From contig JABUEY010000019.1 of NCBI GenBank assembly GCA_013314815.1, positions 1-41,706 on the forward strand: a stretch of 41,706 nt of DNA, in the 5' to 3' direction. Origin of the DNA: Syntrophobacteraceae bacterium (GTDB taxonomy: Bacteria > Desulfobacterota > Syntrophobacteria > Syntrophobacterales > Syntrophobacteraceae). The notes beneath the pieces were generated by a model. That model had not been told where the DNA came from. It worked only from the letters and a program-made list of their open reading frames with translations, and did no database searches. How positions within the stretch are numbered: the first letter of the stretch is position 1; every line of letters begins with the position of its first letter. The translations under genes and the position numbers were made by a program. This document shows, piece by piece, positions 1 to 41,706 of this stretch.

Positions 1-1
1 C

Positions 2-1504
2 TCAGAGGGAGAGATACCGTCGGAATTGCTGCAGGCGGCCCGGGAGAAGAGGGAAGAGATGCTCGACGCCGTTTCGCTCTTCTCGGACGAACTCACGGAA
101 GCGATCCTTGAAGACCGGGTCACGGAAGAACTCATCCATGACGCCATACGCAAAGGCACACTCTCCCTGCAGCTTACTCCCGTACTCATGGGATCCGCTT
201 ACAAGAACAAGGGGGTTCAACTTCTCCTGGACGCAGTGTACCGCTATCTTCCCAGCCCATTGGACATCACCAATGAGGCGGTCGACCTGGAAAGGGACGA
301 GGCTCCGGTGCAGTTGGCAAACTCGCCGGAGCTGCCTCTGGTCATGCTGGCCTTCAAGCTGGAAGTGGGCCGCTACGGACAGCTTACGTACGTCAGGGTT
401 TATCAGGGGATCCTCAGCAAGGGGGACACCATCGTCAACGTCCGCACTGGGAAGAGGTCGAAAGTCGGCCGCCTGGTCCGGATGCATGCCGACGAAATGG
501 AAGACATTGAACAGGCTCCCGCTGGAGATATCGTGGCCTTGTTCGGAATCGACTGTGCTTCCGGAGACACATTTACGGACGGCCGTGTGCAGTATGCCAT
601 GACTTCGATCCATATTCCCGAGCCCGTGATTTCGCTTGCGGTCAAGCCGAAGGACAAGAAGGCCGAGATGAACATGGGTAAGGCATTGACCCGGTTTACC
701 AAGGAAGATCCGACTTTCAGGAGCTACCTGGACGAAGAGACGAGCGAGACGATCATCTGCGGGATGGGGGAACTGCACCTCGACGTTTACGTGGAAAGGA
801 TGCGCCGGGAATATCAGGCCGAGGTGGAAACGGGAATGCCCAAAGTCGCATACCGGGAGACGCTCACGCGACAGGCCGAATTCAATTACACTCACAAGAA
901 ACAGACGGGCGGATCCGGGCAGTACGGTCGTGTGGCCGGGTTTATCGAACCCTGGTCCGAGGGGGACTTCCATTTCGAGAACCGGATCACCGGTGGCGCG
1001 ATCCCGACCGAATTCATTCCCTCGTGTGAGAAGGGATTTCAGGCATGCATGGCGAAGGGAACTCTTGCCGGGTTCCCCGTGGTGGGAGTTCGGGTGACCA
1101 TCAACGACGGCGCGGCCCATTCGGTGGATTCGTCCGACCTGGCCTTCCAGCAGGCTGCCATCGGAGCCTTTCGTGAGGCTTACGGCAGGGCGGCTCCCAT
1201 CATCATGGAACCGGTGATGCGGGTGGTGGTGGAGACACCCTCAGAATTCCAGGGTTCCGTGCTCGGGACTCTCAACCAGCGGCGCGGAATGATCATCAGC
1301 ACTTCAGAAGACGGGGTGTTCTCAACGATCGAGGCGGAGGTGCCGCTGGCCGAGATGTTCGGGTATTCCACCGTGCTGAGATCGTCCACTCAGGGGAAAG
1401 CGGAATTCACCATGGAATTCGCCCGATACAATCCCGTACCCAAGAGCATCGCCGAAGAGATTGTGAGGAAGCAGAAGGAAGAGCACAAGGCTGTGAAAAA
1501 ATAG
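2..1504 (+). CDS. fusA: Elongation factor G, 3' part (5' end outside window)
   Basis: Translational GTPase that drives ribosome translocation or recycling. The reading frame is open from base 2, so the gene begins before the window and roughly the first 190 residues (P-loop, switch regions) are missing. Visible are the end of the G domain with the G5-type motif [10 protein letters not shown], then domains II to V. The domain III signature [14 protein letters not shown] and the domain IV start [18 protein letters not shown] are clear. It ends with a Lys-rich tail ([12 protein letters not shown]). The THKKQTGG stretch is reminiscent of the spirochaete/planctomycete/deltaproteobacterial (spd) EF-G subfamily rather than classical EF-G, but that subfamily call is inference. 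No str operon genes follow, which suits a second, non-operonic EF-G copy. Confidence 0.93.
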
Positions 1505-1530
1505 GAATACCTCGACGGCAAAGAATTTGC

Positions 1531-1558
1531 TTTGCGACGTCCCGCCTTGGTGTATGAT
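1531..1558 (+). promoter_or_regulatory. Possible sigma-70 promoter for the RecA-fold ATPase gene
   Basis: TTTGCG (1531-1536) and TATGAT (1553-1558) are separated by 16 bases, directly after the EF-G stop and about 70 bases before the ATPase start. The -10 is good and the -35 is weak. Inferred from consensus only. Confidence 0.3.
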
Positions 1559-1630
1559 GATCTTTAAGAAATGGTTCACACGCCTTGGATCGCAGACGTT
1601 TTCCAACGCGTCGTACAAGGAGATGATTTC

Positions 1631-2332
1631 ATGCCCACCGAACGCACGATAAGTACGGACGTTCCCGGAATAATCGAAAGAGCACTGGCGCACCCGCTGA
1701 AGCCCGGCGAACTTGGAGCCGTCATGGCCAGGGCCGGGGCCGGCAAGACGGCCTGCCTCACCTACATCGCCCTCGAATATCTCCTCAGGGGGGAACCTGT
1801 GCTCCATGTGTGCATAGACGTCCTGCCGGATAAAATCAAGGTCTGGTATCATGAAATGCTCAAGAACATGATCGGGGCCATCCCGGGAACGGATCTGGCG
1901 AAGATCCAGCACCGTATGGAACCACAGCGTTTCATTCTTGCTTATCTGCACCAGACCTTCACGCCGGAAAAGCTTGAAAGCAGTTTGAAAAACCTGAGAG
2001 AACAGGCGGGGTTCAATCCCGTGATGGTCATCCTGGATGGCCTCGATTTCGACAACACTTCCTCCTATATGATAGAAGAACTGCAGGCGTTCGCTCAAAG
2101 GCACGGCGTTTCCCTGTGGATGTCCGCGCGCACTCATCGCCACAGGTCCGACGTGAACGAACGGGGAGTGCCTTATCCGTTCAACGAGTGTGACGGTCTG
2201 TTCCAGTCCATCCTCGTTCTCGAACCCACCAGCGACGCGGTCCGGGTGAGGGTGCTCAAGGACAGCGGCGTTTATCATCCGGGAGATCGTGGACTCATAC
2301 TGAATCCCCAGACCTACCTGGTCACAGCTTGA
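1631..2332 (+). CDS. RecA/KaiC-fold (RAD55-like) ATPase of unknown function
   Basis: About 233 residues. I chose ATG 1631 because AAGGAG at 1617-1622 lies 8 bases upstream; the in-frame ATG at 1571 has no such site. A P-loop (ARAGAGKT) sits about 35 residues in, where the first Gly of the classical GxxxxGKT is Ala. A Walker B-like strand followed by Asp (VMVILDGLDF) lies near residue 140, and SLWMSARTHRH near residue 165 resembles the strand after Walker B in RecA-fold ATPases. The ATPase fold is well supported; the substrate and role are not recognisable. It is followed 51 bases later by a coiled-coil protein on the same strand, so the two may act together. Confidence 0.75.
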   Translation: MPTERTISTDVPGIIERALAHPLKPGELGAVMARAGAGKTACLTYIALEYLLRGEPVLHVCIDVLPDKIKVWYHEMLKNMIGAIPGTDLAKIQHRMEPQRFILAYLHQTFTPEKLESSLKNLREQAGFNPVMVILDGLDFDNTSSYMIEELQAFAQRHGVSLWMSARTHRHRSDVNERGVPYPFNECDGLFQSILVLEPTSDAVRVRVLKDSGVYHPGDRGLILNPQTYLVTA

Positions 2333-2383
2333 TTTCTTTGCCGGAACATCAGGAGCCGGCTTTGCTGCAGAAAGGTGTTTCCC

Positions 2384-3097
2384 ATGGAAGATGATCTCAT
2401 TTCCAGTCTTACTCGCCAGGTCAAGGAAGAGGTCATCGAGAACTACCTGCAGGAAAGACGCATCCTGGAGCTGCAAATCGAGGACCTTCACAAACAGGCG
2501 GATCAGCTTCTCTCCTGCGCTCACAATACGGGAAGGCGACTCAGCCGCCTCGCCTATCTCATGATCCACCCCGAGATGATGTCGAGGCTCGTCAACATTC
2601 TGAAGATTCCACCCTCCTCCTTCTGGTCTGCCTGCATGGAAGCGGTCTTTTCCAGGCGCGTTCAATTCATCCGAGTGCGGGCACTCACGGAGAGGGCACG
2701 ATTCAGGAAGCTCATGATCGAAGCCTACAGCCGCCTTTACCGGATGATGGAAATATACCGCCAGAAACATGAAAGCCTTCGGGCGGAATGCAGGGCGGTG
2801 AACAGAAACATCGAGAAATTTCAAAAGAATTTCGATCTGCTGACCATCCTCAGTTTTCTGCGCACCCTGGACATGCAAGGGCTGGAAAGAAAAAACGTAT
2901 TGGGAGAGAACTTCACGCCCGCTGAAATGGCATCCCTCGATCAAAAGCTGTATGTGCGCCCTGTTGCGTTTGAAAGCCTGGCCGTGCCCGAGCCACTGGT
3001 TCTTCCTCGAACCGAAGTCATGGAAACCATCTTGTCCAATCTGGCCCAGGAGATCTACCTCAAGCACAAGAAGCAGGTCCGGCGCCTGTTGAGTTAG
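2384..3097 (+). CDS. Hypothetical coiled-coil protein next to the RecA-fold ATPase
   Basis: About 237 residues, not recognised. I prefer ATG 2384 over the in-frame GTG at 2375 because AAAGGTG at 2371-2377 is correctly spaced from 2384. The protein is predicted almost entirely helical and charged, with heptad-like stretches near the N-terminus (LQIEDLHKQADQLL) and mid-protein (ESLRAECRAVNRNIEKFQKN). It has no signal peptide or membrane segment, so it is probably cytoplasmic. It lies 51 bases after the ATPase gene and is likely cotranscribed with it. A structural or adaptor role for the ATPase is inference. Confidence 0.75.
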   Translation: MEDDLISSLTRQVKEEVIENYLQERRILELQIEDLHKQADQLLSCAHNTGRRLSRLAYLMIHPEMMSRLVNILKIPPSSFWSACMEAVFSRRVQFIRVRALTERARFRKLMIEAYSRLYRMMEIYRQKHESLRAECRAVNRNIEKFQKNFDLLTILSFLRTLDMQGLERKNVLGENFTPAEMASLDQKLYVRPVAFESLAVPEPLVLPRTEVMETILSNLAQEIYLKHKKQVRRLLS

Positions 3098-3621
3098 GGG
3101 GCTTCGCTGCCGTCCACGCGTTCCCCCTTCAACCTTTTGCACCATTGAAACTCGTCCCGCATGAACAGTTGCCTGAATCGCGGCATCATTCCCAGGCCCG
3201 GCGCCGTCATGTCTGCACGGCAGTATCCGTTTCGAACCACGAAAAGACCCCGCTGGAATCTTCGGTACAACGGGCATCAACCTGCACTGCCGAAATAAAT
3301 GCCGGCCCCACCTCCCATGATCGCTTCTTTTTCGTGTGCAAGAAATGTAACGCCTTGAGAAAAAATCGTAACCCGGAAAGAACTCCTTCGAAAGTTTGTT
3401 TCTCTAGCCTATCCGAATCATTATATTAGTTTTTTATGGCATACTGTTTGCTCATGGCAATCAGACCGGGGAAAGATTCGAGCCGGGTGCAATGGGGACT
3501 CCTTGCCCGGACATCGGCAGGCATGGAGCATTGAAACGAACGCATTGCGCGGGCTTCCGGCGCACGCTGACGGCAGTCAACTTTCGATGCCCGGCCCAGG
3601 CCGAGCACGAGGGAGAAGAAG
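3098..3621. other. Intergenic region, 524 bp
   Basis: No convincing gene. A TTG-started frame at 3145-3429 lacks a ribosome binding site and has a protein-unlike composition. The region is AT-richer towards 3420-3440 and carries the sigma-54-like site at 3437-3451. Confidence 0.5.
3437..3451 (+). promoter_or_regulatory. Candidate sigma-54 (-24/-12) promoter
   Basis: The sequence TGGCATACTGTTTGC matches TGGCAC-N5-TTGC with one mismatch, and keeps the invariant GG and GC with the required 10 bases between them. It lies upstream of the small Cys-rich gene at 3622, leaving a leader of about 160 bases. Two sigma-54 activator genes occur elsewhere in the window. Single-site consensus matching is prone to chance hits. 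Confidence 0.42.
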
Positions 3622-3846
3622 ATGAAGTTCCAGTGTATTCGATGCCGATTCACCTGGGGTGAAGGAGAGCCGGAGGTAGACGGATATTCGCACGGGTTGT
3701 GCACGGGTTGTTTGAAGGACGCCCTGGCTCCGCTATATCGCAGGAGGCAGATCACCGAGGGCAATTTTGACTGTTTCGGGAGATCCTCCGGCTTCTGCGA
3801 TCGACATGACTGCAAATACAGGGAGATATGCCTCGCGTTGAACTGA
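3622..3846 (+). CDS. Small eight-cysteine protein, probable metal binder
   Basis: 74 residues with a purine-rich ribosome binding site (GGAGAAGAAG) just before ATG 3622. Cysteines at 5, 8, 27 and 30 form two CxxC knuckles (CIRC, CTGC) typical of a zinc ribbon or rubredoxin-like fold. Four more cysteines at 51, 59, 64 and 70 are spread over the C-terminal third. There is no signal peptide, so it is probably cytoplasmic. The family is not recognised; zinc or iron binding is inferred from the cysteine spacing. A sigma-54-like promoter lies upstream. The next gene, also small and Cys-containing, starts 164 bases later on the same strand. Confidence 0.72.
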   Translation: MKFQCIRCRFTWGEGEPEVDGYSHGLCTGCLKDALAPLYRRRQITEGNFDCFGRSSGFCDRHDCKYREICLALN

Positions 3847-4010
3847 ACCGGGGGAAAACCACAGGCTGGCCCGGAAAGTCGATCCTCGTGGCGCATCTTT
3901 CCTGTGTCCTTCAGGAGTATTAGATTGAGTGGACAAGATGAAAGAACCCACGGGATGATTGCCGGCGGAACGGCATCACCCGGAACGGATATCGGAAGGA
4001 GGGCAGACAG

Positions 4011-4349
4011 ATGGAAACCGGGAATCAATTGAAGGTGGTTGCGGCTTTGGAATGTGACTGCTGCGTGCTGGCTGAGGACGCCGGCAGCAGAGACTATGGT
4101 TGTGCTCAAAGGGGAACCGTTTTTACGGAGAGGGAGCAGCGGGTGTTGAAGCGGATACGTGAGGCGAGCGCGCACGCGGGTTTGCTTCGTGAGCGGATCA
4201 AGGTGATCGAAGGAGAATCACCGGTTGACACGGGAGCACGGGAGGCGGCAAGGGAGGAGTATGAAAGACTGAGAGCCCTGCGTTCGGAGCTTGAAAAAGA
4301 GCGTGTGGCCGCAGCGGAAGAGAGGATGAGGCTGCTGGGTCATGCGTAA
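4011..4349 (+). CDS. Hypothetical small protein: Cys-rich N-terminus, helical C-terminus
   Basis: 112 residues, start supported by GGAAGGAGG upstream of ATG 4011. The N-terminal 35 residues hold a CDCC cluster and one further Cys. The rest is a long charged helix, probably coiled coil (from FTEREQRVLKRIREAS and EYERLRALRSELEKER). It has no signal or membrane segment. It is followed 30 bases later by a strong intrinsic terminator, so it is the last gene of its transcript. The family is not recognised. The Cys cluster with a helical tail suggests a metal-linked adaptor, which is a guess. Confidence 0.68.
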   Translation: METGNQLKVVAALECDCCVLAEDAGSRDYGCAQRGTVFTEREQRVLKRIREASAHAGLLRERIKVIEGESPVDTGAREAAREEYERLRALRSELEKERVAAAEERMRLLGHA

Positions 4350-4379
4350 GGAGACACATGGAAAAACAGATCCAGCCAC

Positions 4380-4414
4380 AACCCGGTGTTGACGGACACC
4401 GGGTTTTTTGTTTT
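4380..4414 (+). terminator. Rho-independent terminator
   Basis: Ten-base stem AACCCGGTGT / ACACCGGGTT (4380-4389 with 4396-4405), six-base loop TGACGG, then a T-rich tract interrupted by one G. It lies 30 bases after the stop of the preceding gene. Confidence 0.88.
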
Positions 4415-4700
4415 GTATCCTAGGGCGATTCAGGGTGCCACATTGTGTTGTGCGCGAGTGGAGGAAATATTCTTCAGATAACAGGAGCCCGGCGCGCAGT
4501 TGAAAACATTGCCGTAACAGCTGGTACTTGACAGGACTTCACCTTCCACACGAGCAAGTTCGTCTCTCCGTTGAAAAGTCCTATTCCATCGATATCGGTT
4601 GCCGGCATGGGTTCTTCCGGCATTCTTTCATCAACACGTACCCGAACGGTTGTCCCACAAAGATGGAACACTCCCGCAACGACGTCATTTGGCATTACAA

Positions 4701-4727
4701 CGTCATTGCCGCGAAGGCGGGAATCCA
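4701..4727. repeat. REP-like hairpin
   Basis: The core CGTCATTGCCGC, GAAG, GCGGGAATCC forms a hairpin with one mismatch. The same GCGGGAATGACG core appears at 10586-10599 and in the perfect palindrome at 39841-39879. It resembles the short dispersed hairpins common in proteobacteria. Confidence 0.6.
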
Positions 4728-4808
4728 GGAAGAGTGAAAACGTGCATGACGAAACAGTTTCATGCAATGGGAAAGAGCCTGGAAGATAAGGAAGATAAGA
4801 TGGATGGA

Positions 4809-4892
4809 GATGTCATCGATCCATTGCGTGAGAAGCACCTCATGCGTGAGAGCACCGGAGGTACTCGACTGCCGGATGAACCACCTTTTTCA
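4809..4892 (+). repeat. Dispersed composite repeat, copy 1
   Basis: Alignable by eye with 10602-10670. Shared blocks in the same order are GATG-C-TCGATCC-TTGCGTGA, AAGC, CCGGAG, and TGCCGGATGAA followed by a pyrimidine tract. This copy carries about 16 extra bases in the middle, where GCGTGAGA is duplicated. It sits about 110 bases upstream of maeB. In both copies a REP-like hairpin or half-hairpin lies just upstream. Confidence 0.6.
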
Positions 4893-4997
4893 CGGGGTAT
4901 TCTTTATCCGAGGCCGGGGTTTCTTTCTTTAAAGGCACACTTAAACCTTTCGATGACCGTTCAGGCGTGGTGAGACTTTGTTCAGGAGCAGCAGGAA

Positions 4998-7271
4998 ATG
5001 GTACGCAGAGGAGATGCACTCGAATACCACAGGCAGGAGCGACCCGGCAAGATCGAGGTCAAGTCGACAAAGCCATGCATGACCCAGAGAGACCTTGCCA
5101 TGGCTTATACGCCGGGGGTCGCCGAACCCTGCAGGGAGATCGGGCGCGATTCGGACAAGGTTTTCGAATACACGGCCAGGGGAAACCTGGTGGCCGTTGT
5201 CACCAACGGCACTGCGGTGCTCGGCCTGGGGCACATTGGCCCCCTGGCGGCCAAGCCCGTGATGGAAGGCAAAGCGGTTCTATTCAAGAGGTTCGCTGAC
5301 ATCGATGTATTCGACATCGAACTCGATTCGACGGATCCTGAAGAGATCATCCAGGTTGTGAGCCTGCTCGAACCCACCTTTGGAGGGATCAACCTGGAAG
5401 ACATCAAGGCTCCCGAATGCTTTTACATCGAGGAGCGGCTCAAAGAGATCATGAACATCCCCGTGTTTCATGACGACCAGCACGGAACGGCCATCATTTC
5501 CGGAGCAGCTCTTCTGAATTCCCTGGAATTGAACGGGAAGAAGATCGACGAGGTCAAGGTGGTTTTCTCGGGAGCGGGTGCAGCGGGTATTGCCTGTGCC
5601 GAACTCTACATCAAGCTTGGAGTAAGAAGGGAGAATCTCTACCTGGTGGATTCGAAGGGCCTGGTATTCAGAGGGCGGAAGAACGGGATGAATCCATACA
5701 AGGAGCGGCTTGCAAACGGAGACGGCCCGATGACCCTCGCCGAAGTCATGAAGGGGGCGGATGTTTTCGCTGGAGTATCCGTCTCGGGACTCGTCACGAA
5801 AGAGATGGTCGCAAGCATGGCCGACAGCCCGATCCTGTTCGCCATGGCCAATCCGAATCCAGAGATCATGTACGATGAAGCCGTCTCGGTTCGCGACGAC
5901 ATCATCATGGCGACCGGGCGTTCTGATTTCCCCAACCAGGTGAACAACGTTCTGGGATTCCCCTTTATCTTTCGGGGTGCACTCGACGTCAGCGCCAGGG
6001 CAATCAACGACGCGATGAAGATTGCGGCCGTGAATGCCCTGGCAGATCTGGCCAAGGAGGATGTCCCCGATTCGGTACTGAAGGCCTACGGCATGAAGAG
6101 GATTGAGTTCGGGCCCGAGTATATCATTCCCAAGCCGTTCGACCCGAGAGTCCTCGTCTGGGAAGCCATGGCCGTGGCAAGAGCTGCGGTGGAATCGGGG
6201 GTGGCAAGAAAGCCCGTATCGGACTGGGAAGCCTACCGGGACAGTCTTGAAAGCCGCCTGGGCCGCTCGCAGGAAATCATGCGCAGAGTGATCCATAAGG
6301 CCAAGAGGGATCCCAAGCGGATCGTCTTTCTTGAGGGCAGGGACCCCCAGATCCTGCGCGCCTGCCAGGTGATCCTCGACGAGGGCATCGCAAAGCCCAT
6401 TCTGCTTGGCGACGGTGAAGTCATCGAAAAGAGGATCGTTGAACTTCACCTCGACCTCGAGGGAGTCGTGATTGTGGACCCCAGGAATTTCGAGCGTCTC
6501 GATGAATATGCTCTGCAGTTCTATAAGCTGAGATGCCGCAAGGGGATCACTCTGCAGGAAGCCAGGCACCTTCTGCGCTACAATCCAAATTATTTCGGAG
6601 CCATGATGGTGAAAATGTGCGATGCAGACGGACTGGTGGGGGGCGTCAACCAGCACTATCCCGACACCATACGGCCGGCCCTGCAGACTCTTCCCCTGGA
6701 AAAAGACGTATCCGTTATCGCAGGTGTGTACATGATGGTCTTTCCCAAGGATGTCATGTTCTTTGCGGACACCACGGTAAACATCGACCCGACGGCCGAA
6801 CAGCTTGCCGAAATCGCCATTTGCACCGCGGACACGGCAAAGCAGCTCGATATCGAACCCCGGATTGCCATGCTTTCCTTCAGCAACTTCGGAAGCACTC
6901 GTCACCCGAGGTCCGACAAGGTGGCCCTTGCGACCAGGATCGTCAAGCAACGGCGGCCGGATCTGATCATCGATGGAGAAATGCAGGCGGACACAGCGGT
7001 TGTCCCCGAGATACTCAACGGAGTCTACGACTTCAACACACTCAAACACAAGGCGAACATCCTCATATTCCCGTCGCTCGAGGCAGGAAACATCGCTTTC
7101 AAGCTCATGTCCCGCCTGGGGGGAGCCCGAGCCATCGGGCCGATCCTCATGGGCACGAGCGAAGCCATCCATGTACTGCAGCGCAACTGCGACGTCGAGG
7201 ACATTGTCAACACGACATCGCTCGCCGTAGTGGATGCCCAGGAACATCAAAGATGCTCACTGGTGGAATAA
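4998..7271 (+). CDS. maeB: NADP-dependent malic enzyme with C-terminal phosphotransacetylase-like domain
   Basis: Oxidative decarboxylation of malate to pyruvate and CO2 with NAD(P) reduction, in the cytoplasm. At 757 residues it has the full length of the large MaeB type. Residues 1-430 are the malic enzyme: [33 protein letters not shown] and the Rossmann motif [10 protein letters not shown] are all present. Residues 430-757 resemble phosphate acetyltransferase ([25 protein letters not shown]). In characterised relatives this domain is regulatory and senses acetyl-CoA rather than being catalytic. AGGAG nine bases before ATG 4998 supports the start. The gene stands alone. In a propionate-oxidising syntroph, malate to pyruvate would be on the main carbon route; that link is inference. 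Confidence 0.95.
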
Positions 7272-7291
7272 TGATAGACGCCCGGCGGATG

Positions 7292-7321
7292 TTGATTGAT
7301 GTTTTCCTGATTTTCTAGTAT
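7292..7321 (+). promoter_or_regulatory. Likely promoter of the thiC riboswitch transcript
   Basis: TTGATT (7292-7297), an 18-base gap and TAGTAT (7316-7321), about 50 bases before the riboswitch core and just after the maeB stop. Each hexamer has 4 of 6 consensus matches. Confidence 0.35.
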
Positions 7322-7368
7322 GTTTGATATCGTAAGATTTTGTCGACCGGATTTACAATAGGTTCAAT

Positions 7369-7450
7369 AGCCGGAGGGGTGCTCTCTTTGCGAGAGCTGA
7401 GATGATACCCTTGGAACCTGATCCAGATCATACTGGCGGAGGAATCGGCG
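7369..7450 (+). promoter_or_regulatory. TPP riboswitch (THI element)
   Basis: The diagnostic conserved blocks occur in order: GGAGGGGTGC, GAGCTGAGATGATACCC, GGAACCTGATCCAGATCATA and CTGGCGGAGGAA. These are the J/P elements of the thiamine pyrophosphate aptamer. A terminator hairpin follows about 25 bases later and thiC lies downstream. Expected logic is repression of thiC by premature termination when TPP is bound. Confidence 0.95.
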
Positions 7451-7473
7451 AACGAGATGGAAGTGATCTCTCG

Positions 7474-7503
7474 ATGGCCGTTTTCTCGCACGGCCATTTT
7501 TTA
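7474..7503 (+). terminator. Riboswitch expression-platform terminator
   Basis: Stem ATGGCCG (7474-7480) with CGGCCAT (7491-7497), a ten-base loop, then a T run. It lies between the TPP aptamer and the thiC ribosome binding site, consistent with transcriptional attenuation. Confidence 0.85.
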
Positions 7504-7572
7504 TTCTGGGCAGTATCCTGATCGGTCTCAGTGGGACGACACCTCTCCTCCTATGCATCACAGGAGGACACC

Positions 7573-8841
7573 GTGGCAACACAATTGGATCACGCCAGAG
7601 CGGGAACGATTACCGAGGAGATGAAACAGGCCGTGGCGGACGAACCCGTCACAGCTGAGGAGTTGAGGGATCTCATTGCAGCAGGCCATGCAGTTCTGCC
7701 CAGGAACGTCAACCATTCCTTTCCCATTGTGCGCGCCATTGGCCGGGGCCTGAAAACCAAGGTCAACGCAAACCTCGGTACCAGCGGCGAATGCCACAGC
7801 CATGATCTCGAGAGCAAGAAGCTGGAAGCTGCCATCAAGGCAAAGACGGATTCCATTATGGATCTTTCCACGGGAGGAGATCTCTCCAGTCTGAGAGGAT
7901 TCTTTCTCGAAAAGTCGCCGGTCATGGTGGGATCCGTTCCGATCTATGGACTGGCCACTGAAATGGTCTGCAACCAGCAACCGCTCGACAGGATGGACGC
8001 GGACCAGCTGCTGCGAAGCATTGAAAGACAATGCGCCGAAGGGCTGGATTACATCACCGTTCATTGCGGCGTCACTCTGGCTTCCGTGGGCAAGCTCGAG
8101 AAATTCGAGCGGATCATGCCCTGTGTCAGCCGCGGCGGATCCATCCACATGCACTGGATGCGCAAGAACGGGAAAGAAAACCCGCTTTACGAGTACTACG
8201 ATGATCTTCTCGAGATTGCCCACAAGTACGACGTCACTTTGAGCCTGGGAGACGGGTTTCGTCCGGGAACTATCCTCGACGCTACCGACGGCGCTCAAAT
8301 CGAGGAACTGATGATTCTCGGCGAACTGGCGAAACGAGCCTGGAACCGGGGGGTCCAGGTGATGATCGAGGGACCCGGTCATGTGCCTCTCCAGCAGATC
8401 CAGGCGAACATGATGCTTCAGAAGCGCCTGTGCAACGGCGCACCGTTCTACATCCTCGGCCCCCTGCCCACAGACATCGCGGCGGGCTACGATCACATCA
8501 CATCCGCAATAGGTGGAGCCATCGCGGGGGCAGCGGGGGCGGATTTCATCTGCTACGTGACTCCCGCGGAGCACCTCGGGCTCCCCAATGCCGACGACGT
8601 CTACCAGGGGGTGATGGCTGCAAGAATCGCCGCCCACGTTGCAGATATTGCCAAGGGCCTTCCCGGAGCCATGGAGGCGGATCGCCGCATTTCCATCGCC
8701 CGCCAGAAGCTCGACTGGGATGGGGTCATAAAGGAATCTCTTGACCCCGACCTGGTCAGGGAACGCCTGCAGATCACCGAGGACAGGGAAGCGTGCACCA
8801 TGTGCGGGAAACTTTGCGCCGTCAAGATCAGCCGGCTTTAA
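7573..8841 (+). CDS. thiC: Phosphomethylpyrimidine synthase ThiC (short type)
   Basis: Radical-SAM enzyme that rearranges AIR into HMP-P, the pyrimidine part of thiamine. I chose GTG 7573 because AGGAGG (7562-7567) lies five bases before it; earlier in-frame starts would sit between terminator and ribosome site. This gives 422 residues, matching the shorter clostridial/archaeal-like class rather than the ~600-residue enterobacterial form. Family motifs include NANLGTSGE, DLSTGGD, FYILGPLPTDIAAGYDHI and GAAGADFICYVTPAEHL. The C-terminal cluster motif reads CTMCGKLC, a CX2CX3C spacing, one residue shorter than the CX2CX4C usually quoted for long ThiC. Controlled by the upstream TPP riboswitch. 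No other thi gene is nearby. Confidence 0.96.
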   Translation: MATQLDHARAGTITEEMKQAVADEPVTAEELRDLIAAGHAVLPRNVNHSFPIVRAIGRGLKTKVNANLGTSGECHSHDLESKKLEAAIKAKTDSIMDLSTGGDLSSLRGFFLEKSPVMVGSVPIYGLATEMVCNQQPLDRMDADQLLRSIERQCAEGLDYITVHCGVTLASVGKLEKFERIMPCVSRGGSIHMHWMRKNGKENPLYEYYDDLLEIAHKYDVTLSLGDGFRPGTILDATDGAQIEELMILGELAKRAWNRGVQVMIEGPGHVPLQQIQANMMLQKRLCNGAPFYILGPLPTDIAAGYDHITSAIGGAIAGAAGADFICYVTPAEHLGLPNADDVYQGVMAARIAAHVADIAKGLPGAMEADRRISIARQKLDWDGVIKESLDPDLVRERLQITEDREACTMCGKLCAVKISRL

Positions 8842-9128
8842 ACATGGCCCTGCGAAGGATCCGATGACGGGACCGGCCAGAGCGCGGCCAGACCTCACCA
8901 TTTCGGACGTGGAATCCGGAATATGCCAGACTTCGGGAAGACTTCTGAAGGAAGATGGAGAGGGGCGGTACAGGGGGAGAATAAACAGATCAGGGAAACG
9001 CCAACACCCGGTTCTGCGCCTCTCGCCCGCCCGCCTCTCTGTCGGTGCTTCTTCCGTGGATAAATAATGTCAAAAAACGAAAGTGACTCTCAAAGAGGCG
9101 GCACGGTCAACCGGGTAATCAAGTCGAT

Positions 9129-9356
9129 CTAACTTTTTGATGCTACGGGTTTAGTTGACTTTTTCTGGGTCTTGGTCTTGCTTTTTGCAGTCTTCTTCGT
9201 GGTTGTCTTTTTTGCCTTGGTCTTTGCGGCAGGCTTCTTCTCACTTTGCACAGCCTGCTTCTCCGTTGCCTGCTTCATCGCGGCCCCGGCCGGTGCCACA
9301 AGAACCGTCGCCCCGAAAAGAATCGCTGCCAACAACGACACTGCCTTTTTCTTCAT
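9129..9356 (-). CDS. Small lysine-rich exported protein (75 aa)
   Basis: A clear signal peptide (MKKKAVSLLAAILFGATVL, likely cleaved after an APAGAA-type site) is followed by about 48 residues made almost wholly of Lys, Thr, Ala, Ser and Gln (for example KTKAKKTTTKKTAKSKTKTQ). GGAAAGGAGC upstream of the ATG supports the start, and a good promoter lies at 9421-9449. It resembles histone H1-like low-complexity tails but would be periplasmic or extracellular. Family not recognised. A second, longer protein of the same style lies just upstream on the same strand. A role in binding anionic polymers (DNA, LPS, peptidoglycan acids) is inferred from charge only. Confidence 0.72.
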   Translation of the reverse strand: MKKKAVSLLAAILFGATVLVAPAGAAMKQATEKQAVQSEKKPAAKTKAKKTTTKKTAKSKTKTQKKSTKPVASKS

Positions 9357-9420
9357 ATCCCGCTCCTTTCCTCCACAAGAACGAACCGCCTCTCTGAGAA
9401 GAGACCTTCAAGCGATGCGC

Positions 9421-9449
9421 ATTCTAAGTTCAATTTTCAAAATGTACAA
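9421..9449 (-). promoter_or_regulatory. Sigma-70-type promoter for the 75-aa exported protein
   Basis: On the minus strand, TTGTAC (9449-9444), a 17-base AT-rich gap and TAGAAT (9426-9421), about 65 bases before the start codon. This gives the small gene its own transcript, separate from the larger basic protein upstream. Confidence 0.5.
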
Positions 9450-9473
9450 TAGAATTGATCGAGGTATGTCGAT

Positions 9474-9992
9474 TCATTTTTTCTTTTTTGTTTCCGGAGA
9501 CCTGGATTGAGGTTTCGCCTTGTCCCGGTTCTGTGCCTGCTCCTTTTTCTTCGCCTGCGATTTCACTTTTTCCGTGGACCCAGAGGCGGCTTTGCTCCCG
9601 GATTTCTGCACTTTCTGAACGGTTCCCTGGGTACTCTTGCGACCCGTCTGTGTCTTCTTCACCGCAGACCCTGACTTGGAGGTCTTCTTCGTCTGCCTGG
9701 AGGACTTGACGGACTGTTGGCTGTGAGTCTTGCTCCTGCCCACGGATTTTGACCGGCTGCTTCTGTCGGAGTTCACGGGAGCATCGAAGGACGGCTTCCT
9801 TTCAGGGTTGGGCTTGACGGCGGCAGGATTGTGTTCGTTCTTCATGATCTGCCTCCACTGTTCCTGCAGTTCACGAAGCGGCTCCCCCATGGACTGCTGG
9901 TCCGCCTGCTGAGCCCACGAAATCACCGAAAGGACGAGCAGGACGAAAAACATCGCGCCTGCCTGAATACCACATATGTGCCTGGCTCTCAT
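9474..9992 (-). CDS. Lysine/serine-rich exported protein (172 aa)
   Basis: The N-terminus has a hydrophobic segment (AGAMFFVLLVLSVISWAQQ) that reads as a signal peptide with a likely AQ cleavage site. A short amphipathic stretch follows (LRELQEQWRQIMKNEHN), then about 110 residues of low-complexity Lys, Ser, Gln, Thr and Arg, ending in KKKK. AAGGGAG upstream of the ATG fits a ribosome binding site, slightly far. Basic and probably disordered after export. The family is not recognised. It precedes a shorter protein of similar design on the same strand by about 120 bases, suggesting a duplicated or functionally linked pair. Confidence 0.7.
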   Translation of the reverse strand: MRARHICGIQAGAMFFVLLVLSVISWAQQADQQSMGEPLRELQEQWRQIMKNEHNPAAVKPNPERKPSFDAPVNSDRSSRSKSVGRSKTHSQQSVKSSRQTKKTSKSGSAVKKTQTGRKSTQGTVQKVQKSGSKAASGSTEKVKSQAKKKEQAQNRDKAKPQSRSPETKKKK

Positions 9993-10324
9993 AGGTCTGA
10001 GCTCCCTTCCTCATCCGGACACCGAATCCGCCCGGGAAGAGATTGGTCAAAGGCCCTGAGCTTGCTAGCCTTCCTGTAAAGTGTTCTGCTGCAACGTTGC
10101 GGGACGTGCTCTTATAACATATCATCCGGCGCAAAGGAACGATGAAAGTTCTTGCCGGCCGGCCGGCTGTCTTGCGTTAGGACCTTTCGAACAACCCTGG
10201 ATCGTGAAATAGCCGGATCCTGCAAAGCCGGTCCTCCCAATGCGGGTGAGAAGTAATCTTCCGCCCGAGTTATAATATAAAAAACGGTAGCCAAACCCTC
10301 TGGGCACACTCGTCTGAAAAGGAA
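9993..10324. other. Intergenic region, about 330 bp
   Basis: No gene supported. It should hold the promoter of the minus-strand 172-aa gene, though I see no strong match. TATAAT at 10271-10276 is a good -10 box pointing towards the small ORF at 10325, with only a weak -35. Confidence 0.4.
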
Positions 10325-10501
10325 ATGGAAATGGAAAGAATCAAAGGTGCCATAGAGCAGATTCTTGTGGCAAGAGACGAAAAAGGTGCTGAATTTACAT
10401 GCCCGGCAGGTGTTTTGAGAAATCCCAATCGGGTATCTGAAGAGGAAAAACGCGACTGCGAGCCGCTCAACCCCCGGAACGGGTTCAAAAAACACTCTTG
10501 A
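10325..10501 (+). CDS. Possible small ORF, 58 aa
   Basis: An ATG-to-TGA frame with AAAAGGA just before the start, encoding a hydrophilic peptide that begins MEMERIKGAIEQILVARDEK and ends PRNGFKKHS. It contains two Cys and no membrane segment. A TATAAT box at 10271-10276 would start a transcript about 45 bases upstream. The first 20 residues look like a plausible helix, and codon choice is not obviously odd. No family recognised and no support beyond the frame and start signals. Confidence 0.38.
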   Translation: MEMERIKGAIEQILVARDEKGAEFTCPAGVLRNPNRVSEEEKRDCEPLNPRNGFKKHS

Positions 10502-10601
10502 CCTGTACGGAACCGGAAACGATAATCACCGCCGAAACGATCAAGAATTTCCGACCGTTGAGGCGGCATTCTTTTCGGCTCTTTTGCGGGAATGACGTTG
10601 G

Positions 10602-10670
10602 GATGCCCTCGATCCTTTGCGTGAAAAGCCCCGGAGCTATTCGTTTGCCGGATGAAGCTTCTTTTCCTGC
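10602..10670 (+). repeat. Dispersed composite repeat, copy 2
   Basis: Matches the element at 4809-4892 through the blocks GATGCCCTCGATCCTTTGCG, AAGCCCCGGAG and TTGCCGGATGAAG. It lacks the 16-base middle duplication. It is preceded by a GCGGGAATGACGTT half-hairpin at 10586-10600. It lies immediately upstream of the sigma-54 activator gene, so it may form part of that leader. Confidence 0.6.
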
Positions 10671-10689
10671 GGGCGATGGAGTATAGCTT

Positions 10690-12228
10690 ATGCGTCGGAC
10701 ATCCTTTGATTTCTTCAAGGCCGTTTCACAGGAACTCGACCCCGACAGGCTGCAGAAGAAGTTTCTGAACGCTCTTCTTGAACTGCAGAACGTTGAAAGG
10801 GGATCCATCTGGGTGAAGCGAGAGAACGGCTACCAGTGCGTGGTGGCTGCGGGAAGTCAGAGCGAGGAAATTACGGGGGTCACGGTCAGATCGGACCACC
10901 CGAGCATCGTCGGCTGGGTGATCGAAAATCGAACCATGACCATTGCGGAACCGGGAAAGGATGAACGTCACTATAAGGACTTCGAGAAGAACATCGCCGT
11001 AAAGAGCAGGCTCATCCTTTGTTTTCCGCTGTTTCTCAGGAACGGCGATGTCTATGGCGCGGTGCAGATCATCGATACCAGCGCAGGCGGCAATCGCCTC
11101 AATCTCCGCAAAGAGTACCTCCAACTCCTCCAAAACCTGGTGGATATCGGCTCCATCGCTCTCGGCAATTCGCTGCTCTACTCAGACCAGCTAAAAGAAA
11201 ACATGAAGCTCAAGGAGGCCCTGGACGTTCTGCGCGGTGATGATATTCCGCTCGGCAAGAGCCCGTCTTTTCTCAAGGTCATGAAGCTTGCCGAGGATTA
11301 TGCCCGGACGGATTTCCCGGTGCTGGTCACAGGGGAGAGCGGAACGGGCAAGGAACTCATCGCCAAGGAGATACACCGCTTCAGCAAACGCCGGGGAAGG
11401 CCTTTCCTGGTGCAGAACTGCAGCGCCATACCGGACACGCTCCTCGAAAGCGAACTGTTCGGCTACCGGAAAGGCGCCTTCACCGGCGCGGACTCTGACA
11501 AGACAGGGCTTTTCGAGGCTGCGAACGGCGGGACCGTCTTCCTCGATGAAATCGGGGACATGCCTTCTCCCCTGCAGGCACGGATACTCAGGGTCCTGCA
11601 AAACGGCGAGGTCAAGCCGCTCGGAGGCACAGGCACCCGGAAGGTCGACGTGAGGATTATTTCGGCCACCAACAAGGACTTGGGTGAATCCATCGCGAGG
11701 GGGGAATTCAGGGAAGACCTCTTCTACCGGCTGAACGTACTGCCTTTGCGCATTCCGCCGCTCCGGGAGAGAGTCGAGGACATCCCGCTTCTGCTCGGCC
11801 ATTTCATGAGAAGAGAGGCACTGAGACTGAACGTACCCGCCAGGGGCATTTCGAAAGATGCCATGGATTTCCTGCTCTCCCACGAATGGAGAGGGAACGT
11901 GCGGGAGCTCGAGAACTTCGTGAAACACATCCTGGTTGTCTCGCAGGAAGATGTCCTGACCGGGAGGACACTCAAGCTGCACTTTTCCCACGGGTCAGAC
12001 GTTCCAGATAATGCCTCCACAGGCGTAGAAGGCGACGCCTCTTCATTCCGGGCGGCGGGAACCGTTGCGTCGCTCTTTGAGGGCCGCACGTGGGAGGAGG
12101 TGGAGAAGGCGTATGTTCTGCATCTGCTCGAGAAAAACAGGTGGCATATCACAAGAGCGGCCAGGGAGGCCGGCGTCAACCGATCGACATTCGATTCAAG
12201 AATGAGGCGACTGTCCATTAGAAGGTAG
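10690..12228 (+). CDS. GAF-domain sigma-54-dependent activator (bacterial enhancer-binding protein)
   Basis: 512 residues. An N-terminal GAF sensor (about 15-165), an AAA+ domain (about 190-420) and a C-terminal Fis-type helix-turn-helix (HITRAAREAGVNRSTFDSRM). Walker A is GESGTGKE, the sigma-54 contact loop is intact (KGAFTGADSDKTG), and Walker B is GTVFLDEIGDM. There is no receiver domain, so it should respond to a small ligand or redox signal through GAF rather than phosphorylation. The ligand is not evident. The start ATG 10690 gives a complete GAF but lacks a strong ribosome binding site. The two following genes are on the same strand and may be cotranscribed. A repeat lies directly upstream. 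Confidence 0.93.
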   Translation: MRRTSFDFFKAVSQELDPDRLQKKFLNALLELQNVERGSIWVKRENGYQCVVAAGSQSEEITGVTVRSDHPSIVGWVIENRTMTIAEPGKDERHYKDFEKNIAVKSRLILCFPLFLRNGDVYGAVQIIDTSAGGNRLNLRKEYLQLLQNLVDIGSIALGNSLLYSDQLKENMKLKEALDVLRGDDIPLGKSPSFLKVMKLAEDYARTDFPVLVTGESGTGKELIAKEIHRFSKRRGRPFLVQNCSAIPDTLLESELFGYRKGAFTGADSDKTGLFEAANGGTVFLDEIGDMPSPLQARILRVLQNGEVKPLGGTGTRKVDVRIISATNKDLGESIARGEFREDLFYRLNVLPLRIPPLRERVEDIPLLLGHFMRREALRLNVPARGISKDAMDFLLSHEWRGNVRELENFVKHILVVSQEDVLTGRTLKLHFSHGSDVPDNASTGVEGDASSFRAAGTVASLFEGRTWEEVEKAYVLHLLEKNRWHITRAAREAGVNRSTFDSRMRRLSIRR

Positions 12229-12294
12229 CCTGACCCAACGCATATCGGGTTCACTCGAAGCCGGGCAGATTGCCATGAGACAGGGGGTGCGAGC

Positions 12295-12804
12295 TTGCCG
12301 TCCACGCCGGTTTCTTTCTCGGAATCCATTCAGGAAAAGATATTGGAGGCGCACAGGATTTTTCGTAGCTGGGGCAACGATCTGATGGGAGACCGGTCCA
12401 TTGCACTTCTCCTGCAGACCCTGAAAGGACAGATCCTCGATTCCCGCAAGGCCATGTTCGACCTCGGCATCGTGGCCACGTGTACACACTGTGATGAAGA
12501 GGAGGGCGGGAGCTGCTGTGGAGCAGGCATCGAAAACAGGTACAACACGGTCCTGCTTCTCATGAACCTGCTCCTCGGAGTCCACTTGCCCGCGGAACGT
12601 CTCCTGCCGGGCGGCTGTTTCTTTCTGGGGCGCCACGGCTGCGTTCTCGAGGTGCGCCATATATTGTGCATCAATTACCTGTGCCTTCGCATCCAGAGGG
12701 AAATGCCCCCCGACAAGATGGCTGCCCTACAGGATGTAACGGGCCGTGAGATGGATTCGGTCTTCACGGTTCACGAGGCAATCAAGAAATTTATGAGGCG
12801 TTGA
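12295..12804 (+). CDS. Conserved-looking Cys-rich hypothetical protein
   Basis: 169 residues starting with TTG 12295 (GGGGGTGCGAG just upstream); no better in-frame start was seen. An N-terminal helical part is followed by eight cysteines: 63, 66, 74, 75, 108, 116, 125 and 130 (CTHC, GSCCGAGIE, GGCFFLGRHGC, RHILCINYLC). The arrangement recalls YkgJ-type zinc or iron-sulfur proteins but is not a clear member. A hydrophobic stretch (NTVLLLMNLLLGVHLP) lies between the Cys groups. It ends 4 bases before the methyltransferase-like gene, so the two are translationally close. Function unknown. Confidence 0.7.
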   Translation: MPSTPVSFSESIQEKILEAHRIFRSWGNDLMGDRSIALLLQTLKGQILDSRKAMFDLGIVATCTHCDEEEGGSCCGAGIENRYNTVLLLMNLLLGVHLPAERLLPGGCFFLGRHGCVLEVRHILCINYLCLRIQREMPPDKMAALQDVTGREMDSVFTVHEAIKKFMRR

Positions 12805-12808
12805 TCCT

Positions 12809-13429
12809 GTGGAAACAAACCTTCTTTTCCCTGCATTGAAGGCAATCGCGGCTTTTTTTGACGGATGCAAGGTAGGTTACCAAGGTACGAAAGGCTATCG
12901 CAAGTCTACGGACCTGTTCAAATTCATTCACTGTATCCGGGAACTCCGGACCCTGGGCTTCCTGGATAAGGATTCCACCGTGTTCACCGACCTGGGTTGT
13001 GCCGACGGCAGGGTGAACATATTCATGAGTTACTTCGTTCGACAGTCCATCGGCATCGAGATAGACTCCGAGATCCTGAACGAATACACACTCAGGCGAA
13101 AAGGACTCGACGGTCTGCTCCGGCAGGCCGGCCTGCCTCTGCCTCCAGGCAATATCTTCCTTTTTAACGGAAATTCCATCGATCCAGAGACTTACAAACG
13201 CATGGGGGAAGAAACCGGCGTCGGTTTCGCAGATGTGGATATCTTTTACACCTACATCACCCTGCACGATGTCTTTGGAGAAAAAATCGCTGCAGAAGCT
13301 CGTCCCGGAGCCCTGTACCTGGTTTACGGGTTCAACAGGATACTTCCCCGCTACGGGGAAAAGATGGAAATCGTGCTGCCTGACGTGGGTTCCCAAGGGA
13401 TCGCGGCTTTGTATAGAAAGAAGGAGTAA
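12809..13429 (+). CDS. Class I SAM-dependent methyltransferase-like protein
   Basis: 206 residues from GTG 12809, placed four bases after the preceding stop. Motif I is readable (VFTDLGCADGRVNIF), followed by an acidic loop ending strand 2 (SIGIEIDSEIL), both typical of Rossmann-fold methyltransferases. A motif IV-like strand (FADVDIFYTYITLHD) follows. The substrate cannot be told. N-terminal residues 1-45 are an extra helical segment. Likely cotranscribed with the Cys-rich protein and perhaps with the sigma-54 activator. The fold call is moderate to good; the activity is inferred. Confidence 0.7.
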   Translation: METNLLFPALKAIAAFFDGCKVGYQGTKGYRKSTDLFKFIHCIRELRTLGFLDKDSTVFTDLGCADGRVNIFMSYFVRQSIGIEIDSEILNEYTLRRKGLDGLLRQAGLPLPPGNIFLFNGNSIDPETYKRMGEETGVGFADVDIFYTYITLHDVFGEKIAAEARPGALYLVYGFNRILPRYGEKMEIVLPDVGSQGIAALYRKKE

Positions 13430-13543
13430 GGGCTCACTGCCTCGACCGGTCGATGGATATGCAGGTGCCGGCCACCGCCGCAGGCGCAGGGTTCCGTTCC
13501 GGGCACTTTTGTTCCCACCCGCGGAAGAATCGATTACCTGCCC

Positions 13544-14110
13544 TTATTTCACCGTTTTTCGGTAGAGTTCCATCACCTCGTCCCGGGTCACAAGGGCTTC
13601 AAAGTCGGGCACTTCCTTCATGATGTTCTCGCGGCCGTTCATCTCCTGCCTATCCACCAGGACAACCACCTTCAGCACCTCGATGCCCGCGGCGCGGCAT
13701 GCGTCCACAGCCTGAAGAGTGGACCCTCCGGTGGTCACCACATCGTCCACAACCACCACTCGATCCCCCGCCTGCACCTTGCCCTCGATCAGGCTCGACG
13801 TTCCGTGTTCCTTTTGCTTCTTTCTTACAACAAAAGACTGCACGGGAGCATGCCTCAGCCAGGATGTGTAGGAAACCGCGCCGGCTATCGGGTCTGCCCC
13901 GAGCGTCAGGCCTCCCACAGCATTGACTTTCAGGTCTTTCAAGGCATCGAACACCAGGTTGCCGATAAGGTACTGTCCCTCGGGGTCGAGGGTTACGCGC
14001 TTGCAGTTGAAATAGAACCGGCTCATGCCTCCATGGACGAGCTTGAATTCGGCGTTTTCCGAGAACTTGAAGGCATATTCCAGAATGAGTTGCAGCAGGC
14101 GATCTTTCAT
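13544..14110 (-). CDS. pyrE: Orotate phosphoribosyltransferase-like protein
   Basis: 188 residues from ATG 14110 (minus strand), chosen because TGGAGA lies just upstream; a longer frame to 14188 would overlap the coiled-coil gene. The PRPP-binding signature is clear (RVVVVDDVVTTGGSTL). Upstream are FVVRKKQKEHGTSSLIEG, matching the OPRT catalytic loop with its Lys pair, and GLTLGADPIAGAVSY. It would make OMP from orotate and PRPP in pyrimidine synthesis. It sits last in an operon with a coiled-coil protein and a two-component system, an unusual place for pyrE. Confidence 0.88.
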   Translation of the reverse strand: MKDRLLQLILEYAFKFSENAEFKLVHGGMSRFYFNCKRVTLDPEGQYLIGNLVFDALKDLKVNAVGGLTLGADPIAGAVSYTSWLRHAPVQSFVVRKKQKEHGTSSLIEGKVQAGDRVVVVDDVVTTGGSTLQAVDACRAAGIEVLKVVVLVDRQEMNGRENIMKEVPDFEALVTRDEVMELYRKTVK

Positions 14111-14178
14111 AAGTCTCCATTCAGGCCCCCGGGCAGTGCGGATGGCACGGTGCAGGGCAGGGGGCTGCGGGGAGCGCC

Positions 14179-14709
14179 TCAGCTCCACGTCATCATCTTG
14201 ACCAGCCGCTGCCAGAAGCTCTCCCGGCGTTTGGCTTCAGCCAGCTTGCGGTCGAAGGTTTCCTTTTCCTGGTCGAGCTTGTCCGACCAGAACCTTTGTT
14301 CCATGGCAAGCCGTTCGTCGAAGTGCCTGCGTTCCAGTTCCACTCTTTCCTGGAACTGTTTCTCGAGGGCTGCCATCTTATCCTGGTAACTTCTCAGACG
14401 CTCCTCAAACTCCTTCTCCAGCAGGCGCGTCTGGTAGACCAGGTCCCTGCGAAGCTTTTCGATTTCAGTATCTTTCTGGACCAGCTCCCGTTCCCTGGCA
14501 TGCAGCAAACCGGAAAGCTCGCGGTTTTCGTTCAGGCAGTCCAGGCGGTCCAGGATTCTGTTTTCGAGAGCCGCGAATCGTTCCAGGAGGGACAGGCAGG
14601 CGTCCCTTCGCAGCAGGATATCCCGAGGTTCCTCGCCGGCCGGAGACTCCTCCGCCGGGGATTCGACGTCCGAACGTATGGATGGATCAGGATGACTTTC
14701 CACTTCCAC
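14179..14709 (-). CDS. Coiled-coil hypothetical protein
   Basis: 176 residues. An acidic, Pro/Ser-rich N-terminus (to about residue 30) is followed by an almost continuous coiled coil to the end (ERELVQKDTEIEKLRRDLVY; EKQFQERVELERRHFDERLA). It has no membrane segment or signal peptide. It lies 43 bases after the response regulator and 68 bases before the OPRT start, all on the minus strand, suggesting one transcript. Family not recognised; a scaffolding role is only a guess. Confidence 0.72.
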   Translation of the reverse strand: MEVESHPDPSIRSDVESPAEESPAGEEPRDILLRRDACLSLLERFAALENRILDRLDCLNENRELSGLLHARERELVQKDTEIEKLRRDLVYQTRLLEKEFEERLRSYQDKMAALEKQFQERVELERRHFDERLAMEQRFWSDKLDQEKETFDRKLAEAKRRESFWQRLVKMMTWS

Positions 14710-14752
14710 CTTCCATGGATTCTTGGATCAGTACGGCATTGGATAACGGGAC

Positions 14753-16153
14753 TCAGCCGGATCGAAAGGAATCGGAACGGATGCCGTAGCGCCGCATGAG
14801 CTGTTGAAGCGCCTGCCTTTCCAGTCCGCAGAGCCTGGCCGCCTGGCTCACGTTTCCCTGTGTTTCGGAAAGAACTCCCGAAATGTACTCCGAATGAAAT
14901 CGTCTGAGAGCATCTTCTTTCGCGGCCTTGTAGCTCAGTTGCTTCGCTGTCCCCTTGGATGCCTCCCTGCCGGGCTTGACCCCTTCGTCAAATCCGACAT
15001 GCTCCGGCCTGATCTCCGCTTCGGGAGCATACAGGATACCCCGAATAACGATACTTTCCAACTCCCTCACGTTGCCCACCCAGGGAGCCCTGAGAAAGAG
15101 GTTCATGAGTTCAACGGAGACATTCTTGCGCGGCCGTTTCAATTCCCCGCAGTGCTTTTCCAGGAAATGATCCACCAGCAGTGGGATATCTTCAGGTCTG
15201 TCGCGCAGGGGGGGCAGGACAATGGGAAGCACGTTAAGCCTGTAGAAAAGATCGTCCCTGAATTCTCCGTGCCGGATCTTTTCCGGCAGGTCCCGGTTTG
15301 TGGACGAAATGACCCGGACATCCACATGAATGGATTTTGTATCTCCCAGGGGCTTGATCACTTTTTCCTGGAGAACCCTCAAGAGCTTGGTCTGGATCGC
15401 GGTGCTTATGTCACCGATCTCGTCCAGGAAAATCGTTCCGTTATGGGCTTCCTGAAAAAGCCCGATCTTGTTTTGAGCCGCATGGGTGAACGCACCCTTC
15501 CGGTAGCCGAAGAGCTCGCTTTCGAGTATATTCTCGGGAACCGTCGGGCAGTTTACCGCCACGAACGGCCCGTTCCTCCTGTCACTCAAAGCGTGAATCG
15601 CTCGAGCCACAAGGTCCTTGCCCGTCCCGGATTCACCTGTAATGAGCACGGTCAGATCCGTCTTCGCCACCATCTGGATGGTTTCGAACACTCGCTGCAT
15701 TCCCGCGCTTTTTCCCACCAGGTTCTGGAAAACATTTTCATCCTGAAAGCGTCTCTGGAGATGAAGGTTTTCCCGGATGAGCCGGCTGCGTTCGAGCGCC
15801 TTGGTCAGGCTCAACAGCAGGGCCTCGTGATCGAACGGCTTGGTGATGAAGTCGTAGGCACCGGCTTTGATGGCCTGAACGGCAAGATCGATGCACCCGT
15901 GGGCGGTCATCATGATGACTGTCAGCCAGGGATGAGACCGGCGGAGGATTCCGAGCAGCTCCATGCCGTCCATGGCCGGCATTTTGAGGTCTACGAGCGC
16001 CAGGTCCACAGGCCTTTCATCCAGAATGCGGAGGGCTTCCTCGCCTGACGAAGCCGTCTTCACCTCGCATTCGAGATCGGGCTCGATGCTCCGTTTGAGC
16101 AGGTGCAGGAGATCTTCTTCGTCGTCAACAATCAGCAGGGTTTCTTTGATCAT
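14753..16153 (-). CDS. NtrC-family sigma-54-dependent response regulator
   Basis: 466 residues: receiver domain 1-120 (acidic pair D10/D11, phosphoacceptor D55 in LALVDLKMP, Lys in TKPFD), an AAA+ domain about 145-380 and a Fis-type HTH at the end (GNVSQAARLCGLERQALQQL). Walker A is GESGTGKD and Walker B is GTIFLDEIGDI. The sigma-54 contact loop reads KGAFTHAAQ instead of the usual GAFTGA, a Gly-to-His change. The gene overlaps the histidine kinase stop by about 29 bases, so the two are a cognate pair under translational coupling. Target genes are not evident. Confidence 0.95.
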   Translation of the reverse strand: MIKETLLIVDDEEDLLHLLKRSIEPDLECEVKTASSGEEALRILDERPVDLALVDLKMPAMDGMELLGILRRSHPWLTVIMMTAHGCIDLAVQAIKAGAYDFITKPFDHEALLLSLTKALERSRLIRENLHLQRRFQDENVFQNLVGKSAGMQRVFETIQMVAKTDLTVLITGESGTGKDLVARAIHALSDRRNGPFVAVNCPTVPENILESELFGYRKGAFTHAAQNKIGLFQEAHNGTIFLDEIGDISTAIQTKLLRVLQEKVIKPLGDTKSIHVDVRVISSTNRDLPEKIRHGEFRDDLFYRLNVLPIVLPPLRDRPEDIPLLVDHFLEKHCGELKRPRKNVSVELMNLFLRAPWVGNVRELESIVIRGILYAPEAEIRPEHVGFDEGVKPGREASKGTAKQLSYKAAKEDALRRFHSEYISGVLSETQGNVSQAARLCGLERQALQQLMRRYGIRSDSFRSG

Positions 16154-17651
16154 GATCGCCCTTCTCCGTATTTACGGGAAGGATCACCGTGAATACGCTC
16201 CCTTTGCCCGGCCGGCTCTCCACCAGAATTTCGCCTCCGTGATCCTTCACGATCCCGTAGCTCACCGACAGCCCCAATCCCGTTCCTTCACCCGTGCCCT
16301 TGGTCGTGAAAAAGGGGTCGAATATGCGGGAAAGATGTTCGGGGCTTATACCCGTCCCGGTGTCGGCCACCCGGACAACCGCCTGCCCCCGGGGGGCTTC
16401 GTAACGAGTCAACAGGTATATCGTCCCCTTCTTTCCGATGGCCTGCTTGGCGTTCATAAGAAGATTCATGAGGACCTGCTTGATCTTCGGTTCGTCCATG
16501 ACCATTTCCGGCATGGCCGGGTCGAGTTCTTTTTCCAGCTTTACCTGGTCGAGCTCAAAATGATTCCGCAGAACGCCGAGGATTTCGTTGATCGCCGTAT
16601 GGAGATGCCCGACATCTTTTCTCGTGCGGGTGCTCCGCGAGAAGCTCAGCAGGTCCCCCACGATCGTCTTGCACGTGCGGGCATGCTTTTCCATGATCTT
16701 GTAGTCCTGGTAGTGTTGAGTCCCCTGCGGTTCACCTCGAAGCAGCAGCTGAGTATAACCCAGGATGATGCTGAGCGGGTTGTTGATTTCGTGGGCGATC
16801 CCGGCGGCAAGCTGCCCGATGGACGCCAGCTTGTCGGCCTGAAGAAGCTGCTGCTCCATGTTCTTCCGCCGGGATATATCCTTGACGAGAAAATGCATCG
16901 TTACCGATCCGCATGCTGAAGACTTTTCCGCAGTGCCGCTCAACAACCCGCTGAACTGCACTCCACCCGTTCCCCGCAGCCTGAATTCCGTCTCGGGAAT
17001 CCGGCCGTCCGCCTGCATGGCTGCGGCAACGGAAGACCAGTCCTGTTCGAAAATAAAAAAATCCTTGAACGAACATCCCGATCCGGCTTCTCGGCACCGG
17101 GAAACACCGAACATCCTCGCAGCCTCGGGATTGACCTCGATGACCGTCCCGTCTTCCGAGGCCACCACGATCATATCCTGGGAAGATTCGAAAAAGCTGC
17201 GGTACTTGCGCTCGGTTGACGCCAGTCTCTCCGATCGTTCGGCAACCAGTTCCTCCAGTCTGCGGTTCGTGGTAAGCAACCGGTCACTGGTTTCCACCAG
17301 GTCCCGTTTCTCTGTGAACAACTGCTGATGAATCCTCCGGCTTCGATCGAAGAACACAGTGACGGATCCCAGGACCACGAGCATCATCGAGGTTGCGGCG
17401 TCACTGTAGTCCCGAATCGTTCCTGCGGCTTGCGGGTCGATCGGCATGCAGGCGGCCATGCGGCCCAGTGTCCTCGATACGGCGACCACCGCCAGCCCAT
17501 AGCTCAGCCATTCCAGGTACGTCCAGGCAATGTCCTGGGGTTCCTTCCCGGCAAGCCGCCTTGCCAGCACGATGCACAGGGACGAAAAGATGATCAAAAG
17601 GGAAGAATAGACAAAATCGACGATCCAGTACGACGAAAACGGCGGGGTCAT
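16125..17651 (-). CDS. PAS-containing sensor histidine kinase
   Basis: 508 residues from ATG 17651, chosen because it forms an ATGA overlap with the upstream membrane-protein stop; the longer open frame to 17936 runs through that gene. The N-terminus has three likely membrane helices (about 10-30, 45-65 and 87-101). A short coiled coil and a PAS domain (about 150-265) follow. The H-box has the phosphoacceptor H287 (GIAHEINNPLS). N, G1, F and G2 boxes are present (NLLMNAKQAI, DTGTGI, FDPFFTTK, GTGLGLS). It should phosphorylate the adjoining NtrC-type regulator. The signal is unknown; the membrane helices and PAS suggest a membrane or redox-linked cue. Confidence 0.93.
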   Translation of the reverse strand: MTPPFSSYWIVDFVYSSLLIIFSSLCIVLARRLAGKEPQDIAWTYLEWLSYGLAVVAVSRTLGRMAACMPIDPQAAGTIRDYSDAATSMMLVVLGSVTVFFDRSRRIHQQLFTEKRDLVETSDRLLTTNRRLEELVAERSERLASTERKYRSFFESSQDMIVVASEDGTVIEVNPEAARMFGVSRCREAGSGCSFKDFFIFEQDWSSVAAAMQADGRIPETEFRLRGTGGVQFSGLLSGTAEKSSACGSVTMHFLVKDISRRKNMEQQLLQADKLASIGQLAAGIAHEINNPLSIILGYTQLLLRGEPQGTQHYQDYKIMEKHARTCKTIVGDLLSFSRSTRTRKDVGHLHTAINEILGVLRNHFELDQVKLEKELDPAMPEMVMDEPKIKQVLMNLLMNAKQAIGKKGTIYLLTRYEAPRGQAVVRVADTGTGISPEHLSRIFDPFFTTKGTGEGTGLGLSVSYGIVKDHGGEILVESRPGKGSVFTVILPVNTEKGDHDQRNPADC

Positions 17652-18052
17652 GACCGTCTTTCCACAACGGATTCCCTGCTTTCCCGGGCCTGATCGAGAA
17701 GAATGCGCAGGCCGAAGTAGAGAAGCAACACCGCGGACAGCAACGCCACGTGATCCATCTTGTCGAGGTAGACAAGAACCCGTTCCATCGAGCCGTCCAA
17801 CTGCCGAATCGGGCCGCTCCATCCCCCGGCATTCATCGCTTCGACCATGCCGTGTCTCCGGCCGAAATAACGAACCAGCAGCGATGCCATGCTCCAGAGA
17901 ATGAGAACCCCTGCCGAATACCTTATGAACCGCCATCCCCTCTCGTTCATCGCCCCCGGCTCACGGCGCCGGAAGGCGAGCATCCCCATGGCCACGATGA
18001 AAAGGAGACAGCTGACAATGTGTTGAAGATAGCTGGATAAACCTGTTCTCAT
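17648..18052 (-). CDS. Membrane protein upstream of and coupled to the histidine kinase
   Basis: 134 residues with three likely membrane helices: near 8-26 (YLQHIVSCLLFIVAMGML), 43-60 (YSAGVLILWSMASLLV) and 103-118 (VALLSAVLLLYFGLRIL). Its stop overlaps the kinase ATG (ATGA), strong evidence of translational coupling. The spacing of helices and a soluble loop between the second and third (residues 61-100) suggest an accessory sensor or kinase partner. No family recognised. This is the first gene of the minus-strand operon; its promoter should lie in 18053-18200, but I saw no convincing boxes. Confidence 0.75.
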   Translation of the reverse strand: MRTGLSSYLQHIVSCLLFIVAMGMLAFRRREPGAMNERGWRFIRYSAGVLILWSMASLLVRYFGRRHGMVEAMNAGGWSGPIRQLDGSMERVLVYLDKMDHVALLSAVLLLYFGLRILLDQARESRESVVERRS

Positions 18053-18290
18053 GAAGTATACCCGAAGCGGAATCCAGGGCTTCCGGCTGAAACGGCAACA
18101 GGGGAACAGCGTCGATGCGTCTGTACCCGGCTGCCGCCTTTCTGCCTGAAATCACCGGCATCTCGATGCAGTCCGCGGATTTGGCCGGCACGCACTTCTT
18201 TGTTAATGCTTTATAAAACTTTCATCTTATGTTATCAACTTTGTTCGATCCGGTGTTGGCAAACTTCACTTGAATTCGGGTATCGCGGTG

Positions 18291-18794
18291 ATGATACGCA
18301 GGTGTACAGATAGGGATTTTGAGAGGATCTACTCGGTAATCAACGACTCCGCCGTTGCGTACAGGGGCGTTATTCCCGAAGACAGGTTGAAGACTCCGTA
18401 TATGTCCAGGGAGGAGCTTCGCCACGAAATCGATGAGGGCGTCGTCTTTTACGGCTTCGAGGAGGAGGGGGAAATCCAGGGAGTGATGGGCATCCAGCAG
18501 GTTCTTGATGTAACTCTCATCAGGCACGCCTATGTGTGTACCGCCCGCAGGAACCGGGGCATCGGGGGAAAACTGCTTTCACATCTCCGGCAGATGACCG
18601 ACAAACCCATCCTCATAGGGACCTGGACGGATGCTTCCTGGGCCGTGCGTTTTTACGAAGGCCGCGGATTCAAGCTCGTCTCCGAACGCGAAAAGAACCT
18701 TCTGCTCAGAAAGTACTGGAACGTCCCGGACCGGCAGATCGACACTTCCGTGGTGCTTGCCGAGGACAGGTGGCGAGAGGTCGGGATCCGGTGA
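18291..18794 (+). CDS. GNAT-family N-acetyltransferase
   Basis: 167 residues from ATG 18291; GTG 18288 or TTG 18270 are alternative in-frame starts and no strong ribosome site separates them. The acetyl-CoA-binding motif A is readable (VCTARRNRGIGGKLLSHL), with the R/Q-x-x-G-x-G/A pattern, and motif B ends with WAVRFYEGRGFKLV. Cytoplasmic. The acceptor substrate is unknown. It is divergent from the two-component operon and precedes a membrane protein and CooC-like ATPase, with no evident functional link. Confidence 0.85.
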   Translation: MIRRCTDRDFERIYSVINDSAVAYRGVIPEDRLKTPYMSREELRHEIDEGVVFYGFEEEGEIQGVMGIQQVLDVTLIRHAYVCTARRNRGIGGKLLSHLRQMTDKPILIGTWTDASWAVRFYEGRGFKLVSEREKNLLLRKYWNVPDRQIDTSVVLAEDRWREVGIR

Positions 18795-18885
18795 GGAAGA
18801 TGAAAGGACAGGCGAAAGAAGGGGTGGAATCCCTGGAATTGCTGCCTGAGCGTCGAGTTCCGCTTTCCCGCCGGCGACCGCGGGT

Positions 18886-19329
18886 ATGGAGCCGGGCGTT
18901 CCCATGAGCCGGTTCATTCGTCGATTGAGTATATGTTTCGCCGCCGGATGCGCGGCCGCACTGGTCAATTCCCTTCTGGCATGGTACGCGGGCCGGGCGG
19001 GGTTTCCGCAGAAATTCGGAGTAGCCCTTGCGCCGGAGTGGAGTTCTTCCTTCCTCTATACCCGTCTGGTTTGGGGAGGATTGTGGGGGCTTCTTTTTCT
19101 GGCGCCCTTCCTGAGAGGCGGTTTCTGGGTAGGGGTTTTCAGCCGTGGTGTCCTTTTCAGCTTCGTGCCCACTCTCTTTCAGCTCCTCTACGTATTCCCC
19201 GTGCTCCAGGGCAAAGGCATGCTGGGGCTTTCCCTCGGCAGGCTGACTCCTGTATTTGTCTGTCTCTACAATGCGGTCTGGGGTTTTTGTGCGGCCCTCT
19301 GGATTCAATCGTCGAAAGGGGATTCCTGA
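18886..19329 (+). CDS. Small integral membrane protein
   Basis: 147 residues from ATG 18886, or 141 from ATG 18904; neither has a strong ribosome site. Four hydrophobic helices are likely: ICFAAGCAAALVNSLLAWYA, LVWGGLWGLLFLAPFL, VGVFSRGVLFSFVPTLFQLL and TPVFVCLYNAVWGFCAALWI. The family is not recognised. It ends 45 bases before the CooC-like ATPase gene, so they could be cotranscribed. Confidence 0.75.
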   Translation: MEPGVPMSRFIRRLSICFAAGCAAALVNSLLAWYAGRAGFPQKFGVALAPEWSSSFLYTRLVWGGLWGLLFLAPFLRGGFWVGVFSRGVLFSFVPTLFQLLYVFPVLQGKGMLGLSLGRLTPVFVCLYNAVWGFCAALWIQSSKGDS

Positions 19330-19374
19330 GGCAGCCGGCCGACTTCCAGGCCCAGATGACGGGGAGGATGAATC

Positions 19375-20142
19375 GTGGGATTGTGTATCGCCCTGGGCGG
19401 TAAAGGCGGCACGGGCAAGACCACCATTGCGGGACTGCTCATTCGCTACATGATCAGGCAGGGCATGAAGCCGATTCTGGCCATCGACGCGGATTCCAAT
19501 TCGAACCTCAACGATGTCCTTGGCGTGCCCCTGGATGAAACTTTGTCCGATGCCCGGGAGATGATGAAGACGAGCGTACCTGTTGGGATGACCAAGGATG
19601 TTTTCATGGAAATGAAGATCGAGCAGTCGCTTGTCGAGGGGGACGGATTCGATCTTATCGCCATGGGAAGACCTGAGGGGCCGGGCTGTTACTGTGCGGC
19701 GAACAATCTTTTGAGCAGACTCATCGAGCGGCTGATGAAGAACTACGACTACGTGGTGGTGGACAACGAAGCAGGGATGGAGCACTTCAGCCGCCTGACC
19801 CAGAAAGACATCGACCTGCTGCTGCTCGTATCGGACCCCAGCCGCCGCGGACTGACCGCCGCCTGCCGGATTGCGGAACTGGTCCGGAGTCTTCCCATCA
19901 GAGTCCGGGAGACGGTGCTGGCGGTGAATCAGCTGCAAACCGTGCCTGCATCCTGGCCGCCAGACGTCCTGGAAACCTTCGGCCCCGAAAGGATTGTCGG
20001 GCTGCCCGCCGATCCGCTGCTCGCCGAGTATGACCTGGAGGGCAGGCCCACCATCACATTGCCTGACGATGCTCCCGTCGTAAAGGCCGCTGAATCCCTG
20101 TTCGACAGGCTGCTCGGAAAATATAAACAAAAAACGTCCTAG
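19375..20142 (+). CDS. cooC: CooC-like MinD/ParA-family ATPase (nickel insertion type)
   Basis: 255 residues from GTG 19375 (GGGAGG upstream). The deviant Walker A with two lysines is clear ([10 protein letters not shown]). Switch II reads [14 protein letters not shown], and [12 protein letters not shown] is the MinD-type strand. The Cys pair [10 protein letters not shown] is the CooC hallmark that binds nickel or zinc at the dimer interface. CooC uses ATP to insert nickel into carbon monoxide dehydrogenase; acetyl-CoA synthase relatives use a similar AcsF. No CODH/ACS gene is in the window, so the client lies elsewhere. Expected in an anaerobe using the Wood-Ljungdahl pathway. Confidence 0.88.
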
Positions 20143-20157
20143 AGAACCCGCTTTAAT

Positions 20158-20193
20158 GGCTGTTGGGAGTGGATGGGTTCCCAGCCGACAGCC
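20158..20193 (+). other. Imperfect hairpin in the leader of the purine cluster
   Basis: GGCTGT-TGGGA (20158-20168) pairs with TCCCA and ACAGCC (20179-20183, 20188-20193), leaving a four-base bulge GCCG and a ten-base loop. No T tract follows, so it is not a classical terminator. It lies between cooC and the IMP cyclohydrolase gene. Confidence 0.4.
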
Positions 20194-20245
20194 GTTGCTG
20201 CGGAGGAAGGTGAATCCTTTTCTTTTCATTCAACGGAGGAATATC

Positions 20246-20848
20246 ATGTTTCCGATTCGTCGCGCCCTAGTCAGCGTTACGGATAAGACAGGGCTGGTTG
20301 AATTCGCCGAAGGTCTGAAGGAGTTCGGAGTTCAAATGCTCTCCACGGGGGGAACAGCCCGGATTCTTCGGGACGGCGGCATCGATATCACGGAGGTTTC
20401 CGACTACACGGGATTTCCTGAGATGCTCGACGGCAGAGTGAAGACCCTGCACCCCAAGATTCATGGAGGGATCCTTGGAATCCGCGACAACGAAACCCAT
20501 GTGAAGACCATGGCGGAGCATGGCATCAAGCCCATCGACATGGTGGTCGTGAACCTGTACGCCTTTGTCAAGACCATCGAACGGCCCGGTTGTACGCTGG
20601 AGGAAGCCATCGAGAACATCGATATCGGCGGTCCGACCATTATCCGCGCCGCAGCGAAGAATTCCCGCTACGTCGCCGTGGTGACCGATCCCGATGATTA
20701 TCCGCGGATTCTCAAGGAAATGAAGGAGCTCAAGGGCCACGTTTCCCGCAGGACCAGCCTCGAACTGGCCTGCAAGGCGTTTTGCACGACCCACAACTAC
20801 GATGGAAGTATCTGCGAATACCTCGAGAAGATTACCCGGGGCATCTGA
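20246..20848 (+). CDS. Stand-alone IMP cyclohydrolase (PurH N-terminal, MGS-like domain only)
   Basis: 200 residues from ATG 20246, preceded by CGGAGGA. It closes the purine ring, FAICAR to IMP. Family motifs are intact: [53 protein letters not shown] and [16 protein letters not shown]. Normal PurH is about 510-530 residues and continues into AICAR formyltransferase. Here the frame stops at 20848 and purD starts 29 bases later, with no formyltransferase remnant. The other half-reaction must be encoded elsewhere. First gene of a purine cluster with purD and purE. Confidence 0.92.
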
Positions 20849-20877
20849 CGGAAAGACAGGAACAAGAGAGAGTACCC

Positions 20878-22173
20878 ATGAAGGTTCTGGTGATTGGAAG
20901 TGGAGGCAGAGACCATGCGATTGCCTGGAAGTTCACTCGAAGCCCCCGTGTAAAGCAGGTCTTTGTAGCGCACGGGAATGCGGGAATCGCACAGATCGCC
21001 ACGTGTGTCCATGCGAAGTCGATTGAAGAGATGGCCGATTTCGCACATTCGGAAAAGGTGGATTTGACCTTCGTCGGCCCCGAAAAACCTTTGTCCGCCG
21101 GGATCGTGGACCTGTTTGAAAGCCGGGGCATGGCGATCATCGGGCCGGACCGCCGAGCGAGCCGCCTCGAATCCAGCAAGTGCGACACCAAGGTCCTGCT
21201 TCGAGACCTTCAGATTCCGGTGCCGGAATTCGAGATCTTTTCCGATCCGGATCGCGCCAGGGATTACGTCCGGTCGGTGGGCCGCCCGGTGGTGGTGAAA
21301 GCAGACGGGCTTGCCGCAGGAAAGGGTTCACTGGTCTGTGAAGGAGTCTCTGACGCCGAAGAAGCCATTCATTCCATTATGGAAGAGAAGATCTTCGGCG
21401 ATGCGGGATTGCGGGTGGACATCGAAGAGCGGCTCTACGGCAGGGAACTCTCCTTCTTCTGCTTTACGGACGGATACACGGTGGTCCCCATGGTGGCGGC
21501 TCAGGACTACAAGCGGGCCAGGGAAAACGATGAGGGTAAGAACACGGGTGGCATGGGTTCCTATTCCCCCCACCCCTGGCTCGACGACTCCCTGGTGCAC
21601 ACCATCATGACTCGAGTGGCCGAACCCCTGATCCATGGAGTTCGCGAGAAGCACGGGTTCCTCTATCGAGGGATACTCTACCTTGGTCTCATGCTCGTTG
21701 AACAGGGGAGCGATATCATTCCCTACGTCCTGGAAATCAACATCCGCCTGGGAGACCCGGAAGCCCAGGTGATCCTGCCGCGCCTCGAAACGGACCTTGT
21801 AGATATCTGCGAAGCCATCCTCGGGGGCCGGCTGAGCGACACCCGGCCCCGGTGGGATCCGCGCTACCGCCTTTGTCTCATTGCCACAAGCGGTATGACA
21901 AAAGGGAAGAAGGGCTGGTACAAAGGATATCCCGACAGGTACAAGATAGGAGTGCCCATCGAAGGAGTGGACAAGATCGACCCCGGCTGCCTGGTTTTTC
22001 ATTCGGGCACGGAACTGAACTCTTCGGGGCGCCTGGTGACCACGGGAGGCAGGGTGCTGTGTATTGTGAGCAGCGGGGATACCCTGGCGGAAGCAAGGGA
22101 GACGGCTTTGAGGGAAATGGGAAAGGTTTCTTTCGAGGGGATGTACTATCGAAGTGATATCGGGCGGGAGTAG
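20878..22173 (+). CDS. purD: Phosphoribosylamine-glycine ligase
   Basis: 431 residues from ATG 20878. It makes GAR from phosphoribosylamine, glycine and ATP, the second step of purine synthesis. The N-terminal domain begins MKVLVIGSGGRDHAIAWK. The ATP-grasp region includes VVKADGLAAGKGS, EERLYGRELSFFCFTDG, ENDEGKNTGGMGSYSP and LEINIRLGDPEAQVILP, all standard. The canonical family motif has NxRxGDPE, here NIRLGDPE. The 29-base gap from the IMP cyclohydrolase indicates an operon. Purine genes here are grouped by pathway but not in pathway order. Confidence 0.96.
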   Translation: MKVLVIGSGGRDHAIAWKFTRSPRVKQVFVAHGNAGIAQIATCVHAKSIEEMADFAHSEKVDLTFVGPEKPLSAGIVDLFESRGMAIIGPDRRASRLESSKCDTKVLLRDLQIPVPEFEIFSDPDRARDYVRSVGRPVVVKADGLAAGKGSLVCEGVSDAEEAIHSIMEEKIFGDAGLRVDIEERLYGRELSFFCFTDGYTVVPMVAAQDYKRARENDEGKNTGGMGSYSPHPWLDDSLVHTIMTRVAEPLIHGVREKHGFLYRGILYLGLMLVEQGSDIIPYVLEINIRLGDPEAQVILPRLETDLVDICEAILGGRLSDTRPRWDPRYRLCLIATSGMTKGKKGWYKGYPDRYKIGVPIEGVDKIDPGCLVFHSGTELNSSGRLVTTGGRVLCIVSSGDTLAEARETALREMGKVSFEGMYYRSDIGRE

Positions 22174-22293
22174 CAGTCGGGATCGTCGCCCGCCGGCATT
22201 CCGCATATTTATCTGTAGATACTCTTCCGTCCCGTTGATATAGTTTTGTGTGACGGGAGCATCGGCCGGGTCCTGTGGCCCATGGAGAAAAAC

Positions 22294-22839
22294 ATGCCTC
22301 AAGCGAGTACTCATCCGCTCGTGGGAGTTATAATGGGAAGTGAATCGGATCTTCCCGTGATGGAGGAGACCCTGCGCATCCTGGATTCGTTCGGGGTTCC
22401 GTATGAAGTTCGCATTCTTTCGGCTCACAGGTCTCCTCATGAAACGTCCGCCTATGCTCGGGACTGCATGGGAAGAGGAATCAAGGTGTTGATCGCGGGG
22501 GCCGGCTGGGCCGCGCATCTTGCCGGTGTGGTTGCGGCTGAAACGACGCTTCCCGTGATCGGAGTTCCCGTTGATTCTTCCCCTTTGAAGGGGATGGATT
22601 CACTTCTTTCCACGGTGCAGATGCCTCCGGGCATACCTGTCGCCACCATGGCTATCGGGAGAGGGGGAGCCCTCAACGCCGCGATATTCGCCCTGCAGAT
22701 CCTTGCCACATCCAAGCCGGACCTGCAGCAGAAGCTGGTGGATTATAAGAAGGGTATGGCGGCCGACGTTATACAGAGGAAGAACAGGAACCTCGAGGAA
22801 TACCTGCTCAATCGCAAGACCGGGGCTTCAGCATCTTGA
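22294..22839 (+). CDS. purE: N5-carboxyaminoimidazole ribonucleotide mutase
   Basis: 181 residues from ATG 22294, chosen over ATG 22282 because GGAG lies six bases upstream of 22294. Substrate-binding motifs are [19 protein letters not shown] and [14 protein letters not shown], with [15 protein letters not shown] and TMAIG typical of the class. Class I PurE (N5-CAIR mutase) works with PurK, class II works alone on AIR and CO2; I cannot assign the class with certainty by eye. No purK is in the window. Its TGA overlaps a TTG start of the next gene. Confidence 0.94.
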
Positions 22840-23504
22840 ACGGGGGTGCAGTCTATTCCGGGCCGGCAGGCACAGTGCCTGTCTGGAAGGTAGATCCGGT
22901 TCATTTCGATCCGGAAATGCTCGATGAAGCCGCATCCGTGCTTCGAGGGGGGGGAGTATTGATCTATCCGACGGAAACCCTGTACGGCCTTGGCGGCAAA
23001 CCGGTTCAGAACGTCGTTGATCGCGTCTACAGGATCAAGGGCAGGACAGCCTCGAAGCCTTTGCCCCTGGTTGCGGAGGATATGGATGCTGTGAGGGCGG
23101 CCGTTGCTCTATGGCCTTCGTCGGCGGAGAAACTGGCAAAGAAATTCTGGCCCGGCCCGTTGTCCCTCCTCCTGCACGCAGCTCCTCACCTCCCCCCCAC
23201 TCTGCACGGTCGTACGGGCAGGATCGCCGTACGCATTTCGCCCCACCCCGTGGCGCGTGCACTCTCATCCGCTGCCGGCGGACTCCTGATTTCGACCAGC
23301 GCCAATCCTGCCGGGCAGCCGCCCTCTCATGATCCCGACGGGATATCGGGGGAGCTGATTTCGAAAGTGGACGGCATGGTTGACGCGGGCCTGCTTCCGG
23401 GCGGCCCGCCGTCCACCATCGTGGACGTGACCGTCGTGCCGCCCCGTATCGTGCGCACGGGTTGCGTACCCGTGGAAAGAGTCATGGAAGTAATCACCCG
23501 TTGA
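22836..23504 (+). CDS. tsaC: Sua5/YrdC/TsaC-type threonylcarbamoyl-AMP synthase
   Basis: 222 residues. It makes threonylcarbamoyl-adenylate for the t6A modification of ANN-decoding tRNAs. Motifs: GGVLIYPTETLYGLG, RIKGRTASKPLPL, KFWPGPLSLLL and LLISTSANPAGQPPSHDP, all conserved. The start is uncertain: TTG 22836 overlaps the purE stop (TTGA), and GTG 22876 is also in frame. Only the YrdC domain is present; the extra C-terminal Sua5 domain is absent, so the TsaC type fits better. Likely cotranscribed with purE. Confidence 0.9.
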   Translation: MNGGAVYSGPAGTVPVWKVDPVHFDPEMLDEAASVLRGGGVLIYPTETLYGLGGKPVQNVVDRVYRIKGRTASKPLPLVAEDMDAVRAAVALWPSSAEKLAKKFWPGPLSLLLHAAPHLPPTLHGRTGRIAVRISPHPVARALSSAAGGLLISTSANPAGQPPSHDPDGISGELISKVDGMVDAGLLPGGPPSTIVDVTVVPPRIVRTGCVPVERVMEVITR

Positions 23505-23531
23505 AGGAACGATCATAACGGACCCTGTCCG

Positions 23532-25703
23532 ATGGAAACGCCTGTGAACGGTCTTATCGCTCTTATATCTGCACTCGCCCTTGTGGTTCTGATCACCTTC
23601 GGAAGCCTCCGCTGGAGGCGGCTTGCCGCCAGGGAACCGAGAATCCTTCTCTCGGGAGGCGGTACTGGGGGACATGTCAACCCCGCCCTCGCCATTGCGG
23701 AAGGAATCAAGAATAAGGAACCGAACGCGAAATTCCTCTACGTGGGCGTGCGGGGAAAAGCCGAAACCATCATTGTGCGGCGCGTGGGATACCCGCTGCT
23801 CTTCGTTTCTTCGGAAGGCTATCCGGGCCTGAAGTTGTCCTGGCGTTCCTTTCGCTTCCTGTGCCGGCTGTGCATCGGTGTGACCCAGTCCGTCATCATC
23901 CTTTTCTGGTTCGCCCCCCGCTGGATCATCGCCACGGGAGGCTACGTCAGCGCTCCGGTCATACTGGCCTCGCTGGTTCTGCGGCTGTTCCGGATCTGCC
24001 CGACCACGATCTTTCTTCACGAACAAAACAGTATTCCCGGCCAGTTGAACGCAGTATTGGGGAAATGGGTGGACCGGGTGCTCCTGACCTTTCCACAGAC
24101 CGTTTCGTTCTTCCCCCGCAATGGCGTGGTCGTCGGCTATCCCATCCGGCATTCCATCACGCTGGTACCCAGGGAAGAGGCCTTCTCGCGCCTGCCCTTC
24201 AAAGTCCCTGAGGGGAGGCAGGTGGTTTTCGTGTTCGGCGGATCCCAGGGAGCCCGGACGATCAACCGGGCCATCGTGGATGCTCTGCCCCATCTCCTTC
24301 CGCATCGACACCGGCTCTTCATCATCCATGGCATGGGGCTGGCCCGGTCTTCGGATTATCATGCCGTCGAAGATACGGAGTCACGGATCCGATCCGCCTT
24401 GAAACCCGAAGACCGGGTCCTGATCGAGGAATTCTACTTCAGGCAGGATTATTTTCACAACATTGCCGACGTCTACTCGATAAGTGACTTGATCGTCTGC
24501 AGAAGCGGAGCAGGAAGCCTCAACGAGATTTCACGCATGGGAAAGCCGGCCATCCTGATACCCAAGGCCAACCTGCCCGGCGATCACCAGGTCATGAACG
24601 CCAGGGCCATGAAGCACGCAGGTGCAGCGGAAATCCTCTTCGAAGATACCATCATGGAAAACGGCAGGCTGCTCGAAAAACTCGAAGGCAAATTCCTGGC
24701 TGAACGCATATTGAGACTTTTGCAGGATCCGGACCAGATCGAGAAGATGGCCGCCAACACCAATCGCTTTCTGAGGCGTCAGGCCATCGAACGCATCCTG
24801 AGCGAAATCTACCGGGACAACAGCTTCAACAACGGAATCGGCTGTCCTCCTGTCCCTTTTCGAGCCCTGTTCAGCAATCACCGGCTGCTCCAGATTCTGA
24901 GCACCGCGTACGAAACATCTCCGCGAAGCTACGACCCGCTGGCCGTGATAGGCGACGAAGACGATCTCATTTATTACCGCCACAGGGCTGCGGGGCTTCT
25001 CAGTCACCAGGCATGGCAGGACCGGAACCTCGGAATCAAGCTCATCGGGCTCACTCACTACAAAGAAAAGATCCCCACACTGCTCCATATGCTGACGGAT
25101 CGTTCACCCACAACGAGAATCAGGAGGATCTTCGGTGGAGATTTCGAGCAGGTGGGCTTTATCCGGCGAAACATTGTGCAGGCACTGCAGGTGATGAATC
25201 ACTTCGATGCGGATGTGGAAAAAGCCCTGCTCACAGCGGCTGATGATCCCTACTATGAAGTCCGGGCGCAGGTCTGCCGCACGGCAATGCATTTCGGATC
25301 CGCCATCGCCGGCAGGGAGGTCTGGATGGACACCCTTATGAAGAAACTGGACGACGACTGCTTCGAGGTGGTTCTGATGGCAGCCGGAGCACTCGGAGAA
25401 GTGGGCATCGACGGGAGAGCCCTCGAAGCCCTGCTGAACTTGAAGAATTCTCACTACTGGCAGGTTCGGGATGCGGCACTCAAGGGACTTAGCCGCCTGG
25501 TGGAACGTCGGGTCATCAGCCCCTCTCCCGATCTCCTCTGCCGAATGGCAGGCTTTATCCTGACCTCGACGGACTTCAGGCCTCATTTCTCCATCAAGGA
25601 GACTTTCAACATGATTCAAAAAGGCTGCCGGGACAGGCTGATGATCGAGGAAGGACTCGATGCATCCCCTCTCCCGTCCGAAAAAGCCGCTGGGAAGAGC
25701 TGA
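23532..25703 (+). CDS. MurG-like glycosyltransferase fused to a C-terminal HEAT-type repeat domain
   Basis: 723 residues, twice the usual MurG length (about 360). An N-terminal membrane anchor (8-25) is followed by a complete MurG-like GT28 region: SGGGTGGH (41-48), GGYVSAPV (136-143), HEQNSIPG (163-170), FGGSQGA (235-241), SGAGSLNE (325-332) and GDHQVMNA (350-357). MurG transfers GlcNAc from UDP-GlcNAc to lipid I, giving lipid II. Residues about 480-705 hold alpha-helical repeats typed like HEAT (YYEVRAQVCRTAMHF, CFEVVLMAAGALGEVG, YWQVRDAALKGLSRL). The MraY-like gene starts two bases after its stop. Whether it is the main or an auxiliary MurG is unknown. Confidence 0.86.
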   Translation: METPVNGLIALISALALVVLITFGSLRWRRLAAREPRILLSGGGTGGHVNPALAIAEGIKNKEPNAKFLYVGVRGKAETIIVRRVGYPLLFVSSEGYPGLKLSWRSFRFLCRLCIGVTQSVIILFWFAPRWIIATGGYVSAPVILASLVLRLFRICPTTIFLHEQNSIPGQLNAVLGKWVDRVLLTFPQTVSFFPRNGVVVGYPIRHSITLVPREEAFSRLPFKVPEGRQVVFVFGGSQGARTINRAIVDALPHLLPHRHRLFIIHGMGLARSSDYHAVEDTESRIRSALKPEDRVLIEEFYFRQDYFHNIADVYSISDLIVCRSGAGSLNEISRMGKPAILIPKANLPGDHQVMNARAMKHAGAAEILFEDTIMENGRLLEKLEGKFLAERILRLLQDPDQIEKMAANTNRFLRRQAIERILSEIYRDNSFNNGIGCPPVPFRALFSNHRLLQILSTAYETSPRSYDPLAVIGDEDDLIYYRHRAAGLLSHQAWQDRNLGIKLIGLTHYKEKIPTLLHMLTDRSPTTRIRRIFGGDFEQVGFIRRNIVQALQVMNHFDADVEKALLTAADDPYYEVRAQVCRTAMHFGSAIAGREVWMDTLMKKLDDDCFEVVLMAAGALGEVGIDGRALEALLNLKNSHYWQVRDAALKGLSRLVERRVISPSPDLLCRMAGFILTSTDFRPHFSIKETFNMIQKGCRDRLMIEEGLDASPLPSEKAAGKS

Positions 25704-25705
25704 AC

Positions 25706-26815
25706 ATGATTTACCACCTGGGGAATTTTCTTTTTCAGATATCCGAGGCCTTTTCATTCTGCCGCCTGGTGAACTACATCAGTTTCCGCGCCATCATGGC
25801 GGCCTTGACCTCTGTTATTTTCGTGTTTCTGTTCAGCAGAAGCTTCATTCTCTTCGTTCACAGGCAGTGCTTCCTGGACCAGGTGAGGGAGACCGGGGTG
25901 CATTCCGCGTTCGATAAGAGTGGGACTCCCACCATGGGCGGGGTTTTGATCATTGGAGCTGTGTTGAGTTCCATGCTGATATGGGGGAACTGGAACAGCC
26001 CCTTCTTGCTGTGTTCTCTGGGCGGGATGCTCTGGTTCGGTTTTCTCGGCCTCCTGGACGACCTGTCCAAGGTGAGGATGAAGAGTGGAGACAGGGGACT
26101 TTCCGAGCGCACCAAGCTGGTCCTGCAGGGTTTGTTCGGCCTCGTTTTCGCCTGGATCTGCGTGGGCCCCTACGCCCCGCTGGGAGAGAACCTTTCCACC
26201 AAGCTCTATATCCCGTTCTACAAGTACCCTCTCCTCGACCCGGGCCCTTATCTGTATGGAGCTTTTATCTTTCTTTTCGTCATCTTTGTATCCAACGCGG
26301 TCAACATCACAGACGGACTCGACGGACTTGCAATCACTCCCGCCCTGTTCGTCGCCGTTGTCCTCGGAATCTTTGCATACGTGGAAGGAAACCGGATCTA
26401 TTCCAGCTACCTCTACTACCCGTATCTCAGGGGAGCAGGGGAGCTGACCGTCTTTGGAGCGGCGTTCGTGGGGGCGGGTCTCGGGTTTCTCTGGTACAAT
26501 GCATATCCGGCCCAGATTTTCATGGGAGACACCGGGTCCCTGGCCATTGGAGGAACCATGGCCGTCATGTCGGTGCTCCTGAAGCAGGAAATGCTCTTCC
26601 CCCTGCTGGGAGGGCTCTTCATTGCGGAAGCTCTCACCAGCCAGATCCAGGACAAGATTGGAGTCCGCTGGGTGGGGCGGCGCATCTTTTACCGGGCTCC
26701 CCTCCATCACAACCTTCAACACAAGGGCATCGCCGAAACCAAGGTCGTGATCCGCCTGTGGATTGTCGCCGGCATCCTGGCACTCATCTCGCTGGCTACT
26801 CTCAAGCTCCGCTGA
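25706..26815 (+). CDS. mraY: MraY-like phospho-MurNAc-pentapeptide transferase (divergent)
   Basis: 369 residues, typical MraY length, with about ten membrane helices. It transfers phospho-MurNAc-pentapeptide to undecaprenyl phosphate to give lipid I. Motifs: KSGTPTMGGV (71-80), the Asp pair LLDDLSKV (116-123), NAVNITDGLDGLA (197-209; usually NLTDGLDGLA) and FMGDTGSLAIGG (272-283). The C-terminal His motif reads APLHHNLQHKG (331-341), where MraY normally has HHH followed by ELKG, so the third His is Asn here. The polytopic topology and DD/NxxDG/GD motifs make the family assignment firm. It is coupled to the MurG-HEAT gene, outside any murE/murF/murD/ftsW cluster. Confidence 0.9.
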   Translation: MIYHLGNFLFQISEAFSFCRLVNYISFRAIMAALTSVIFVFLFSRSFILFVHRQCFLDQVRETGVHSAFDKSGTPTMGGVLIIGAVLSSMLIWGNWNSPFLLCSLGGMLWFGFLGLLDDLSKVRMKSGDRGLSERTKLVLQGLFGLVFAWICVGPYAPLGENLSTKLYIPFYKYPLLDPGPYLYGAFIFLFVIFVSNAVNITDGLDGLAITPALFVAVVLGIFAYVEGNRIYSSYLYYPYLRGAGELTVFGAAFVGAGLGFLWYNAYPAQIFMGDTGSLAIGGTMAVMSVLLKQEMLFPLLGGLFIAEALTSQIQDKIGVRWVGRRIFYRAPLHHNLQHKGIAETKVVIRLWIVAGILALISLATLKLR

Positions 26816-26863
26816 GGCATACCGAATAGAACGTCCCGATGCCATCAGGCAGGAGAAGTGAGA

Positions 26864-27199
26864 ATGTTATGGACTTTCCCTTCGTGGTGCCGCACGGGGA
26901 TTTCTCTCATCGCTTTCGGTCTTGTGATCGAACGCTTCAACATCCTTATCCGCGAGCTCCAGATCTTTTCCACGAGGGCCGAGCTGGCAGGGCAGATGAG
27001 AAGCACTCGCCACCTCGGGCTGACAGCGTTTCTGCTGGGGACACTCATTATCGTTATTGCCGGCTGGCGTTTCCCTTACCTGCGCAGACATATCAACGGC
27101 GGGGAAACGGTTTTTTCCATTCTTTCGGACGTTATCCCGATGGGGTCCATGCTCGTTACCGTTTACGCCATTCTCCTGTTCTTTGTGTTTCTGTTCTGA
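26864..27199 (+). CDS. DUF202/YidH-like small membrane protein
   Basis: About 111 residues from ATG 26864 (AGGAG eight bases upstream; GTG 26858 is in frame but too close to it). Three likely membrane helices: GISLIAFGLVIERF, LGLTAFLLGTLIIVIAGWRF and LVTVYAILLFFVFLF. The first helix motif (RTGISLIAFGLVIERF) is characteristic of DUF202. Function unknown. It lies 48 bases after mraY and 55 before panE, so may be cotranscribed. Confidence 0.8.
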   Translation: MLWTFPSWCRTGISLIAFGLVIERFNILIRELQIFSTRAELAGQMRSTRHLGLTAFLLGTLIIVIAGWRFPYLRRHINGGETVFSILSDVIPMGSMLVTVYAILLFFVFLF

Positions 27200-27254
27200 A
27201 GAGATGGAGGGATCCGCCCGAAAACACCACTCGAAGGAAGGAGGAAGGCAATTT

Positions 27255-28184
27255 ATGAACATTCTCATGCTGGGAGCGGGGGCCATGGGAAGCCTGCTGG
27301 GAGCCAGGTTGTCCCGGACATCGGCGCGTATTGTGCTGTTCAGCACCAATCAAAAGCATATTGAAGCCATTGGCCGGAACTCTCTTACGGTGGAAGAACT
27401 GGACGGAAGCGTCAGCCGGTTCACCATCGAGAGCTACCACCACGCTCATGATATCCCCATCAAGGCTGACCTGGTGATCGTCATGGTGAAAAGCTACGCC
27501 ACCCGGAAAGCCGTTTCGGGAGTACTCCAGTGCTGTGGTGACTCCACTGTTTTCCTCACCCTCCAGAACGGCATCGGCAACTGGGAGCAGATCGCGGAAC
27601 GGGTGGGTGAAAAATCGGTTCTGCTCGGCAGCACCGCCCAGGGAGCCACCCTTGTGGACGCGGGCGTCATCCGCCACGGAGGCAACGGTCCGACTTATAT
27701 CGGGGAACCCCGGCAGGGTGTTTCACGGCGAGTCAGGAACGTGGTCGACCTGTTCAACGAGGCGGGCATCAAAACCGAGCCCAGCGGCCGAATGGAACAA
27801 CTCATCTGGGAAAAACTCCACGTCAATGTCGGGATCAATGCCATCACCGCCCTGACAGGCATTCGCAACGGCTTTATCCCCGAGACGGAAGCGGCCGCCG
27901 CACTGTGCAAAGCTGCAGTTGTCGAGGCGATGGATGTGGCAGGCAGAAAAGGGTTCTCCATACCCGGCGACATGGTGGATCGCGTGCTGGGCATCGCCCG
28001 AGCGACGGCCATCAACCGGTCCTCCATGGGACAGGACGTGGACAGGAAGAAGCGCACCGAAATCGACGCAATCAATGGAGCGATCGTGAGAGCGGGGGAC
28101 GAACTGGGGATCCCGGTCCCCGTCAACCGCACCCTCACCCTGCTGATCAAGACCCTGGAAGCCCACTATCTGAAGGCGCAGTAG
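27255..28184 (+). CDS. panE: 2-dehydropantoate 2-reductase
   Basis: 309 residues from ATG 27255 (GGAGGAAGG upstream). It reduces ketopantoate to pantoate with NADPH in pantothenate and CoA synthesis. The Rossmann motif is MLGAGAMGSLLGARLS. The catalytic Lys region is WEKLHVNVGINAITALTG, and DVDRKKRTEIDAINGAIVRA is the standard C-terminal motif with Glu and Asn. Paired with panB, 211 bases downstream, which supplies its substrate. Confidence 0.94.
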   Translation: MNILMLGAGAMGSLLGARLSRTSARIVLFSTNQKHIEAIGRNSLTVEELDGSVSRFTIESYHHAHDIPIKADLVIVMVKSYATRKAVSGVLQCCGDSTVFLTLQNGIGNWEQIAERVGEKSVLLGSTAQGATLVDAGVIRHGGNGPTYIGEPRQGVSRRVRNVVDLFNEAGIKTEPSGRMEQLIWEKLHVNVGINAITALTGIRNGFIPETEAAAALCKAAVVEAMDVAGRKGFSIPGDMVDRVLGIARATAINRSSMGQDVDRKKRTEIDAINGAIVRAGDELGIPVPVNRTLTLLIKTLEAHYLKAQ

Positions 28185-28395
28185 CGCCGCTGTGGCCGTC
28201 CTCTATCGAGATCACTCGATTTTCGCTTGACGAAAAAGGAAAAGGCGGCGATGTTGTCTTCGCGCCAGGAGATGACCCCCGGAAGGGTTGCATTTACCGG
28301 CGGCGAGGAGCCTGGACATTGTGTCTCACAGGCTTGGACCGAACTGTTGGACGACGTGCACCAGACACTTGGATTACCAGGAGGAAGGTACGATC

Positions 28396-29232
28396 ATGAA
28401 AAATCGAGTTACTGTTCCGGATGTTGTGGCTGCCAAGGGCAAAAGAAAACTCTCCATGCTGACCGCGTACGACTACCCTACTGCACTGTGGGCCGACCAA
28501 AGCGGAGTGGACATGCTCCTGGTGGGAGATTCGCTGGCAATGGTCGTTCTCGGGCATGAAGACACCCTCTCGGTCGGAATGACCGAAATGCTTCATCACA
28601 CTCGCGCCGTCACCCGGGGTGCGAAAAGAGCGCTGGTCGTCGGGGATATGCCCTTTATGTCCTACCAGGCGAGTATCGAACAGGCCCTGCTGAACGCCGG
28701 CCTGTTTCTTAAGGAAGCAAAGGCCCAGGCGGTAAAACTCGAAGGAGGCAGAAGGGTCGTTGCACAGGTCAAGGCCATGGTGGAAGCAGGCATTCCCGTG
28801 CAGGGGCACCTCGGCTTGACTCCCCAGAGCGCAGCCGTATTCGGCGGATTCAAGGTGCAGGGCAAGACCGCCGAAGCCGCCAAGGTTCTCATTGAAGACG
28901 CTCAGGCACTGACTGAGGCCGGCTGCTTCAGCATCGTGCTCGAAGCCATCCCCTCACCCATCGCCACGATGATCACCGAAAGCATTCCCATTCCGACCAT
29001 CGGCATCGGTGCAGGACCGAATTGTGACGGCCAGGTCCTGGTGGTCCACGACGTACTTGGACTCTTCGACCGCTTCACGCCGCGGTTTGTCAAGCAGTAC
29101 GCAAAGCTTGGAGAAGCGATGAAGGCTGCCATCACCCAGTACAGGGAAGATGTGGAAAAAGGCATCTTCCCCGGACCCGAGCACGGTTTTGCCATGGACG
29201 AAAAGGAAATGACCAAGCTGTTCGCTTCCTGA
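28396..29232 (+). CDS. panB: 3-methyl-2-oxobutanoate hydroxymethyltransferase
   Basis: 278 residues from ATG 28396, preceded by AGGAGGAAGG. It makes ketopantoate from ketoisovalerate and methylene-THF, the step before PanE. Motifs: SMLTAYDYPTALWAD, VDMLLVGDSLAMVVLGH, VVGDMPFMSYQ, VKLEGG and PVQGHLGLTPQS. Metal ligands Asp and Glu fall in the expected places, and IGIGAGPNCDGQVLV is standard. No panC follows; the shc gene is convergent. Confidence 0.96.
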   Translation: MKNRVTVPDVVAAKGKRKLSMLTAYDYPTALWADQSGVDMLLVGDSLAMVVLGHEDTLSVGMTEMLHHTRAVTRGAKRALVVGDMPFMSYQASIEQALLNAGLFLKEAKAQAVKLEGGRRVVAQVKAMVEAGIPVQGHLGLTPQSAAVFGGFKVQGKTAEAAKVLIEDAQALTEAGCFSIVLEAIPSPIATMITESIPIPTIGIGAGPNCDGQVLVVHDVLGLFDRFTPRFVKQYAKLGEAMKAAITQYREDVEKGIFPGPEHGFAMDEKEMTKLFAS

Positions 29233-29297
29233 AAAAAGAAGTCATCCGGGCAAGGTCGCAAGATCGAACCCGTTTCCACTCGTTCGTACAGACCACT

Positions 29298-29333
29298 TTC
29301 ACCTCCCCTGCGAATCATCGCACGGGAGGTGAA
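29298..29333. terminator. Hairpin between convergent panB and shc
   Basis: TTCACCTCCC (29298-29307) pairs exactly with GGGAGGTGAA (29324-29333). After a C/C mismatch an inner stem TGCGA / TCGCA follows with loop ATCA. It lies between the two convergent stops, a typical place for a bidirectional terminator. There is no T tract on either side, so any termination would not be classical. Confidence 0.5.
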
Positions 29334-29357
29334 CCGTTTGGGGCACCCGGCGGATTT

Positions 29358-31448
29358 TCAGCGAAGGAATGACGCCTCTGCCTGGAGCTTTTGCCTGTAC
29401 TGCCCGAGGGCCATCAGAGGGAAACAATTGCGGTAGTTGTGATAGCGGATGTAGAAGTGCTTCGGAAAACCCGTCCCCGTAAAATACAGCTCTTCCCATG
29501 TCCCATCAGCTTGCTGGGTGCGAACCAGGTACTGTATACCCCGGTATACCTCCGGCGATTTCTCCTCGCCGCATGCCAGAAGAGACATGATAGCCCAGGC
29601 GGTCTGAGAGGGTGTGCTGGGGCCCTGCCCTCGAAGTTCCGGGTTCTCATATGAATCACACGTCTCCCCCCACCCTCCGTCCGGGTTCTGGTGGTCTTTG
29701 AGCCAGCGCACGGCTTTGCGGATACAAGGAGATTCGGGGGCTTCTCCGATGGAAATCAGGCCCTTCAAAACAGACCACGTCCCGTAGATGTAGTTTACAC
29801 CCCAGCGCCCCCACCAGGCGCCGTCGGGTTCCTGAAGATCCAGCAGGAATTGGATGGCCCTTTGAGCACGGGGATGGGAGCGATCATACCCGAAATAACC
29901 CATCGCCTCGATCACCCTGCCCGTAACGTCCGCCGTGGGATAATCCACCATGGCTTCCTGGTCGGCGAACGGAATCCTGTTCAGGATAACCATGTTGTTG
30001 TCCTTGTCAAAGGCGGCCCATCCTCCACATAAACTCTGCATGCTCAGGCACCACTCCATGCCTCTTTCCTTGACGCACGTGAGCCCATCGCAGCGGTCCG
30101 GGTTGAATCGGTTCAGGGTGCTCAACACCACAGCCGAATCGTCCACATCGGGATATTGAGTGTTGATGAATTCAAAAGCCCAGCCGCCGGGAGGACAGCA
30201 GTTTTTGACCTGCCAGTCGCCGCCGGTGGTCACCTGCTTTTCCATGAGCCATCGAGCGGCCTTTTGCACCGCAGGGTGATCGGTGGGTATGCCCGCATCG
30301 AGCAGGGCGAGGCAGGTGAGGGCGGTATCCCAGACCGGAGAGACGCACGACTGCATTCTCAACCCCTCTTCATCCTCGATGCAGAAATCCTCGAGAGCCT
30401 TCAAGCCCTTCCTGATCACCTCGTGGTCCAGCGGATATCCGAGATAATAGAGCGCAAGAATGGAATACACCATCGGGGGCTGAATTCCACCCCAGTCTCC
30501 ACTCTCTTCCTGGTGCTCGAGTATCCAGGTTTCCGCTTCCTGCACCGCCCTGTTGCGCAGAGACCTGATGGGATTCCGTTCAAAAGCCTTGGCAATGCGG
30601 TCGAAAAGGTAAAAAAGTTTATGGGTGCAGGACTGAAATCTCCTGCAGGTACCGGAGGAATCCGAAACATAGAGCTCGCGCACCCCGGCTTCCTCGGGCA
30701 GAGGATATCGGGGCCGTATGGCCAGCACGATGGAAAGCGGCACCACGGTGCCCCTCGCCCAGCTGCTGAACTCGTAGATGTTGAAGTAGAAATGCGGAGG
30801 CAGCAGGACCAGTTCTACCGGCATGGACGGCACCTTATCCCACGGGTATTGACCAAAGAGTGCCAGCCATATCTTGGTAAAAACGCGGGCCGATTCGATG
30901 CTTCCATGATCGAGAATGAACTGCCTCGCTCTGCGCAGAGCATCCGATTCAGGATCTTCACCGGCAAGCTTCAGGGCGAAATAGGCTTCGATGGTCGTGC
31001 TCAGATTGCCGCCGTCGCCATAGTACAACCCCCAGGCTCCGTTCGGCATCTGCTTGTTGAGCAGGTATCTGACCATACTTCTTTCAGCGGCGGGATTCTT
31101 CAGATCCAGGATCCGCAGAAGCATAACATACTCGGCCGTGATGGTTACATTCGATTCCAGTTCCGCCCACCAGTACCCATCGGAGTGTTGAGTGCGAAAA
31201 TAATACTCGCACGAGTTCCGGATCGCCGTCTCAATCTTTCTGACCCACGAACTGTGGACACCCGAATACTGAAGGTGCTGAAGATCGTCGGTCTCGGTCC
31301 CTTCCCTCGCATACCAGTCTCCCCTGGATGGAGAAACGTTGGTCGTCGTTGAGGATTCAGAATCTTTACAGGCTCCCCGATCCTCCCAGTCAAATTCGTG
31401 TTCGAGGAGTTCAGCCTTGTTTTCGCGTTTACCTGTAATTGGATTCAT
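29358..31448 (-). CDS. shc: Squalene-hopene cyclase
   Basis: Cyclises squalene to hopene, the first step of hopanoid synthesis, as a monotopic membrane enzyme. I used ATG 31448 (696 residues); a GTG at 31559 would add 37 residues with no better ribosome site. The catalytic DXDD motif is present (PDVDDSAVV, Asp codons beginning at 30149). Several QW repeats are readable (DPDGAWWGRWGVNYIYGT-type, QNPDGGWGET, QTDGTW-type), and the C-terminal FYIRYHNYRNCFPLMALGQY is standard. No sqs/hpn genes are adjacent, so squalene supply is elsewhere. A probable promoter and inverted repeat lie upstream. Confidence 0.96.
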   Translation of the reverse strand: MNPITGKRENKAELLEHEFDWEDRGACKDSESSTTTNVSPSRGDWYAREGTETDDLQHLQYSGVHSSWVRKIETAIRNSCEYYFRTQHSDGYWWAELESNVTITAEYVMLLRILDLKNPAAERSMVRYLLNKQMPNGAWGLYYGDGGNLSTTIEAYFALKLAGEDPESDALRRARQFILDHGSIESARVFTKIWLALFGQYPWDKVPSMPVELVLLPPHFYFNIYEFSSWARGTVVPLSIVLAIRPRYPLPEEAGVRELYVSDSSGTCRRFQSCTHKLFYLFDRIAKAFERNPIRSLRNRAVQEAETWILEHQEESGDWGGIQPPMVYSILALYYLGYPLDHEVIRKGLKALEDFCIEDEEGLRMQSCVSPVWDTALTCLALLDAGIPTDHPAVQKAARWLMEKQVTTGGDWQVKNCCPPGGWAFEFINTQYPDVDDSAVVLSTLNRFNPDRCDGLTCVKERGMEWCLSMQSLCGGWAAFDKDNNMVILNRIPFADQEAMVDYPTADVTGRVIEAMGYFGYDRSHPRAQRAIQFLLDLQEPDGAWWGRWGVNYIYGTWSVLKGLISIGEAPESPCIRKAVRWLKDHQNPDGGWGETCDSYENPELRGQGPSTPSQTAWAIMSLLACGEEKSPEVYRGIQYLVRTQQADGTWEELYFTGTGFPKHFYIRYHNYRNCFPLMALGQYRQKLQAEASFLR

Positions 31449-31591
31449 CCATTCACCCAAATGAGGTTGAGAGCCTTGCTGATCCGTTACGCGAGCATAC
31501 GGATGGAGAAAACACGCACATTCAAGCCCCGACTTCCCTTTCCGCCGGAACCTCTCCACGCACCGCGCCTCGATCCCCGGCCTGTAACCGT

Positions 31592-31635
31592 TACTTAAGT
31601 AGACAGTACTTATAACATTTTGAAGATTTTCTCAA
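31592..31635 (-). promoter_or_regulatory. Probable shc promoter with an inverted repeat
   Basis: On the minus strand, TTGAGA (31635-31630), a 15-base AT-rich gap and TATAAG (31614-31609). An inverted repeat AAGTA-GACAG-TACTT (31597-31611) overlaps the -10 end and start-site region, a possible operator. The spacing is short for sigma-70. Confidence 0.38.
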
Positions 31636-31707
31636 GTAAACTCGAAAGTATTGATGAATAACTCGCTAAACCCTTTGCGTTTCCAGGCAGATATGCAGCC
31701 GGGAGTC

Positions 31708-32517
31708 TCAGGTCGACACCCTGGCGCGGCCCCAGAGCAGCGACACAAAGAAGAACAGCGATGCCACCAGAATGACAGTGGCTCCTGAAGTCAGATTGAA
31801 AGCGTAAGAAAGCCACAGCCCGGTAAAGGAAAAGATACAGCTCAATATCGTGGAAAACACCATCATCCAGGCGAGAGAGACACTGAATTTCTCGGCAATA
31901 TAAGGCGGTATCGTAAGCAGTGCGATAACGAGGATAAGCCCGACCACACGGATCACCATCACCACGGAAAGGGCCATCAGGCCCAGGAGAATAAAATAGA
32001 GAGTCTTCACGGGAACGCCCATTGTCTGAGCGAATTCCTCGTCAAAGGACAAGGCGAGAAATCCGTTGTAGAAAAACGCGACCACCGCCACGATGACGAC
32101 ATCGAGTACGACCATCATGATCAGATCGTCCGAGGGAACGGCAAGGATACTCCCGAAGAGGTAGCTCATGACATCCACGCGATACCCGGACGTCAGATCG
32201 ATGAGGATGATACCCACGGCCATACCCAGGGCCCAGAGAACTCCGATGATGGTGTCGGCTCGCTGCTTGTTTCGAAGAGTGACCGTCGCCATGACCGCCG
32301 CCATGACCAGGGAAAAGACAGCAGCGCTGAAAGTCGGCGAAATACCAAGGAAAAACGCGATGCCGACTCCCCCGTAGGCCGCATGCGCAATGCCCCCGGA
32401 AATGAAAACGATGCGATTCACCACCACCAGGGTGCCAATAATGCCGCAGGCAACACTTGCCAGCAATCCTGCCCACAGGGCATTGCGCATGAACTCGAAT
32501 TGAAGTGCTTCCAGCAT
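31708..32517 (-). CDS. znuB: Zinc/manganese-type ABC transporter permease (ZnuB family)
   Basis: 269 residues from ATG 32517, just after the ATPase stop; GAGGA lies 10 bases upstream. About eight membrane helices. Family features: MRNALWAGLLASVACGIIGT, ISGGIAHAAYGGVGIAFFLG and FGSILAVPSDDL. It imports divalent metal (zinc, manganese or iron) with its ATPase. The cognate solute-binding protein is missing from the window. The metal cannot be decided by sequence alone. Confidence 0.9.
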   Translation of the reverse strand: MLEALQFEFMRNALWAGLLASVACGIIGTLVVVNRIVFISGGIAHAAYGGVGIAFFLGISPTFSAAVFSLVMAAVMATVTLRNKQRADTIIGVLWALGMAVGIILIDLTSGYRVDVMSYLFGSILAVPSDDLIMMVVLDVVIVAVVAFFYNGFLALSFDEEFAQTMGVPVKTLYFILLGLMALSVVMVIRVVGLILVIALLTIPPYIAEKFSVSLAWMMVFSTILSCIFSFTGLWLSYAFNLTSGATVILVASLFFFVSLLWGRARVST

Positions 32518-32521
32518 CCCG

Positions 32522-33280
32522 CTAATCCTCGTGCCTGCGCAGGACCCGGTGCGGCATTCCATGCGCGACGAGTTCAACAGGACAATGATAGGCCATTTCC
32601 ATCATTTCATCCGTGATTTCAGCCGCATCATGATAGTAGAGCGTCTGGTTGAGGCAGGCGACCGATTTGACATAGCTGGAAAGAACGGCCATATCGTGGC
32701 TGACCACCACGATGGTCATCGATGTGTTCAACTCCTTGAGGAACTCGAACAGCTCCGTCTGGAATTCCTTGTCGACGCTGGCCGTCGGTTCATCCATGAA
32801 GAGTATGGCAGGGTTTGCGGCCAGGGCCCTGGCGATGAAAACACGCTGCCGCTGTCCACCCGAAAGTCTGCCGACGGGCCGGTGGCGGTAATCCCACATC
32901 TTCACCCGCTCCAGCGCCTGCCTGGCCAGCAGCCTGTCCGTCGCAGAATACCTCCACCCAGACCCCAGAGCGGCAAGCCTTCCCATCAGAGTCACATCCA
33001 TGACCGAAATGGGAAATTCCTTGTTTATGTTCGTATCCTGGGGAACATACCCGATCTTGTGAGCCATCTCCCCGGGATGTTTACCGAAAAGAAGTACGCT
33101 GCCCTTTGCCGGTTTGAGAATTCCAAGCAGGATCTTCAGCAGAGTGGTCTTGCCTCCCCCGTTTGGACCCATGACAGCAAGGAACTCCCCTTTTCGAATC
33201 TCAAGATTCACATCCCGAAGCACAGGATGCCCGTCATAGGCAAAACTCACATTCCTTACTTCGACCGCCAGGTCCTCCAT
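32522..33280 (-). CDS. znuC: Zinc/manganese-type ABC transporter ATPase (ZnuC family)
   Basis: 252 residues. Walker A GPNGGGKTT (an extra Gly where Ser/Cys is usual in some families), Q-loop VPQDTNIN, signature LSGGQRQR, Walker B ILFMDEPTASVD and switch His VVVSHDM. It energises uptake through the adjacent permease, whose start lies four bases beyond its stop on the minus strand. The C-terminal 30 residues (CPVELVAHGMPHRVLRRHED) are His-containing and could be regulatory. No adjacent zur/fur gene and no clear metal-regulator box upstream. Confidence 0.93.
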   Translation of the reverse strand: MEDLAVEVRNVSFAYDGHPVLRDVNLEIRKGEFLAVMGPNGGGKTTLLKILLGILKPAKGSVLLFGKHPGEMAHKIGYVPQDTNINKEFPISVMDVTLMGRLAALGSGWRYSATDRLLARQALERVKMWDYRHRPVGRLSGGQRQRVFIARALAANPAILFMDEPTASVDKEFQTELFEFLKELNTSMTIVVVSHDMAVLSSYVKSVACLNQTLYYHDAAEITDEMMEMAYHCPVELVAHGMPHRVLRRHED

Positions 33281-33768
33281 AATCTACTCCGTGTTCCCGG
33301 ATGCGACCCGGAAACGCTCCTTCCGTTCACCTTTCACCTGCCCTCATGAGGAAAAATCACGCCGGGCCTTGTATCCATACTCCATTTCGGATTCAAATGC
33401 CAGTTGCATGAAAATACTTCATCCCCCTTTTCCCGGTGAATATAATCATCCAGAGCCACAGTGCCCATTTCTTCCTTATCGCAGGGGGTTCACGAGTTCT
33501 CCTTCCGCCACCGTGGGAATGACGCCGAACGAGTTTGCGTGATGAATGTTTCGCCCCTGCCATCGGAGCAACATCCGGGGCAACGTCCTGCAGGCACATC
33601 GGAAACCATCGGTTCCATGGTACATGGTTTCAGAATCGGCCTGACCCAATGGATGCCGAAGAACCCATCCCTGCAACGAAAACCCACCCGCGGGGCGAAT
33701 AACATTCCGCAGGGGCGAAAAAAGATGGCCTGCCTGCTTTTCCTGCCTGCATCCGTCCTCTTCCCATG
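33281..33768. other. Intergenic region between divergent znuC and mutY
   Basis: No gene is supported. It includes the promoter region of znuC, where I see no clear boxes, and a partial REP-like core (GTGGGAATGACGCC, about 33513-33526). Short overlapping frames here are unconvincing. Confidence 0.45.
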
Positions 33769-33798
33769 ATGACAAACACCCGGCTCATGTCTTAGAAT
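33769..33798 (+). promoter_or_regulatory. Likely sigma-70 promoter of mutY
   Basis: ATGACA (33769-33774), an 18-base gap and TAGAAT (33793-33798); both hexamers match consensus in five of six positions. The leader to ATG 33911 would be about 105 bases. Confidence 0.5.
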
Positions 33799-33910
33799 AG
33801 TACGCAGGGTCTGTGTCCGGAAAAGATTTCAACGAATGCCCGTGATGCCGGGCGAATGGCCGCTGCAAATCCCGGTCGACAGGCCCGCGCAATCGTGTGC
33901 CGGAACGGGA

Positions 33911-34993
<1,083 letters not shown>

Positions 34994-35018
34994 AAGAAAA
35001 GAAGGGAGACATTCAGAA

Positions 35019-36191
35019 ATGTTCCATACCCTCATGAAGGTCGTTTCTCTGGGAGCTCTCATCTGGACCGTCGCCGGCTGCGCGACCACGAGCCCCGTCT
35101 CTCCGGGCTCCCCCCTCGACACCGCCGGGGGATTCACCGTCGACGACATCATCGATACCGGTACGGCCAGGACTCTTTCCCGGGAAACGCTTTTCAGCGC
35201 CCTGGCAGACTCCCGTATCGTCTATGTCGGGGAAACGCATACAGGAAAGGAAGACCACCGTGTTCAGCTCGAGATCCTGAAAGGAATGCACCGAAAGAAT
35301 CCATCCATCATCCTCGCCCTGGAGATGTTTCCCAGAAACGCACAGCCTGCCCTCGACCGTTATTCGGCCGGGATCACATCCGAGGATGAACTCATCGAAG
35401 AAAGTCGCTGGGCCACGGTCTGGGGATACTCTTTTGATCTCTACCGGGATATCCTCGAATTTGCCCGCAGGGAGCGGTTAAGGATCGCAGGGCTCAACGC
35501 GCCCAACGAGATTGTCAGCAAGATCGCGCAATCGGGCTTCGAATCCCTTTCACATGAAGAACGCATGGAAGTGGCCCGGGATTTCAACCTGGACGATCCG
35601 GCCAACAGGGAGCGGATTCGCAGGGAATATGACCAGCATATCCGGGGAAGCATTCGGGATTTCGAGAGCTTCTACGAGGCTCAGTCGGCATGGGAAGAGA
35701 CCATGGCCGAGACCCTTGCGGACATGATCCTCGCCCTGCCTCCCGAGGCGCAGGTCGTCGTGCTGCTCGGCAAGGGGCACATGACAAATCGGCTGGGAGT
35801 ACCCGCGATGACCTTCCGAAGAATCGCCCACACCTTCACCACCATAGCTCCCGTTCCCGTCAACTATCCGTACAGCCTGTTCAACCCGGACATCGCAGAA
35901 TACATCTGGGTTACGGACAAGGCCGAAATGCCTCACCGGGGCAGGCTGGGCATACTGATCCGTCCGCACGATTCGGGAAGCGGCCTCGAAGTGCTCGGCC
36001 TGACACCGGAAGGCCCCGCAGCCACGGCGGGTATACTCCAGGGGGACATCCTCGTCATGATCAACGGCACCCCCGTAAACAGCCTTGAAGACCTGCACAG
36101 GGCCATGGTCCACCAGAAAGAAGGGCCGCATGTTTTTGTCATTCGAAGAAACGGCGAGGAACGGACGATGAAGGTCAACGTCGCCCGCTGA
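35019..36191 (+). CDS. ChaN-like lipoprotein with C-terminal PDZ domain
   Basis: 390 residues from ATG 35019 (AAGGGAGA upstream). A lipoprotein signal peptide ends in TVAGC (Cys about residue 21). A ChaN/DUF399 domain (about 60-285) follows, with YVGETHTGKEDH, ALEMFPRNAQPALDRY and VVLLGKGHM; ChaN relatives bind haem pairs at a dimer interface. A PDZ domain (about 300-390) follows: RGRLGILIRPHD, LTPEGPAATAGILQGDILV and INGTPVNSLEDL. It is likely periplasmic and membrane-anchored. Haem binding is inferred from the family. It lies 26 bases after mutY but works in another compartment, so any operon may be incidental. Confidence 0.88.
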   Translation: MFHTLMKVVSLGALIWTVAGCATTSPVSPGSPLDTAGGFTVDDIIDTGTARTLSRETLFSALADSRIVYVGETHTGKEDHRVQLEILKGMHRKNPSIILALEMFPRNAQPALDRYSAGITSEDELIEESRWATVWGYSFDLYRDILEFARRERLRIAGLNAPNEIVSKIAQSGFESLSHEERMEVARDFNLDDPANRERIRREYDQHIRGSIRDFESFYEAQSAWEETMAETLADMILALPPEAQVVVLLGKGHMTNRLGVPAMTFRRIAHTFTTIAPVPVNYPYSLFNPDIAEYIWVTDKAEMPHRGRLGILIRPHDSGSGLEVLGLTPEGPAATAGILQGDILVMINGTPVNSLEDLHRAMVHQKEGPHVFVIRRNGEERTMKVNVAR

Positions 36192-36235
36192 TGATGTGAA
36201 GAAACCACACCGGCGCACGGCCTCCAGGTTGTTTC

Positions 36236-36679
36236 TCAGATGTCCAGGATCACCGTGGCCCGCCAGCCGCCGGGTGTCTCCTCCACGGCAAACCGGTGCA
36301 GGGTCACAGCCTTCACGTCCACCACCAGGTCGTGTTTGCCGGGGTCGAGTTCCTCGCCCCTGGCATCGGCGGTCAATGTGTAGAGCCCGTTCGACTGCTC
36401 GATTTTCAGTCCATCGATTCGCAGCAGGAGCTTTTCGGCGTCCTTGTAGTAGATGAGTTCCTGCAGCAGTTCGAAAAGCAGCATGTCCACGGCATCGGCT
36501 TCCACCCTGATGGACCTGTGATCCACTTCATCGATCGTACTCAGGTCGCCCACCATCACGTTCATGGTGGCTTCGGCCGCCGCCTTGAACGTCTCTTCGA
36601 GGCTCTCCCCCCATGCATGGAATGCTACATCCGCCGTCGCGATGTCGTCCAGGTATTCAAAGGGCATCTTGGAGCTCAC
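36236..36679 (-). CDS. Archease
   Basis: 147 residues from ATG 36679, overlapping the COG0523 GTPase gene by 23 bases. Archease promotes guanylylation and turnover of RNA ligase RtcB. The N-terminal EYLDDIATADVAFHAWGES, LLFELLQELIYYKDAE and the C-terminal KHDLVVDVKAVTLHRF ending in VILDI match the family closely, including conserved acidic metal-binding residues. It is the third gene after rtcB and the GTPase, so the set is likely one operon. Confidence 0.92.
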   Translation of the reverse strand: MSSKMPFEYLDDIATADVAFHAWGESLEETFKAAAEATMNVMVGDLSTIDEVDHRSIRVEADAVDMLLFELLQELIYYKDAEKLLLRIDGLKIEQSNGLYTLTADARGEELDPGKHDLVVDVKAVTLHRFAVEETPGGWRATVILDI

Positions 36680-37553
36680 ATTCTTTCAGTCGAGCCAGGA
36701 TTTCGCCGCGGACATTCTCGAGGCGACGGCCGATAAAGACGAGCTGAGTGGTATCGGCATCGAATTTCTCCAAGTCGGAACGTCCGACGACGTAATTGAA
36801 CAGGTACGTCGAGTCTCTGAATCGCACAAATCCCTTGGCTCGATATACGCATTCCGGCAGGCTGGCGACAATCCTGTAGAATCCGGTGCTGTCCAGCGGA
36901 GCGTCGGTGGTAAACGAAAAGGACTCGAACGCCGGTTCGCCGTGGTGAGTAAGAGGCAGGGACCTTTTCTCGAAATCAAGGCCGAAGAGGACATACGGAT
37001 CGATATCGCATCCCACGGTCTTGAAAGACAGCACGTTCCGGTTGAATTCACGGATCCGGGATTCCACTTCCCTGATCTCTTCGTTGGTCACGAGGTCAAT
37101 CTTGTTGATGAGCACGATATCCGCGGCGGAAAGCTGCGCCCGCATGGTCTGACTCACGTAGGGATGCCTTGTGCTGGCGTAGGCGTCCACAATGAAGATA
37201 ACGCTGTCCAGGCGCACCTCCGGGAGGTTGTCCTCGACTTCATAAACCAGGGCGTCGGCCTCGGCCACGCCGGTGGCCTCCACCACGATAACCTCCGGCT
37301 TCGCCCTTGCAATCACCTCCCGCACCGCCGCCTCGAATTCGCCCGTAAGAGAACAGCATACGCACCCGCCCGTCAACTCGATGATGTCCACGTTCATACC
37401 GCGGATCACCCTGCTGTCGACGGCAACTTCACCGAACTCGTTCATCAGGACGGCAAAACGCTTTATGCCGCTGTGCAGTATTCTTTGCAGCAGCGTGGTT
37501 TTCCCACACCCGAGAGACCCCGTGATCAAAACGACCGGTGTTCTGTAACCCAT
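36657..37553 (-). CDS. COG0523 (CobW/G3E) metal-linked GTPase
   Basis: 298 residues. Walker A GSLGCGKTT (12-20), Switch NEFGE (38-42), the hallmark metal-binding GGCVCC (62-67), VVEATGVAEAD and the guanine-specificity NKIDLV. COG0523 proteins act as metallochaperones or metallocentre insertases for zinc, cobalt, nickel or manganese clients. The C-terminal half is short and lacks an obvious His-rich tail. It sits between rtcB (49-base gap) and archease (23-base overlap), which makes RtcB its best candidate client. That partnership is inference. Confidence 0.9.
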   Translation of the reverse strand: MGYRTPVVLITGSLGCGKTTLLQRILHSGIKRFAVLMNEFGEVAVDSRVIRGMNVDIIELTGGCVCCSLTGEFEAAVREVIARAKPEVIVVEATGVAEADALVYEVEDNLPEVRLDSVIFIVDAYASTRHPYVSQTMRAQLSAADIVLINKIDLVTNEEIREVESRIREFNRNVLSFKTVGCDIDPYVLFGLDFEKRSLPLTHHGEPAFESFSFTTDAPLDSTGFYRIVASLPECVYRAKGFVRFRDSTYLFNYVVGRSDLEKFDADTTQLVFIGRRLENVRGEILARLKECELQDAL

Positions 37554-37602
37554 ATGCTGTGCCTGATGACTCCCTTTTCCAGGATCATTCGGGGAAGGCG
37601 TT

Positions 37603-39069
37603 CTATCCCTTCACATTCCCGACCGGCGCGAACCGCGCCACCCGCCTGCTGATCCCGGCCAGTTCCGTAGCCTTCACCACGTTGTCGATGTCCTTGTACG
37701 CAGGCCCCGCCTCCTCCGCCAAGCCCGCATACGAAACGGTGCGAACGTAGATTCCCCTCCCCTCCATGTCCTGCTGCAGCTTTTTGCCCTGAAACATCTT
37801 CTTGGCCTGCCGGCGGCTCATGGTCCTGCCGCTTCCGTGTGCCGTGCTGAAAAAGGTCTGGGCTCCCGTTTCAACTCCCGCCAGCAGGTACGAACCCGTC
37901 TCCATGCTTCCCCCAAGGATCACCGGCTGGCCCGTCTTCCTGTAGATCTCCGGCAGCTCTTCGGCCCCGGGGCCAAACGCCCTGGTCGCCCCCTTACGAT
38001 GGACAAGCAGCTGCCTTTTCTGACCATCCACCACGTGGGTCTCGATTTTCGCCGTATTGTGGGCCACGTCGTAGACCTGCCGCAAACCCAGGTCGGAAGG
38101 ATCCTTGTGAAAGACCTCGGAGAAAACCTCCCGCACCCGGTGCAGGATGACCTGCCGGTTGGCGAAAGACATGTTGATGGCGCACTTCATGGCGGCAAAG
38201 TAGTCCTGGCCTTCCGGCGAATGGAATGGCGCACAGGCCAGCTCCCGGTCCAGGATCCTGATCCCGTATTTTTTCTCCATGACCTTGAGGAACAGCTGCA
38301 GGTAGTCCGTCGCCACCTGGTGACCGAACCCGCGGCTCCCGCAGTGGAACATCACCACCACCTGGTCGGGCACCGTCAGCCCGAATGCCCGGGCCAGCTT
38401 TTCATCGTAGATGTTCTCCGGCTTCAACACCTGGATCTCCAGGTAATGGTTCCCGGATCCAAGGGTCCCTATCTGCTTGAAACCACGCTCGACGGCTTTC
38501 TTGCTGATCTTGGATGAATCCGCTCCCGGGATGCATCCCATTTCCTCGGTGCGTTCAAGATCCTCCTTCCAGCCGTAACCGTTCTCCAGGCACCACCGGG
38601 AGCCCAATTCCACGGCTCGACGAAATTCGTCCTGGGATATCTTCACAAATCCGCTGCTCCCGACACCGGCTGGAACTCGAGCAAACAGCCGATCTACAAG
38701 ATCCCGGAGGTGCGGCTTCACCTCCCCGTACGACAGGTTGGTCAACACCAGCCTCATCCCGCAGTTGACGTCGAAACCTATCCCTCCAGGCGATATGACG
38801 CCGTCTCTCACATCCATCGCCGCCACGCCGCCGATGGGAAAACCATACCCCCAGTGGCCATCCGGCATGCAATAGGAATACTTGACTATTCCCGGCAGGG
38901 TGGCCACGTTCGTCACCTGCTCGATCACCCCTTCATCCATTTCCTGAAGAAGCTTCTCCGTCGCAAAAATCCGCGCGGGGACACGCATGCCCTCTTTGTA
39001 CGTCACCGGGATTTCCCATATCGTGTCCGAAATTCTGTTGAAATCTTTGATCGAAGCCACGACCGCCAT
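37603..39069 (-). CDS. rtcB: RNA-splicing ligase RtcB
   Basis: 488 residues from ATG 39069; the open frame runs further upstream to 39282 but that part lacks family likeness. RtcB joins 2',3'-cyclic phosphate or 3'-phosphate RNA ends to 5'-OH ends using GTP and Mn2+. Motifs: SPGGIGFDVNCGMR (Asp and Cys metal ligands), GTLGSGNHYLEIQ, FHCGSRGFGHQV (His ligand) and HGSGRTMSRRQAKK (catalytic His). First gene of the rtcB-GTPase-archease operon. The RtcR regulator seen with some RtcBs is absent nearby. No clear sigma-54 site upstream. Confidence 0.96.
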   Translation of the reverse strand: MAVVASIKDFNRISDTIWEIPVTYKEGMRVPARIFATEKLLQEMDEGVIEQVTNVATLPGIVKYSYCMPDGHWGYGFPIGGVAAMDVRDGVISPGGIGFDVNCGMRLVLTNLSYGEVKPHLRDLVDRLFARVPAGVGSSGFVKISQDEFRRAVELGSRWCLENGYGWKEDLERTEEMGCIPGADSSKISKKAVERGFKQIGTLGSGNHYLEIQVLKPENIYDEKLARAFGLTVPDQVVVMFHCGSRGFGHQVATDYLQLFLKVMEKKYGIRILDRELACAPFHSPEGQDYFAAMKCAINMSFANRQVILHRVREVFSEVFHKDPSDLGLRQVYDVAHNTAKIETHVVDGQKRQLLVHRKGATRAFGPGAEELPEIYRKTGQPVILGGSMETGSYLLAGVETGAQTFFSTAHGSGRTMSRRQAKKMFQGKKLQQDMEGRGIYVRTVSYAGLAEEAGPAYKDIDNVVKATELAGISRRVARFAPVGNVKG

Positions 39070-39461
39070 TCCGCTTTCTTCGACCTTCGCGGCGCTCCCG
39101 CCACAAGGTGTCGATTCTATAATCCGGTACGATTCGTCGATCCCAGCCCCCGGGAGAGAAGTCCAAAGCCCTGTGCCGGAATAGCCCGAGCGCGGCGGAA
39201 TTCCAGAATCCGCCGCAGAACCTCGATTCGCGCCTTCACACTCGTGGCACAAAACAGCCCTCCGAAGGCTCCCGCAGCGCAATACCCCATTCCACCGTGT
39301 TTACCTTATAACTATATTGCCTGCCGCATGCTTTGTCCACTGCGCCCCGGCTTCCCGCGTCCCCCGCCACATCAGGCTCCCCCTCCCGCAAATTCAGGAA
39401 GAACATGGCGAAGACGCCACACCGCCAGGCGCAACGCACGGCTTCGATCCCGCATGGTACG

Positions 39462-39790
39462 TCATTGTGTTCCAAACCACTTCCCGGACCGACACCCGAA
39501 CCGGACCGGCTCGCAACATAAGGCATCCGGCTCTCCTGTCGGTGGTTTGACCTCGTGAGGACTGAAGTAAAGCGCGGTGGGCTGCTTCCGGGCTGAAGAG
39601 CCCCAGGATGGTGATGAAACAGGCGCCATACTGCGAACAGTCGCAACCGGGCAGGCGAGAATGGATTGCCGTCCATGTCTGTCCCGGCGGCAGTTCATAC
39701 CCCGAGATCCTCCCTGTATGCGCGAATCAAGCGCCCAATGGGTTTGCGGCGGCGTCTCGCCTGGGTGGGATCCCGCAGGGGCTTGACTCA
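39462..39790 (-). mobile_element. Decayed group II intron-like fragment (3' end)
   Basis: On the minus strand a frame reads EVKPPTGEPDALCCEPVRF, closely like the GEPYAGKPHVRFGGR peptide that arises when a group II intron domain V region is translated. The corresponding DNA has a GAGCCGGA / TCCGGTTC stem (39533-39526 with 39505-39498), the base helix of domain V. The upper part and tetraloop are degenerate, and there is no reverse transcriptase frame or obvious domain VI. Best seen as an inactive remnant; the extent upstream is uncertain. Confidence 0.42.
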
Positions 39791-40112
39791 ACATCGTCAA
39801 TCTCACAACGTTATCAGTCTCACAGCAGTGTCATTGCCTCCACAACGTCATTCCCGCCTTTTGCGGGAATGACGTTGTGATGCAGGATGACGTTGTTGCG
39901 GGATTGAAGTTGATTGCGGGAATGGTGTCGTTATGGGTGCATTCCACCTTGACAGCCTCCAGGATGAATGAAAGACTATTTGATCAGATAGAAGTTGTTC
40001 ATGATCTGAATCTGGTCTCATTGATGAGATGCGACGCCCGCATGAGGCGCCCGAGATTCGAGACTTCACCACCGGCAAGGTCTGAATTCCTGCAGTTCCC
40101 GCTCTGGCAGGA
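39791..40112. other. Gene-poor DNA with repeated CAACGT motifs
   Basis: No gene. Several copies of an ACAACGT(C/T)AT-like block occur at 39790-39920, around the perfect palindrome at 39841-39879. The block continues in degenerate form to about 39950, as in GATGACGTTGTTGCGGGA. Confidence 0.5.
39841..39879. repeat. Perfect 17-bp palindrome, REP-like
   Basis: CACAACGTCATTCCCGC (39841-39857) is exactly complementary to GCGGGAATGACGTTGTG (39863-39879), with loop CTTTT. It contains the same GCGGGAATGACG core as other copies in the window at 4701-4727 and 10586-10599. It could act as a transcript-end stabiliser or terminator. Confidence 0.85.
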
Positions 40113-40124
40113 GTGGATCACTCC

Positions 40125-41573
40125 ATGACCCGCCCGCACCGTAAGGCGATAGAACTGCTGGGGGTTAAAACCGGCGCCCGGAAATCCGCCTCCACTGCAG
40201 CTTCTGCATGGCCTGCCTGCCGCTGCTTCGCCTTTGCCGTTCTACTGCTTCTCTTCCTCACAGGCGCGGCTGCCGCCGAATCCGCCGTACCCGATCCACT
40301 CCCGAGAACCGGTGAGATCATCTCCAATCCCCAGGCTGCATATACCTTCGCCGGCTGGGATCAGCTGGGAGTGGCTCTCGGGGTCCCCGAAGACCTTGGG
40401 CTGCGCCTGGGCGGCTTTTTCATTTCGGAATTCAACCATATTGCCTCGGGCGGAGTCGACCCGGACACCACCCTGGCCAACCTGGCCCTTGGACTCCACG
40501 CATCCCTCGACACGAACAAGGCCTTCTGCATTCCGGGCGGGACACTGGGCATCGAATTGCTGGAATTCACCGGGGGCGCGGTCAACGATTCAGCCGGATC
40601 CGTGCAGCTGCTCACGACCATGGACGGACCTCCGCCGCGCACCCGCCATGAACTCATGCAGCTGTGGTGGCGTCAGAGCCTGTTCGACAACAGGCTGATC
40701 TTTCACATCGGCAAAATGAACGGCTCCGGCACCTTCGGGAATCTCCAGGTCCCGGTCATCATCGGCGACAGGCAGCTTCAGGACGGAGACATCACCAACC
40801 TGATCTTCGTGCCGGTCGGCCTCAACCCCACCCTCTTCGGCAGGCTTCCGTCCTATTACAACACCGGTTACGGAGCGGTGGTGCACATCGCCCCCACCGA
40901 ATCCCTCTACTTTTCCTACGGTCTCTACGACGCCAACGCCATACGAGGCGTCCAGACAGGGATCGAATGCCTGCCGACCCTTAACAGCTACAAGCTCCAC
41001 ATCGGAGAAGCAGGGTATTCCTGGCGTGTCGGCGAAAGAAGGAAGCCGGGCAGAGTCGGCATTGGAGGCTGGTACCAGACGGGGGAGCTCTACGCGCCCG
41101 ACCTCACCACCGAAGACGGCGCAGCCGGCTTCTACCTTTTCGCCCACCAGCGGCTTTGGTACAAGCATCCGGACATCGACAACGCCGGCATCATCGGCTA
41201 CTTTCAACTGGCTCATACCGATTCGCATACCCAGGCGGTCAACACCTACCTCGGCTCGGGCCTCACCGCCCTGCGCATGGTGCCCGGCCGGCCCGCGGAC
41301 CAATTCAGCCTGGGGATCGCCTGGTCCTGGCTCAACGACAAGCCCGGCGCCGGCTCGTTCTTCTTTCCCGATGTGGTGTCGCGGTCGAAAGACCTGGGTG
41401 AAAGCGAATTCATGATGCAGTTCGTCTACCAGACGACGTTTTTCTTCAAGCTGCCCCGCGGCTTCTGGTCTCTCAGTCCGGTGATCGGGTACACGCATAT
41501 CCCCAGCCCGGGGCAGCGTCCGGATCTTCCCGCGGCCAACGTAATCAGCCTGCGGCTGATCACCCTGTTTTAA
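40125..41573 (+). CDS. OprB-like carbohydrate-selective porin
   Basis: 482 residues from ATG 40125 (GTG 40113 is an alternative; AGGAG at 40109-40113). A signal peptide with hydrophobic core FAFAVLLLLFLTGAAAAE is preceded by an unusually long N-region (about 35 residues). The mature protein has alternating aromatic beta-strand segments (FYLFAHQRLWYKHP, LSLGIAWSW-type, FMMQFVYQTTFFFKL) and ends in Phe, the outer-membrane C-terminal signature (LRLITLF). The GLRLGGFFISEFNHIASGG start and NLALGLHASLD fit the OprB family. It forms an outer-membrane pore; the sugar specificity is unknown. Confidence 0.87.
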   Translation: MTRPHRKAIELLGVKTGARKSASTAASAWPACRCFAFAVLLLLFLTGAAAAESAVPDPLPRTGEIISNPQAAYTFAGWDQLGVALGVPEDLGLRLGGFFISEFNHIASGGVDPDTTLANLALGLHASLDTNKAFCIPGGTLGIELLEFTGGAVNDSAGSVQLLTTMDGPPPRTRHELMQLWWRQSLFDNRLIFHIGKMNGSGTFGNLQVPVIIGDRQLQDGDITNLIFVPVGLNPTLFGRLPSYYNTGYGAVVHIAPTESLYFSYGLYDANAIRGVQTGIECLPTLNSYKLHIGEAGYSWRVGERRKPGRVGIGGWYQTGELYAPDLTTEDGAAGFYLFAHQRLWYKHPDIDNAGIIGYFQLAHTDSHTQAVNTYLGSGLTALRMVPGRPADQFSLGIAWSWLNDKPGAGSFFFPDVVSRSKDLGESEFMMQFVYQTTFFFKLPRGFWSLSPVIGYTHIPSPGQRPDLPAANVISLRLITLF

Positions 41574-41706
41574 AAGGCTCTCTTCACCCTCGAACTCTTG
41601 CGGGGTGTCGTACCATTGAACCTGGATTCACACTTCAGCGGTATTGGCACAGGCCGTTCGTCCCCGGCTATTCCAAAGGCCCTGCAGGAAGACTTCACGT
41701 CTCCAG
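41574..41706. other. Window end, no gene
   Basis: 133 bases after the porin stop. No terminator or ORF is evident. Confidence 0.4.

Follow-up and report, generated by a model that had tools for sequence, protein, structure and literature searches.

Fusions between enzymes of the Mur pathway have been reported previously, namely MurE-MurF, MurG-MurC, MurC-Ddl, and MraY-MurG (PMC6420597). In E. coli, MurG interacts with MraY (PMC6420597), and native mass spectrometry has described a hand-over among MraY, MurG, and MurJ that operates through the rising lipid affinity of the free enzymes (PMC9046198). MglA of Kitasatospora is known as an alternative lipid II synthase (PMC8092295). In this current study, a stretch of 41,706 nucleotides from a Syntrophobacteraceae bacterium was analyzed (hereafter, the window), which makes up an entire contig (G000:C30) of a 4.06-Mb assembly. 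It encodes a MurG-type protein extended by HEAT repeats and, directly downstream, MraY. With a probability of roughly 0.6, this pair represents a laterally spread, single-copy lipid I/lipid II module in which the HEAT repeats would dock MraY to MurG (and to MurJ).

The murG-HEAT gene (positions 23532 to 25703, forward strand) encodes a 723-amino-acid protein in which a transmembrane-anchored MurG-type glycosyltransferase is followed by a C-terminal HEAT solenoid. Pfam analyses of the open reading frame identified the N and C domains of GT28 (residues 38-184, E 1.9e-24, and residues 231-420, E 4.1e-25) as well as HEAT_2 (residues 564-653, E 8.9e-13; 48.8 bits compared with a gathering cut-off of 27.7). 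The AF2 model (pLDDT 92.2, pTM 0.89) consisted of a helix at residues 4-34, a MurG fold at 36-429, and an all-helical region at 449-706. These results bear out the sequence-only reading, which had proposed a membrane anchor, a complete glycosyltransferase, and a HEAT fusion; its figure of about 225 HEAT residues was too low, the region being nearer 260.

The MurG catalytic region (residues 37-428; 23640 to 24815, forward strand) was assigned from PF03033/PF04101, the invariant columns, and the MurG fold, whose top PDB match was P. aeruginosa MurG 3s2u (TMt 0.88, VIA Z 32.2). The GGGTGGH, HEQN, GGSQGAR, GAGSLNE, and PGDHQ..N motifs are all intact, and the active-site motifs were found to be conserved both in the invariant columns and in the alignment to 1f0k and 3s2u. 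Against the NCBIfam murG model TIGR01133, the protein scored 214.5 bits, which is below the cut-off of 250.25 (one relative reaches 254); we therefore refer to it as MurG-type. The enzyme is predicted to transfer GlcNAc to lipid I.

The HEAT alpha-solenoid (residues 449-706; 24876 to 25649, forward strand) was defined by the PF13646 match, the AF2 helices, and a profile match to HEAT/alphaRep chains; a structural search, dominated by MurG-like folds, brought up no specific structural relative for this part. Its best-conserved stretch is the signature FGGDFEQVGFIRRN (residues 533-547; 25128 to 25172, forward strand), of which the RRN part is retained in most of the separate HEAT genes adjoining mraY. 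The fusion is not a product of chance, since the HEAT region has been kept in different phyla and its motifs include invariant ones. An assembly or frameshift artefact was also ruled out, as the fusion reading frame is open in isolates and in finished chromosomes.

The hydrophobic helix at the N-terminus (residues 4-34; 23541 to 23633, forward strand), an AF2 helix with a mean Kyte-Doolittle value of 2.64 across 19 residues, is a probable membrane anchor. Such a helix precedes MurG in 31 of 41 MurG-HEAT proteins and at all 16 MurJ-MurG junctions, compared with none of 19 canonical MurGs. The window's helix aligns with the one linking MurJ to MurG in fused relatives, and in the MurJ-MurG fusion the pre-MurG helix falls at the position of the last MurJ helix. 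Two histories would fit: the window's anchor could be what is left of a former MurJ fusion, or MurJ could have been joined to a MurG that already had an anchor.

As the sequence-only reading had noted, only two bases separate the MurG stop codon (TGA, 25701-25703) from the MraY start codon (ATG, 25706). The mraY gene (25706 to 26815, forward strand) encodes a phospho-MurNAc-pentapeptide transferase of 369 amino acids that scored 295.8 bits against TIGR00445, above the cut-off of 192. The DD, N..DG, and GDTGS motifs are kept, including the catalytic Asp pair. Sequence comparison also found the two substitutions claimed earlier, NITDG for NLTDG and HHN for HHH (26705 to 26713, forward strand), the latter setting the protein apart from the full canonical motif. 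The motif could be read in 99 HEAT-linked MraYs, and every one of them lacks the third His (its place is taken by N, S, D, A, Q, T, or other residues), compared with HHH in all 19 canonical Desulfobacterota MraYs. Most HEAT-linked MraYs also carry Q where canonical MraYs carry E; NITDG is frequent, not universal, among module MraYs. At two loci titled Deltaproteobacteria/Myxococcales (L149 and L161), MraY is about 458 amino acids long, as if it had received an insertion of about 90 residues, and the TIGR00445 match is split in two within one frame.

When the 97.7%-complete assembly was searched with TIGR00445 and TIGR01133, no other MraY or MurG was found. A second MraY-family match on contig C232 (78 bits) is WecA-like and so was not counted as another MraY. 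The sequence-only reading had placed the pair away from other dcw genes, which proved correct: purH-purD-purE-tsaC lie upstream and DUF202-panE-panB downstream. The genome's dcw cluster, on contig C156, has neither mraY nor murG and reads murF-murD-ftsW-murC-murB-ftsQ-ftsA-ftsZ (ftsQ being identified from its position and from profile matches obtained for other genomes). In canonical Desulfobacterota, mraY is located between murF and murD, and murG immediately before murC; both genes were inside dcw in 19 of 20 canonical loci, the remaining locus showing no mraY. When the two gene orders are compared, it is therefore exactly mraY and murG that are missing from C156. Across 33 module-bearing genomes from many phyla, moreover, the module MurG is the sole full-length MurG, and the module MraY is the only MraY above the cut-off in 31, the other two running off contigs.

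The divergence of both proteins and their location outside dcw had suggested a second, specialised lipid I/lipid II route operating beside the canonical one. Given that neither the window's genome nor the 33 module genomes hold another MurG or MraY above the level of distant homologues, and that the dcw cluster lacks just these two genes, such a route is highly improbable. We conclude that MraY and MurG, two enzymes essential to the cell wall, occur in this genome only as this pair, a coupled module for lipid I and lipid II synthesis whose enzymatic activities are predicted. Elsewhere in the window, a DUF202 membrane protein gene between mraY and panE (26864-27199) was hidden by other-frame open reading frames in first-pass lists, and a squalene-hopene cyclase is encoded on the reverse strand (29358-31559; TIGR01507, 790.6 bits). 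A purH-like gene also stands immediately before HEAT-mraY at a Planctomycetota locus (L288, 6738-9908); its recurrence near the module there and in the window is perhaps a coincidence.

The distribution of the module was examined with the HEAT region, without MraY, as the query. The window protein itself was matched in 56 of 60 relatives, mostly over its full length. The HEAT region was detected in 15 of 297 sampled Desulfobacterota, in 33 of 247 sampled Acidobacteriota, and in 25 of 246 sampled Planctomycetota. The Planctomycetota matches comprised 7 verified MurG-MurJ-HEAT proteins, 1 more that is likely, 8 separate HEAT genes beside mraY, and about 9 generic HEAT proteins without mraY (E 4e-14 to 7e-9), which were set aside. 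When 84,980 named genomes were scanned, 94 loci came up, of which 80 were retained; these added Latescibacterota, Zixibacteria, Gemmatimonadota, Myxococcota, and Aminicenantota. Genomes with NCBI 'Deltaproteobacteria' titles were assigned to Myxococcota by taxonomy lookup, and several of them belong to the window's own GTDB class. The same HEAT domain thus immediately precedes mraY in at least eight phyla, including Desulfobacterota, Acidobacteriota, Planctomycetota, and Myxococcota. In all 105 loci where mraY was found, it follows HEAT on the same strand, at a median gap of -4 bp; at one locus (L263), no mraY was found within the 2.1 kb remaining on the contig.

Several gene architectures were observed. 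The window has MurG-HEAT followed by MraY. MurJ-MurG-HEAT followed by MraY was found in two sister families of the window's class and in two Acidobacteriota, and MurG-MurJ-HEAT followed by MraY in Planctomycetota and Acidobacteriota. MurJ also occurs as a separate gene, either after the pair (MurG-HEAT, MraY, MurJ, in Acidobacteriota) or before it (MurJ, MurG-HEAT, MraY, in one Myxococcota and one Acidobacteriota). Finally, eight Planctomycetota genomes carry a separate HEAT gene directly before mraY with no MurG adjoining, which identifies MraY as the constant partner of HEAT. The fused MurJ is recognisable as a MurJ domain: it matched PF03023 with E 4.8e-75 in one fusion (L043), kept the MurJ fold in another of the same type (L119; TMt 0.84 to 7wax), and retains the conserved Arg/Asp motifs. 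The pTM of the MurJ-MurG-HEAT model was only 0.61, and the relative placement of its domains therefore cannot be read from the model. Several genomes have no MurJ apart from the fused one; in others a free MurJ is also present. In the window's genome, MurJ is located away from the module; two free homologues were observed (G000:C119:6411-7886 and G000:C94:2896-4356), of which that on C94 groups with other Syntrophobacteraceae MurJs and that on C119 lies on a long branch.

These architectures bear directly on what the HEAT repeats do. They might act inside MurG as a stabiliser or regulator with no docking role, and their fusion to MurG in most members, together with the placement of both domains in one AF2 model (pTM 0.89), is consistent with this. 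However, MurJ sits between MurG and HEAT in Planctomycetota and in some Acidobacteriota, and elsewhere HEAT has a gene to itself with no MurG adjoining, which makes a purely internal role quite doubtful. It is somewhat less unlikely that HEAT serves as an adaptor bringing the MraY-MurG pair to the elongasome, the divisome, or Mur ligases such as MurF and MurD, with co-regulation alone behind its adjacency to mraY. MurG has been reported in other bacteria to bind or co-localise with MreB, MurD, MurE, and MurF (PMC6420597), and at two Planctomycetota loci (L259 and L260) the separate HEAT gene lies inside a dcw-like operon, ftsI-murE-murF-ftsW-HEAT-mraY. Against such an adaptor, no gene other than mraY adjoins HEAT consistently in every phylum, and no dcw gene was found within up to 10 kb of the module in the 80 scanned loci. 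The sequence-only reading had named MraY or a divisome protein as the partner recruited by HEAT, and the comparative evidence fits MraY better, the contact being one that we infer. Docking onto MraY thus ranks first in likelihood, followed by recruitment of another partner, and then by a role for MurG alone.

Phylogenetic analyses addressed the origin of the pair. In the MraY tree, the 19 canonical Desulfobacterota sequences, 8g01, and Aquifex formed one group (SH-aLRT 100) apart from all HEAT-linked MraYs, and the window's group joined Acidobacteriota (99). The MurG tree split module from canonical proteins (SH-aLRT 100), the module MurGs grouping with Acidobacteriota and not with canonical Desulfobacterota; a tree in which all Desulfobacterota MurGs are monophyletic was rejected (p-AU 1.3e-4). 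In the MurJ tree, MurJ-MurG-HEAT and MurG-MurJ-HEAT fell into separate sister clades (100 and 99). The window's pair is thus a separate MraY/MurG lineage common to other phyla. The sequence-only reading had also considered that the pair might be the host's only copy, rearranged. The copies are indeed the only ones; since they lie outside the housekeeping lineage of their phylum, they point to replacement by a different module and not to reshuffling.

An alternative is that old core genes diverged in place and left dcw in a few lineages, HEAT having been gained once, long ago, and passed on by vertical descent without lateral spread. The presence of the module in several deep phyla, with internal groups that largely track taxonomy, would accord with such a history. 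It is nevertheless unlikely, given that merely 15 of the 297 sampled Desulfobacterota carry the module and that their MurGs join Acidobacteriota (AU p = 1.3e-4, as above). Most likely, the module arrived by lateral transfer and took the place of the usual mraY and murG of the dcw cluster. The trees were obtained by quick searches, have long branches, and are built without canonical MraY and MurG from module-free Acidobacteriota and Planctomycetota and from other phyla, so that any direction of transfer read from them is provisional.

Taken together, these data suggest the following mechanism. MraY would form lipid I in the membrane, and MurG, tethered to the membrane through its N-terminal helix, would convert it to lipid II by adding GlcNAc. 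By docking onto MraY, the HEAT solenoid that MurG carries would keep both active sites together, and we propose that lipid I is therefore transferred directly. In relatives that have the flippase MurJ in the same polypeptide, lipid II could be handed directly to export. The scaffold recurs before mraY in at least eight phyla, often with MurJ fused to it as well, and this pattern suggests an assembly line made up of the three lipid II enzymes. What gene order and fusion establish, even when conserved, is linkage, not contact; HEAT-MraY contact and channelling are predicted from comparative sequence evidence. A stronger version, to which we give even odds, makes HEAT a scaffold dedicated to binding MraY; MraY, MurG, and MurJ would then form one channelling membrane complex, and the change in the MraY loop would have arisen by coevolution with HEAT. 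If HEAT is such a scaffold, the MurJ-MurG-HEAT and MurG-MurJ-HEAT polypeptides would be direct genetic evidence for the complex; the missing third His may instead reflect shared ancestry.

It is still debated whether MraY, MurG, and MurJ associate physically in a complex. The single-copy module makes this question directly testable, because a lipid II synthase and flippase are fused in two independent orders and the scaffold is always beside MraY. In addition, the module sets apart a distinct class of MraY. MraY is a target of antibiotics, and in this class a motif close to the active site is changed; cultured organisms that have it include Desulfacinum, Desulforhabdus, and Desulfoferrobacter. 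No published description of MurG-HEAT, MraY-HEAT, or MurJ-MurG fusions was found in the open-access literature searched; the enzymes are known, and their arrangement is new as far as that literature shows.

MglA resembles the module MurG in being distantly homologous to MurG and encoded away from dcw (PMC8092295). It occurs together with a canonical MurG in dcw, whereas the window's genome has no other MurG. Previously reported Mur fusions likewise join adjacent pathway steps (PMC6420597). None in that account involves HEAT or MurJ, whereas the module MurG is joined to both, in two orders and in several phyla. With canonical MurG (E. coli 1F0K, P. aeruginosa 3S2U), the module MurG shares the GT-B/GT28 fold, the catalytic motifs, and a single copy; it differs in its N-terminal membrane helix, its HEAT solenoid of about 260 residues, its location outside dcw, its separate lineage, and its score under the TIGR01133 cut-off. 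Similarly, the module MraY resembles canonical MraY (8g01; A. aeolicus 4J72) in its full-length match and its DD, N..DG, and GD.GS motifs, but it has HH[N/S/D/A/Q/T] for HHH, Q for the next E, and GDTGS for GDVGS, and it forms a lineage of its own.
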